Origin: Calditrichota bacterium | GTDB lineage: Bacteria > Calditrichota > Calditrichia > Calditrichales > J004 | DNA: 50,879 bases | Direction of reading: 5' to 3' | Assembly: GCA_024277115.1 (NCBI GenBank) | Contig: JAJRVW010000098.1 | Coordinates: forward strand, 1-50,879 | Part shown: positions 1 to 50,879 of the stretch, one piece after another | Position numbering within the stretch: position 1 is the stretch's first letter | Layout of the letters: the number at the start of each line of letters is the position of its first letter | Notes under the pieces: model-generated | Seen by the model: the letters and a program-made list of their open reading frames with translations, nothing else | Databases searched by the model: none | What the model was told of the DNA's origin: nothing | Translations under genes and position numbers: made by a program

Positions 1-44
1 ATTTCTTTCACTAATCCTATATTTTGATTTTCTCTTTTTGCCAT
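1..44 (-). CDS. 5' end of an unidentified gene running off the left edge
   Basis: On the minus strand an ATG at 44-42 opens a frame that stays open to the window edge (14 codons, beginning MAKRENQNIG). An AAAGGA Shine-Dalgarno match lies at 52-57, 7 bases upstream of the ATG, which is the main reason to believe it. The product cannot be recognised from 14 residues. It would be divergent from ygeY and could share its control region. The alternative is a chance start in AT-rich DNA. Confidence 0.4.
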   Translation of the reverse strand, partial: MAKRENQNIGLVKE

Positions 45-320
45 GTTTTTTCCTTTGTTTTTTTGGTCAAACTAAATTTAGGAAGGACATGGCAATTTTT
101 CACATATTTGCCTTTTTACACAAATTTAAGGACGCAATCATCTTTTTCCAAACAGTTATGGATTAATTTAAAAGGATTCTTACAGAATGACAGATATAAT
201 TTATGCACTTGTTCTGTGTTGCGAGGTTACAAAAAAGTTGTCATTTTTTTCTTAGATATTTAAAGATAATTTTGTATTTTATTACCTGATTTTTTATCAA
301 AACTTAAAGTTAGGAGAACC
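45..320. other. Intergenic region upstream of ygeY with one half of a dispersed repeat
   Basis: No convincing gene is seen on either strand; the open frame at 24-263 has no RBS and low-complexity Phe/Leu-rich translation. Positions 172-192 match the right end of the dispersed TIR element found at 5559, 9047 and 26576 (ending CAGAATGACA). No left end is visible, so this looks like a solo or decayed copy. The divergent promoters for the left-edge gene and ygeY should lie here, but no promoter can be named with confidence. Confidence 0.5.
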
Positions 321-1505
321 ATGGAACTATCTGCACAAATTTACGAACTTGCCCGCAAATATGAAAAATATACGGCAGAAAATCTTTCAAAAATAATAAA
401 ACACAAATCACTCAGTTTGAACGAAAAAAGTGTGGTCGAAGAAATCAAAGGGCTGATGGAGGAAGCAGGCTTTGACGAAGTGCGCATCGACGGGCTGGGC
501 AACATTATCGGGCGCATTGGCAACGGCAAAAAAGTGCTGGCCATAGACGGGCACATCGATGTGGTTGACATAGGCAATCTGGATAATTGGGATTTTGATC
601 CGCTTGGCGGGGAAATAAAAGATGGTTTTGTTCATGGTCGCGGGACCGTGGACCAGAAGGGCGGTCCGGCAGCATTTATCACAGCCGGGCGTATCATTAA
701 AGAACTTGGCGTACCCGATGATCTTACTGTTTATTTTGTCGGCTCAATCATGGAAGAGGATTGCGATGGTTTGTGCTGGAAATACATCATCGAAGAAGAA
801 AACCTGAAACCGGATTGTGTGATTGTAACCGAACCGACGAACCTTAATATATATCGTGGGCATCGTGGCCGCATGGAAATTGGTATTTCTTTCAACGGCG
901 TTTCATCGCACGGCTCAGCACCCGAGCGTGGTAAAAATGCTATTTATATGGCCTCCAAAGCCGCTTTGGAAATTGAAAAACTCAACGAAAATTTAAAACC
1001 GGATCCTTTCCTCGGTAAGGGTACTGTGGCCGTTACAGAAATCAGATCGACCAGCCCATCTTTATGCGCCGTCTCCGATTATTGTTATATGCACCTGGAC
1101 CGCCGCCTGACCTGGGGTGAAGATAAAAAACTGGCCGTGAGCCAGATCGAAGAAATCGTAAAAGAGTTGAATGGCAAAGTAGAGGTGCTGCATTATGATG
1201 TGGAATCTTTTACCGGCAAAAAATATGGCATGGAAAAATACTTCCCGACCTGGAAACTGGAAGAAGACCATCCGGTCATCAGCAAAGGCGTGGAAGTTTA
1301 CGAATCCCTTTTTGAGGAAGAACCCAAGGTGGACAAGTGGACCTTTTCAACCAATGGCATTGCCATCAATGGTCTGCACGGCATTCCTGTAATTGGCTTT
1401 GGCTCCGGCAATGAGGTGCTTGCCCACGCCCCCAATGAAAAAGTACCAGTTGAACATTTGGTTAAGGCCTCGGCGTTTTATGCCTATTTTTGTATGAAGT
1501 TTTAG
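321..1505 (+). CDS. ygeY: YgeY family M20 hydrolase
   Basis: This is an M20-type metallohydrolase of the YgeY family, 394 aa, about the length of E. coli YgeY, which it resembles along its whole length. Metal ligands typical of M20 enzymes are visible: H78 in GHID, D111 in GTVDQKGG, the acidic pair in MEEDCDG (145-146), E171 in TEPT and H369 near the C-terminus. RGRMEI and SSHGSAPERG mark the dimerisation/substrate region. The start is supported by AGGAG at 312-316. In known clusters YgeY works with the carbamoyltransferase YgeW and a diaminopropionate lyase to break down the ureido intermediates of purine/urate degradation and yield 2,3-diaminopropionate. Here ygeW follows, so the same role is inferred. 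It is cytoplasmic, with no signal peptide. Confidence 0.93.
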   Translation: MELSAQIYELARKYEKYTAENLSKIIKHKSLSLNEKSVVEEIKGLMEEAGFDEVRIDGLGNIIGRIGNGKKVLAIDGHIDVVDIGNLDNWDFDPLGGEIKDGFVHGRGTVDQKGGPAAFITAGRIIKELGVPDDLTVYFVGSIMEEDCDGLCWKYIIEEENLKPDCVIVTEPTNLNIYRGHRGRMEIGISFNGVSSHGSAPERGKNAIYMASKAALEIEKLNENLKPDPFLGKGTVAVTEIRSTSPSLCAVSDYCYMHLDRRLTWGEDKKLAVSQIEEIVKELNGKVEVLHYDVESFTGKKYGMEKYFPTWKLEEDHPVISKGVEVYESLFEEEPKVDKWTFSTNGIAINGLHGIPVIGFGSGNEVLAHAPNEKVPVEHLVKASAFYAYFCMKF

Positions 1506-1529
1506 AGGAAATTGTGGCAGGACGAATGG

Positions 1530-1559
1530 ATTCCGATCCCGCCAGTGGCGGGACGGAAT
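1530..1559. repeat. Palindromic repeat (TCCCGCC/GGCGGGA family) between ygeY and ygeW
   Basis: Nested inverted repeat: outer ATTCCG/CGGAAT and inner TCCCGCC-AGT-GGCGGGA. A second copy lies at 2877-2906 with loop ATC. It sits in the 96-base gap between ygeY and ygeW and may form an RNA hairpin that tunes the relative expression of the two genes. The long upstream extension of the ygeW frame simply reads through this repeat. Confidence 0.75.
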
Positions 1560-1601
1560 GACGGAACATGGAAAACGACAAACATAAAAGGAGTAAAAAT
1601 A

Positions 1602-2612
1602 ATGGTATCAAATTTAAAAGGAAAACACTTTCTCACATGCGATGATTGGGACAAACAAGAACTGGACACGGTTTTTGAAACGGCATTCGATTTAAAAAAG
1701 AAATTCGCTCTGGAAGAGCCGACCCGCTATTTACGCGATAAAACCCTGTTCATGATTTTCTTTGAGCAATCCACCCGCACCCGCAACTCCATGGAAGCCG
1801 GGATGACACAGCTTGGCGGGCACGCGCATGATTTAACCGCCGACAAAATGCAACTTTCCCATGGTGAAGCGCCCAAAGACACGGCGATTATCTTGTCGCG
1901 CATGGGGCATGGCATCGCATCGCGTAATTGTTTTTATGGCATCGGCAATGAATATCTTAATGAGATGGCCGCCTATTCCGGAAAACCGATCATGTCCCTG
2001 CAGGATGATATTTACCACCCGTTCCAGGGCCTGGCCGACCAGATGACTATTTTTGAACATTTTGGCCGAAACACTAAAGGGTTAAAAGTAACCGTTTCCT
2101 GGGCCTATGCCGATACGCATTCCAAGCCGCTCTCCGTGCCTCAAACCCAACTTCTCCTTTTTCCGCGTTATGGCATTGATTTGACCATCGCCCATCCGAA
2201 GGAATTTCCTTTAAGCCAAAATATAATCGACCAAGCCGAGAAAAACGCGCAGGCCAGTGGCGGCAGTATCCGTTTTACCAATGATATGGACGAGGGTTTT
2301 GAAGGCGCGCATATCGTCATCCCAAAAAACTGGGGCGGATTTGGCCACTATGGTGTGCAGGAATATCTGGACAATGAAGAAGCCTGCAAAAAAGAAATGG
2401 CGGAAAATTTAGCGAAGTACAAAAGCTGGATTTGCGATGAGAAGCGCATCAAACTGGCTGATAAAAATGTAAAGCTGATGCACGCCCTGCCGGCGGACCG
2501 TGGCAACGAGGTGACCGATGAAATCCTAGACAACCCGGACATATCCATCGTTTTTGATGAGGCCGAAAATCGCTTGCATACAGCTAAAGCCATTATGGCG
2601 CTGACGATGTAG
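1602..2612 (+). CDS. ygeW: Knotted carbamoyltransferase YgeW
   Basis: Member of the aspartate/ornithine carbamoyltransferase superfamily, YgeW branch; 336 aa from the chosen start. STRTR (57-61) is the carbamoyl-phosphate loop, HPFQGLAD (139-146) the HPxQ motif, SWAYADTHSKPLSVPQ (166-181) the YgeW-type signature, and HALPADRGNE begins at H294. In purine/urate catabolism YgeW is thought to remove a carbamoyl group from a ureido-substituted propionate, releasing carbamoyl phosphate. The ATG at 1602 is chosen because AAAGGAG lies at 1587-1593 and because an upstream start at 1512 would translate a palindromic repeat. It is shorter than E. coli YgeW (about 396 aa), mostly at the ends. It follows ygeY by 96 bases in a likely operon. 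Confidence 0.92.
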   Translation: MVSNLKGKHFLTCDDWDKQELDTVFETAFDLKKKFALEEPTRYLRDKTLFMIFFEQSTRTRNSMEAGMTQLGGHAHDLTADKMQLSHGEAPKDTAIILSRMGHGIASRNCFYGIGNEYLNEMAAYSGKPIMSLQDDIYHPFQGLADQMTIFEHFGRNTKGLKVTVSWAYADTHSKPLSVPQTQLLLFPRYGIDLTIAHPKEFPLSQNIIDQAEKNAQASGGSIRFTNDMDEGFEGAHIVIPKNWGGFGHYGVQEYLDNEEACKKEMAENLAKYKSWICDEKRIKLADKNVKLMHALPADRGNEVTDEILDNPDISIVFDEAENRLHTAKAIMALTM

Positions 2613-2647
2613 CGTTTTATAGGCCATTCATTCTTTTCCGGGTTTCA

Positions 2648-2680
2648 AGACCTTCCAGGTTTTGGAAACCTGGAAGGTCT
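2648..2680. repeat. Perfect 15-bp inverted repeat downstream of ygeW
   Basis: AGACCTTCCAGGTTT (2648-2662), 3-base loop TGG, AAACCTGGAAGGTCT (2666-2680). It lies 36 bases after the ygeW stop and may act as a bidirectional RNA hairpin or weak terminator. No T-run follows, so a repeat-family origin is more likely than a classical rho-independent terminator. Confidence 0.8.
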
Positions 2681-2697
2681 CGTAAACAGCCTGCGTC

Positions 2698-2788
2698 ATT
2701 CTGAGCTTGTCTCAGAATCCAACCGGGGTTTGGGCTTTTGCAGAGACGGATGCCGAATAGTCCCGTCATTCTGAGCTTGCCTCAGAAT
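2698..2788. repeat. Two copies of a short hairpin repeat (ATTCTGAG/CTCAGAAT)
   Basis: Copy 1 at 2698-2718 and copy 2 at 2768-2788 differ by one loop base (CTTGT against CTTGC). Both have a perfect 8-bp stem and share CGTC before and CC after the palindrome. They look like members of a dispersed intergenic palindrome family. Confidence 0.8.
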
Positions 2789-2831
2789 CCCTCAAACGAG
2801 AGAAAAACAACTTGGGCTATCGCATCAAGGG

Positions 2832-2852
2832 ATTCCGAACCAAGTTCGGAAT
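2832..2852. repeat. Hairpin repeat ATTCCGAAC/GTTCGGAAT
   Basis: Perfect 9-bp stem with a CAA loop, followed by GACG. A related copy with an 8-bp stem lies at 8976-8996 in the spacer between ssnA and the molybdenum-hydroxylase genes. Confidence 0.75.
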
Positions 2853-2876
2853 GACGGTGGGCTTGCGCAGCTACGG

Positions 2877-2906
2877 ATTCCGGTCCCGCCATCGGCGGGA
2901 CGGAAT
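2877..2906. repeat. Second copy of the TCCCGCC/GGCGGGA palindrome
   Basis: ATTCCG ... TCCCGCC-ATC-GGCGGGA ... CGGAAT. Same architecture as the copy at 1530-1559, with a different loop, and followed in both cases by GACG. Confidence 0.75.
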
Positions 2907-2953
2907 GACGAATACGGCTGATTCATGATCGGGGCATGGCGAAGTGGGAGGAC

Positions 2954-2982
2954 GGATGCCATCGCTTCGAGCGATAGCATCC
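2954..2982. repeat. Hairpin repeat GGATGC..ATCGCT/AGCGAT..GCATCC
   Basis: Twelve paired bases around a TCG loop, with one C/A mismatch. A degenerate relative is at 24215-24245 upstream of the Omp85-like gene (CCATCGCTT ... AGTAATAGCATCC), so this is a dispersed family rather than a one-off. Confidence 0.65.
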
Positions 2983-3027
2983 ATGGTTTGCCGAAAGATT
3001 TCACAAGATTCATTAGAGGAAAAAGAG

Positions 3028-4281
3028 ATGCACTATCAATACGCTTGTTTTAACTGCCATAAAAAATACACACCCGAAGAGATTGAAAAAGATAATAAGT
3101 ATCTCTGCCCAAGCTGTGGAATGGCAAAGAAAAACAAACCTTTAAAAGGCGTTTTGCAGGTTGAGTACGATTTAGATTTTATAAAATCCAAACTTTCCCG
3201 GGAAAATATTTTAAAAAATATACCGGGTGCTTTTTGGGCATATCCGCAATATTGGCCTTTAAGTTCATTATCTGCAACCCGGGCATCTCTATTGGAAAAA
3301 CTGCGATTATCCTCCAACCCTGTTCTAAAAATGGGCATTAACGGACAGGATGTTTTAGTTTTTGACGATACACGCAACCCGACATTTTCTTATAAAGACC
3401 GCGCCACATCGCTTGTTGCCCTAAAAGCCCTGGAACTTGGCATCAAGGAAATCACAATGGCTTCAACCGGGAACGCCGGCTCCTCGCTTGCCGGGATTTG
3501 CGCGCGGCTTGGTTTAAAGAGCCATGTATTTGTGCCAAAAAACATTCCCACGGCAAAACGGTTACAAATCCAGGCCTATGGGGCTAATTTGTATTTAGTG
3601 GATGGGGATTACGATACAGCCTTTGACCTTAATCTGGAAATCACGAAGCAAAAAGGTTGGTATAACCGCAACACCGCACTAAACCCTTTAACCATCGAAG
3701 GCAAAAAATCCGGGGCATTTGATATTTTTATCTCTTTGAAAGGCAACTTGCCCGATTTGATATTTATCCCTGTGGGCGATGGTGTCATTTTATCTGGCAT
3801 ATATAAAGGTTTTTTAGATTTGCTCAACCTGGGCTGGATAGACAAAATCCCACAACTCATTGCCGTGCAGGCAGAAGGCAGTGATGCAATCGTACGTTAT
3901 TTTGAAGAGGGTATTTTCAACTATAAACCAGCCCACACCAAGGCCGATAGCATCCATGCCGGTGCACCAAGAAATTTATACATGGCCGCGGATGCAATCA
4001 AAAAGAGTTCCGGTAAGGCTCTTCGTGTTTCCGACGATGCGATCAGCGCGGCGCAAAAAATGGCTGCACAAGATATGGGCATATTAGTTGAACCCGCCGC
4101 TGCCGCTGCCCTGGCCGGATTTTTAAAGTTGAGGGAATCGGATTCGACCATTTCAGCACAAAAATGTATGCTGCTGTTTACCGGTAACGGGCTTAAAGAT
4201 TCCCAGAGCTTGGAGCGCTGGAATTCTGTTCCAGAAGCAAAATCTGGCGCGGAATGGAAAAAAATATTATCAGATGAATAA
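3028..4281 (+). CDS. Threonine synthase-like PLP enzyme with N-terminal zinc ribbon
   Basis: Fold-type II pyridoxal-phosphate enzyme, 417 aa. Four cysteines (C7, C10, C27, C30) form a zinc-ribbon-like N-terminus. The PLP lysine is K123 in SYKDR, the phosphate/glycine loop is around ASTGNAGSS (145-153), and VGDGVILSG and GNGLKDS follow as in threonine synthases. The start at 3028 is preceded by AGAGGAAAAAGAG and places the zinc ribbon directly at the N-terminus. Because it stands in the slot where purine-degradation clusters normally have ygeX (diaminopropionate ammonia-lyase, same fold), it may act on 2,3-diaminopropionate or a related amino acid here. That is inference; housekeeping threonine synthase (thrC) is the alternative. 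It overlaps the next gene by 8 bases. Confidence 0.75.
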   Translation: MHYQYACFNCHKKYTPEEIEKDNKYLCPSCGMAKKNKPLKGVLQVEYDLDFIKSKLSRENILKNIPGAFWAYPQYWPLSSLSATRASLLEKLRLSSNPVLKMGINGQDVLVFDDTRNPTFSYKDRATSLVALKALELGIKEITMASTGNAGSSLAGICARLGLKSHVFVPKNIPTAKRLQIQAYGANLYLVDGDYDTAFDLNLEITKQKGWYNRNTALNPLTIEGKKSGAFDIFISLKGNLPDLIFIPVGDGVILSGIYKGFLDLLNLGWIDKIPQLIAVQAEGSDAIVRYFEEGIFNYKPAHTKADSIHAGAPRNLYMAADAIKKSSGKALRVSDDAISAAQKMAAQDMGILVEPAAAAALAGFLKLRESDSTISAQKCMLLFTGNGLKDSQSLERWNSVPEAKSGAEWKKILSDE

Positions 4282-4885
4282 TCACCCTAAAATAAATGGT
4301 CTTATTATAAGTGCAGGATTGTCCAGCCGGATGACGGAACTAAAGGCGCTGATGGCTTTTAAAGGAAAACCTTTTCTGGGAAGCATCATTCAAAAACTTG
4401 CTTCTGTGTGTGAATCAATTGTGGTTGTAACGGGGCATGAATCTGAAAAAATTCAAAAAGAAACCCAAACTTTTTTAAACGGACAAACGCATCTTGAAAA
4501 TAAAAAGATAATCTGGAGCTTCAACCCCGATTATCAAAAAGGGATGTTTAGCTCTCTCCAAACAGGTTTGCAGGCTTTAGAAAAAAATGCCTGGGTTTTG
4601 TATCATTTTGTTGACCAGCCCACACTTCCCGCCAAATTTTATTTTGACTTTATAAGTGAATTGGATGATAAATACGATTGGCTCCAACCCACATATCAGG
4701 CAAAAAATGGCCACCCCATTTTATTCTCCCCCAATGTGGCACGAGACATTTTAAACGCCCAGACGTCACAATCTTTACGTGAAATAAAGAAGAATAAAAA
4801 AATTTCAAAAAAGTATTGGACATGTAATTTCCCGCAGGTTTTGCAGGATTTTAATTCGATCGAAGACATAAAAGTCGTTTCATAA
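4274..4885 (+). CDS. MocA/MobA-like molybdenum cofactor nucleotidyltransferase
   Basis: Nucleotidyltransferase of the MobA/MocA (GT-A-like) fold, 203 aa. The N-terminal nucleotide-binding loop is LIISAGLSSRM (10-20), followed by KALMAFKGKPFL (24-35), and the acidic metal site appears in HFVDQPTLP. Members of this branch (including E. coli YgfJ) attach CMP or GMP to molybdopterin for molybdenum hydroxylases. This is a good match to the xanthine-dehydrogenase-type genes immediately downstream on the other strand. The start overlaps the preceding PLP gene by 8 bases, implying coupled translation. CTP or GTP specificity cannot be read from the sequence. Confidence 0.82.
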   Translation: MNNHPKINGLIISAGLSSRMTELKALMAFKGKPFLGSIIQKLASVCESIVVVTGHESEKIQKETQTFLNGQTHLENKKIIWSFNPDYQKGMFSSLQTGLQALEKNAWVLYHFVDQPTLPAKFYFDFISELDDKYDWLQPTYQAKNGHPILFSPNVARDILNAQTSQSLREIKKNKKISKKYWTCNFPQVLQDFNSIEDIKVVS

Positions 4886-5069
4886 ACTTATCTGCCTGGC
4901 GCCATACTTTTAGAAGTGTACAATGTTCGCCGCAACAGTAGCTTGTTTTTTATTTCTAAATTGGACATTCGTTGATCAGTGCTTAGATTTCAAAGATTTA
5001 ACAGGATGCTTCAATTTCAATCTGATGATTGTGACGAATAAACACATAATAATAGATATAGTCTACCCT

Positions 5070-5528
5070 TTAGCCTTTTGTTACATCCATAACAGCATCG
5101 ATAATTTGCTTATAACCGGTACAACGGCAAAGATTACCTGTAATTGCCTCTTTAACTTCCTCTTCTTTCGGGGAAGGATTTTTATGAAGGAGGGCATGAG
5201 CAGACAGGATCATCCCCGGTGTGCAAAAGCCGCATTGAACCGCGCCATGCTTCAGGAATTTTTTCTGCACAGGATGCAATTCTCCCTTGGTGGAAAGGCC
5301 TTCGATGGTTAAAACATTTTGCCCTTCCACCTGGCCGATTAACAGCAGGCAGGAATTAACGGCCTGGTCATTCAGCAAAACTGTGCAGGCGCCACACTCA
5401 CCGATGGCACAGCCTTCCTTTGTCCCGGTCAGGCCAAGTTCTTCACGCAGCACATCGAGCAGGCGGCGATTGTATGCGGTGGTGATGGTTATATCTTTGT
5501 TGTTTAGGTTAAAAGTTATTTTGGGCAT
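5070..5528 (-). CDS. Molybdenum hydroxylase, [2Fe-2S] subunit
   Basis: 152 aa, the usual length for the small subunit of xanthine dehydrogenase-type enzymes. The plant-type ferredoxin cluster is bound by C40, C45, C48 and C60; the second alpha-helical cluster by C99, C102 (CGFCTPG), C134 and C136 (CRCTGY). It passes electrons from the Mo site to the FAD subunit. It is the last gene of the minus-strand arm, separated from the FAD subunit by 147 bases that contain a TIR repeat (5559-5643), which is unusual since these subunits are normally tightly spaced. E. coli XdhC is the closest named counterpart. Confidence 0.93.
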   Translation of the reverse strand: MPKITFNLNNKDITITTAYNRRLLDVLREELGLTGTKEGCAIGECGACTVLLNDQAVNSCLLLIGQVEGQNVLTIEGLSTKGELHPVQKKFLKHGAVQCGFCTPGMILSAHALLHKNPSPKEEEVKEAITGNLCRCTGYKQIIDAVMDVTKG

Positions 5529-5558
5529 GTTTTATTGTTCTGTTTAGTTAGTGTTGAC

Positions 5559-5643
5559 TGTCATTCTGAGGGAAATACAGTGTAGCGAAGAATCCTATTG
5601 TCTGTTAAATTCTTCATTTCGTACAACTCTGCACAGAATGACA
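5559..5643. repeat. TIR-bounded 85-bp intergenic element
   Basis: Perfect 10-bp terminal inverted repeats TGTCATTCTG (5559-5568) and CAGAATGACA (5634-5643). The same ends bound the elements at 26576-26679 and, with one mismatch, at 9047-9118 and 26090-26162. No reading frame is present, so it looks like a MITE- or REPIN-type element. It splits the molybdenum-hydroxylase operon between the FAD and Fe-S genes. Confidence 0.75.
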
Positions 5644-5675
5644 AATGTTTCAATATTTGATTTTTAAGAATAATC

Positions 5676-6539
5676 CTAATCTGTTACCTTTTTCAATAGC
5701 TGATAAAACGTTTGCTGTAAAACCGGTATTTTGTATGTGCTGCTCCAACGCAGGCCATTGGCCTTGGTAATTTTTTCGGCCATCTTTTTTGCAAGTAATT
5801 TTAATAATTCATCAGAAATTTTTTGCCCGTTCGCCCATTTTTCTAAATCAGGGAAACGCTCACCAATGGGTGTAACAGCGCCGCTGGCAATTCTAATTTC
5901 TTTGATTTTGTCCTCTTCAATTTGGGCAAGTACGGCAAGGGAAATGCGGCTGATGGCAACACTTTTACGTCGGCCCAGTTTGTAAAAATCACCACGTAAC
6001 TCTGTGTCTGCTTTTGGAATTCTTATTTCGGTGACAAGCTCGTTGGGTTTAATCAAAGTTTTATAAGTGCCCGTTAAAAAATCTTGCAAGGGCAGTTCCC
6101 GTCCGGAGTTTTGTGATTCAATTTTTATGAGTGCATCATAGACCAGCAAGGGCGGTACGGAATCTGCACAGGGCGCGTTGTTTACAAAATTACCGGTAAG
6201 GGTTGCCCGGTTGCGGATTTGCAGGTTGCCTACGGTCGAGGCGGCCTTTACAAGCAAGGGCAGCTTCTGCCGCGCGATTGGGTTTTCAATCAGTTCCGTA
6301 AAAGTAACATTGCCGCCGATGATAATATGGGCCTTATTTTCGGTAATCGTTTTGAGTTCCGGGATTTGGTTTATATCGATCAGCAAATCAATCCTACTAA
6401 AACGTTTTGAACCCATCTGGATGCCGGTAATCACATCGGTGCCGCCAGCCAGGATGCGGTTGTTCTGCCCGGGCGTGGCTAAAAGATTTAGTGCTTCTCG
6501 GATTGTTTTAGGCCGGGAGAATTGAAGTTCGGGAATCAT
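5676..6539 (-). CDS. Molybdenum hydroxylase, FAD-binding subunit
   Basis: 287 aa medium subunit of the xanthine dehydrogenase/CO dehydrogenase flavoprotein family. The FAD-binding signatures AGGTDV (31-36) and GNLQIRNRATLTGNF (104-118) are visible, and the C-terminal CO_deh_flav_C-like domain follows from about residue 175. It accepts electrons from the Fe-S subunit and reduces NAD+ or another acceptor. The ATG overlaps the stop of the Mo subunit gene by one base (TAATG), indicating translational coupling. It corresponds in role to E. coli XdhB. Confidence 0.92.
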   Translation of the reverse strand: MIPELQFSRPKTIREALNLLATPGQNNRILAGGTDVITGIQMGSKRFSRIDLLIDINQIPELKTITENKAHIIIGGNVTFTELIENPIARQKLPLLVKAASTVGNLQIRNRATLTGNFVNNAPCADSVPPLLVYDALIKIESQNSGRELPLQDFLTGTYKTLIKPNELVTEIRIPKADTELRGDFYKLGRRKSVAISRISLAVLAQIEEDKIKEIRIASGAVTPIGERFPDLEKWANGQKISDELLKLLAKKMAEKITKANGLRWSSTYKIPVLQQTFYQLLKKVTD

Positions 6540-8932
6540 TATAAGCTCCCCCTCTGTAAATCTTCTTTGTGCAGTTTGCGGTTCAAAAGCAGCTCTTCCA
6601 GATTGAGTGGCAGGTTAAAAAAGCGTTTTCCCGTGGCATTACTGATAGCGTTGGCGATGGCGGCGGCTGTAAGTTCCAGCGTTGGCTCGCCCAGGGATTT
6701 TGCGCCCCACGGACCATATTTATCTTTTCCCTCAACAAAGATCGGGATAATCTCGCCAATATCTTTACTGGTCGGCACCAGGTATTCATCCAAATTTAAT
6801 TCGCGCGGCATGCCTTCATGCGTGCTGATCTCCTCCCACAGCCCGAAACCCGCGCCCTGGGTAACACCGCCGTAAACCTGCCCTTCGGCGCCCATTTTGT
6901 TGATCACTGTGCCGGGATCGTGCACGGCAATGATGCGTTCCACGGCTACCTCACCCGTGACGGTATTTACGGCAACCTCGGCAAGCTGGCAGCCATAGAC
7001 ATAGGTAAAATAAGCGTCGCCCTGTCCGGTTTCTTCTTCCCAGCCCACATCCGGGCCTTTGTTCCAGCCGATCACCGAAAGGCTGACGCCCTTGCTGTTG
7101 GCCAGTTTGCACAGATCACCAAAGCGCATTTCCTGAGATTTGTTTTTGGGGTTCTGCACTTTATTGTTTTTAAAAACCAATTCGTCCGAATCCGTTAACT
7201 TCCATTCGGGTTTTAAAATATCTTCCAGCCGTTTTCTTATTTTATCCGCGGCATCCTTTACCGCGCCGCCGCCCATGATGGTGGATCGCGATGCCACGGT
7301 TGGCCCGGAATCGGCGATCAGGCCGGTATCCTGCTCCAGATAAAAAATATTTTCTATGTCCATTCCCAAAACTTCTGCCGTGATGATCGAATAGGTGGTA
7401 CGCAGGCCTTGCCCATTTTCCGCCAGGCCGCATAACAGGTAAGCCGAACCGTCTTTTTGAACGGAAAGATATGCCGCCGCCGCATCGATGCCTTCCGCGC
7501 CTAATGAACTGCCACGGAAACTGACCGCCAGGCCAATGCCACGTTTAATTACATTTTGGGGATCAACAAAATCATCTTTATTCAGAAAAAGGTTTTCCTC
7601 ATCAATGGTAAAACTTTTTTCTTTAGCAAGATTGTTTTGCCGGTTGGCCCGCCATTTTTTCCGGAAAGCGGATTTTTCTATGGCGGTGTCCATCACTGTC
7701 AGTAAATTGACGTCATGGTCTTTTAAAACCTGGTTGCTCGCCGTAACCGATCCGGCCTTGAAACCGTTAATTCTTCGAATTTCGTCGGGTGTCATATTTA
7801 AACGGACAGCGATTTCGTCCATCAAAGATTCCTGCGCAAAAATGGGCTGTGGTGAACCAAATCCACGAAAAGCGCCCGTATACGGATTGTTGGTATATAC
7901 GGCGCGGACATCCGTCCAGACATTCTCAACCTCGTAAGGGCCGGTTGCCTGCACCACTGTACGCCAGGTAACAAAGGGGCTCATCGAAGAATAGGCGCCA
8001 CCATCGGCGATTATGTCAATCTTCATTGCCTGCAATTTGCCATCGTTGTTAAAGCCCACTTTATAATGCATGGTATAAGGATGGCGTTTATAGGATTCGA
8101 GGATCGAATCTTCGCGGTTGTAGCGGATTTTTACAGGCCGTCCGGTTTTAAGCGCCGCCACAGCCGCCCTTGCCGAAAGCACATTCATCGTATCGTCTTT
8201 GCCGCCAAACGAACCGCCCAGTTCCGCCTGTTGGATGCGTACTTTTGCCAATGGCCAGCCCAATACGGCGGCCACTACATTTTGCGTGGTATGGGGATTT
8301 TGGATGCTGCCTATAATTTGAACGCCTTTGTTGCCTTCGCGGAGAATGGCGGTCACCGCTTCCGGCTCGATATATCCATGCTCAATAAGCGGCGTGGTGT
8401 AGGTTTGCTCGATGATATGGTCGCTGTTTTTAAAGCCGGTTTCCACATCGCCCTTGCGCAACGGGTAATGGACAATCTCATTATTTTCGTATTGTTCATG
8501 GATGATTGGCGCGTCTTTATCCAGGGCTTTGGTACGGTCTGAGAGGACAGGCAATTCCGTATAATCAATTTTTATTTTGTCACGCAGGGCAAGCAAGGCA
8601 TCATGAGATTCACCAACTAGCATGGCCACAACATCGCCATGGGTGCAGATTTTATCATAGGCGAAAATGGGCTGGTCCTGGCGGATCGCGCCAATCTTTT
8701 TTGCGCCGGGAATATCCGTAGCATCCACGATGGCCGTCAGAGCAGGATCATTTTCAATAGCCGCGTAATCAATGGCGTTGATTGTTGCGTGGGCAACCGG
8801 AACGCGTACCATCACCGCCGTTAATTGATTGGCAAAAGTATAGTCATCGGCAAATTTTGCCTGGCCGGTTACTTTTTCCAGGCCGTCCTGCCGGATGATG
8901 TTTTTACCGATGAGCGAGAAGTTTTTTTTCAT
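6539..8932 (-). CDS. Molybdenum hydroxylase, molybdopterin-binding large subunit (xanthine dehydrogenase type)
   Basis: 797 aa catalytic subunit. The N-terminal Ald_Xan_dh_C-like domain begins at about residue 15, and the molybdopterin-binding domain covers about 145-740. Motifs: EHGYIEPEA (184-192), GGSFGGK (239-245), GAFRGFGSPQ (353-362), ENGQGLRT, and GAKSLGEP near the C-terminus with E749 as the expected catalytic glutamate. These enzymes hydroxylate purines such as hypoxanthine and xanthine. The ssnA/ygeW/ygeY context points to purine degradation and to the class often called selenium-dependent molybdenum hydroxylases. No selenocysteine codon is involved, because the selenium in those enzymes is a labile ligand. 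Exact substrate is not provable from sequence. Confidence 0.88.
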   Translation of the reverse strand: MKKNFSLIGKNIIRQDGLEKVTGQAKFADDYTFANQLTAVMVRVPVAHATINAIDYAAIENDPALTAIVDATDIPGAKKIGAIRQDQPIFAYDKICTHGDVVAMLVGESHDALLALRDKIKIDYTELPVLSDRTKALDKDAPIIHEQYENNEIVHYPLRKGDVETGFKNSDHIIEQTYTTPLIEHGYIEPEAVTAILREGNKGVQIIGSIQNPHTTQNVVAAVLGWPLAKVRIQQAELGGSFGGKDDTMNVLSARAAVAALKTGRPVKIRYNREDSILESYKRHPYTMHYKVGFNNDGKLQAMKIDIIADGGAYSSMSPFVTWRTVVQATGPYEVENVWTDVRAVYTNNPYTGAFRGFGSPQPIFAQESLMDEIAVRLNMTPDEIRRINGFKAGSVTASNQVLKDHDVNLLTVMDTAIEKSAFRKKWRANRQNNLAKEKSFTIDEENLFLNKDDFVDPQNVIKRGIGLAVSFRGSSLGAEGIDAAAAYLSVQKDGSAYLLCGLAENGQGLRTTYSIITAEVLGMDIENIFYLEQDTGLIADSGPTVASRSTIMGGGAVKDAADKIRKRLEDILKPEWKLTDSDELVFKNNKVQNPKNKSQEMRFGDLCKLANSKGVSLSVIGWNKGPDVGWEEETGQGDAYFTYVYGCQLAEVAVNTVTGEVAVERIIAVHDPGTVINKMGAEGQVYGGVTQGAGFGLWEEISTHEGMPRELNLDEYLVPTSKDIGEIIPIFVEGKDKYGPWGAKSLGEPTLELTAAAIANAISNATGKRFFNLPLNLEELLLNRKLHKEDLQRGSL

Positions 8933-8975
8933 AATAATATTTTCAATATTTAAGATACCTGTTTTTTTGTTTTCG

Positions 8976-9031
8976 ATTCCGAATCAAGTTCGGAATGTCG
9001 GTAAGTCGTCATGTTGAACTTGATTCAACAT
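8976..9031. repeat. Two short hairpin repeats in the ssnA-xdh spacer
   Basis: ATTCCGAA-5 nt-TTCGGAAT at 8976-8996 (family of 2832-2852) and ATGTTGAA-CTTGA-TTCAACAT at 9011-9031. Both have perfect 8-bp stems. They sit between the ssnA stop and the Mo-subunit start, next to a larger TIR element. Confidence 0.7.
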
Positions 9032-9046
9032 CCCTTCTGTAGAAAT

Positions 9047-9118
9047 TGTCATTCTGAAAAATCCTATGCAAGAAAAGAATAATATTTCTATATCAAAAAA
9101 GATCCTTACAGGATGACA
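9047..9118. repeat. TIR-bounded 72-bp intergenic element
   Basis: Left end TGTCATTCTG (9047-9056), right end CAGGATGACA (9109-9118, one mismatch). The right end is preceded by AAGATCCTTA, related to AAGATTCTTA in the 26576-26679 copy and AGGATTCTTA at 172-182. Non-coding. Confidence 0.65.
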
Positions 9119-9139
9119 ACCCGTTTTTTTTTAGCAATA

Positions 9140-10468
9140 TTAAAAAATTTCAAACAAGCGCTTGCCCTGTTTGTAAATATCTTTATTAATCATCTCTTCG
9201 TCAAGATTTATAAACTGGAAATTTTTCATCAAAAAACCACCTTGCTGTACAACGGAATGAACCGGACGTTCGGTGATGCCGTAAATATAGTGACCCCAAA
9301 AGTTTTGGTCTGTAATTGGCGTGGGAGGCACATAATCCCAGATTATAAAATCGGCCCGATCGTTCATTTGTAAAGAAGAAAAATCCGGGAAATATTTTTT
9401 TACAAAATCCAGCTGGTCAAAATAAATTTTTTGAAACCGGGGAAAAACGGCATCAAAGGACCGTCCGTTGTGCCGCTCAAGCAGAAAGAGTTGTTTGAGG
9501 CTCTTAACCGGATTGGCATGCATCCCGTCCGTTCCTGTGATAATCGGGACAGAATCCGGCATTTTCTCAAAATCCGGTAAGCCCACCGCATTGTTCATGT
9601 TGGAATCAGGGTTATAAGCCACCGCAGCGCCAAATTCTGCCATTAAATCACGATCCGTTTTATCCAGGTGGATGCCATGTGAGAGGATACTTTTTTCATT
9701 GATCAGGCCAAGTTTTTTTAATCTCTGAGTGGGCAGTTCAGTATAGCGTGATTGGCTTATTTCCCGGTCGGCCAACCCTTCGCACAAATGAATATGAATA
9801 CCCAGGTTATTATTTTTAATTATTTCCGCGGCCTGTTTTAAAACTTTGTCCGAAATCGTGAAGGAGGCGTGCAAGCCCATCATCGCTTTCAGGTTTTCAT
9901 CTGTGTGATTAAGATAAAATTCAGTGTTTTCACTCAAGGCATCACTGGCTTTTTGCCCGCCGTTTCGATCGGATGTCTCGAAACAAAGAACGCCGCGCAG
10001 ATTAAAATTTTTAAGGGTATCGCCAATAACTGCAAGGCTGCCTTTTGTGAAGTTGGGCGAGGCGTGGTGATCAAAAGTATAGGTAACACCACTGCGGATC
10101 GATTCCAAAGCGCCCATCTGCACACTGGCCTTTACCATCTGTTCATCCAGTTTTAGATCTAGCTTCCACCACAAGTTTTCCAAAATGTGGATAAAGCTGT
10201 CCATAGGCCCGGTAAGGTTCAGTCCTTTTGCCAGACGTGAATAAAAGTGTTCGTGAAAATTCACATTGGGCAAGGTGGTCACACGTCCGGCGGCATCTAA
10301 AATAGCTGGGTCATTGGATTTTTCAATTGGGGAATTAATAAAATGGCGATGATCTTTGGGAATGATCTGTTCAATTTTGCCATCGTTTATAATGATATCC
10401 CCAAAAACGGGTTTTATGGTTTTGTTCTCAACCTGGCAGATCCAGGTGTTGCTGATTTTAGTTTTCAT
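9140..10468 (-). CDS. ssnA: SsnA-type aminohydrolase
   Basis: Amidohydrolase-superfamily protein of the SsnA family, 442 aa. The metal-binding HxH is H72/H74 in NFHEHFYS. The long stretch resembling E. coli SsnA includes ILENLWWKLD, FDHHASP, CFETSDRNGG, IHIHLCEG, NPDSNMNNAVG and GTDGMHANP. SsnA is a conserved member of purine/urate-degradation gene sets and is assigned to hydrolytic steps after purine ring hydroxylation. It is first in the minus-strand arm ahead of the three hydroxylase subunits. The ATG at 10468 is preferred; a GTG at 10477 would add three residues. Confidence 0.88.
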   Translation of the reverse strand: MKTKISNTWICQVENKTIKPVFGDIIINDGKIEQIIPKDHRHFINSPIEKSNDPAILDAAGRVTTLPNVNFHEHFYSRLAKGLNLTGPMDSFIHILENLWWKLDLKLDEQMVKASVQMGALESIRSGVTYTFDHHASPNFTKGSLAVIGDTLKNFNLRGVLCFETSDRNGGQKASDALSENTEFYLNHTDENLKAMMGLHASFTISDKVLKQAAEIIKNNNLGIHIHLCEGLADREISQSRYTELPTQRLKKLGLINEKSILSHGIHLDKTDRDLMAEFGAAVAYNPDSNMNNAVGLPDFEKMPDSVPIITGTDGMHANPVKSLKQLFLLERHNGRSFDAVFPRFQKIYFDQLDFVKKYFPDFSSLQMNDRADFIIWDYVPPTPITDQNFWGHYIYGITERPVHSVVQQGGFLMKNFQFINLDEEMINKDIYKQGKRLFEIF

Positions 10469-10567
10469 AGTTCTCACGAATCCGAATGGACAGGTTTATA
10501 TTTCTAATCTTGTAATTCACACATATTGCGTTTATCTTAAGTCTGAGTCTAAAATAAAGAGGCTACA

Positions 10568-10780
10568 ATGGATACCAAACTCATAAATAAGAAATTAAGA
10601 AAAATTCCTCCAAAATTACTTCCGGAAGTCTTGGCGTACATTGATTCAATTGTTCAAAAACACGATACTTCCACTAATAAAAATCTCTCATTTAATTTTT
10701 CCTGGGAAGGCGGTTTGGCTGATTTATCCCAAAAGTATAATTCTGTTGACTTACAACATAAATCATTAAACTGGCGCTAA
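10568..10780 (+). CDS. DUF2281-like antitoxin of a PIN toxin
   Basis: 70 aa. Residues 1-40 (MDTKLINKKLRKIPPKLLPE...) resemble the N-terminus of DUF2281-type antitoxins. The C-terminal part, FSWEGGLADLSQKY followed by LQHKSLNWR, is the conserved toxin-binding tail seen next to PIN-domain toxins. The stop codon overlaps the toxin start (TAATG at 10778-10782), so the pair is translationally coupled. Expected role: bind and neutralise the toxin and repress the operon. Confidence 0.8.
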   Translation: MDTKLINKKLRKIPPKLLPEVLAYIDSIVQKHDTSTNKNLSFNFSWEGGLADLSQKYNSVDLQHKSLNWR

Positions 10781-11157
10781 TGTATCTCCTCGATACAAAT
10801 ATCTTTCTTGAAATTTTACTTAATCAGGAAAAGAGTACAACGTGTAAAAACTTTCTTCTTTCTGCAAATGGAAAAATCTACATTTCTGATTTTTCTCTCC
10901 ATTCAATAGGCGTTATTCTTTTCCGGTATAAGAGAGTTGATGCATTTATTTCTTTTATTGAAGATGTTCTATCTCAGGTACATATTTTAAACTTACCAAG
11001 TTCTGAGTATTTAATGCTAACTTCCTCCGCTGATTCCCTTAATTTAGATTTTGACGATTTGTACCAATACCAAATTGCAAAATATTTTAATCTTAATATT
11101 GTTACGATGGATCAGGATTTTAAAAAAGTAAAGGATTTGGAGATAACTTTTCTTTAA
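10780..11157 (+). CDS. PIN-domain toxin (VapC-like ribonuclease)
   Basis: 125 aa, typical PIN length. The acidic metal-binding residues are visible: D5 in LLDTNIF, the central acidic pair in LDFDDLYQY and the C-terminal aspartates in VTMDQDF. These proteins cleave specific RNAs when released from antitoxin. Immediately preceded by the antitoxin gene with a one-base overlap. The target RNA cannot be predicted. Confidence 0.85.
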   Translation: MYLLDTNIFLEILLNQEKSTTCKNFLLSANGKIYISDFSLHSIGVILFRYKRVDAFISFIEDVLSQVHILNLPSSEYLMLTSSADSLNLDFDDLYQYQIAKYFNLNIVTMDQDFKKVKDLEITFL

Positions 11158-11171
11158 TCCATTTTACCTGG

Positions 11172-12638
11172 TTAACCCAACTCAGCTACTTTTTTGTTAA
11201 AATCTTTAATCAATTCATCCCATTTTGAGACCACTGAAAAACGTTCCGGCCAATAATCTTCATCGTACCACTGGGCATTTAATTCTTCCACATCTTTGCC
11301 TTGCTGTTCCACCCAGGTAAAATATTTTAAATTATGGATGGCTTTTTTATCATAATAAGTCAAGTCCTTAAAATAGTCTATACCTTGTTTTTTGATGACG
11401 GCAGTCCAGTCTGTTTCCGCTTGTTGTGCGTTGTATGTGCCCCATTCGCCGTTCATTTCTTCAAGACGGGAATGATACATTTCCACCGAGTCTGTAAAAA
11501 TGGTAAAGATGACATCGTTCTCGTTCATCTCATAAAATTTTGCCATTTTAATCGCACTGATCATATTGGAAATTCCTGAAATGCCCAGCAATGGCAACTT
11601 TTCAATTACATCTTTTGTTATGCCTTGTTTAGCCAGCCAATCCTGCCCGGCCGCTTCATTAAACAATCGTAAAATGCGTAAAGGGTCTTCATCATCGATG
11701 GCACAAACCGCATCTGTATTTTTAACATTATGCACCCAGGGCACGTGTTTATCGCCAATCCCTTCCATGCGGTGGCCGCCAAAGCCATTCATTAAAAGCG
11801 TGGGGCATTGCAATGCTTCGGATCCAACTACTTTTATAAGTGGGAAATTATTTCGAAGATAGTCCCCGGCGGCAATGGTCCCGGCAGAACCGGTTGCGCT
11901 TACATAGCCACTTAAGCGTTGATTGCCTGATTTAATCGTGTTAAACACTTTCTCGATGGTGAAACCGGTAACCTCATAATGCCAGATGGGATTGCCAAAC
12001 TGGTCAAACTGGTTCATGATCAGGTATTCATCGCCCTCGGCTTCGAGCTCGTGGCATTTATCATAAATTTCTTTCACATTACTTTCGCAACCATGTGTGG
12101 CATAGATTTCTGCGCCAAAGTCCTTAAGCCATTCGAAGCGTTCTTTACTCATTTCCTCCGGGAGGATGGCCACAGGGTGCACGCCAAGTAAAGCGGAATT
12201 GAACGTACCGCCACGACAGTAATTTCCGGTGGATGGCCAAACCGCTTTATGGTATTCCGGGTCAAAACGTCCGGTAACCATGTAAGGCGCCAGGCAGCCA
12301 TAGGTTGCGCCCACTTTATGCGCACCGGTAGGGAAATGTTTGCCTACCAGCCCGATAATCTGCGCTTTAACACCGGTGATTTCGGATGGGATTTCAAAAT
12401 AGTTTGCATCGCCGATTTGGCCTGTTTGTTCATCATTACACCAATTGATGCGGAACAGGTTGGCCGGGTTAAGTTCATTGAAGGAAATGGTTTTTAGTTT
12501 TTCCTGAATATCGGCCGGAATGGTTTCAGGTCTTTTTAATTCTTCAAAGGTTGGCAGGACAATTTGTTTTTCATGACATCTTTTTATTGTGCGTTGAAGC
12601 GCGTCTTCGTTTGCGATGTCCCAATTCCAGTTTCCCAT
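11172..12638 (-). CDS. Fold-type II PLP enzyme of cysteine synthase-like type, function unknown
   Basis: 488 aa, longer than ordinary cysteine synthases (about 310 aa). The likely PLP lysine is K108 in PTGAHKVGA, followed by WPSTGNYCRGGTFN, the phosphate-cradle/substrate loop, and VSATGSAGTIAAGDY. An N-terminal extension of about 90 residues and a C-terminal extension of about 120 residues lack recognised motifs. SD GAGGAG precedes the ATG. It is a single gene downstream of the convergent toxin-antitoxin pair. The substrate is not identified; lyase action on an amino acid is the family-level inference. It could serve the DAP-lyase step missing from the ygeY/ygeW locus, but nothing in the sequence proves it. 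Confidence 0.7.
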   Translation of the reverse strand: MGNWNWDIANEDALQRTIKRCHEKQIVLPTFEELKRPETIPADIQEKLKTISFNELNPANLFRINWCNDEQTGQIGDANYFEIPSEITGVKAQIIGLVGKHFPTGAHKVGATYGCLAPYMVTGRFDPEYHKAVWPSTGNYCRGGTFNSALLGVHPVAILPEEMSKERFEWLKDFGAEIYATHGCESNVKEIYDKCHELEAEGDEYLIMNQFDQFGNPIWHYEVTGFTIEKVFNTIKSGNQRLSGYVSATGSAGTIAAGDYLRNNFPLIKVVGSEALQCPTLLMNGFGGHRMEGIGDKHVPWVHNVKNTDAVCAIDDEDPLRILRLFNEAAGQDWLAKQGITKDVIEKLPLLGISGISNMISAIKMAKFYEMNENDVIFTIFTDSVEMYHSRLEEMNGEWGTYNAQQAETDWTAVIKKQGIDYFKDLTYYDKKAIHNLKYFTWVEQQGKDVEELNAQWYDEDYWPERFSVVSKWDELIKDFNKKVAELG

Positions 12639-12839
12639 TAGTGCTCCTCAAAAAGTTAAATCATAATAAAAGATAAATAGGTACTAAATATACAAAGGGA
12701 AATAGTAGAATTCTAAAAAATTTTATGTTATATGGTTTTTTTAGATTTTTTTACAACGTCGGGTATATGCCGTGTTAAAGCTGTTGCCCATTGTAATTTC
12801 TCTTTGTAAGCTTTGCTTGTCTTTTATTGGAGAAAAATT

Positions 12840-13352
12840 ATGAAACAACCGGATTTTGGAAAAACAGTTTTAGATGCCCGTAAAAAATCAGGATTAACAC
12901 AGGAAGAACTTGCTGAGAAGTGTTCGATAAATGTGCGTAGTTTACAACGTATAGAAAACGGAAAGGTCCAGCCCAGGGCATCTACAATAAGAATGATAAA
13001 TAAAATTTTAGACTTAAAACTGGAAGAAAAAAATGATATAGCGCCAAGGTTTTGGCTGATCCTGCTGCATCTTAGCAGTTTTGTTCCCATTATTGTAATA
13101 GCGTTGATGATCTGGCTGGCAAAAAAAGATGATTACCTGGAAATGGACAGGCATGGAAGAGATGTGTTGAATTTTCAGATCAGTATTTCTATTTATCTTT
13201 TTGCTTCGGCTTTGCTGATTGTTGTCGGGGTTGGATTGTTTTCTTTAATGATTATCGGCTGGTACGCGGCCTTTGCATCCGTTTATAATGCTGTACAAGT
13301 GGCGCAGGGAAAACCGTATAAATATCTATTGTCAATTCGCTTTATCAAATAA
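12840..13352 (+). CDS. XRE-family HTH protein fused to a DUF4870-type membrane domain
   Basis: 170 aa. Residues about 5-60 are a Cro/C1-type helix-turn-helix (LTQEELAEKCSINVRSLQRI). After a short linker come hydrophobic segments at about 66-88 and 110-150, with the DUF4870-like YLEMDRHGRDVLNFQISI between them. Such proteins are membrane-anchored putative regulators. The ATG at 12840 is chosen because GGAG precedes it; the longer frame from 12813 lacks an RBS. Divergent from the PLP enzyme. Targets unknown. Confidence 0.8.
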   Translation: MKQPDFGKTVLDARKKSGLTQEELAEKCSINVRSLQRIENGKVQPRASTIRMINKILDLKLEEKNDIAPRFWLILLHLSSFVPIIVIALMIWLAKKDDYLEMDRHGRDVLNFQISISIYLFASALLIVVGVGLFSLMIIGWYAAFASVYNAVQVAQGKPYKYLLSIRFIK

Positions 13353-13530
13353 TTGATTTGATCTGAAGTTTTTGGAGAAAATTTAGCATTTCATAACTTG
13401 AGCGGGATTTATATACTCTGCCTAAAGCCTACTGACGCGGAACAAATGGATTTAATTTTATTTAGGGGCGATGTTTATTTTTTGATTATCTTTGCACATT
13501 GTAAAAATATCATGATTAAAAGGAATTAAT

Positions 13531-14760
13531 ATGGCATCGCTTTATTTAAAAAATATCTCAAAATTATATACACCCGATACATCGGCACCATTTGGCACGG
13601 TTAAAGAATTCAATAAGCTAGGTCTGTTGATCGAAGACGGTACAATTGTAAAAATTATTGAAGAGGGCGGTGAAACAATTTCAGCCGACCAGGAAATTGA
13701 TTGCAGTGGAAAAACTGTCTTACCTGGTTTTGTAGACAGCCACACGCATCCGGTGTTTTGGAAAACCCGTGAAGATGAATTTATCATGCGGGTGCAGGGC
13801 AAATCGTATGAAGAAATTGCCGAGGCGGGAGGGGGCATCCGCAACAGTGTCCGCCGTTTCCGTGAAGCCAGCAAAGATGAGATAAAGGAAATAACCCGAA
13901 AGCGGCTTCAAACTTTTTTTGAGTATGGCACCACGACCATAGAAGCAAAATCCGGTTATGGACTTTCCACCGAAGATGAGATTAAGTCTTTGGAGATAAT
14001 CCGCGAGCTGGATGAAGAGCTTGATCTTGACCTGGTCGCTACCTTTTTGGGCGCGCATGAAATTCCCGATGAATATCAAAATAATCGAAAAGAATATATA
14101 CGCCTGCTAATAGAAGAAATGATTCCATTGGTTGCAAAAAACAATCTGGCCAAATTTTGTGATGTGTTTTGTGAGAAGGGTGTTTTTACTGTGGATGAGA
14201 GCCGGGAGATTTTACAAGCCGGTAAAAAACATAATCTTATCCCTAAGTTACATGCCGACGAGCTTTTTGCCTTTGGCGGGGCAGAACTTGGGGCGGAAGT
14301 AAAAGCGATCTCAGCAGACCATCTGCTAAAAATCTCAGATGACGGCATTCGTAAAATGGCAGCGGCCAATGTTATACCCGTTTTATTACCGGGAACAACT
14401 TTTTTCCTGGGAAAAGAAGGTTATGCCCCCGCACGTAAAATGCGTGATGCCGGTTGTGAAATAGCTGTGGCAACGGATTTCAATCCGGGTAGTTCCACCA
14501 CCCAAAATATGCAATTGATGTGGACAATTGGGGCATTAAAGCTGAAACTGCTTCCAAACGAATTGCTTTGGGCAACAACAATTACGGGCGCCAAAGCCAT
14601 CCAACTTGAGGAAAAGATTGGTTCAATCGAGGTAGGTAAACAAGCCGATCTTGCTGTGCTGGATATTCCCAACTTAAATTACCTGGCATATCATTATGGC
14701 ATTAACCATGTTGATCGGACAATTAAGAATGGCAAGATTGTTTATTCGCGGGATTGTTGA
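13531..14760 (+). CDS. hutI: Imidazolonepropionase
   Basis: 409 aa amidohydrolase that hydrolyses 4-imidazolone-5-propionate to N-formimino-L-glutamate in histidine degradation. Zn ligands H71/H73 in DSHTHP, the HutI signatures EIAEAGGGI, TIEAKSGYGL, FLGAHEIP, KLHADEL and ATDFNPGSS are all present. SD AAAGG lies before ATG 13531. No hutH, hutU or hutG is adjacent, so the pathway genes are scattered or elsewhere. Confidence 0.95.
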   Translation: MASLYLKNISKLYTPDTSAPFGTVKEFNKLGLLIEDGTIVKIIEEGGETISADQEIDCSGKTVLPGFVDSHTHPVFWKTREDEFIMRVQGKSYEEIAEAGGGIRNSVRRFREASKDEIKEITRKRLQTFFEYGTTTIEAKSGYGLSTEDEIKSLEIIRELDEELDLDLVATFLGAHEIPDEYQNNRKEYIRLLIEEMIPLVAKNNLAKFCDVFCEKGVFTVDESREILQAGKKHNLIPKLHADELFAFGGAELGAEVKAISADHLLKISDDGIRKMAAANVIPVLLPGTTFFLGKEGYAPARKMRDAGCEIAVATDFNPGSSTTQNMQLMWTIGALKLKLLPNELLWATTITGAKAIQLEEKIGSIEVGKQADLAVLDIPNLNYLAYHYGINHVDRTIKNGKIVYSRDC

Positions 14761-14854
14761 AAAAGACAGTGAAGTTGTGTTTGCGGTTAAGGCGAATATT
14801 GTTCGCCGCTACATAAGCTTTTTTTGGTAACTATAGTCTGGTGGAAAAATAAAA

Positions 14855-15256
14855 TTATTGTTGTAAATCTATATCCTGGTTTACCTGCTCAATACTGGCA
14901 CGCATGGAATGCACACTGTGGTCTAAACGCCAATCAGCGCCATAATTAATAATCTGGTCGCGTTTCATCTCGGCATGTTCTTTGTTGGAAGTATAAACAA
15001 CCACCCGTCCAAGTACATCAACCTCGCAAGCCATTTGGAAGGCCGTGCTGCTGTTATGGCCAAAAATTGCCATCAGCATCTCAATGACATAATCATAAGT
15101 ATGATCGCTATCGTCAAATAATACAACATGAAATTTAGGAATATCCGTTTGCAATTCTTTTTCGTAAAGTATTTCAGAAATTTGCGGGGGAAGCGTACTT
15201 ATATCTTCCAGGTCTGGCCTGTAGTTTGGATTGTATTCCTGAACTGCATCATGCAT
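14855..15256 (-). CDS. clpS: ATP-dependent Clp protease adaptor ClpS
   Basis: 133 aa. The core from about residue 42 (FHVVLFDDSDHTYDYVIEML) and GHNSSTAFQMACEVDVLGRVVV is the ClpS fold that recognises N-degron substrates and delivers them to ClpA/ClpC. The N-terminal 40 residues are a divergent extension. DD in LFDDSDHT matches the acidic N-degron pocket. SD GGAG precedes the ATG. Not adjacent to clpA. Confidence 0.88.
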   Translation of the reverse strand: MHDAVQEYNPNYRPDLEDISTLPPQISEILYEKELQTDIPKFHVVLFDDSDHTYDYVIEMLMAIFGHNSSTAFQMACEVDVLGRVVVYTSNKEHAEMKRDQIINYGADWRLDHSVHSMRASIEQVNQDIDLQQ

Positions 15257-15343
15257 ATTAATTCACTCCATTGGGGTTAGGACTCAAGTGACTTAATATT
15301 CGGCTGTCTTTCCCTTTATTTAGAGGAAGTTTCAATATTTATA

Positions 15344-16081
15344 TTATTTGGCCGGATTCTGACCAAAGTATTTATTAATCTTATGCGGGAAATCGCTAAT
15401 TACCCCTTTTATACAATCATATTTTAAAATATGATTTACTTCTTCCGGCTCATTTACAGTCCAAACAAAAAGTTCTTTTCCGTTCTTTTTTGCAATCTCT
15501 ATAAATTTATCATCAATGATTGCAATTTCAGGATGCCAGTAGTCAACAAAAAAGAAGGGGTTAGATAATTTTCGGAGAAGATTGAATTTTTGAAAGAGAT
15601 AACCGGTCTTTATGTCCTCGCTGCAGTATTTAACGGTGCGTAAAAAAACGGGGTTAAATGAGGAAACCCAAAACTGTTCGCGATAACCGGATGCCTTAAT
15701 GGCGCGGACAATGTACTTTGCAAATTGGCCGGCAATCGGTGTAAAAACTTTTGCATCCAGGTTGATTGGCACAGTGTTTTTAAAATGGTCAATAAATTCT
15801 TTTAAGGTCGGTGTGAAAGTAGGTTTGGGATTTGTGCTTACAAGGGGCAATTTTTTTAATTCATTTAGCGATGTTGAAAATAACATTCCGGCTTTGTTTG
15901 TCATGCGGTTTATTAACAGGTCATGAAAAACGACCAGTTCGCCGCTTCCACAAAAGCGTACGTCAACTTCTAAGGCTGTTGCCCCTTGCTCCAGGGCAAG
16001 CTCACAGGCCTCGATGGTGTTTTCCGCGAAGATGTGGTCGGCACGGCCACGGTGGGTTATTATGAGCGGTTTATTTTCCAC
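15344..16081 (-). CDS. Glycerophosphodiester phosphodiesterase
   Basis: 245 aa GDPD-family enzyme that hydrolyses glycerophosphodiesters to glycerol-3-phosphate and alcohol. THRG at the N-terminus followed by AENT, ALEVDV and VVFHD gives the catalytic His and metal-binding acidic residues; WTVNEPEEV is the conserved C-terminal motif. There is no signal peptide, so it is cytoplasmic like UgpQ. The start is GTG at 16081. It lies 25 bases downstream of bshA and may share its transcript. Confidence 0.88.
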   Translation of the reverse strand: MENKPLIITHRGRADHIFAENTIEACELALEQGATALEVDVRFCGSGELVVFHDLLINRMTNKAGMLFSTSLNELKKLPLVSTNPKPTFTPTLKEFIDHFKNTVPINLDAKVFTPIAGQFAKYIVRAIKASGYREQFWVSSFNPVFLRTVKYCSEDIKTGYLFQKFNLLRKLSNPFFFVDYWHPEIAIIDDKFIEIAKKNGKELFVWTVNEPEEVNHILKYDCIKGVISDFPHKINKYFGQNPAK

Positions 16082-16105
16082 GATTTTTTGTTTCTACCTA
16101 AAATA

Positions 16106-17224
16106 TCAAGCCAGGACTTTATTATAATAGTCAAGATATTGGGGCACAATTTTGTTAGAATTATATTTTGTTGAAGCTAATTCCCTGGCATTTAGCGCAA
16201 ACTTTTTCATCAGGGCTTTATCACGGATGATCATTTCAACATGTTCGGCGAAGGCGTCAATATCGCCGATTTCCACATTAAAACCTGTTTCCCCATGGAT
16301 ATTAACTTCGGGCAAGCCCCCTGCGTTTGTTGTAACACATGGCACGCCACAGGCCAAAGCTTCTAATACGGCCAGGCCAAAACTCTCTTCTGCGCTTGGC
16401 AGTAAAAAAACATCTGTGGCCAGCAACACATCTTCCACCATTTCCTGCTTGCCAAGAAAAGTGATATAATCACAAAGGTCCAGCTCCCGGCAAAGTTGTT
16501 CAACTTTTACACGTTCGGGGCCGTCACCAACCATTAAAAGGCGTACATTGTTTTTCTTGAGCAATTTCTCCATTACATAAACAAGGTCGCCCACACGTTT
16601 TAATTCCCTGAAATTTGAAATATGCGTTAAAATAGTTTCGCCATTTCTTTTAAAACACGATTTACCTTTTTTTGATATATCCAGCTCTAAAAACTTATCC
16701 GGAACAAAATTTGGTATGACTTGGATTTCATTATTAATATTAAACGTGTTATAGGTTTTATCCGCAAGATATTTTGATACGGCCGTAACCCCATCACTTT
16801 TTTCGATGGAGAATTCAACAATTTTTGTATAAGAAGGGTCCGAACCGATCAGGGTGATGTCTGTTCCATGCAGGGTTGTTACAAACTTAAAATCTTTTTT
16901 TTCGATTATTTCTTTGGCCAGGTACGCGCTTGTGGCATGTGGTATGGCGTAGTGAACATGTAAAATATCCAGTTCTTCATGTTCAATTACTTCGGCCATT
17001 TTATGCGCCAGAGAGAGTGAGTATGGTGGATATTCAAACAGGGGATAGCGTAACACATCGACTTCATGAAAAAATACGTTTGTGGTAAAGTTGCCGAGGC
17101 GGTAAGGCAGGGCATAAGATATAAAGTGAATCTTGTGGCCCATCATTGCTAACTTAATTCCAAGTTCTGTTGCTACAACACCACTGCCACCGTAGGTTGG
17201 ATAACACGTAATTCCAATTTTCAT
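16106..17224 (-). CDS. bshA: N-acetyl-alpha-D-glucosaminyl L-malate synthase BshA
   Basis: 372 aa GT4-family glycosyltransferase that joins UDP-GlcNAc to L-malate, the first step of bacillithiol synthesis. CYPTYGGSGVVATELG at the N-terminus, ILHVHYAIPHA, TTLHGTDITLIGSDPSY and EESFGLAVLEALACGVP (UDP-sugar site) are BshA signatures. bshC at 33542-35149 provides the last step; no bshB-like deacetylase is in the window. Its ATG overlaps the TGA of the upstream GGDEF gene by four bases (ATGA). Confidence 0.93.
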   Translation of the reverse strand: MKIGITCYPTYGGSGVVATELGIKLAMMGHKIHFISYALPYRLGNFTTNVFFHEVDVLRYPLFEYPPYSLSLAHKMAEVIEHEELDILHVHYAIPHATSAYLAKEIIEKKDFKFVTTLHGTDITLIGSDPSYTKIVEFSIEKSDGVTAVSKYLADKTYNTFNINNEIQVIPNFVPDKFLELDISKKGKSCFKRNGETILTHISNFRELKRVGDLVYVMEKLLKKNNVRLLMVGDGPERVKVEQLCRELDLCDYITFLGKQEMVEDVLLATDVFLLPSAEESFGLAVLEALACGVPCVTTNAGGLPEVNIHGETGFNVEIGDIDAFAEHVEMIIRDKALMKKFALNARELASTKYNSNKIVPQYLDYYNKVLA

Positions 17225-18738
17225 TTAGTTTCGTTCATTTCTGGTTTATAGCTACAGACCTGGTTTCTTCCATTGTCTTTTGCACTGTAGAGGGCAAGGT
17301 CTGCCATACGGATCAGCTCGTCAAAATCACTATCGTCTGTCAGTGAGGCCTCGCCAATACTCACGGTAAGCATTCCTTTGGGTTGTACATGTTCGCCGTC
17401 AAATGGTGTTTTTTCAACATTCTCACGGATACGTTCCGCAAGGATCATGGCACCTTCCTGATCAACGGTTGGCAATATAATAGCAAATTCTTCACCACCA
17501 TATCGAGCGACAATATCGTTTTCGCGGGCTGTTTCTTTTAGTAAACGCCCCAGTTGCCTTAAAACACTGTCCCCTGCCTGGTGGCCGAGGGTATCGTTAA
17601 AATTTTTAAAAGAATCAACATCTAAAATTAATAATGATAATCCCGCTTTTGTACGCTGGTGCCGGATGATTTCTTCTTTGAGACGCAGTTTGAAATAGCG
17701 GTAATTGTGAAGTTCGGTCATACCGTCGGTATAAGAGAGTTGTTCAACTTCTTTATACAGCGATGCGTTATTAACAGAGATTGAGATTATATTTGATAAG
17801 ATTGTTATCTGCTGGATTTCACGTTCTTCATACTGGTCTTCCTTTAAACGCGGGCCAAAACAAATTAATCCGGCAACTTTTTTCTTGATAAGAACGGGTG
17901 CGATGAGGCTGATTCCGAGATGTTCCAATTTGTTAAAGCTGGATGACGTATTGATTTTTGTTTTTAGTTCATCCATAATAATCGGTGATGGCCGCTCTAT
18001 AAAATATTGAACCAAAGTATCTTCGTAGTGCACTATAACATCTTTTAATTTGTCATCAAACCCGCGTGAATCACTAATTTCCAATTGACTGTTTTTCTTT
18101 GGGTTGGCCAACATAAACATGGCGCTTTTTGTAGAGTACTGGCCAATTATTGTTAATAAGGTCGAGTTAATCAAACCACTTAATTCTAAGATTGAACTTA
18201 AGTCCATGGAAACTTCAAATAAAGAGTGCAGCCCGTAAATATTTTTCCGGAGTTCTTTATTTTTAGAGACCAGTTCTCCATTGAGTCCATTTATCTTTTT
18301 ATTGGCGCTTTCCAGGTTAAGAGATTGGTTAATCAATAATTCATTTAATTGTTTCAGTCTTAGAGCCGATTTTATCCGTGCGATAAGCTCGTCAAAATGA
18401 AAAGGCTTAACAATGTAATCATCAGCGCCAGTACCTAACCCGTTAACTATATCGGTGATGTCATTTTTTGCAGTGATGATGATAATTGGGACAAATACCT
18501 GTTCTTGTTGTTTACTCCGGATAAGTTTAATCACTTCCAGCCCGGAGATTCCGGGTAGCATTACATCGAGAAGCACCAGGTCGGGCTTTGCTTCTTCAAA
18601 CTGTTTAATCCCTGTTTCGCCAGTCTCGGCCTCAATCACGTCATAATTTTGATCTTCAAGATACTTGCGGAGTACAACAAGCATGTCGTGATGGTCTTCA
18701 ACAATTAGTACTTTGTGTCGTTTATTGGTATTGGTCAT
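17221..18738 (-). CDS. Response regulator with GAF and GGDEF domains (diguanylate cyclase)
   Basis: 505 aa. The REC receiver covers 1-125 (phospho-acceptor Asp in LVLLDVMLPGISG, Lys in DDYIVKPF). A coiled-coil-like linker (about 130-165) leads to a GAF domain (about 170-325) and a GGDEF domain (about 335-495) with RYGGEEFAIILP as the active-site loop. It is expected to make c-di-GMP in response to phosphorylation by an unlinked histidine kinase and a GAF ligand. No inhibitory RxxD site is obvious just before GGEEF. Overlaps bshA by four bases. Confidence 0.9.
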   Translation of the reverse strand: MTNTNKRHKVLIVEDHHDMLVVLRKYLEDQNYDVIEAETGETGIKQFEEAKPDLVLLDVMLPGISGLEVIKLIRSKQQEQVFVPIIIITAKNDITDIVNGLGTGADDYIVKPFHFDELIARIKSALRLKQLNELLINQSLNLESANKKINGLNGELVSKNKELRKNIYGLHSLFEVSMDLSSILELSGLINSTLLTIIGQYSTKSAMFMLANPKKNSQLEISDSRGFDDKLKDVIVHYEDTLVQYFIERPSPIIMDELKTKINTSSSFNKLEHLGISLIAPVLIKKKVAGLICFGPRLKEDQYEEREIQQITILSNIISISVNNASLYKEVEQLSYTDGMTELHNYRYFKLRLKEEIIRHQRTKAGLSLLILDVDSFKNFNDTLGHQAGDSVLRQLGRLLKETARENDIVARYGGEEFAIILPTVDQEGAMILAERIRENVEKTPFDGEHVQPKGMLTVSIGEASLTDDSDFDELIRMADLALYSAKDNGRNQVCSYKPEMNETK

Positions 18739-18893
18739 GTGTAATCGCAGCTAAATCAATAGTTTAGGAATAGTAAAATTAATTAAGTTTATCTTAAGAA
18801 ACAAAAATCAAATATTGCTTTATCCCTTAGGACAGGTGTATTTTCGTCTATGCTTTAATTTACTTTATATAATTAAAATTTTAGGACTTAGTT

Positions 18894-19352
18894 GTGAAGA
18901 GAATCATTTATTTGGGTATTGCGCTGTTTTTTATTTTATTTCTGGCGTTTTGGAGTGATGGAGGGCTGGCGCCTTATGAAAAAGACTTTGTGTTTCCAGC
19001 AAAAAATATAAGCTTTTACAGCCATATTCAACCTATGATTGATGCAAAATGTGGTATAGGTTCTGGATGCCATAACGCAGGAACACCAACAAATTTATTG
19101 TTTTATAATACCCTGGAAAATTTTATTAATCATCGTGTCGGAAAAACAGAACCGCGATTACTATTAGTCGACCCGGACATAGATAGATATAATCCTCAAA
19201 ATTCTACTTTGTATCAATTATTAACAGTGGATTTTGACAAGCAATACCTTGGATATGAAAGAATGCCGCCACTTAGTTATGGGCGTGATAAACTCAATGA
19301 AGAGGAGTTGAGGGGAATCAGGCAATGGATACTGGAAGGCGCCCAAGAATAA
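18894..19352 (+). CDS. Membrane-anchored cytochrome c-like protein with unusual haem motif
   Basis: 152 aa with an N-terminal signal/anchor (residues about 3-20). A putative haem site C53-GIGSG-C59-H60 has five residues between the cysteines instead of two. A downstream ERMPP supplies a possible axial Met, and RQWILEGA matches the C-terminal helix of class I-like cytochromes. The family often called planctomycete/Bacteroidetes cytochrome-like has similar expanded C-xn-CH motifs. It is probably periplasmic. The start codon is GTG. Electron transfer is plausible, but haem binding is unproven. Confidence 0.65.
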   Translation: MKRIIYLGIALFFILFLAFWSDGGLAPYEKDFVFPAKNISFYSHIQPMIDAKCGIGSGCHNAGTPTNLLFYNTLENFINHRVGKTEPRLLLVDPDIDRYNPQNSTLYQLLTVDFDKQYLGYERMPPLSYGRDKLNEEELRGIRQWILEGAQE

Positions 19353-19660
19353 AAAAATAATAGTGCATTGGTGATGGCAAAAATATTTAATTAAAACTAG
19401 GCTCTTCAGGTTTTTAGAAACCTTTCTTTAGGACACACTTACAGTGCTTCGCTTCAATCCTGGTTCTTAATACTATAAATAGGTTGTTCTTCTGGAACAA
19501 AAAAGATTTCTGCGTTGTCCTGTAAAGCTATTTGGAGTTGATAAATTAAAAAAAGATTCCTTAGCTCCAGAGGGGCGTTCCCCGGACTTGTAAAATGTTA
19601 CCTGTTATGATAAGGCATGTCCTGTTTTAAAATTTTACTACTCATAAGAGTAAAAAATAA
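19353..19660. other. Intergenic region without a recognised gene
   Basis: 308 bases between convergent genes. A small inverted repeat AGGTTT-TTAG-AAACCT occurs near 19409-19424. No RBS-supported frame or T-run terminator was seen. Confidence 0.5.
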
Positions 19661-22189
19661 TCAGTTTTCAATCCTAAGGCTCACCGGGCCAAATAAACCA
19701 TAGGATTCTACCGGCGCAATTTCTTGTGTAATATCTGTATAGCCCGCCATGTAATTAGAGAGCCTGTGCCCAACCTCAATTTCGATTTTATTTTCCCCAA
19801 CTTTAAGTAAATTGGTTATTTCAAAAGTCCAGGGAGGGAAGAGGCGGCTTCCTGCTTTTTTATCATTAATATAAACCGTACACCAATCATTAAGGTCAGT
19901 AAGTTCCAAAAAGACAGCTGTCTTTTGCAGTTTTTCCCTTTCAATAAAAATATTCTTTTTATAAAAAACCGGGTGCCAGCCATAGGGAATTTGTTTGCTT
20001 TTATCACCGAGCGGGCCGGTTTCTTGCTGGTCATTTATTATAATCGTCCAATCATCTGAAGGGACAGGCACGTTTTCGATATTTAGAGAGGCGGGGTTTA
20101 TGGTTTTAATGTTTTCCTGGCCGGGCAGATTTTGCTTATTTATCCGTAGTAAATACGATTCTTTTCCTTCCAGCGCCAAAGTTATGCACGAAGATTTCTC
20201 ATGAGTTTCGACAGAATCGACGGTATACAAAAGGCCGTCATAAAGTGAAATGCTATAAACCGAACCGGTTGTTTTGCTGGTCAGGATTACATTTTCCTGC
20301 AATGTATCGCTTGTATTACTGACCAGGACCGTCAACATATTGCCCAAATCACGCACATATATTTTAATATGCTTATGGCTGGTATAAACCGGATATTTTT
20401 TATCAATTTCCTGCTCTTCGATAATTTGTGATAATTTTGTATAATCTTGCTGAAAAAGGCCTTTGCCACCAGTGGGACTTGTTTTGCAACTTGTTGCTTT
20501 TAATTGGGAATCGCTCACCCAGGTTTTGTTTAAAATTTCATCCAGTTTTGATTGATCTTCCTGTTCTTCGATCGTGCATGGCAAATGATCTAAGGCCAAA
20601 GCGATGCCACCCAGCTCGGTAAATTTCTTGATCTTTTTTAATGCCTTTAACGGGATTTTAGATATGCCGGCCAAAATTATGGTATGGTAGGATTTATCAA
20701 TAAAAGTAATGAGCTTTTCACCAAGTGTGCAAACCGTATCATTTATAAATGATTGGAAATCCATTATGTCGTACTCAAATGCACTTTGCTCCAGTTCGGT
20801 TACGGCGTTATTAAAAGCCCTGATATTTTGATCTAAACCGGGGTAGAGCAATAGTATTTTGGGCGTGCTCTTGCCATCACGCAGGTTGGATGAAATCCTG
20901 TTGATGTAGGTGATCCACATCCGGTAAACATTTGTGTATTGTGGGTCTGGAAGAATATTCTCTGTGATAAATTGTGTGTCGATAAATGAGGTGTCATGGT
21001 TAAAAAAGACCCGGTTTACGCCACAACTTAATAACTGGGTGAGGCAGTTCTTTTTAATGGAAAAATTATGCTTAATATTAAAGAATTCTCCAAAAATAAT
21101 CGAAAGCTGTTTCTCCCCATGGGCATTTTTATAACTTAAATTCCGCTTAAGGTTGATTATGGTTTGCAGCCTGTAATCTTCATGGAAAATAAATTGGTCT
21201 GCATCCACATTAAAAGTTGTCTTGAGCGCCGCTAAATTATTTATAAAATAGGGGTTGTTGATGGACGCTTTGATTCGTGTATTTTTATGGATATAATTAA
21301 GTTTTGGCATGAGAATTCCATCGATGTATGTGTTGATCATACGCGATACTTTGATGTTTTTAGTTTGATGGTCATTGCTAAAACTTAACCAGAAATGTGC
21401 CAGGTCGTGTTTATATTGTCTTTTCGATATGCGTTTATAATTACGGGTAATTTCGGGGCCGGATGTAATAAAACCATTTAGGGAGAAAAAATCGTCACCC
21501 TCTAAAAAAGCGCCGTCAAACACGCTTAAATCAATCTGTTCCCCAATAATTTCCGCCTGTGTTTTTAATATAAAATCATCATGAATGTTTATTTTATATT
21601 GCAATCCGTTATTAAAATAAAGGAATAGTTTGCGGATAACCACCAGGTTGTATTTGAAGCCCGGCTTGATTTTTATCTTTATCTGGCCGTCTTTTTTATC
21701 CAGTTCCTGAATGATGTTTTTTGCATTGAACTTTCCCTCTTCAACGCGGAATAATATCAGGGCGGCAATGTCCTGTGGCTGGGCCAGTTTTTGCGATATG
21801 ATGCTGGTGTCATCAGAAAATGAATAAATCTCAGGCTCGTCGTCCACAAAATGGAAAATGGGAAAACCCCAGGAGTGGTGTTGTTTAAAATAATTTTTTC
21901 GGCAAAAAAATTGCGGTTGAAATATTTGTTGGCTTTTATAAAGGTCTTTTAAAATAATATTGTTTAAGAGAGGCGTATGGGCGTAATAGAGATATGCCTG
22001 TAAGCCATTACTTTTTATAAATTCTGAAAACGATTTGAATGTGTTTGGGCGTAATTTTATAAAATAATGTTGGATATTGAGCAAATTAAAAAATGAAAAC
22101 AGTGGTTCGCAGGCATCAAAATCGATTGACTGAGGAAAGTTTAAATTTATCCCTACGATGTTTTTTGACTCAATTGGATGTGGGCTCAC
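19661..22189 (-). CDS. Large protein with C-terminal GH2/GH106-like sugar-binding domain
   Basis: 842 aa, no signal peptide. The C-terminal part (about 735-842) reads like the jelly-roll domain of GH2/GH106-type glycosidases: AVFLELTDLNDWCTVYIND, PPWTFEITNLLKVGENKIEI and NYMAGY. The central region (about 430-560) looks like an alpha/beta fold (ILLLYPGLDQNIRAFNNAVTEL, ... IILAGISKIP), as in the glutamine-amidotransferase-like regions of large rhamnosidase-type hydrolases. The N-terminal third has a TIM-barrel-like feel but no motif. It is not confidently a hydrolase. The start is GTG at 22189. It stands alone between a haem protein and a divergent PLP gene. Confidence 0.5.
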   Translation of the reverse strand: MSPHPIESKNIVGINLNFPQSIDFDACEPLFSFFNLLNIQHYFIKLRPNTFKSFSEFIKSNGLQAYLYYAHTPLLNNIILKDLYKSQQIFQPQFFCRKNYFKQHHSWGFPIFHFVDDEPEIYSFSDDTSIISQKLAQPQDIAALILFRVEEGKFNAKNIIQELDKKDGQIKIKIKPGFKYNLVVIRKLFLYFNNGLQYKINIHDDFILKTQAEIIGEQIDLSVFDGAFLEGDDFFSLNGFITSGPEITRNYKRISKRQYKHDLAHFWLSFSNDHQTKNIKVSRMINTYIDGILMPKLNYIHKNTRIKASINNPYFINNLAALKTTFNVDADQFIFHEDYRLQTIINLKRNLSYKNAHGEKQLSIIFGEFFNIKHNFSIKKNCLTQLLSCGVNRVFFNHDTSFIDTQFITENILPDPQYTNVYRMWITYINRISSNLRDGKSTPKILLLYPGLDQNIRAFNNAVTELEQSAFEYDIMDFQSFINDTVCTLGEKLITFIDKSYHTIILAGISKIPLKALKKIKKFTELGGIALALDHLPCTIEEQEDQSKLDEILNKTWVSDSQLKATSCKTSPTGGKGLFQQDYTKLSQIIEEQEIDKKYPVYTSHKHIKIYVRDLGNMLTVLVSNTSDTLQENVILTSKTTGSVYSISLYDGLLYTVDSVETHEKSSCITLALEGKESYLLRINKQNLPGQENIKTINPASLNIENVPVPSDDWTIIINDQQETGPLGDKSKQIPYGWHPVFYKKNIFIEREKLQKTAVFLELTDLNDWCTVYINDKKAGSRLFPPWTFEITNLLKVGENKIEIEVGHRLSNYMAGYTDITQEIAPVESYGLFGPVSLRIEN

Positions 22190-22448
22190 AGCTACTTTTT
22201 TATTAATTATAAAGTTTAAATTTAAGTGGACTATAATCGGTTTTTTGATTAAATATTTTTCTTGCCAACACGGCTTTAATCTTTTGTTGAATACAATTAT
22301 CTACTAATAAATATGCCGCGCCCTAAGCAAGGTGTCGCTTAAAATAGTATTCTGTAAACCGAAGCCACAGCGAAATAATCACCAGAAAGCTTAACTATCG
22401 ATAGAAATCGTAAATTGTTTTATGATAATCTGATAAATATATATAAAT

Positions 22449-23435
22449 ATGAAAAAACCGAATTTTCCAAGCCATTTCAGGCTTAGCCATTTACCGACGC
22501 CCATCCTTACTTTTAAAAATTTGTCGATCCCCTCAGCCTATAATTTATCGATCAAACGCGATGATTTTACGGGCATCGAGTTTAGCGGCAATAAGATCAG
22601 AAAACTGGATTTTTTATTAAAGGATGCCGTAAAAAATAAGGCAAAAAGGATAGTCACCTGTGGCGGCGTACAATCCAATCATTGCAGGGCAACAGCTTTG
22701 GCGGCAAGCAGGCTTGGTTTAAAATGCAGCCTGGTTTTAAAGGGTGTTGCCCCGAAACAAATTACCGGAAATTTTTTATTATCTAAAATGAGCGGTGCAG
22801 ATATTACCTTCGTTACCGAAGAGGCGTATCAAAACAGTGCGGCAATTATGCAGGCGATTGCGGATGAAAATGACGGTCCGGCTTATATAATCCCGGAGGG
22901 TGGTTCCAACGAGGTTGGCGCGTGGGGCTATGTAAAATGTTTTTTTGAAATCCTTGATCAATTGGAACAAAAGCACACAAAGATTGACACAATTGTTGTC
23001 GCCACGGGTAGCGGCGGTACACATGCCGGGCTTTTGGCAGGGAAACTTTTAGCACAATCGGCGATTGAAATTATTTCCATAAATGTGTGTGATGATGCGG
23101 CCTTTTTTATCAATAAAATTGATGGTATTTTGCATGATTTTTCGACACGTTATAATTTGCCCTTAAAATATAACAGGGCAGACATAAAAATTATTGATGG
23201 ATTTGTAGGCGCCGGCTATGGGCAGGTTTCTGGTTGGGAAGAAAAACAACTTCTTAAATTTGTGAGCAATGAGGGTATTGTGTTTGACCCCGTTTATGGC
23301 ATCAAAGCTTGTGCCGGGATGTTAAGTTTGATGGGGCAGAATAAACTGCCGGGCAAAAATATTCTTTTTATTCACACGGGTGGAATATTTGGGGTTTTCC
23401 CTTTTAGCGAACAATTAAAACCGTTTTTTATATGA
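22449..23435 (+). CDS. D-cysteine desulfhydrase / ACC deaminase-like PLP enzyme
   Basis: 328 aa fold-II PLP enzyme. The PLP lysine is K49 in SGNKIRKLD; CGGVQSNHCRATA follows (about 71-83), and TGSGGTHAGLLAG forms the phosphate loop. ACC deaminases and D-cysteine desulfhydrases share these motifs; the bacterial DcyD type is more common in this context, but substrate is not decided by the visible residues. Its stop overlaps the mtgA start by four bases (ATGA), so both are co-translated. Confidence 0.82.
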   Translation: MKKPNFPSHFRLSHLPTPILTFKNLSIPSAYNLSIKRDDFTGIEFSGNKIRKLDFLLKDAVKNKAKRIVTCGGVQSNHCRATALAASRLGLKCSLVLKGVAPKQITGNFLLSKMSGADITFVTEEAYQNSAAIMQAIADENDGPAYIIPEGGSNEVGAWGYVKCFFEILDQLEQKHTKIDTIVVATGSGGTHAGLLAGKLLAQSAIEIISINVCDDAAFFINKIDGILHDFSTRYNLPLKYNRADIKIIDGFVGAGYGQVSGWEEKQLLKFVSNEGIVFDPVYGIKACAGMLSLMGQNKLPGKNILFIHTGGIFGVFPFSEQLKPFFI

Positions 23436-24187
23436 ACTTAAAATTAAAACAAATCTTACGGCCAAAGTACATTCTTCTTTCTCTCCTTACCGTGGGCATT
23501 TTCTCAACAGCCGTTTTTTACTTTTCCCTTCCGGATGTTGACTACCTGAAAAATGAAAATCCAAAAACCACTGCGTTGATTGAATTCCGGAAAGCACAGG
23601 CCAAAGAATCAGGTAGAAAATTTCGTCTACGCCAAAAATGGGTGCGTTTTCAACAAATTCCCGATCTGCTAAAAAAGGCCGTTCGTATTACGGAGGATTC
23701 TGATTTTTATGGCCACGATGGCATCGACTGGACCGAGCTGCAAGCCTCCATCGAGAAAAATTTAAAGAAGGGGCAACTGGCGCGTGGCGGAAGTACAATC
23801 TCGCAGCAATTGGCTAAAAATCTTTTCCTTTAAACAGAAAAGTCATTTATAAGAAAATTCCGTGAACTGTTTATCACCTTTCGTCTGGAGAAGGCTTTAA
23901 GCAAAAACCGGATTTTTCATCTTTACCTTAATATTATCGAGTTCGGTCCTGGGGTTTTTGGCGTGCAGGCGGCGTCAAAATATTATTTTAATAAAAATGT
24001 AAATAACCTGACTTTGAGCCAAATTGTCCGTTTAACGGCAGTGATTCCAAAACCTTTAAAAATCAGGGCATCAGGCAATAGCCGTTGGTTAAAATGGAAA
24101 TCACGATGGATTTTAGGCAAATTAAAACTATATAAATATATTTCTAAAGCGCAGTACGATACGGTTATTCAGGAATTTAAAAGATGA
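23432..24187 (+). pseudogene. mtgA: Monofunctional peptidoglycan transglycosylase with an in-frame TAA
   Basis: GT51 glycosyltransferase with an N-terminal membrane anchor (about 12-32). The first part includes TEDSDFYGHDGIDW (catalytic E88) and GGSTISQQLAKNLFL. Codon 134 (23831-23833) is TAA, and the family sequence continues in the same frame with TEKSFIRKF, KALSKNRIFHLYLNIIEFG and GVQAASKYYF up to 24187, giving 251 codons plus the terminal stop. No frameshift is needed. The family usually has Ser or a similar residue at the stop position, so one base change (TCA to TAA, or AAA to TAA) suffices. It may be a fresh pseudogene, a readthrough gene, or a sequence error. The upstream fragment alone lacks half the active-site fold. 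Confidence 0.85.
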
Positions 24188-24214
24188 TTAAGGCATGGTT
24201 TTTTTTGGGCCTGT

Positions 24215-24245
24215 ATGGACCATCGCTTTAAGTAATAGCATCCAT
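24215..24245. repeat. Degenerate hairpin related to the 2954-2982 repeat
   Basis: ATGGACCATCGCTT ... AGTAATAGCATCCAT forms an imperfect stem around TAA and shares CATCGCTT and TAGCATCCAT with the hairpin before the PLP gene at 3028. It lies between mtgA and the Omp85-like gene. Confidence 0.5.
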
Positions 24246-24281
24246 TTTCGTTTATCTATGGTTATAAAGAGAAATTTAAAT

Positions 24282-26045
24282 ATGAGATACCTTTTTGTAT
24301 TACTTCTGTTTTTATGCACTAACAGCAAGGCCCAAACTGCAAAACCGTTGATTGTTGCCCAGGTTCAGTTTAGTCCTGATTTTGAGAAACTAAATTCTTC
24401 GGAATTACAAGAGGCGGCCGGGCTGCAAATAAATGCGATTTTTTCTTCACATGACCTCAATAAATATGCAAATAAAATTGTCAGTGCGTTAAACGCCTTG
24501 GGTTATCTTTATGCCAAAATCGATAAAATTGGCTACACATTTACAGATGATTCCGTCAGTGTTGATGTGATAGTTTCGGGTAGCCCGGGTAAAATTGTAC
24601 GCGTAGGCCAAATAAACATTATAAGCGATTCCCTAAAGGCGACTTATTATCAAAATTTACAAAATGTGCGTGAAGACGATCCTTATTCAGAAAAGGCCAT
24701 TGAAACCGACTTTAACCAAATGTTAGCTTTAGCTGCTGATTCCGGGTTCGTATTTGCAAAGGTCCAAATCAGTAAAATGGAAATAAAAAAAGAGGGTGAT
24801 GATTTTTTTGCCCACTTGAATATCCATGTAGAAGAAGGCAAGCGCGCATATATCGATCAGATTGAAATAAATGGAAATTCCTACACAAAAGATTTTGTGA
24901 TTTTGCGTGAATTGCCTATTGGTATTGGCCAGCAATATTCAAAATCGATTATAGAAAAAATCCCGCAACGGTTGTTGCGCATGGGAATTTTTAAAGATGT
25001 AAAATCCGCATCCATCCTGATTGGTGAAGATGGCAAATATGTTTTGTCACTAGAGGTGGTTGAAGGAAACGCCACGACTTTTGACGGAGTTGTCGGTTAT
25101 ATTCCCGGGACAAAAAACTCTGGTTCTAACTCGGCGGGTTATTTTACAGGGCTGGTAGATATTTCTTTCCGTAATCTGTTTGGTACGGCGCGCAGCCTTG
25201 ATATTCACTGGGAAAAACCCGATCGCGATTCCGAAAACTTTTTCCTGCGTTATACCGAGCCCTGGATAATGGGCTATCCCATCGATGTCGGCGGTAGCCT
25301 GGAACGCACTGTCCGTGACACAACCTACCTGGAGTGGAAAGGCAGCTTCAATACACGCTGGCGTATAAGCCCGGATTTCTCAATTATTTCTACTTTGCAA
25401 AGGCAAGTTGTCCTGCCGGATTCGCTATCCAATTTGCGCTTTCGTTTAGTACGCTACGAACAATTAAACCTGGAAATTGGGCTGGAGTATGACACACGCG
25501 ATTATGCCGTAAATCCCAGAAAAGGTGTTTATTTTAGCAATAGTTATACATTGGGCTTAAAAACAAATTTCGGCCCCGGTTATTTATTGCGCGAAGATAA
25601 TATTAAAAAACAGGAACAGGTGGAGGTTTTGAAGCTAAGTTTTAAATGGTTTTATGAACTTCTGCGCAATCAGGTTTTTGCCATCCAACTTACGGGCAAC
25701 CAGGTAAAGGGAAACCGCTTACAGCTTACAGATTTTACCTGGTTTGGTGGTGCGCGCACATTGCGGGGCTATCGCGAGAACCAGTTCCGCGGCGATATTG
25801 CGGCCTGGATGAACCTGGAATACCGGTTTTTGTTGGGGCGTAACACACGTGTTTTCCTTTTTAATGATTGGGGCGCTTACCACTTTAAAGATTCCCAATC
25901 TGAAATCGAAGAAATACTCCCGGGTTATGGGATCGGTATACGGCTGGATACGGCATTGGGTATTATGGCCGTTGATTTTGGTTTGGGCAAGGGTGATGAT
26001 TTTTCCCAGGCAAAAATCCATTTTGGCATTGTAAATCGATTTTAA
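24282..26045 (+). CDS. Omp85/BamA-TamA family outer-membrane protein
   Basis: 587 aa. The signal peptide is MRYLFVLLLFLCTNSKAQ. Residues about 25-270 contain POTRA-like repeats, including IDQIEINGNSYTKDFVILREL and LLRMGIFKDVKSASI; the rest is a C-terminal beta-barrel with the Omp85 signature GGARTLRGYRENQF and a terminal Phe, as expected for outer-membrane barrels. It probably inserts or exports proteins at the outer membrane; TamA-like rather than the main BamA is suggested by the short POTRA region. Start chosen at the ATG opening the signal peptide; ATG 24258 would add 8 residues. Confidence 0.85.
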   Translation: MRYLFVLLLFLCTNSKAQTAKPLIVAQVQFSPDFEKLNSSELQEAAGLQINAIFSSHDLNKYANKIVSALNALGYLYAKIDKIGYTFTDDSVSVDVIVSGSPGKIVRVGQINIISDSLKATYYQNLQNVREDDPYSEKAIETDFNQMLALAADSGFVFAKVQISKMEIKKEGDDFFAHLNIHVEEGKRAYIDQIEINGNSYTKDFVILRELPIGIGQQYSKSIIEKIPQRLLRMGIFKDVKSASILIGEDGKYVLSLEVVEGNATTFDGVVGYIPGTKNSGSNSAGYFTGLVDISFRNLFGTARSLDIHWEKPDRDSENFFLRYTEPWIMGYPIDVGGSLERTVRDTTYLEWKGSFNTRWRISPDFSIISTLQRQVVLPDSLSNLRFRLVRYEQLNLEIGLEYDTRDYAVNPRKGVYFSNSYTLGLKTNFGPGYLLREDNIKKQEQVEVLKLSFKWFYELLRNQVFAIQLTGNQVKGNRLQLTDFTWFGGARTLRGYRENQFRGDIAAWMNLEYRFLLGRNTRVFLFNDWGAYHFKDSQSEIEEILPGYGIGIRLDTALGIMAVDFGLGKGDDFSQAKIHFGIVNRF

Positions 26046-26413
26046 ATTACAGCCATAATTTTGGAGAAATAAATTAAAACTATTTCGGCTGTCATTGTGT
26101 AACAATCTTTTTGGGTGATGACATTTTTTCTGTATTTACAAAAAGTTTCTTGCAGAATGACAAAGTCTGAGCATATTGACAATTCCATCTCTCGATTACA
26201 GATCGATATGTGAGGCCAACTGGTCATACTCTTGATCATTCTCGCTTTTATGTTTAAAAAGAGAAACAGAAGGAGAGGGCAATTAATATACGGATTTATA
26301 CTGATCAATTGGTTTTAAAATTAATGATCTACAAATACAAAACCATTTTATTCTCGAACAATAATTGACTTTAAAAAACTCTCTCGATAAATTCCTTTTC
26401 TTTACAAAATGAT
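26046..26413. other. Intergenic region before tRNA-Arg
   Basis: 368 bases. Contains the TIR-type element 26090-26162. No gene with an RBS is seen; the minus-strand frames are repeat-derived. The tRNA promoter should lie just upstream of 26414. Confidence 0.5.
26090..26162. repeat. TIR-bounded 73-bp intergenic element
   Basis: Left end TGTCATTGTG (26090-26099), right end CAGAATGACA (26153-26162), one mismatch between the arms. Same family as 5559-5643 and 26576-26679. Confidence 0.6.
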
Positions 26414-26487
26414 GCGCCCGTAGCTCAATCGGATAGAGCGTTGGATTCCGGTTCCAAAGGTTGGGGGTTCGATTCCTCTCGGGCGTA
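26414..26487 (+). tRNA. tRNA-Arg (anticodon CCG)
   Basis: 74-nt cloverleaf. Acceptor GCGCCCG/CGGGCGT with a G-U first pair, D-arm TAGCTCAATCGGATAGAGC, anticodon stem TTGGA/TCCAA with loop TTCCGGT (CCG at 34-36), T-arm GGTTCGATTCC. The CCA end is not encoded. Reads CGG codons; it is not a stop-codon suppressor. Confidence 0.95.
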
Positions 26488-26495
26488 CAATAATG

Positions 26496-26524
26496 GTCCT
26501 GGTTTTTACCGGGACTTTTTTTTT
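26496..26524 (+). terminator. Rho-independent terminator of tRNA-Arg
   Basis: Stem GTCCTGGT/ACCGGGAC (one G-U) with a short T-rich loop, followed by a run of nine or more T. Nine bases past the tRNA. Confidence 0.85.
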
Positions 26525-26575
26525 AAAGGATGATTACTTCTTATGTTTTTCTTTGAACTTAAAAATGTTCAGGAC

Positions 26576-26679
26576 TGTCATTCTGCAAGAACCTTAGTAG
26601 GAAATTCCTTATGTAACAATCTTATTCACATAAAGAAATTTCATCTTTAAATTATAAAAAAGATTCTTACAGAATGACA
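26576..26679. repeat. TIR-bounded 104-bp intergenic element
   Basis: Perfect 10-bp terminal inverted repeats TGTCATTCTG (26576-26585) and CAGAATGACA (26670-26679). The best-preserved copy with 5559-5643. Non-coding and AT-rich inside. Confidence 0.75.
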
Positions 26680-26791
26680 ATCCGGTTAAAAATCTTTTAA
26701 TTGCACTAATCTTTAGTTTTAATAATCCTAAAAAATACCTATTTTTAACGCATTCAAAATCTTAAAGATGTTAAACAGGAATCAGTAAAAA

Positions 26792-28222
26792 ATGGCAAAA
26801 AATATTACACCCCGAAATGAAGATTACTCTAAATGGTACACCGATGTTATCATCCAAGCTAAAATGGCAGATTATTCACCCGTAAAAGGCTCGATGGTTA
26901 TCCGGCCAACCGGTTATGCCATCTGGGAATTGATACAGCAGAACCTTGACAAAATGTTTAAAGAGACAGGCCATGTAAATGCCTATTTCCCCCTGCTAAT
27001 CCCGGAAAGTTTTATGGAAAAAGAGGCCGAGCATGTGGAAGGTTTTGCACCGGAATGTGCCGTGGTTACACATGGCGGCGGTAAAAAACTGGAAGAGAAC
27101 CTGTATATCCGGCCAACCTCGGAAACGATAATCTGGAGCATGTACAAAAAATGGATTATGAGTTACCGTGACTTGCCCATTTTAATAAACCAATGGGCCA
27201 ATGTAATACGCTGGGAAATGCGTACACGCCTCTTTTTACGTACCTCCGAGTTTTTATGGCAGGAAGGACACACCGCCCACGAGACGGCTGAAGAGGCTGA
27301 AGAAGAAACGCTTAAAATGCTGAATGTGTACAAAAAATTTGCCGAAGAATATCTGGCCATCCCGGTAATTGCAGGCAAGAAATCGGATTCAGAAAAATTT
27401 GCCGGCGCGGTTCATACTTATTGCATCGAAGCGATGATGCAGGATAAAAAAGCTTTGCAGGCAGGCACCTCCCATAATTTGGGCCAAAATTTTGCCAAGG
27501 CTTTTGATGTTCAGTTTCAGGCAAAGGACGGGGAACGCAAATTTGTTTATGCTACATCCTGGGGTGTAAGTACGCGATTAATTGGTGCGCTGATTATGAC
27601 GCACAGCGATGATAATGGTTTGGTTATCCCGCCAAAACTTGCCCAACGCCCGGTGGTTATTATCCCTATTTTTAAAAATGATGATGAAAAAGTGAAAGTA
27701 ATGGCATTTGCAGACAGTATCTTTGCCGAGCTGAAAGAAGAATATAATGTGATTATGGACGATCGGGAAAAACACAAGCCGGGATTTAAATTTGCCGAAT
27801 GGGAGTTACAGGGTATACCAATCCGTATAGAAATTGGGCCAAAGGATGTTGAAAAAAACCATGTGGTGATGGTGCGCCGTGACTTGATGAAAAAAGAATT
27901 TATTGGCCGCGATGTAATTTTCGAGACAGTAAAAAAACAGCTTGCACAAATGCAGGTCGATCTCTTGGAGAAGGCGCGTATTTTTAGGGAAGAAAATTCT
28001 TTTAATGTTGATAATTATGACGAGCTTAAAAAGATAGTCACCAACGAAGAAGGTTTTGTGTATGCCCATTGGTGTGGAAGCACAGAATGTGAAGAAAAAG
28101 TAAAAACTGAAACAAAAGCAACAATCCGTTGTATCCCCTTTGACCGGGAAGAAGAAAAAGGCGTCTGCATTTGTTGTGGAAAAGATTCGGATAGGCGTGT
28201 GGTTTTTGCCAAAGCATATTAA
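26792..28222 (+). CDS. proS: Prolyl-tRNA synthetase, archaeal/eukaryal type
   Basis: 476 aa class II synthetase charging tRNA-Pro. It lacks the bacterial INS editing domain and has the short ProRS architecture: [15 protein letters not shown] (motif 1 region), RPTSETIIW and [24 protein letters not shown] (motif 2), [24 protein letters not shown] (motif 3), anticodon-binding domain from about 295, and a C-terminal zinc-type domain with cysteines in CGSTECEE and CICCGK. AGGAA precedes the start. Follows tRNA-Arg in the same direction but after a terminator. Confidence 0.96.
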
Positions 28223-28255
28223 TTATTATCCCGAGAGGGAAAGAGGTGTTTAAGA

Positions 28256-29092
28256 ATGAATCAGTATCATAAATTGGGTGGTTCCGGGGCGTTATCTCCA
28301 GCAATTAAAAATTTATTATTGGCCAATGGGGTCATGTTTTTTCTTTCAATAGTAAACCCAACACTTGGCAATATACTTAATTATCAATTTGCATTGAGCG
28401 CCCAAGGCGTATTCGGTGAGTTTAAAATATGGCAATTGGTCAGCTATATGTTTTTACACGGTGGATTTTGGCATATCTTTTTTAATATGTTCATTTTATG
28501 GATGTTTGGAACTGAGCTGGAATATAAATGGGGCACCAATGAATTTTTAAAATACTATTTTTTAACAGGGATTGGCGGTGGGATTTTTAATCTTTTTCTT
28601 TCCGGCGAACCAACAATTGGTGCATCGGCAGCAGTTTATGGTATTATGATCGCCTACGCCATTAGTTACCCGGACCGGTTGGTTTATATCTATTTCCTTT
28701 TCCCCGTAAAAGTAAAGTATATGATGGGATTCCTGGCCCTCTTCTCATTCTTCTCTACTATTGGCCCAAATACAAGTAATATTGCCCATGCCGCCCATTT
28801 TGGTGGAATGGTGATAGGTTTTATTTACCTAAAGTGGTGGTACTTGTTTTACAAAGTAAAAGGTCTTTTCGGGGCGAATATGTCCGGATCATCCTCCGGT
28901 GACAGCGCATCTAAAATGAGCTATACACGTGGTGGCACCGGTGATAAAAGAGATTATTACCGTAAACGAATCGATGAATTGTTGGATAAAATAAATAAGG
29001 TGGGTTACCTAAACCTTACAGATGAAGAAAAGAAATTATTGGATGAAGGCAGCCGCTATTTAAGAGAACATGACAAGGAAAACCTAAACTAA
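28256..29092 (+). CDS. Rhomboid family intramembrane serine protease
   Basis: 278 aa with six predicted membrane segments between residues 17 and about 205. Catalytic S124 is in GASAAVYG (the usual GASG variant is GASA here) and H181 in AHAAHFGGMVIGF; H73/N77 in HIFFNMFILW belong to the oxyanion region. The cytoplasmic C-terminal tail (about 205-278) ends in an acidic helix (LTDEEKKLLDEGSRYL), typical of Bacteroidota-type rhomboids. AAAGAGG precedes the ATG. Its last 9 bases overlap the convergent acyltransferase gene. Substrate unknown. Confidence 0.92.
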   Translation: MNQYHKLGGSGALSPAIKNLLLANGVMFFLSIVNPTLGNILNYQFALSAQGVFGEFKIWQLVSYMFLHGGFWHIFFNMFILWMFGTELEYKWGTNEFLKYYFLTGIGGGIFNLFLSGEPTIGASAAVYGIMIAYAISYPDRLVYIYFLFPVKVKYMMGFLALFSFFSTIGPNTSNIAHAAHFGGMVIGFIYLKWWYLFYKVKGLFGANMSGSSSGDSASKMSYTRGGTGDKRDYYRKRIDELLDKINKVGYLNLTDEEKKLLDEGSRYLREHDKENLN

Positions 29093-30214
29093 ATCGTACT
29101 GATAAATCCTGTATTTCTTATACACTTTTGAACCAATCGATTCAATTGCCTTGTTCATCAAATCATTATCTTCGAGTATCCAAGACATCTCGGCGCCGGT
29201 ATAACCTTTATCGAGCGCCTTTTTTATTGATTTTATATAAAAGATTGAACCCAGACCCAAAAACTGATATTCTTTGTTCACGCCCATAATTATTGTACGT
29301 ACCGATTTAATTTTTTTGATGCCAAACAAAAGTTTAAAAATCCCTGTCGGAAATAATTTGCCATTTGGGATCCGTTCCAAAACTTCGTTTATATTGGGCA
29401 GTGTTATGCAAAACCCGATTGGTTTCCCGCCCTTTTCGGCCATGAACATCAAATCATCGTCGGCGATATCCTTTAGATCGCTGGCAACGTGGTCAATCTC
29501 CTCATCGGTAAAGGGCACAAATCCCCAGTTGCGTGTCCAGGCATTATTATAAACTTCTTTGATCAATTTAATCTCGGATTTGATTTTTTTTACACTGATG
29601 TTTCGTATGGTCAAACTGTATTTTTTGATTATTTTTGATGCGACCCGTTCCATCTTTTCGGAGATATTCTTATTGGAATGCTCGGGCGTGGTGTACCAGG
29701 CCCATAAATCTTTTGCCTTGGTATTGCCGTAATTTTCAATTAATGTAGGATAAAATTTAGGATTATGGCGCATCATAATAAAAGGTTTTGTATCAAAGCC
29801 TTCAATTAAAGTACCACACTCATCATTAGTAGATGGGTTCATCGGACCCAGCATTTTATCTTTCTTTTCAGCCTTTAGCCAATCTGCCGCCGCGTCAAAA
29901 AGGGCGTTGGCCACTTCCTGATTGTCAATACATTCAAAAAAGCCCCAAAAACCAACATTATCATTATGAAAACTGTTATGGTTTTCGTTGGTAATTGCCG
30001 CAATCCGCCCTGCAATTTTGTTGCTTTTATAGCAGAGAAAAAGTTCGATTTTAGCATGGGAGAAAAAAGGGTTTTTCTTTGTGTTCAACAAAGCTGTACG
30101 CTCCATACGCAGTGGGCTCACCCAGTTTTCGGTATGCTTGTTTGCCTGCCATTCATAGTCAATAAATAGCTTTTTTTCGATGGCTGTTTGTACGGGTACA
30201 ATTTTAATGGGCAT
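29084..30214 (-). CDS. GNAT-fold acyltransferase, candidate bacterial ceramide synthase
   Basis: 376 aa, too long for a single acetyltransferase domain. The C-terminal GNAT part has MFMAEKGGKPIGFCITLPN and IIMGVNKEYQFLGLGSIFYI, matching the acyl-CoA/ACP-binding beta4-alpha3 region. The N-terminal part has GPMNPSTNDECGTLIEGFD, a signature of a conserved family found beside serine palmitoyltransferases. In Caulobacter a GNAT-like protein (bCerS) N-acylates the sphingoid intermediate. Position 48 bases downstream of an spt-like gene makes the same role likely here. Identity is inferred from fold and context; an unrelated acyltransferase remains possible. SD AGGA precedes the ATG. Confidence 0.62.
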   Translation of the reverse strand: MPIKIVPVQTAIEKKLFIDYEWQANKHTENWVSPLRMERTALLNTKKNPFFSHAKIELFLCYKSNKIAGRIAAITNENHNSFHNDNVGFWGFFECIDNQEVANALFDAAADWLKAEKKDKMLGPMNPSTNDECGTLIEGFDTKPFIMMRHNPKFYPTLIENYGNTKAKDLWAWYTTPEHSNKNISEKMERVASKIIKKYSLTIRNISVKKIKSEIKLIKEVYNNAWTRNWGFVPFTDEEIDHVASDLKDIADDDLMFMAEKGGKPIGFCITLPNINEVLERIPNGKLFPTGIFKLLFGIKKIKSVRTIIMGVNKEYQFLGLGSIFYIKSIKKALDKGYTGAEMSWILEDNDLMNKAIESIGSKVYKKYRIYQYDLV

Positions 30215-30262
30215 TGTTATCCTGTTAATTTTTAAATTATAGCTCTGTTTGAAATAGTAGTT

Positions 30263-31450
30263 CTAAATTATTCCTATCTCTTTTCCTGTTTTACTGATTA
30301 TCTCCAAACACTGATCTAAATGTGCATCGGTGTGGGTAGACATAAAGCTGGTGCGGATCAGCGCCTGGTCCGGTGCAACGGCCGGGCTTACAACGGCATT
30401 TGTATAAATACCGGCTTCAAATAGTTTTTTCCAAAAGTAAAATGTTTTATTGTCATCCCGGATATAAATCGGGATGATCGGCGTTGTATCGCTTGCCCCG
30501 GTATCGAAACCCATATTTTGTAATTCGAGACGCATTTTATCACCGATTTGCATTAGCCTTTCCCTGCGCTGGGGTTCTTTTTCAATTATATCCAGGGCGG
30601 CAAGTGCAGCGGCGGTGGCGGCAGGTGTTGGCGATGCGCTGAAAATAAGTGAACTGGCCGTATGCTTCAGGTAACTGATTACCGTTTCCGCCCCGGTTAC
30701 AAATCCGCCTAATGAGGCCATTGATTTACTAAATGTACTCATGATAAGGTCCACATCTTTTTCCAGTTCAAAATGTTCACAACTGCCACGACCGTGTTCG
30801 CCCAATATACCAAATCCATGGGCTTCATCAATATAAATACGGGCATTATATTTTTTTGCAATGGTCACCAATCGGTCCAGGCAGACCAAATCACCCTCCA
30901 TACTAAAAACTCCGTCACTAATGATCATTTTCCCTTTAGCGGGATCGGCCTCCGCGATGATATGCTCCAGGTGGTCCATGTCATTATGATGATAGCGTTT
31001 AATTGTGGCGCCAAAACTTGCCCGTGTGCCTGTGTAGATGGAAGAATGATCAGAGCGGTCAATAAATAAAATATCGTCTTTACTGGAAAGCGTGGAAATA
31101 GCGCCAAGGTTTGTCTGGTATCCTGTACTAAAAATCAGGGCCGCTTCACGGTTCATCATTTTGGCAATTTTTTGTTCAAGTTCCAGGTGAATGTCCAGCG
31201 TACCATTTAGAAAACGGGAACCCGAGCAGCTTGTACCATATTTGCGGGTGGCCGAGATGGCAGCTTCTACAACACGTGGGTCTTGTGTTAAACCCAAATA
31301 ATTATTTGATCCGACCATAATTATTTGCCGGTTATCCATCGTTACCACTGGTCCGTCTGTACCGGAAATAGGTATAAAATATGGGAAGTTGCCAGAGTTT
31401 ATAGCTTCGGTCGCACGTGTATAATCATAGCATTTCTGAAAAATATCCAA
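30263..31450 (-). CDS. spt: Serine palmitoyltransferase-like alpha-oxoamine synthase
   Basis: 395 aa PLP enzyme of the alpha-oxoamine synthase family (KBL, BioF, HemA, SPT). PLP lysine K242 in STFSKSMASLGGF; GSRFLNGTLDIHLELE (77-92), HNDMDHLE and DGVFSMEGDL are conserved. The sequence agrees especially well with bacterial SPTs of the Bacteroidota type, including NAVVSPAVAP near the C-terminus. It would condense L-serine with an acyl-CoA/ACP to 3-keto-sphinganine. The start is TTG at 31450 with a strong GGAGG. Neighbours (GNAT and NAD-dependent epimerase-like genes) support a sphingolipid role over glycine C-acetyltransferase (kbl). Confidence 0.75.
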   Translation of the reverse strand: MDIFQKCYDYTRATEAINSGNFPYFIPISGTDGPVVTMDNRQIIMVGSNNYLGLTQDPRVVEAAISATRKYGTSCSGSRFLNGTLDIHLELEQKIAKMMNREAALIFSTGYQTNLGAISTLSSKDDILFIDRSDHSSIYTGTRASFGATIKRYHHNDMDHLEHIIAEADPAKGKMIISDGVFSMEGDLVCLDRLVTIAKKYNARIYIDEAHGFGILGEHGRGSCEHFELEKDVDLIMSTFSKSMASLGGFVTGAETVISYLKHTASSLIFSASPTPAATAAALAALDIIEKEPQRRERLMQIGDKMRLELQNMGFDTGASDTTPIIPIYIRDDNKTFYFWKKLFEAGIYTNAVVSPAVAPDQALIRTSFMSTHTDAHLDQCLEIISKTGKEIGII

Positions 31451-31808
31451 TTCGCCTCCGAAATAAAAAATAAAAACAAAAATATAATGAGCGGTCAGCT
31501 ATTCGTTTTTAACATTCAATATTTAAAAGAGTTTGTTAAAAAGTGCAAACTTTTTTAAACTCTCTGCGCTGTCGAACGACCAAATGTATACACAGCCAGA
31601 AGTGGTTTGCTGATTTAGAGATTTGGCCATTCCCGGATTATAGGGATTTACAATTGTAAGAATCCTTTTTTGTTAAGGTTGTATTATTCTTCCTGTAAAA
31701 GGTTGTTACACAAAGACAATCTAAATGGTAACCAATTCCCGGTATATAAATTGAAAAAAATCCAAAATATAAAAAGCCTGTAAAACTAATGGTAAAGGTT
31801 TGTCAATT
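31451..31808. other. Divergent control region between spt and the cerR-like gene
   Basis: 358 bases without a gene. Both flanking genes read outward, so both promoters should be here. Positions 31654-31670 (TTGTAAGAATCCTTTTT) match in reverse complement the right end of the TIR element family, a decayed copy. Confidence 0.5.
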
Positions 31809-32789
31809 ATGCGAATTCTCTTAACCGGGGCAAACGGGTTTATTGGCAGCGAAGTAGCAAAAAAGCTGATCGCTCAAAAAAACAATGTGCGCTGTTTTGT
31901 AAGGTCGTCGGGCAGTTTGCAATGGTTGGCCGATTTAAAAACAGAATTTTTTTACGGCGATCTGTTTGATAAAGTTTCCTTAAAAAATGCATTAAAAAAT
32001 ATTGATATGGTTTTTCACCTTGCCGGTGTAACAAAATCGGCCAACGCGCAAGGTTATGAGCGCGGGAATTATTTGGCCACAAAAAACCTTCTCGATACAA
32101 TCATTTAAAATAATATCAAATTAGAACGCCTCCTTTTTGTCGGTTCGCAGGCGGCTTATGGGCCAAGTACCTCGTTGGAGCCCATCGATGAAAACCAGTT
32201 TCCAAATCCGTTGACTTTTTATGGGAAGAGCAAACTTAAAGCACAGCAATATGTCGAAAAATTTAAGGACAAAATCCCAACAACGATTGTGCTCCCTTCC
32301 GCGGTTTACGGTCCACGCGACAAGGATGTGTTGGAGTTCTTTAAAACCGTGAAGCTGGGCATTATCCCACAATTAGGCGGGCGAGATAAATATGCCAGCA
32401 TGGTGCATGTGGCCGATCTGGCCGATGGAATAATCGCTGCGGCGCAAAATAAAAATACGATTGGGCAAAAATATTTTTTAACCAATCCATCACCATGCTC
32501 CTGGGGAGAAATAGCCCGCATAACTTTAAACCATTTGGGTAAAAGCGCCATCCATGTAAACCTGCCGCTTACACTCATAAATACAATTGCGGGCGTAACA
32601 GAAGTTATCGCGCGCATACGCAAGAAGCCGAATATTTTAAGCCGGCAAAAAGTAATCGAAATGAAACAGGATTTTTGGATTTGCAGCCCCAAAAAGGCCA
32701 AACAGGATTTTGGCTGGCAAGCACAAATTGATCTTGATACAGGAATTAAAGAAACATTAGGATGGTATGTCTCAGAAGGTTGGTTATAA
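31809..32789 (+). pseudogene. NAD-dependent epimerase/dehydratase, CerR (ceramide reductase)-like, with an in-frame TAA
   Basis: Extended short-chain dehydrogenase, 326 codons including an internal stop. Rossmann motif TGANGFIG (6-13), FHLAGVTKS, catalytic Y138-x3-K142 in FYGKSK, and VHVADLADGI are visible. Codon 100 (32106-32108) is TAA between DTII and NNIKLERLLFVGSQAAYGP, which continues the family sequence in the same frame, so one base substitution explains the break. The N-terminal fragment binds NAD but lacks the catalytic Tyr/Lys. Next to spt and a bCerS-like gene, the intact form would be expected to reduce the 3-keto group (CerR). Its end overlaps the methyltransferase start by 23 bases. 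Confidence 0.8.
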
Positions 32790-33519
32790 TAAAAACTGGT
32801 ATAAAGAATGGTTTGGCGAAGATTATCTCATTGTTTACCAGCACCGTGATGACAGTGATGCAAGGGAATTAATTAAGCTCATTGTCAAGAATACAACAAT
32901 ATCTCAAAACAGTAGATTGCTCGATCTTGCATGCGGAAATGGCCGCCATGCTTATTTGATTTCCGAATATACAAAAAATGTTGTAGGCCTGGATTTATCC
33001 AGCCATTTGCTGCACCAGGCATACAAAAAGAAAACAACCGGCCAGGCGCCGGCATTCGTCCGCGCGGATATGCGCCATTTCCCGTTCAATGTAAAATTTG
33101 ATGTTATTTTTAGCCTGTTCACCTCTTTCGGGTATTTTGAAGATGATGAAATGCATGTTCATGTGGCCAAAGAAATTTATAACAGCCTAAACCCAAATGG
33201 ACTTTTTATACTCGATTATTTTAATGCCGCTTATGTAGCCGAGAGGCTAATTCCGCAAGGAAAAAGGACTGTCGGTGAAATTGAGGTTGAAGAAGAGCGC
33301 TGGATAAGTGACCAACGTGTGCAAAAAAAAATTACGATTCAGCGTGATGGATTAACAAAAACTTTTCATGAATCTGTACGCATGTTTGAACTGCACGAGC
33401 TGGAAAATTTGTTGAGCAAAGCAGGCCTGAAAATTGCAAAAGTTTTTGGTGAATATGATGGCTCACCTTATAAAAAAGATTCTACACGCATGATCGTATT
33501 TGCGGAAAAATGCACTTGA
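32767..33519 (+). CDS. Class I SAM-dependent methyltransferase
   Basis: 250 aa. Motif I is LLDLACGNGR (51-60), motif II region VVGLDLS, RADMRHFPF and FDVIFSLFTSFGYF, all as in the Methyltransf_11/25 group. Substrate unknown. Overlaps the cerR-like gene by 23 bases and lies immediately before bshC, so it is probably part of the same operon. Confidence 0.85.
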   Translation: MSQKVGYNKNWYKEWFGEDYLIVYQHRDDSDARELIKLIVKNTTISQNSRLLDLACGNGRHAYLISEYTKNVVGLDLSSHLLHQAYKKKTTGQAPAFVRADMRHFPFNVKFDVIFSLFTSFGYFEDDEMHVHVAKEIYNSLNPNGLFILDYFNAAYVAERLIPQGKRTVGEIEVEEERWISDQRVQKKITIQRDGLTKTFHESVRMFELHELENLLSKAGLKIAKVFGEYDGSPYKKDSTRMIVFAEKCT

Positions 33520-33541
33520 CCTCTTGAAAGAAAAAATCTTT

Positions 33542-35149
33542 ATGGCCCCACAATTTTATAAAACCTCAAAACTTTTTTCAGATTATCTCGCCGGCGATGA
33601 AACGTTGCAACCTTTTTATTCTGAGGCATTATTTCCTGATTGGGAGAAGTTGGCGGGAAAGGTTGAGAACGGGTTTAATCAGCAAAAAATAATTGATGAA
33701 CTTATTTTACAAAACAGTAAAAGCACGGATAAATCTGTTTTAGAAAATATAAAAGTTTTGCAAAAAGGTAAAACCTTGATGGTCGTTACCGGCCAGCAAT
33801 TGGGGTTGATGGTTTCACCGTTGTACGTAATCTACAAAACGCTTTCCACAATAAAACTTGCCGAGAAGCTGAACAAAGAAGTTAAAGGTTATAATTTTGT
33901 GCCGGTGTACTGGCTGGAAGGCGAAGATCATGATTTTGCCGAGGTAAACAATTTTAATTTTTTTGACTCGGCCGCGCAATTGGCAAGCCTCTCCTTAAGT
34001 GAAAACGAAAGTGAAGCGGGGCTTTCAATGAACAAACGGGTTTTGGGAAATGAGATCGAAAATCTTTTGGAAAATTTACGGCAAAACCTGCAACAAACGG
34101 ATTTTAGCAAAGATTTGTTTTCCCGTTTGGAATCCATGTATAAAAGCGGGCAAAATTGGTTGGATGTTTTTACCGCACATCTTGCGACACTCTTTTCCGG
34201 TTATGGTTTGTTGCTCTTTAATGCCGGGACGAATCAAATCAAAGAATTAAGCAAAACATTTTTTGAAAAAATTATAATCGAGAATGAGTCTCTTGTAAAC
34301 GCATTTACCAAACAATCGGGGCAACTGAATAATGCCGGCTATAAAAACCAGGTTAACATTCAGCAGGACCGTACTTATTTATTTTTAAGTTATAAAGGTG
34401 GCGCGCGCCAGCCTATTTTAAGAAAGAACGGGGGTTTTTATTTGGCAAAGAGTGATCAATATTTTTCTATGGAGGCGCTTCTTGATATTTTGGATAAACA
34501 CCCGGAATGGTTTTCGTCTACCGTGCTGACCCGGCCTTTATGGCAAAGTTGGCTTTTGCCCACTGTTTCATATATTGCGGGCGCCGCGGAGATTGCCTAT
34601 TGGGGGCAATTACGCAGTGCATTTCACCAATGCCGTTTGGTTATGCCACATTTACAACCCCGCCACACTTTAACTGTAATTGAACCCAAAATTGACCGTT
34701 TAATTTCCAAATATGATATTGCCGTTGATAAAATCCCCAAGGATAAAACGCGCTTTATAAAAGATTATTTTAACACTAATCAACTTGGCCAGGTCAATAC
34801 TATTTTTAATGATTATGAGGGCGAAACCATAAAAGTACGGGAACGGATAAAACAGCTTGTCTCAGAGATTGATCCCACTTTAACGGCGCCTGCCGAAAAA
34901 ACTTTTGCAGCGATTTTATCTTCAATCGAAAAATTACAAAACCGCCTGGTTAATCGTGTACGTGAAAAAGATACCCTTACCCAGAACCATCTGAGTATGG
35001 TTTTTGATTCCATTTTACCAAACGGAAACCTCCAGGAGCGGGTTATAAGCAGCGTCTATTTTGAAAATAAATATGGTGAGCAATGGATCAAATCAATCTA
35101 TAAAGAATTAAAAGAGAACTTTCAGCAGCATTTGATCGTAAGAATTTAG
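33542..35149 (+). CDS. bshC: Bacillithiol biosynthesis cysteine-adding enzyme BshC
   Basis: 535 aa from ATG 33542. TLMVVTGQQLGLMVSPLYVIYKTLSTIKLA, VPVYWLEGEDHDFAEVN and LLPTVSYIAGAAEIAYWGQL are BshC signatures; the C-terminal third is coiled-coil-like. It adds Cys to glucosaminyl-malate to complete bacillithiol. GAAAG lies upstream; the longer frame from 33500 would overlap the methyltransferase and has no family support. BshA is encoded 16 kb away on the other strand. Confidence 0.92.
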   Translation: MAPQFYKTSKLFSDYLAGDETLQPFYSEALFPDWEKLAGKVENGFNQQKIIDELILQNSKSTDKSVLENIKVLQKGKTLMVVTGQQLGLMVSPLYVIYKTLSTIKLAEKLNKEVKGYNFVPVYWLEGEDHDFAEVNNFNFFDSAAQLASLSLSENESEAGLSMNKRVLGNEIENLLENLRQNLQQTDFSKDLFSRLESMYKSGQNWLDVFTAHLATLFSGYGLLLFNAGTNQIKELSKTFFEKIIIENESLVNAFTKQSGQLNNAGYKNQVNIQQDRTYLFLSYKGGARQPILRKNGGFYLAKSDQYFSMEALLDILDKHPEWFSSTVLTRPLWQSWLLPTVSYIAGAAEIAYWGQLRSAFHQCRLVMPHLQPRHTLTVIEPKIDRLISKYDIAVDKIPKDKTRFIKDYFNTNQLGQVNTIFNDYEGETIKVRERIKQLVSEIDPTLTAPAEKTFAAILSSIEKLQNRLVNRVREKDTLTQNHLSMVFDSILPNGNLQERVISSVYFENKYGEQWIKSIYKELKENFQQHLIVRI

Positions 35150-35150
35150 C

Positions 35151-35387
35151 ATGGAAAAAAATAACTTGCCTACACCGATCAAACAAAAATCCCGTCCGCT
35201 ATGGGATGATATTTTAAAATTCTCCCGTAAGAAGTATTTTTTGGCTTTTATGTTAATTTTAGTTGGCCTTTTGGGAATTGTGGTTCCGGTAATCCCCGGG
35301 CTACTGCTTTTATTATTTGCCGCGGCATTATTAAAACCCGGCCTAATGAAAAAGGTAAGGGCAAAATTAAACAGTCTCTTTAAGTAA
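35151..35387 (+). CDS. Small membrane protein, PGPGW-like
   Basis: 78 aa. A charged N-terminus is followed by one long hydrophobic stretch (about 29-62) containing GIVVPVIPGLLLLLFAAALL, reminiscent of PGPGW/DUF454-type small membrane proteins. It starts one base after the bshC stop, so it is probably co-transcribed. Function unknown. Ends 8 bases inside the convergent TMEM175-like gene. Confidence 0.65.
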   Translation: MEKNNLPTPIKQKSRPLWDDILKFSRKKYFLAFMLILVGLLGIVVPVIPGLLLLLFAAALLKPGLMKKVRAKLNSLFK

Positions 35388-36147
35388 CCCCTTTCTGCAA
35401 ATGCATTTTTTCCCGGATTTTTTTTGCTTCGGCGCGTGAATAAAATCCAAAATAGCCGTGCAACGGACCCATTAAAAAATAAGTTACGCCCGCAAAGCCG
35501 GGCTGTACGCCAAATAGAAGAATGGTGATTGAGAGCGCTGCAATCCTTACTGTAACAAGGTGGGCGCGGATTGAAGACAATGTCAGGTAGCGCTCCAACT
35601 CGTCCAACTCCAGCTGATCGCGCAGAACATAGGCGCGGTAAATCATCAGCGCTAAAACGCCAAATACGCCAATTATTCCTATTCCGTAAAAATACATCAT
35701 GCCTGCCTGCTGAAAAAATCCTGCCGATGCCCACTGAACACCATCCGGCAAGACAAACAAGGCTTCAGGATTTTCCCGTAAAATAATCCGCCACAAAAAT
35801 GTAGCCATAAATTTTAGGGGATAGGCAAAAAATAAGATAAGAAAAAGAAAAGCGCTGTTTAAGACAGATGTTAAAAAATCTTCCAGGCCATAACGCCGGA
35901 AAAATAAATAGTGATAGCGCCAAGCCATCATTAAAAGTGAAAATGATACAAAAAATATGGGCAGGTCTTTTATGGTTTGCCAGAGTTCATAAAAAGTGAC
36001 CGGAACATTTACCGATACGACAAGCAGGGTCAGCGTTACGGCAAATACGCCGTCCGACAACCCTTCGATGCGGGAAACATCGCCACCGCGCCACCTAAAA
36101 AGGGGATCGGCCGGGGCGCGCTTGTTAAAAAGGTGGTCTCGTATCAT
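35380..36147 (-). CDS. TMEM175/DUF1211-family potassium channel-like protein
   Basis: 255 aa. The signature (F/L)SDGVFA is at 30-36 in IEGLSDGVFAVTLTLL, the pore-lining motif of bacterial TMEM175-type K+ channels. About six hydrophobic segments are visible. The ATG at 36147 is preferred over TTG 36150. The ion specificity is inferred from family only. Confidence 0.82.
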   Translation of the reverse strand: MIRDHLFNKRAPADPLFRWRGGDVSRIEGLSDGVFAVTLTLLVVSVNVPVTFYELWQTIKDLPIFFVSFSLLMMAWRYHYLFFRRYGLEDFLTSVLNSAFLFLILFFAYPLKFMATFLWRIILRENPEALFVLPDGVQWASAGFFQQAGMMYFYGIGIIGVFGVLALMIYRAYVLRDQLELDELERYLTLSSIRAHLVTVRIAALSITILLFGVQPGFAGVTYFLMGPLHGYFGFYSRAEAKKIREKMHLQKGVT

Positions 36148-36177
36148 CAAATATTTTGATTAAATAAAAGGTAAGTG

Positions 36178-37206
36178 TTAGAATTTCTCCAACTCTTTAT
36201 TTACACTTTGTAATAATACCTTTGTCTCACGGACAGATAAAAAGGCACTTTTAAAGCCGGAAACAATAACTTCCTTTAAATCATCCATGGTCATGTTAGC
36301 ATGTTTTGCAGCAAGGTAAAATTCTTTTGTGGCCGTTGTGTCGGAAATCAGCCGGTTATCGGTATTGATTGTAACCCGCAGTCCAAAATCAAAATAAAAT
36401 TTGAAAGGATGGGCTTCAAACGAGGGCGATGCTTTTGTCTGCACATTACTGGAAAGGCAGATTTCCAAAGGGATACGGTGATCGTTCACATAATTTAATA
36501 AATCACCATCTTCTTTTAAACGTGTGCCATGGCCAATGCGGTGTGCCCCACAATAATGGATAGCCTGGTGGATGCTTTCTGGTCCGTATGCTTCGCCGGC
36601 ATGGGCGGTACAGTTAATATTGTTGTTTAGTGTTAAATAAAAAGCTTCACGGTGGTGTTTTGCCGGATAGTTTTCTTCGGCCCCGGCAAGGTCGAAAGCC
36701 ACAACGCCACGGTTTTTATAAGCAACGGCCAATTCTGCCAATGCAATGGATGTTTGTGGGTTGATATTGCGCATCCCGCAAATTATTACACCGGTTTTAA
36801 TATTGAATGCACGTTCGGCACGCTGCATGCCGGTTACCACGGCATCTACAATCTCGGGTAGTTTTAATCCTTTTTGTTGATGTAAAACAGGTGAATAGCG
36901 CACTTCGAGATAGCGGATATTTTCTTCTGCGGCATCTTCGGCCAATTCAAACGCTGCCCGTTCTATGGCATCCAATTCCTGTAAAACAGATAAAGTTATA
37001 TCAAATGGTTTTAGGTATTCCACAAGGCTTTTACAATTAAAGCCGGGCATCAGGATTTTTTTAAGGTCGTCATGGTTTGTTGTTGGCAGTTCTACATTTT
37101 GCTTTTTGGCTAAATCCAAAATTGTATCCATGCGCATGCTGCCATCGAGGTGACAATGTAAATCTGTTTTAGGCATTTCTTTTATTGTTTTAATATCGAT
37201 ACTCAT
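36178..37206 (-). CDS. add: Adenosine deaminase
   Basis: 342 aa. H17/H19 in LHCHLDGS, HAGEAYGPES, HRIGHGTRL and TINTDNRL give the zinc and catalytic residues of adenosine deaminases. It converts adenosine to inosine and would feed purines into the molybdenum-hydroxylase pathway at the left of the window. GAGGG precedes the ATG. Followed at 44 bases by a DUF84 NTPase gene reading in the same direction upstream. Confidence 0.93.
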   Translation of the reverse strand: MSIDIKTIKEMPKTDLHCHLDGSMRMDTILDLAKKQNVELPTTNHDDLKKILMPGFNCKSLVEYLKPFDITLSVLQELDAIERAAFELAEDAAEENIRYLEVRYSPVLHQQKGLKLPEIVDAVVTGMQRAERAFNIKTGVIICGMRNINPQTSIALAELAVAYKNRGVVAFDLAGAEENYPAKHHREAFYLTLNNNINCTAHAGEAYGPESIHQAIHYCGAHRIGHGTRLKEDGDLLNYVNDHRIPLEICLSSNVQTKASPSFEAHPFKFYFDFGLRVTINTDNRLISDTTATKEFYLAAKHANMTMDDLKEVIVSGFKSAFLSVRETKVLLQSVNKELEKF

Positions 37207-37249
37207 TTTTCCCTCATCTATTAAATATGTTTTTAAAGCATCTTTAAAT

Positions 37250-37822
37250 TTAATAATAATTTGTATTAAAAAAAGGAATTAATGCATTTATAACAGCTTG
37301 TTCAAATGCATCGCTTCGTGTATATAAATCGTTTGTTAAAATTCCAAAAGCCCCATTTTTAGACCGGACATCTTCTTTCCCGGCGGCTTTATCGATTACT
37401 TCGGCCAGTTCTATATTTTCCTCAAACAATGGCCTGCTGATGGACAGTGGCAGTGGAATTCCGGCAGAACAGCCGAAATAACCCTTCTGGCCATTATAAA
37501 TATAAACCCAGTTTTGCAAGATGGCCTGGTCGCTCTTTTGATCGATCTCTTTGGTTAGATAGACGCCGCCTTCCATGCCAATGGCAAAATCGACAGGATT
37601 GTTTTCTTTTAGATTTTTGTATGTGAAAAAGGCCCTGTTGCGGGCCCCGTTTAAAATCTCATTTTGTGTAAGTGGCATGTCAGAAACTGAAGACTGTGCC
37701 TTTATCGCGATAAACTCTACATTTGATAAAAATAATTCTGGATATTTCAGTTGTACTTTTTTAACGGCTTGATGACATGCTTTTTGTTTTGCCTGATTTT
37801 CCGATCCGATAGCAAAGATCAT
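37250..37822 (-). CDS. Inosine/xanthosine triphosphatase (DUF84)
   Basis: 190 aa DUF84 protein (YjjX-like) that hydrolyses non-canonical ITP/XTP. AIGSENQAKQKA at the N-terminus, QNEILNGARNRA and GMEGGVYL are conserved motifs. Its ATG overlaps the stop of the lipoprotein gene by four bases (ATGA). The neighbouring adenosine deaminase gives it a purine context. Confidence 0.85.
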   Translation of the reverse strand: MIFAIGSENQAKQKACHQAVKKVQLKYPELFLSNVEFIAIKAQSSVSDMPLTQNEILNGARNRAFFTYKNLKENNPVDFAIGMEGGVYLTKEIDQKSDQAILQNWVYIYNGQKGYFGCSAGIPLPLSISRPLFEENIELAEVIDKAAGKEDVRSKNGAFGILTNDLYTRSDAFEQAVINALIPFFNTNYY

Positions 37823-38733
37823 CGATTATCTGAAGTATCTTCGACGGCCGGTGTAAATAAATCATCTGTATCAGGCTGCTCTTCTACCGCCTCATTTTCT
37901 TCGTCGGCCGGGCTGCCTTCTTCCATCTCATTTGCCGGTTCTTCCTGAGTGGGCTCCATAATGGACTCAAGGTTACTTTCATCCTGCCCTTCTACATTTT
38001 CACTTGGGGTTTCTTCGGCCTCTTCAACCGCTTCTTCTTCCTGGACTTCTGCCAAGCCAAGAGTTTCCCTGTAAACGGTTAGGGCCGAGTCTGTTGTTGC
38101 CAATTCGTTTGTATTTTCCGGGTTTTTTAATTTGATCTGAGATAAGATGCTAAAATCAGAATTAGGGAAGAGGCTGCTAACCAATCTGTAGCGGGCAATG
38201 GCTTCTTCTATTTGGCCGATTTTTGCCTCTACAAGTGCACGGCGGTAAACGGCTTCGGATTTTGATCGGTTGTCATCACTATCCGGGTATTTTAAAGCCT
38301 GGTCATAATAGTTGATTGCATCACGGTAATCTGCGGTATCCGTAGAAGCGATCCCGGGATTAAAAATGGCGGCCCGCTCATAAAATTTACCAAGCTGTAC
38401 ATAAATGCGTGGAACACGGCTGGGAATGATGTTTTCTTTTACAAGCCGGTGCAACTGGTTCATCTGGTCTTCAAATTTATCAAGACGGCCATACGCTTCG
38501 GCTATTTTAATCTGTGCATCAATATGCAGGTTGGATGTAGGGAAATCGAGCAATAATTTATTATAATCCGCAATCGCAGCTTCATAATTCCCGGCTTCCA
38601 TCTTTGTATCGGCCATCTGCATCATTTCTGCATCGGTGATTTGTGTGTAGTCCAGTTCATCATTTTTGGTGCCACCGCATGCAATCATTAATGAAAATAA
38701 AAAAGCTAATGCAGCGCGTTTCAGATATGTCAT
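37819..38733 (-). CDS. TPR lipoprotein with acidic C-terminal tail
   Basis: 304 aa. The signal peptide ends in a lipobox with C19 (LMIAC), so it is a lipoprotein. Residues about 35-205 contain tetratricopeptide-like repeats (AIADYNKLLLDFPTSNLHIDA, DAINYYDQALKYPDSD, AIARYRLVSSLFPNS). The last 80 residues are a Glu-rich, low-complexity tail. ATG 38733 has GGAG at good spacing; ATG 38745 does not. Likely scaffold or assembly role in the envelope; no specific partner is visible. Confidence 0.8.
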   Translation of the reverse strand: MTYLKRAALAFLFSLMIACGGTKNDELDYTQITDAEMMQMADTKMEAGNYEAAIADYNKLLLDFPTSNLHIDAQIKIAEAYGRLDKFEDQMNQLHRLVKENIIPSRVPRIYVQLGKFYERAAIFNPGIASTDTADYRDAINYYDQALKYPDSDDNRSKSEAVYRRALVEAKIGQIEEAIARYRLVSSLFPNSDFSILSQIKLKNPENTNELATTDSALTVYRETLGLAEVQEEEAVEEAEETPSENVEGQDESNLESIMEPTQEEPANEMEEGSPADEENEAVEEQPDTDDLFTPAVEDTSDNR

Positions 38734-38775
38734 TTTATTCTCCATGACGTTTTGTTGTTTCTTGTAATCTATATT

Positions 38776-40086
38776 TTAGGTTGTACAAATTTTTACAGCA
38801 TGTTCAATATTAGCAAAGATTTGTTTTTCATCGATGGTTAAAACTTTTTTATCCCGAACGATCCATTGGCCGTCGATCATTACATGTTCAACGTCATCTG
38901 CCTTTGTGGAATATACAAGTTTCGAGTAAACATTGTCGAATGGAATTGAATGAACTTGATTTAATTTAATAAAAGTTAGGTCGGCTTTTTTGCCCTTTTC
39001 GATGCTGCCTACCTCATCTTTTAGCCCCAATGTTTCCGCGCCGTTTATCGTTGCTAACTTAAATACATCCAATGCTGGCATTGCTTTGGGCCCGTTTGCC
39101 GGTTTTTGGATTAATGCCGCGAGGCGCATTTCGGTAAATATATCCAAGTTGTTATTGCACGGTGCGCCATCTGCGCCAATCGATACATGAATGCCCCGTT
39201 TCAGATACTCCGGGATTGCCGCAATGCCCGAGCCTAATTTCAGGTTTGAAGAAGGGCAATGCAATACTTTTATTTCCTGTGCTTTTAAAAGCTGTTTCTC
39301 ATTTTCATCCAGCCAGATACAGTGGGCAAGGCAAAGGTTTTCTTTGGCAAAGCCCAATTTATCAAAAACCTCGATATTGCGTAAACCAAACCGTTTTTTT
39401 ACCAGCTCCAATTCGCCGGGGTTTTCGGAGGCGTGGGTATGAAAAAGTGTATTGTGTTCTTTGGCAAGCCGCCCTGTTTCAATCAATAATTCATCGGAGC
39501 AGGAAATGGCAAAACGTGGCGCAAAGGCATAGCGTATCCGGCCATTGGCGCTGTTGTCCCATTTTTTTAACAGGCGCACACTTTCATCGATACTATGGTG
39601 TGTTTTCTCGTTCAGCCCGGCGGGGATTTTACCGTAATCCATCATGGTTTTGCCGGCAAAGGCGCGTATGCCACTTTTTGTTAATTCCTCAAAAATAACA
39701 TCCTGATGATGGACTGTGCCCATATCTAAAATTGTTGTCGTGCCGGATTTAAGCAGTTCGCTTAGGCCGAGTTGCGCGCTTAACCTTAACGTGTCCGGTT
39801 GGTGGGCCGCTTCAAAAGGCCAGATTTTCTCTTTGAGCCAATCGAGGAGTAAAAGATCGTCTGCCAGGTTTCTGAACAGTGTTTGGCAAAGGTGGATGTG
39901 TGTTTGGATTAATCCCGGCGTTACGATATAGCCCTCTGCATTAAAAACCAGATTGTCATTGGCCGGAATGTGTTCTGCAATTTGTTCGATCCGGTTTGCC
40001 GAAACAAGAATATCACCTTTAAAAGAATCTAAAGCAGGGTTCATTGTAACGATCAAAGCATTTTTTATAAGTATTTTTTTGGGCAT
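38776..40086 (-). CDS. Amidohydrolase of the MTA/SAH/5'-deoxyadenosine deaminase group
   Basis: 436 aa. HxH H63/H65 in QTHIHLCQTLFRN, HASENPGE, LAHCIWL, HCPSSNLKLGSG and SIGADGAPCNNN are motifs of the MtaD/DadD-type deaminases that act on S-adenosylhomocysteine, methylthioadenosine or 5'-deoxyadenosine. Guanine deaminase or another aminohydrolase is the alternative. Start at ATG 40086; the longer frame to 40167 has no family homology. Preceded by the large control region of gap. Confidence 0.8.
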   Translation of the reverse strand: MPKKILIKNALIVTMNPALDSFKGDILVSANRIEQIAEHIPANDNLVFNAEGYIVTPGLIQTHIHLCQTLFRNLADDLLLLDWLKEKIWPFEAAHQPDTLRLSAQLGLSELLKSGTTTILDMGTVHHQDVIFEELTKSGIRAFAGKTMMDYGKIPAGLNEKTHHSIDESVRLLKKWDNSANGRIRYAFAPRFAISCSDELLIETGRLAKEHNTLFHTHASENPGELELVKKRFGLRNIEVFDKLGFAKENLCLAHCIWLDENEKQLLKAQEIKVLHCPSSNLKLGSGIAAIPEYLKRGIHVSIGADGAPCNNNLDIFTEMRLAALIQKPANGPKAMPALDVFKLATINGAETLGLKDEVGSIEKGKKADLTFIKLNQVHSIPFDNVYSKLVYSTKADDVEHVMIDGQWIVRDKKVLTIDEKQIFANIEHAVKICTT

Positions 40087-40547
40087 AATAAATATTAGGA
40101 TTAATGAGTTGCCAAAGATAAAAAGGGCGTGGCTTTTGATCAAGTTTTGTTCATGCCTGCAATACATCGGTTTAAATAATAACCCATTCTGCGAATTTGA
40201 AAGAATAGCGATAAAACAGTTTCAACTCAATTCTTATAATGGGTCCGTTCCGATGGCGCTTCTTCTAAACTATTATAATTTTTATACTACAAATAGTACC
40301 TCCTTACAGGACGAAAAAAAAAATTCCAGGAGGAATGTCAAAATGAAAATTTAGCGCTGCAAGTGCATCCTGTAAAAACGCTTGAATTAACCGAAAGGGC
40401 CTGAATTTTAAATTAAATATTTAGAGTCTTATAATCTTAAAAATGTGGTCGAAAACCATTGTTTAATTTTGATTTAATCCACCCGAACCTTTAAATTTGA
40501 AGCTTGCTTTTACATAAAAAGTTAAACACCTAAAAAGGAGTAATAAA
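40087..40547. other. Divergent control region of the amidohydrolase and gap
   Basis: 461 bases without a convincing gene. An AGGAGG at 40328-40333 is followed by tiny frames (ATG-TCA-AAA-TGA and ATG-AAA-ATT-TAG) that are too short to be called genes. The promoter of gap and its RBS AAAGGAG (40533-40539) lie at the right end. Confidence 0.55.
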
Positions 40548-41549
<1,002 letters not shown>

Positions 41550-41573
41550 CAGGTTGTATGATTTAAAAAAACA

Positions 41574-41622
41574 AAAGCGAAGGAACCATAAAATTGGTTG
41601 GGGCCTTCGCTTTGTTGTTATT
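41574..41622 (+). terminator. Terminator-like hairpin after gap
   Basis: AAAGCGAAGG (41574-41583) pairs perfectly with CCTTCGCTTT (41604-41613); AACC/GGTT extends the stem inside the loop. A T-rich tail follows. It may uncouple gap from pgk, which starts at 41684. Confidence 0.8.
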
Positions 41623-41683
41623 TTTTAACAATATAAAATTTTAAACCTTTTGATTTTTTGTTGATAAAACTTCGGAGAAAAGA

Positions 41684-42880
41684 ATGCCCAAACTGACCAT
41701 TGACCGGGTTAATTGTAAGAATAAAAAAGTCCTGATTCGTTGTGATTTTAATGTTCCACTGGATGAGAATCATGAAATTACCGATGACCGTCGGATAAAA
41801 TCATCAATAAAAACAATAAAAAAAGTGCTTGATGATGGTGGCGCTGCCATTCTATGCTCGCATCTTGGCCGGCCAAAAGGTGAAATTATTGATACAATGC
41901 GCCTTACACCGGTTGCAAAAAGATTGTCTGAATTACTTGGTTTGGATGTTCGGCTGGCCCCTGATTGCATTGGTGCAGAGGTTGTGGCCCTAAAAAATAA
42001 GCTTCAGCCCGGCGAGGTTTTACTTCTTGAAAATGTACGTTTTCATAAAGAAGAGACAAAAAATGATGCAGGTTTTGCCAGGCAATTGGCCGAGGGGTGC
42101 GATCTTTTTGTAAATGATGCTTTCGGTACGGCACATCGCGCACACGCCTCTACACATGGCGTTACACAATATTTCAAACAATCTGCTGCAGGATATCTTA
42201 TCGAGAAAGAGTTGAAATTTTTAGGTGATGCCGTTGCCAATCCCATCCGGCCGATGGTTGCTATTTTAGGCGGTGCAAAAATTTCCGGCAAGATTGATGT
42301 GATCAATAATTTATTGGGCAAAGTTGATTCGCTAATAATTGGCGGTGGCATGGCGTATACATTTTTTAAAGCCCAGGGTTACGAGATTGGCACGTCGCTT
42401 TTAGAAGAAGATAAATTGGATGTTGCCCGGGAAATCCTGGAAAAGGCAAAACCCAGCCCAACTGAATTATTGCTTCCAACCGATATTTTAGCCGCTGATA
42501 ATTTTGATAACGATGCCCGTAGCGAGATTTTCCCGTTTGATAAAATGAGCAGCACAATGATGGGACTTGATTGTGGCCCGAAGTCAATCGAAAAATTTAG
42601 TGAAGTTGTAATAGCAGGAAAAACAATAATTTGGAATGGGCCAATGGGTGTTTTTGAAATGCCCAATTTTGCCCACGGAACTTTTCTTGTGGCACAAGCC
42701 ATGGTGGAAGCGACCGAAAAAGGCGCAATCACGATTGTAGGCGGAGGCGATTCTGCCGCGGCTGTTTCCAAGTTTGGCCTCGATGAAAAACTCAGCCATA
42801 TTTCTACCGGTGGTGGTGCATCGTTGGAATTTTTAGAAGGGAAAGAACTGCCGGGCATAGCTGCCTTAACCGATGTTTAG
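41684..42880 (+). CDS. pgk: Phosphoglycerate kinase
   Basis: 398 aa. RCDFNVPL near the N-terminus, CSHLGRPKGE, LLENVRFHKEE, VAILGGAKISGKIDVI and GGGDSAAAVSKFGL give the substrate and ATP-binding sites. It converts 1,3-bisphosphoglycerate to 3-phosphoglycerate with ATP gain. GGAG precedes the ATG. Same strand and order (gap-pgk-tpiA) as in many bacteria. The gene is intact, unlike gap. Confidence 0.97.
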   Translation: MPKLTIDRVNCKNKKVLIRCDFNVPLDENHEITDDRRIKSSIKTIKKVLDDGGAAILCSHLGRPKGEIIDTMRLTPVAKRLSELLGLDVRLAPDCIGAEVVALKNKLQPGEVLLLENVRFHKEETKNDAGFARQLAEGCDLFVNDAFGTAHRAHASTHGVTQYFKQSAAGYLIEKELKFLGDAVANPIRPMVAILGGAKISGKIDVINNLLGKVDSLIIGGGMAYTFFKAQGYEIGTSLLEEDKLDVAREILEKAKPSPTELLLPTDILAADNFDNDARSEIFPFDKMSSTMMGLDCGPKSIEKFSEVVIAGKTIIWNGPMGVFEMPNFAHGTFLVAQAMVEATEKGAITIVGGGDSAAAVSKFGLDEKLSHISTGGGASLEFLEGKELPGIAALTDV

Positions 42881-42922
42881 AAAATTAATCGATAGATAAA
42901 AACTCAATTTGGGATAAATAGA

Positions 42923-43687
42923 ATGAAACGAAATAAAGTAATCGCAGGGAACTGGAAGTTGCATAAATCGAACACTGAAGCACAGCAACTTGCCAATCAA
43001 ATTAAAATCAGATCGACCGATATTAAAAATACAGACATAATTTTATGCCCACCATTTACAGCGCTTACGGTTATTTATGATGTTGTAAAAGATTCTGCCA
43101 TCGGCTTGGGTGCGCAAAATATGTATTGGGAGAAATCAGGTGCTTTTACCGGTGAGATTAATGCGGAAATGATAAAAAGCACGGGTGCCGGATATGTTAT
43201 AATCGGCCATTCTGAGCGACGACAGTATTTTGCCGAAACCGATGAGACAGTCAATAAAAAAATTAAAGCGGCGCTGGATGAAGGCCTAAAGCCCATTGTG
43301 TGTGTTGGGGAAAGCTTGGACCAGCGGGAAACCGGTATCACGGCCCAGATCATTGAAACGCAAGTTACAGGTGCATTGGCCGGTTTAAACGAACAGCAAA
43401 TGGCTGAGATAATTATTGCGTATGAGCCTGTATGGGCGATTGGTACGGGCAAAACAGCAAGCCCGGAGCAAGCGCAAGAAGTGCATGCACAAATTCGTTC
43501 CCTTGTTAATAAACAATTTGGCGATGCCGTCTCAGAAAATATTCGTATCCAGTATGGCGGTAGCGTAAAAGCCGAGAATGCAGAAATACTACTAAGTCAG
43601 CCGGATATTGACGGCGCGCTTGTAGGCGGGGCCTGTCTTAAGGCCGAAACATTTCTACCCATTATCCAGGCAGCGGAAAAACTTTAG
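42923..43687 (+). CDS. tpiA: Triose-phosphate isomerase
   Basis: 254 aa TIM barrel. N10/K12 in AGNWKLHK, H96 in IIGHSERR and E168 in AYEPVWAIGTGKTA are the catalytic residues. It interconverts dihydroxyacetone phosphate and glyceraldehyde-3-phosphate. Starts 42 bases after pgk. Confidence 0.97.
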   Translation: MKRNKVIAGNWKLHKSNTEAQQLANQIKIRSTDIKNTDIILCPPFTALTVIYDVVKDSAIGLGAQNMYWEKSGAFTGEINAEMIKSTGAGYVIIGHSERRQYFAETDETVNKKIKAALDEGLKPIVCVGESLDQRETGITAQIIETQVTGALAGLNEQQMAEIIIAYEPVWAIGTGKTASPEQAQEVHAQIRSLVNKQFGDAVSENIRIQYGGSVKAENAEILLSQPDIDGALVGGACLKAETFLPIIQAAEKL

Positions 43688-43874
43688 TCTATTGTAAGAT
43701 TAAAATGCAAAGCCTCTCTTGCGCCATACTTGGAGTAATTGCAAGAAAAGACCGGGCAAAATTAAAATCTTTAAGTCTTTCAATCTTTAACTCATTCAGT
43801 ATTTTGCCTTGCAAGAGTATAAAAATCTTGCTACATTACTGATCTTTCAAAAATATGATGGAGTTTTAAAACTT

Positions 43875-44261
43875 ATGTATTCGATTTTAGTGACATTATT
43901 TGTAATTCTCAGTTTTTTAATGATCGTACTTATCTTGCTTCAGGCTGGAAAAGGCCAGGGGCTGGCGGGTGCGATTGGTGGCGGCATGGCCGGACAAAGT
44001 ATGTTTGGTGGACGCGGCGCGGCGGACTTTCTTACTAAAGCAACGTCTTATATTGCTGCGGCATATATGGTTTTAGCGCTTGGGATTGGACTGTTCTATA
44101 AAAGTGAAGCCGAGCAGACACAAAAAAGTCTGATTCAGCAAAAAATGGAAGAGCAACAAGCGGTAGAGCAACCCTCTTCGTTACCTGTTGCCATCCCTGG
44201 TGGCGAAGCAATTCCACAAACACCGGCGCCAACCCAACAGACGCCCGATACGCAAAAGTAA
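43875..44261 (+). CDS. secG: Preprotein translocase subunit SecG
   Basis: 128 aa. Two membrane segments (about 3-22 and 56-76) flank LLQAGKGQGLAGAIGGGM, a SecG signature. The C-terminal tail is Gln/Pro-rich and hydrophilic. SecG assists SecYE translocation. ATG 43875 opens the first membrane segment; the longer frame from 43809 is unsupported. Gene order tpiA-secG is common in bacteria. Confidence 0.93.
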   Translation: MYSILVTLFVILSFLMIVLILLQAGKGQGLAGAIGGGMAGQSMFGGRGAADFLTKATSYIAAAYMVLALGIGLFYKSEAEQTQKSLIQQKMEEQQAVEQPSSLPVAIPGGEAIPQTPAPTQQTPDTQK

Positions 44262-44270
44262 TCGTTTGAT

Positions 44271-44354
44271 GCTGGGGTGGTGGAACTGGTAGACACGCTA
44301 TCTTGAGGGGGTAGTGGGCACGCGCCCGTGCGGGTTCAAATCCCGCCCTCAGTA
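44271..44354 (+). tRNA. tRNA-Leu (anticodon GAG)
   Basis: 84-nt class II tRNA. Acceptor GCTGGGG/CCTCAGT, anticodon stem CTATC/GGTAG with loop TTGAGGG (GAG), a long variable arm, T-arm GGGTTCAAATCCC. CCA is not encoded. It reads CTC. It forms the left boundary of the integrated element whose integrase starts 165 bases on; its 3' part is the likely attachment site. Confidence 0.95.
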
Positions 44355-44358
44355 CTTT

Positions 44359-44395
44359 AAACCCCTTAAACCCTGTGTTTAAGGGGTTTTTTGTT
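44359..44395 (+). terminator. Terminator after tRNA-Leu
   Basis: Perfect 13-bp stem AAACCCCTTAAAC (44359-44371) and GTTTAAGGGGTTT (44377-44389), loop CCTGT, followed by TTTTG and more T. Directly after the tRNA. Confidence 0.9.
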
Positions 44396-44518
44396 TTTAT
44401 AACAGACAGATGACAGACATTTTAACGCAAAACAACTATAAGTAAAAAGAATTTATTACTTGATTTTATGGTTTCAGGTGGTTACATTGTAGCCAAGAAA
44501 ACAAATGAGTAATAAAAA

Positions 44519-45727
44519 ATGGATAATCTGGCAAATATCCTTCCCCTTCATCCTGAAGGGCATGTAACAAAGAGTAAAGAAAAACCTACCTTTAAACTCT
44601 CCGAGCATCTTAAAGCAATAAATAGAAATTCAGTTGTAAAACTTCGCATAAATAAAACAGTTACCGGAAAGAATTATTTCTATCTTGAAACGAATGTAAA
44701 TAATAAGCGGGCGCGCGAATATCTTAAATTCTATTACTCCAATCCGGTTGGTAAACCAAAAGGCCGGGATAAAGAAAATCTTGAACTCGCTGAAAAATAT
44801 CAGAAAAATAGAAATCAAAAATACCTTGATGAAGGTCAGGGGATAAACTCAAACAAGCTTGCAAAAAAAATAATCTTTCGGGATTACTACAAATATGCCT
44901 TGTTGAGGACACAGGAAGAATGTAATGGGCGAATAGACAAAGCCTGGAACCATACCTTGTTACACCTGAATAAGTTTTTACAAAAGAACCCCAGCTACAA
45001 GAACATACCTTTAAAATTCGTAAATACAGAGTATTGCCGGAAGTTCAGAAACTATCTGTTGAGTAATTTATCCCCTAATTCTGCACATACCTATTTTAGC
45101 AAGTTTAAAGCTACTTTAAATAGGGCTGTACAAGAAGGGTTAATATTTACAAGTCCTGCAAACGATAAAACATTGAATATAAAACAGGTTCCAACTATCA
45201 GGGAATATTTACTATTGGAAGAAATCCAATTATTAAGTAAGACACATTGTATTTCTGAACAAACGAAAAGGGCTTTTTTATTTGCCTGTTTTACAGGTTT
45301 ACGGATTTCGGATTTAAAAAAACTAACCTGGGGAGAAATAAGGAAAACAGAATTAGTATATCGTCAAAAAAAAACGAATAGGCCTGAGAGTTTAGAATTA
45401 CATGAAACGGCATTGGAAATACTTGAATGCCAAAAAAGGGAAAGCGGGACGTGCGAAGCCAACAAAAAAGTATTTAACCTTATATCAAATCAAAACTCAA
45501 GAGAACATATTGCCAAATGGGTAAAATTAGCCGGTATTAATAAAAAAATATTCTGGCATTCAGCCAGACACACATTTGCCACCTTGAGCCTTTCATCCGG
45601 GAATGATATTTATACGACATCGAAATTATTGGGACACCAGAGTGTAAAAGTAACCGAGAAATATTCAAACTTAATTAATGCGAGAAAAGTTGAGGCAATA
45701 AGGAATATGCCTAAGATAGATTTATAA
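44519..45727 (+). CDS. int: Tyrosine recombinase/integrase
   Basis: 402 aa. N-terminal arm-binding region, core-binding SAM-like domain (about 120-215), catalytic domain with R262 in FTGLRISDLKKL, H347-x2-R350 in WHSARHTFATLS, H373 in LLGHQSVKV and nucleophile Y382 in TEKYSN. It drives integration and excision of the element from the tRNA-Leu site. It reads away from the tRNA and is the first gene of the element. Confidence 0.93.
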   Translation: MDNLANILPLHPEGHVTKSKEKPTFKLSEHLKAINRNSVVKLRINKTVTGKNYFYLETNVNNKRAREYLKFYYSNPVGKPKGRDKENLELAEKYQKNRNQKYLDEGQGINSNKLAKKIIFRDYYKYALLRTQEECNGRIDKAWNHTLLHLNKFLQKNPSYKNIPLKFVNTEYCRKFRNYLLSNLSPNSAHTYFSKFKATLNRAVQEGLIFTSPANDKTLNIKQVPTIREYLLLEEIQLLSKTHCISEQTKRAFLFACFTGLRISDLKKLTWGEIRKTELVYRQKKTNRPESLELHETALEILECQKRESGTCEANKKVFNLISNQNSREHIAKWVKLAGINKKIFWHSARHTFATLSLSSGNDIYTTSKLLGHQSVKVTEKYSNLINARKVEAIRNMPKIDL

Positions 45728-45799
45728 ATATAAAACCCTGTTACTATTGGAATAGCTACAGGCCGGTAGTCAAATCCATTTAATGTAAGGAGAAAAGCA

Positions 45800-45964
45800 A
45801 TGGAGATAGAAGAACTTAAGAAAGCACTTCAAAAGCGAAAAGCAAAACCACTTTTATTAATATTCGGATTGTTTGGAATGAAAGGATTATTATTATTTGC
45901 TCGAATTCATCTGTATTTAGCAAAAGGAAAAAGTACAACTATAATGCCCCCTGCACGAGATTAA
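45800..45964 (+). CDS. Small hypothetical protein
   Basis: 54 aa, with AAGGAG at 45787-45792 placed well before the ATG. Charged N-terminus (MEIEELKKALQKRKAK), then a hydrophobic stretch (PLLLIFGLFGMKGLLLFARI) suggesting a membrane-associated peptide. No family recognised. Lies between the integrase and the first excisionase-like gene. Confidence 0.5.
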   Translation: MEIEELKKALQKRKAKPLLLIFGLFGMKGLLLFARIHLYLAKGKSTTIMPPARD

Positions 45965-46029
45965 CAGAGATGTACATTATAAAATAACAGAGGATTTAAT
46001 ATACTACGACTAATAGCAAAGGGTTTAAT

Positions 46030-46263
46030 ATGTCCAGAAAGAATGAAGTATTTCCAAACCGCTTAATAAATGGCAAGGCTGCCGCCTCGTACCTGGGGAT
46101 TGATGTGGTTACCTTAAACCGCTGGGTACATGAGGGGATAATCCCTTTTGTAAAACTTGGTAAAAGTAATCCTCGTTATGATCTTCGTGATCTTGATAAA
46201 CTTATTGAGGATGGGAAAAAAACATATAGCCCTTTAAAAGTGGAAGATTTAAAACTCAAATAG
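46030..46263 (+). CDS. Excisionase-type helix-turn-helix protein 1
   Basis: 77 aa HTH_17/MerR-like DNA-binding protein: AASYLGIDVVTLNRWVHEGIIPFVKLGKSNPRYDLRDLDKLI. AAAGGG precedes the start. Located just after the integrase, it may be the recombination directionality factor or a regulator of the element. Confidence 0.75.
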   Translation: MSRKNEVFPNRLINGKAAASYLGIDVVTLNRWVHEGIIPFVKLGKSNPRYDLRDLDKLIEDGKKTYSPLKVEDLKLK

Positions 46264-46502
46264 TTGAAGACCGGATTTAGTTATATTTGATGCAATCTTT
46301 ACAGGGCTTTGCCCTGTATGTTTTGCGCGCGCTTTGCCTCTCGGCAAAGATAGGAAAAAACTTAAAAACCCATGTCCCTCAAACCCGAATTGCAGGGGGC
46401 AGTATGAAGAAAGAAAAAAAGCCTTTTTTTCTTTCTGGGGTTCATTATAAAATTTATTATCCCCCCTACCGGGCATGGAGGGGGCATTAAAAAAAGGAAC
46501 GT
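46264..46502. other. Structured non-coding stretch with four hairpins
   Basis: 239 bases without a credible gene. Four inverted repeats: ACAGGGC-TTT-GCCCTGT (46301-46317), CTTTGCC-TCTC-GGCAAAG (46332-46349), a perfect 13-bp stem AGAAAGAAAAAAA/TTTTTTTCTTTCT (46408-46436), and CCCCCT/AGGGGG (46462-46484). Could be a structured RNA, terminators, or a recombination/regulatory site. The frames across it are low complexity and lack an RBS. Confidence 0.65.
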
Positions 46503-46802
46503 ATGAAAGAGAAAATAAAAAATCAGATCCGGGTTAAACTGTACCAGGAGACAATTGATAAAATAAAAATACTTGCTGCCGAAAGAGGTGTTTCACCGAG
46601 TGATCTTTTTCAGGAGGCCTGTAATAACTATTTAGATTCAAAACAATTATTAAGCAACGTAGAAGCGGCTGAATATCTCGGAATAAGCCGGGTTACGCTA
46701 TGGCGCAAGGTACAGGCCGGGGATATACCTACGGTTGATATTGGCGGCCTTGTAAGATATGACAAACGGCAGCTTGATAAAATTATTGAGTCTGGAAAAT
46801 AG
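46503..46802 (+). CDS. Excisionase-type helix-turn-helix protein 2 with N-terminal ribbon-helix-helix-like region
   Basis: 99 aa. Residues 1-45 (QIRVKLYQETIDKIKILAAERGVSPSDLF) look like a ribbon-helix-helix dimer; 50-95 (AAEYLGISRVTLWRKVQAGDIPTVDIGGLVRYD) is an HTH_17 domain. Two DNA-binding modules in one small protein suggest a repressor or excisionase. AAGGAA precedes the ATG. Confidence 0.75.
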   Translation: MKEKIKNQIRVKLYQETIDKIKILAAERGVSPSDLFQEACNNYLDSKQLLSNVEAAEYLGISRVTLWRKVQAGDIPTVDIGGLVRYDKRQLDKIIESGK

Positions 46803-46856
46803 CTTAAAAACAAAAAAGCCGAAGGAATCTGGCTATTCTCTCCGGCTTGAATATTA

Positions 46857-47675
46857 ATGGATAATGACTGGAATATAAAAAAAATGGAAAATAAAAACAA
46901 AAAAGATTTAATAAAGGTCAAAGCCCTTAAATCTTTTCAACATGATTCTCGGAAAAGGGCTTTCCCCGTCCGTAAAGGCGAAATTATTGAAGTTAAACCA
47001 ACTACAGCTCAAATCTACTTTAAAGCAAAATTAATTACTTATGATATTACTAAGGTATTTACAGTTGATGATTATAGCAGGGATGAAATATTAGATTTCT
47101 TATCGGAAAAAAGTATTTTGAAAGAAATTTCAGATTTTGATTCTAAGGCTGAACCTGCAATTCATATATACAATGATTTATTTGTACATGGTAAAGTAAT
47201 GAATCGGAAAAAAATATTTGAATTTGGTGCAAAAATAGTAACTGTAAATGGTCAAAAAGTTTCAGGGCTGGAGTTAAAGAAAATGATAGATTTTGGCTTT
47301 AAATTTAATCAACTATATTGGTCATCAGAGAGAGAAATAAAGGTTCGTCAAAATATCTTTAGCAGTTATCAAGACATTGGAAAAAGACAAGCAAAAAAAA
47401 ATATTGATAGCAGTGAGGTTTGGCCAGGTTCACAAAATGATTTAGCAAGAAGTATCGCCTACGAAAGACCGAATAATCAGAAAACAGAGAAAGTAATTAG
47501 TGATAGAACTGATATTATTATCAAAACCTTCTTGTACTATAATAAAAAAAAGCCAAAAACCTTGGATAGAGAATTATTAAATAAACAAATCGATAAATTT
47601 ATTTCAAATCAGGAAAAACCTAAAAGATTTTTGTTTGATTTTCAAAGAAACATAGTTGTTGATTTGAAGAATTAA
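46857..47675 (+). CDS. Hypothetical protein with N-terminal SH3-like segment
   Basis: 272 aa. Residues about 19-55 (VKALKSFQHDSRKRAFPVRKGEIIEV followed by TTAQIYFKAKLI) resemble short phage SH3-like domains that begin VKALKxF. The rest (FVHGKVMNRKKIFEFGAKIVTVNGQK...; C-terminal Lys-rich) has no recognised domain. The ATG at 46884 is an alternative start. It sits between two HTH genes, in the early region. Confidence 0.6.
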   Translation: MDNDWNIKKMENKNKKDLIKVKALKSFQHDSRKRAFPVRKGEIIEVKPTTAQIYFKAKLITYDITKVFTVDDYSRDEILDFLSEKSILKEISDFDSKAEPAIHIYNDLFVHGKVMNRKKIFEFGAKIVTVNGQKVSGLELKKMIDFGFKFNQLYWSSEREIKVRQNIFSSYQDIGKRQAKKNIDSSEVWPGSQNDLARSIAYERPNNQKTEKVISDRTDIIIKTFLYYNKKKPKTLDRELLNKQIDKFISNQEKPKRFLFDFQRNIVVDLKN

Positions 47676-47683
47676 AGCCCTCC

Positions 47684-47718
47684 ACTTCCAAATTTCACTT
47701 CCAGAATACTTCCAGAAT
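47684..47718. repeat. Tandem 11-bp repeats upstream of an HTH gene
   Basis: ACTTCCAGAAT occurs twice in direct tandem (47697-47707 and 47708-47718), preceded by ACTTCCA at 47684-47690. Located 85 bases before the third HTH gene, it could be an operator or iteron for the element's regulator or replication. Confidence 0.65.
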
Positions 47719-47802
47719 AACCACTATTATTAACAAAATCAGAATAGTAAGTTTGAGTAATCAATTTATTTAGCTCAACCAAAAAGTAAAAGGACTTACT
47801 CA

Positions 47803-48114
47803 ATGGGAAATCTGGAAGATTTTAATAATTCAATCATCGAGATAAATTCAAAACTCGACCGTATTGAAAAATTTGTTGTCGCAAAACAGAAACCGTTTAT
47901 TTCAATTGAAAGTGCTGCGACCTATCTCGAACTGCCCTTATCAACTTTGTATGGATACGTTCACAAAAAAGCCTTAAAAACATATAAGCTGCGTGGGCGA
48001 AGGTTGTATTTTGATTTAGAAGATTTAGATAATTTTATCCTAAACCAAGAGAATTGTATCCAGTCACAAACCCAGCGAGATTCTGAAATGGCAATCAGAA
48101 ATTTGGGTTTGTAG
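47803..48114 (+). CDS. Excisionase-type helix-turn-helix protein 3
   Basis: 103 aa. A short coiled-coil-like N-terminus (NNSIIEINSKLDRIEKFV) precedes an HTH_17 domain (IESAATYLELPLSTLYGYVHKKALKTYKLRGRRLYF). AAGGA precedes the ATG. Third protein of this type in the element, next to tandem repeats. Confidence 0.75.
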   Translation: MGNLEDFNNSIIEINSKLDRIEKFVVAKQKPFISIESAATYLELPLSTLYGYVHKKALKTYKLRGRRLYFDLEDLDNFILNQENCIQSQTQRDSEMAIRNLGL

Positions 48115-48117
48115 GCC

Positions 48118-48300
48118 ATGATATTCGTAGAAGATCAAAAAGAACTGGTATTTAGTTTCATGGAAAAAATGTCCTTTCGCCCGGATTCTGAATCAATGCG
48201 GGATTATGAGAAAGCTAAAAATTTATATCCGGTTTACCGTGATGAATTACCAGATTACGAGATTTTTATTAAGTATTTAGCTGAGTTTATTGGAGTGTGA
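48118..48300 (+). CDS. Small hypothetical protein
   Basis: 60 aa, begins three bases after the upstream stop and ends four bases before the next ATG. Acidic with a short helix-rich C-terminus (DEIF-like ... IKYLAEFIGV). No family recognised; the tight packing suggests it is real and co-transcribed. Confidence 0.6.
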   Translation: MIFVEDQKELVFSFMEKMSFRPDSESMRDYEKAKNLYPVYRDELPDYEIFIKYLAEFIGV

Positions 48301-48304
48301 CTTA

Positions 48305-49009
48305 ATGCAAAATTCGGAAACTGGCGCCGGATATAATGAAAACATCAAATATGGCGGGATTAAGTTTTACAGATCAATCATACATCACCCTGTAATTGGA
48401 TTTAAAAAACCGTTTAAAAAGTCTGAGGCCTGGATTTGGATTTTGTCCGAGGCTACCTGGCAAAAAGAAGGACGGATTAAATATGTTGATTTTGGCGGGA
48501 AAGAAAGAAAAATAAACCTTGAGAGAGGCGAACTTGCCCATTCAATTCGGTTTATGCAAGATGCGTTTGGTTGGAAGTCAAAAAAGAAAGTAGAACATTT
48601 TATTGATGATCTTACGAGTGAAGAAATGGTGAGAAGGAAAGTAGTACAGCAAATAACTGTCTTGAGCGTGTGCAATTACGGGCTTTACAATGATTGGGAA
48701 AACAACAAAAGAGCCAGTAAAAAGCCAGTAAAGAGCCAGCAAAGAGCCAAACTAAATAATGATAATAAAGATAATAAGAAAACATATACACATCCGCTTC
48801 AAATTTGGGTGTCTGAAAACTGTAAAAATGTATCAAAAATGAAAGAGCAATTAACAGAAAGCGAATGTATAAAACTTAATTCTGATTTTAGCAGATCAGA
48901 TATAAAACTAATTTTAAATCAAATGGATAATTGGGCGCCATTGGTGAAAAAAAATATATCTGTAAATAAAACCTTAAGAAACTGGCTTAGAAAAAAATAT
49001 GGAAATTAA
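48305..49009 (+). CDS. Phage replisome organizer-like protein
   Basis: 234 aa. WIWILSEATWQKEGRIKYVDFGGKERKINLERGELAHS and RFMQDAFGWKSKKKVEHFIDDL fit the N-terminal winged-helix domain of phage replication organizers; the middle is Lys/Asn-rich and the C-terminal domain (LTESECIKLNSDFSRSDIKLILNQM) is helical. Lies directly upstream of a DnaB-type helicase, overlapping it by 11 bases, the usual order for helicase loaders/organizers. ATG 48305 has GGAG before it; TTG 48290 is the longer option. Confidence 0.7.
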   Translation: MQNSETGAGYNENIKYGGIKFYRSIIHHPVIGFKKPFKKSEAWIWILSEATWQKEGRIKYVDFGGKERKINLERGELAHSIRFMQDAFGWKSKKKVEHFIDDLTSEEMVRRKVVQQITVLSVCNYGLYNDWENNKRASKKPVKSQQRAKLNNDNKDNKKTYTHPLQIWVSENCKNVSKMKEQLTESECIKLNSDFSRSDIKLILNQMDNWAPLVKKNISVNKTLRNWLRKKYGN

Positions 49010-50234
49010 ATCACCACCTTACGATTTAGAACTTGAGACGGCCATTCTTGGCGCGTGTGTCCTTTTTAGCAATTCTATCGATACCGCCGCCGATATTTGC
49101 ACTCAATGTAAAGTTGAGGACTTCTATAAACCGGATCATAAAATAATTTTTAAAGCTTTCAAAGAATTGGTTGCGCAAAATATTATCCCGGATATTGAAA
49201 TTGTATTCCGCGCTATAAGGAACAAAATACACTCTTTGGATAATTGGCTTGCCGTTACAAGTGTATTTTCTGATTCAAATTATAAACATGCCATAAAGGA
49301 TTTAAAAAAGCTTTCTCAACTAAGAAAAATTATTTTAGTCTCTCAAAATGTAATTGGCAGCGCATACGAGCAAGAGAGCCCGGAAAACCTTATTTCAAAA
49401 ATTGAATCTGAATTATTTCAGCTATCCGAGAATGAGAGTTTCACAGCCCGGCCATTTATGGAATACGCAAACAGGGTAATTAAAGACTTTGACAAGTATT
49501 CCAAGTCAGAATATCAGTTAGGTATTAAATCGATTGATAAGCGGTTAATGTGGCATCGTGGAGAGTATTATATTTTAGGTGGTCAACCCGGGGCAGGTAA
49601 ATCAAGCTTTGAAATATTTTGCATGGAAACAATTGCCAAACAAGAACCTGTTTTATTCTTCTCTCAAGAGATGTCCGGCGAAAAAGTGGCATATCGGGCA
49701 GCTATTGGCCGCGGTAAATATTTTGATGGTGTGGAGAAGTTTAAACTCGGCATAAAAGATTTTGAAGGGTTGCCGATTTATATTGACCCTACCCCTGCCC
49801 TTACTTTGTTTGAGATGCGTTCTAAGCTTATGAGGTACATCAAACGCTTTGGGATAAAGTTTGTCGGCCTCGATTATATCCAGCTGGCCGAGGGGACAGG
49901 AGACAACGAAACAGCACGGATCACAAGCCTTTCAAAAGGGATTATGGCTTTGGCAAAAGAGACAGATACAACCTGGCTTGTTATCAGCCAACTAAATACA
50001 GAAGGATATTCAGGCAGGCCAACAAAAGCGAATTTGAGAGGTTCCAGGCAATTAGCACAAGATGCGCGCGGGATATATTTTTTATACCAGGACCCGGACG
50101 ACCGGGGGACGGATATTGTAAACTTTTACTGTGACAAACAAAATAATGGTGAAGCCGGTTGGGATGTACGCCTATTCTTTAACCGGGCTGCAAACAGATT
50201 GGGAGAATTAGCCCCTGAAAATACCGGATACTAA
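48999..50234 (+). CDS. DnaB-type replicative helicase
   Basis: 411 aa. N-terminal DnaB_N-like domain (PPYDLELETAILGACVL ...), linker, then the RecA-like helicase domain with Walker A GGQPGAGKSSF (about 194-204) and Walker B FVGLDYIQLAEG. It also carries FSQEMSGEKVAYR, ISLSKGIMALAKE and RGSRQLAQDARGIYFLYQD. It unwinds DNA at the element's replication fork. Distinct from a chromosomal DnaB by being shorter and embedded in the element. Confidence 0.88.
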   Translation: MEIKSPPYDLELETAILGACVLFSNSIDTAADICTQCKVEDFYKPDHKIIFKAFKELVAQNIIPDIEIVFRAIRNKIHSLDNWLAVTSVFSDSNYKHAIKDLKKLSQLRKIILVSQNVIGSAYEQESPENLISKIESELFQLSENESFTARPFMEYANRVIKDFDKYSKSEYQLGIKSIDKRLMWHRGEYYILGGQPGAGKSSFEIFCMETIAKQEPVLFFSQEMSGEKVAYRAAIGRGKYFDGVEKFKLGIKDFEGLPIYIDPTPALTLFEMRSKLMRYIKRFGIKFVGLDYIQLAEGTGDNETARITSLSKGIMALAKETDTTWLVISQLNTEGYSGRPTKANLRGSRQLAQDARGIYFLYQDPDDRGTDIVNFYCDKQNNGEAGWDVRLFFNRAANRLGELAPENTGY

Positions 50235-50281
50235 GATTTTATAAACAAAACAGCACAATAATTCCAAGGAATGAAAATAAA

Positions 50282-50879
50282 ATGCCACGAGATAAAAAAA
50301 TAATATTTTCGCTGGATGCGGAAAATTCCCGGCTAAAAAAGAAACTGGACGAAGTAAATCAAAAGCTCGATCAATCCAAAAAGAAGACAGGCAGGTTTAA
50401 AGCTACCTGGTCAAAATCCTGGGCGGCAATCGCTGCCTCTGTTGGTGCCGCAGTCTTGGCACTAAAATCATTCCTGGCCGGGTTAAGCCACTTGGATAAA
50501 GCGGTCGATAAAGCAAGCGATTTAACCGAGGCAAATAATAAGCTTTTCACAGTTTTTTCAAAAATGAAGCCTGAGGCCGAATCAGTAAGGGATTTATTAG
50601 TAGACACTTACAAACAATCATCCTTGCATGCCACAAACCTTTTATCAGCCACCGGAGATATATTAACAGGTTTCGGAATTGAACAGGATTTAGCCCTTGA
50701 ATTATCAAAACAGGTAAATGTATTAGCTGCTGATACTGCATCATTTTCAAACGCACAAGGTGGAGCCGAGGCAGTTTCTGCAGCTTTGACAAAAGCCCTA
50801 ATTGGGGAACGTGAATCATTAAAAACTTATGGGGTTGCAATACTCGATGCAGATGTAAAAAACCGTCTACTCGAAAAAG
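50282..50879 (+). CDS. Tail tape-measure-like protein, 5' part
   Basis: 199 residues visible, running off the right edge. N-terminal coiled coil (LDAENSRLKKKLDEVNQKLD), a hydrophobic segment (AAIAASVGAAVLALKSFLAG), then the TP901/minor-tail-like core GFGIEQDLALELSKQVNVLAADTASF and ALIGERESLKTYGVAILDADV. These sit at the start of long tape-measure proteins that set tail length. It follows the helicase by only 47 bases, an unusual place for a structural gene. Confidence 0.75.
   Translation, partial: MPRDKKIIFSLDAENSRLKKKLDEVNQKLDQSKKKTGRFKATWSKSWAAIAASVGAAVLALKSFLAGLSHLDKAVDKASDLTEANNKLFTVFSKMKPEAESVRDLLVDTYKQSSLHATNLLSATGDILTGFGIEQDLALELSKQVNVLAADTASFSNAQGGAEAVSAALTKALIGERESLKTYGVAILDADVKNRLLEK

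Follow-up and report, generated by a model that had tools for sequence, protein, structure and literature searches.

Three clustered genes for probable ceramide-backbone synthesis in a Calditrichota bacterium

Three neighboring genes of a Calditrichota bacterium very likely form a locus for three-step synthesis of the ceramide backbone, and the last of the three, a reductase gene interrupted by a stop codon in the assembly, is probably intact in the organism. The genes lie in a 50,879-nucleotide stretch of DNA that was analyzed as a whole and is here called the window (contig JAJRVW010000098.1 of assembly GCA_024277115.1). A first-pass annotation had proposed that a serine palmitoyltransferase (SPT), a GNAT protein and an epimerase-like reductase are encoded side by side here, with spt and the GNAT gene divergent from the reductase gene. 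The coordinates, the strands (minus and minus versus plus) and the family placement of all three products bear out the genes and their arrangement, but the reductase as a single open frame does not stand, as it contains an in-frame TAA that had been missed. The features of the locus are as follows.

29084-30214, minus strand: bCerS-family GNAT gene, 376 amino acids, tandem GNAT; proposed ceramide synthase
30263-31450, minus strand: spt (alpha-oxoamine synthase gene), 395 amino acids, TTG start; serine palmitoyltransferase of the Bacteroidota/Sphingobacterium type, as predicted by family
31451-31808, no strand: intergenic region without an open reading frame, between the spt-GNAT pair and the divergent reductase gene
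31809-32789, plus strand: CerR-like extended SDR reductase gene, one 326-codon frame interrupted by TAA
32106-32108, plus strand: in-frame TAA of the reductase frame, codon 100, 5′ of YxxxK (codons 138-142)

The spt gene is on the upstream side of the GNAT gene and is separated from it by 48 bp. On one side the locus is bordered by proS and a rhomboid gene, on the other by a methyltransferase gene and bshC. The intergenic region presumably contains the promoters of both divergent units; consensus matches in a promoter scan of 31451-31808 were no better than those in shuffled sequence, and matches in a terminator scan were likewise at shuffle level. An Rfam search returned two tRNAs and nothing else.

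To place the synthase, it was compared with solved structures, reference enzymes and family models. Its best match in the PDB was the Sphingobacterium SPT (3a2b/8guh, 390.8 bits), followed by Thermus KBL/BioF (264.8 bits), Sphingomonas SPT (249.4 bits) and the cysteate-C-fatty acyltransferase 28eh (198.5 bits). Identity to the 3a2b SPT was 47.7%, versus 37% to Thermus KBL/BioF, 33% to E. coli Kbl and 30% to E. coli BioF. A tree of 79 members of the family, built by a quick method with SH-aLRT as the only branch support, placed the synthase inside a 58-row clade (support 95, starred) together with 3a2b and the SPTs of E. coli BL21 and Sphingomonas, and left E. coli BioF, E. coli Kbl and Thermus KBL outside. 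Moreover, the synthase carries a PLP lysine, K242, within the motif TFSKS, a motif shared with the Sphingobacterium enzyme, and has the SPT residue at 16 of 21 diagnostic columns, defined as constant among reference SPTs and rare in BioF/Kbl. The window organism falls outside the class to which the lineage of the Sphingobacterium enzyme belongs; G101, which has an SPT 86% identical to 3a2b, shares only the domain with it. The top NCBIfam model for the synthase, by a margin of 143 bits, was NF047600 (SerpalmtaseCFB), and its score of 510.7 bits was below the model cut-off of 640 bits, a threshold that limits automatic naming and is no test of biochemistry. Because of that cut-off an automatic pipeline would not name the protein an SPT. 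We conclude that assignment of the synthase to the SPTs, and not to Kbl/BioF, is supported at the level of family.

The GNAT protein was aligned with E. coli YghO, to which it is 36% identical across 376 amino acids (E = 1.7e-80), and with Sphingomonas bCerS orthologues, to which it is 34 to 38% identical. The E. coli gene yghO is the orthologue of Caulobacter CC_1154, an acyltransferase required for ceramide, and its neighbor epi is the orthologue of CC_1164 (PMC9386255). The GNAT tree joined the window protein to YghO and the Sphingomonas proteins in a set of 37 rows (support 91, not starred) and left 11 rows of paralogues outside. An AlphaFold model (mean pLDDT 85.9, pTM 0.85) matched tandem GNAT structures in the PDB; at the sequence level, phmmer against the PDB gave chance matches to CodY only, and NCBIfam holds no model for the protein. 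The protein is the sole member of its family in the genome. Consistent with the first-pass assignment, full-length homology to YghO supports the window GNAT as a bCerS-family protein and candidate ceramide synthase, and the tree suggests that it groups with bCerS orthologues. Neither outcome that the first-pass annotation had named as refuting, a GNAT outside bCerS or a synthase grouping with Kbl/BioF, was observed. We note that YghO, by homology, works in a pathway dependent on an acyl carrier protein (ACP), unlike the window locus.

The reductase was likewise placed by phylogeny. One clade of 38 in a tree of extended SDRs (support 98, starred) united the window protein with spt-linked SDRs from other phyla and with the CerR orthologues of E. 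coli BL21 and Sphingomonas; the other SDRs of the genome and a second type, SDR-B, fell outside. Support for the clade dropped to 91, not starred, with a larger and closer background that included SDR-B types from genomes without SPT. The C-terminal part of the protein matches NDUFA9 structures, a resemblance already published for CerR (PMC11087976). The proposal that the epimerase-like gene is CerR-like thus holds, and membership of the window SDR in the CerR clade of spt-linked reductases is supported. SDR-B from the same genus was initially a candidate for the true CerR but was set aside, as the spt-linked SDR resembles E. coli epi more closely and SDR-B lies outside the CerR clade.

The reductase frame carries TAA at codon 100. 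The intact copy in a genome of the same genus (G001; 67% identical) has GAG at that codon, and apart from the stop the frame is collinear with that copy and conserved to its end. One reading is that this strain carries a genuine pseudogene, such that the pathway would end at 3-ketoceramide or another reductase would perform the last step. The NAD(P) motif and the YxxxK catalytic pair are both present in the frame, but in the assembly the stop separates them and thus precedes the catalytic residues, and the genome also holds more distant extended SDRs. The remainder of the frame, however, shows coding constraint, as differences from the G001 copy fall 81, 45 and 163 times at the three codon positions, and among 78 listed profile matches only the window reductase has an internal stop, the other 77 listed being unbroken. 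Moreover, two other genes in the window are interrupted likewise, which indicates sequence errors. The GAPDH gene at 40548-41549, present in a single copy in the genome, contains an in-frame TAG at 40962-40964 that is itself probably a sequence error, and a transglycosylase-like gene at 23432-24187 contains an in-frame TAA at 23831, after which the frame continues to a TGA at 24185. Three single-codon lesions of this kind within 50 kb, including one in a core gene, are more readily explained by consensus errors than by real loss. We conclude that the TAA is most likely an assembly or consensus error and that the true gene is probably intact; a genuine pseudogene is improbable.

To ask whether the three genes belong together, presence and absence of SPT, GNAT and SDR were called by E-value thresholds in 146 genomes. 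In the 106 distant genomes, each from a different family, SPT, GNAT and SDR tended to be jointly present or jointly absent (pairwise Fisher P values of 3.6e-17, 1.5e-14 and 1.5e-15 for the three gene pairs). Among 40 fetched loci with both spt and the GNAT gene, drawn from many families, the two were same-strand neighbors less than 500 bp apart with spt upstream in 38, and a CerR-clade SDR lay within 4 kb in 28; the loci were picked for holding the genes, and the counts therefore show conservation rather than frequency in nature. Linkage was kept across the order, the class and many other families. Related loci (G001, G006, G007, G097, G101 and others) have the same genes in mostly the same divergent arrangement as the window, and those within the order share its proS, rhomboid, methyltransferase and bshC flanks. 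The three genes have been described as not close together in Bacteroidota (PMC11334938, citing earlier work). That rule does not hold for the lineages examined here, including G101, which has an SPT 86% identical to 3a2b and all three genes in a row. We conclude that the arrangement of the trio is far from chance. The pathway is already known and the gene set widespread, and the window adds a further, apparently uncultured lineage to the likely sphingolipid makers, one in which generic annotation would conceal the ceramide pathway, as the first-pass annotation pointed out. Tight clustering of the Spt, bCerS and CerR genes extends well beyond Proteobacteria and is also seen where the SPT is closely related to the solved Sphingobacterium enzyme.

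The proposed pathway would begin with condensation of serine and a fatty-acyl thioester by SPT to give 3-ketosphinganine. The GNAT would then place a second acyl chain on the amine to form 3-ketoceramide, the 3-keto group of which would be reduced by the SDR to yield dihydroceramide. The first substrate of the synthase could instead be alanine or glycine. Acyl-CoA is the probable acyl donor of the first step, as a dedicated ACP is lacking; the Sphingobacterium-type SPT uses acyl-CoA, which fits the missing carrier. Neither an ACP gene nor an acyl-AMP-ligase gene was found in the locus, and in a profile search all PF00550 matches of the genome were on contigs other than that of the window, in agreement with the first-pass remark that no ACP gene is visible. 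We note that genome contigs C25, C147 and C252 contain many carrier-protein domains in open frames of 1,000 to 4,500 codons, which are probably NRPS/PKS clusters.

One of the nearest known systems is the cluster of E. coli BL21(DE3) and Caulobacter crescentus (spt, acpR, aasR, epi/cerR and yghO/bcerS). The window SPT, GNAT and SDR are homologous to the BL21 versions, but that cluster includes a dedicated ACP and an acyl-ACP synthetase that the window locus lacks, has a rhodobacterial-type SPT instead of the Bacteroidota/Sphingobacterium type and differs in gene order. The locus does not fit the rhodobacterial five-gene cluster with AcpR and AasR, as no ACP gene adjoins spt and the contig has no PF00550 match. 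Caulobacter entered the comparison through the orthologues published for E. coli BL21 and through relatives of those published for Sphingomonas; in a contig search with rhodobacterial SPTs, named matches were almost all from Sphingomonadales and none was from Caulobacter.

Other activities could in principle be assigned to the same genes. The synthase might be a general alpha-oxoamine synthase with BioF/Kbl activity that sits beside the GNAT gene by chance. It is the sole SPT/BioF/Kbl family member found in the genome, leaving the other jobs of the family with no other candidate, and both its identity to the E. coli enzymes and its score below the NCBIfam SPT cut-off would be compatible with such a role. 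It falls within the starred SPT clade, from which BioF/Kbl are separate, is more similar to 3a2b than to Thermus KBL/BioF in identity, and is both linked to and found together with homologues of bCerS and CerR, and we regard that explanation as very unlikely. The product could also be a capnine-type sulfonolipid made from cysteate instead of a ceramide, as enzymes of these three classes serve in sulfonolipid synthesis too (PMC11211663, PMC9304779). The synthase, however, scored about half as many bits against the solved cysteate-C-fatty acyltransferase as against the 3a2b SPT, and no gene for cysteate synthase was apparent next to the locus in the list of open reading frames; we regard a sulfonolipid product as very unlikely.

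The ceramide-backbone reading itself admits two orders of reaction. Gene content cannot separate them, and the order of the second and third steps given above is taken from work in Caulobacter (PMC11087976). In the eukaryotic order, the SDR would first reduce 3-ketosphinganine and the GNAT would then acylate sphinganine. One group has proposed this order for Caulobacter (reported in PMC11087976), and B. thetaiotaomicron BT_0972 reduces 3-ketosphinganine in vitro (PMC9278070). Deletion of Caulobacter cerR, by contrast, causes accumulation of oxidized ceramide (PMC11087976), and we consider the eukaryotic order possible but the less likely of the two. The predicted starts of the reductases bear on where reduction may occur. 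Most CerR-clade proteins, those of Sphingomonas and E. coli included, start 6 to 8 residues before GxxGxxG, too close for a signal peptide to fit; in a few, the predicted N-terminus is longer, perhaps as an artifact of start-site calling. We tentatively suggest that, if the predicted starts hold for working enzymes, reduction of the ceramide keto group in these bacteria might be cytoplasmic, at odds with the periplasmic model for Caulobacter CerR, though we think this doubtful. A tightly linked spt-bCerS-cerR locus outside Proteobacteria would make the idea testable.

Some related loci contain an additional module that is absent from the window. Genes for SDR-B, a CPBP (Rce1-like) protease and a PAP2_3 protein lie in or beside the ceramide locus in G001 (L051:9906-12538), G016 (L058:8927-11596) and G011 (L060:8264-10881). 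Part of the module is also present in a distant lineage, as CPBP and SDR-B genes are located between two bCerS-family GNAT genes in locus L242 (G106:C103:6000-12500). PAP2 homologues also adjoin CerR or bCerS genes in the distant genomes G063, G064, G092, G093, G100 and G124, and their proximity suggests a head-group enzyme. Finally, a genome of the same class as the window organism (G036:C241; L230, L178 and L279) encodes, next to a bCerS-like GNAT, a rhodobacterial-type SPT and CerR that are nearest to those of E. coli BL21, an arrangement suggestive of the pathway's other version having arrived by horizontal transfer.
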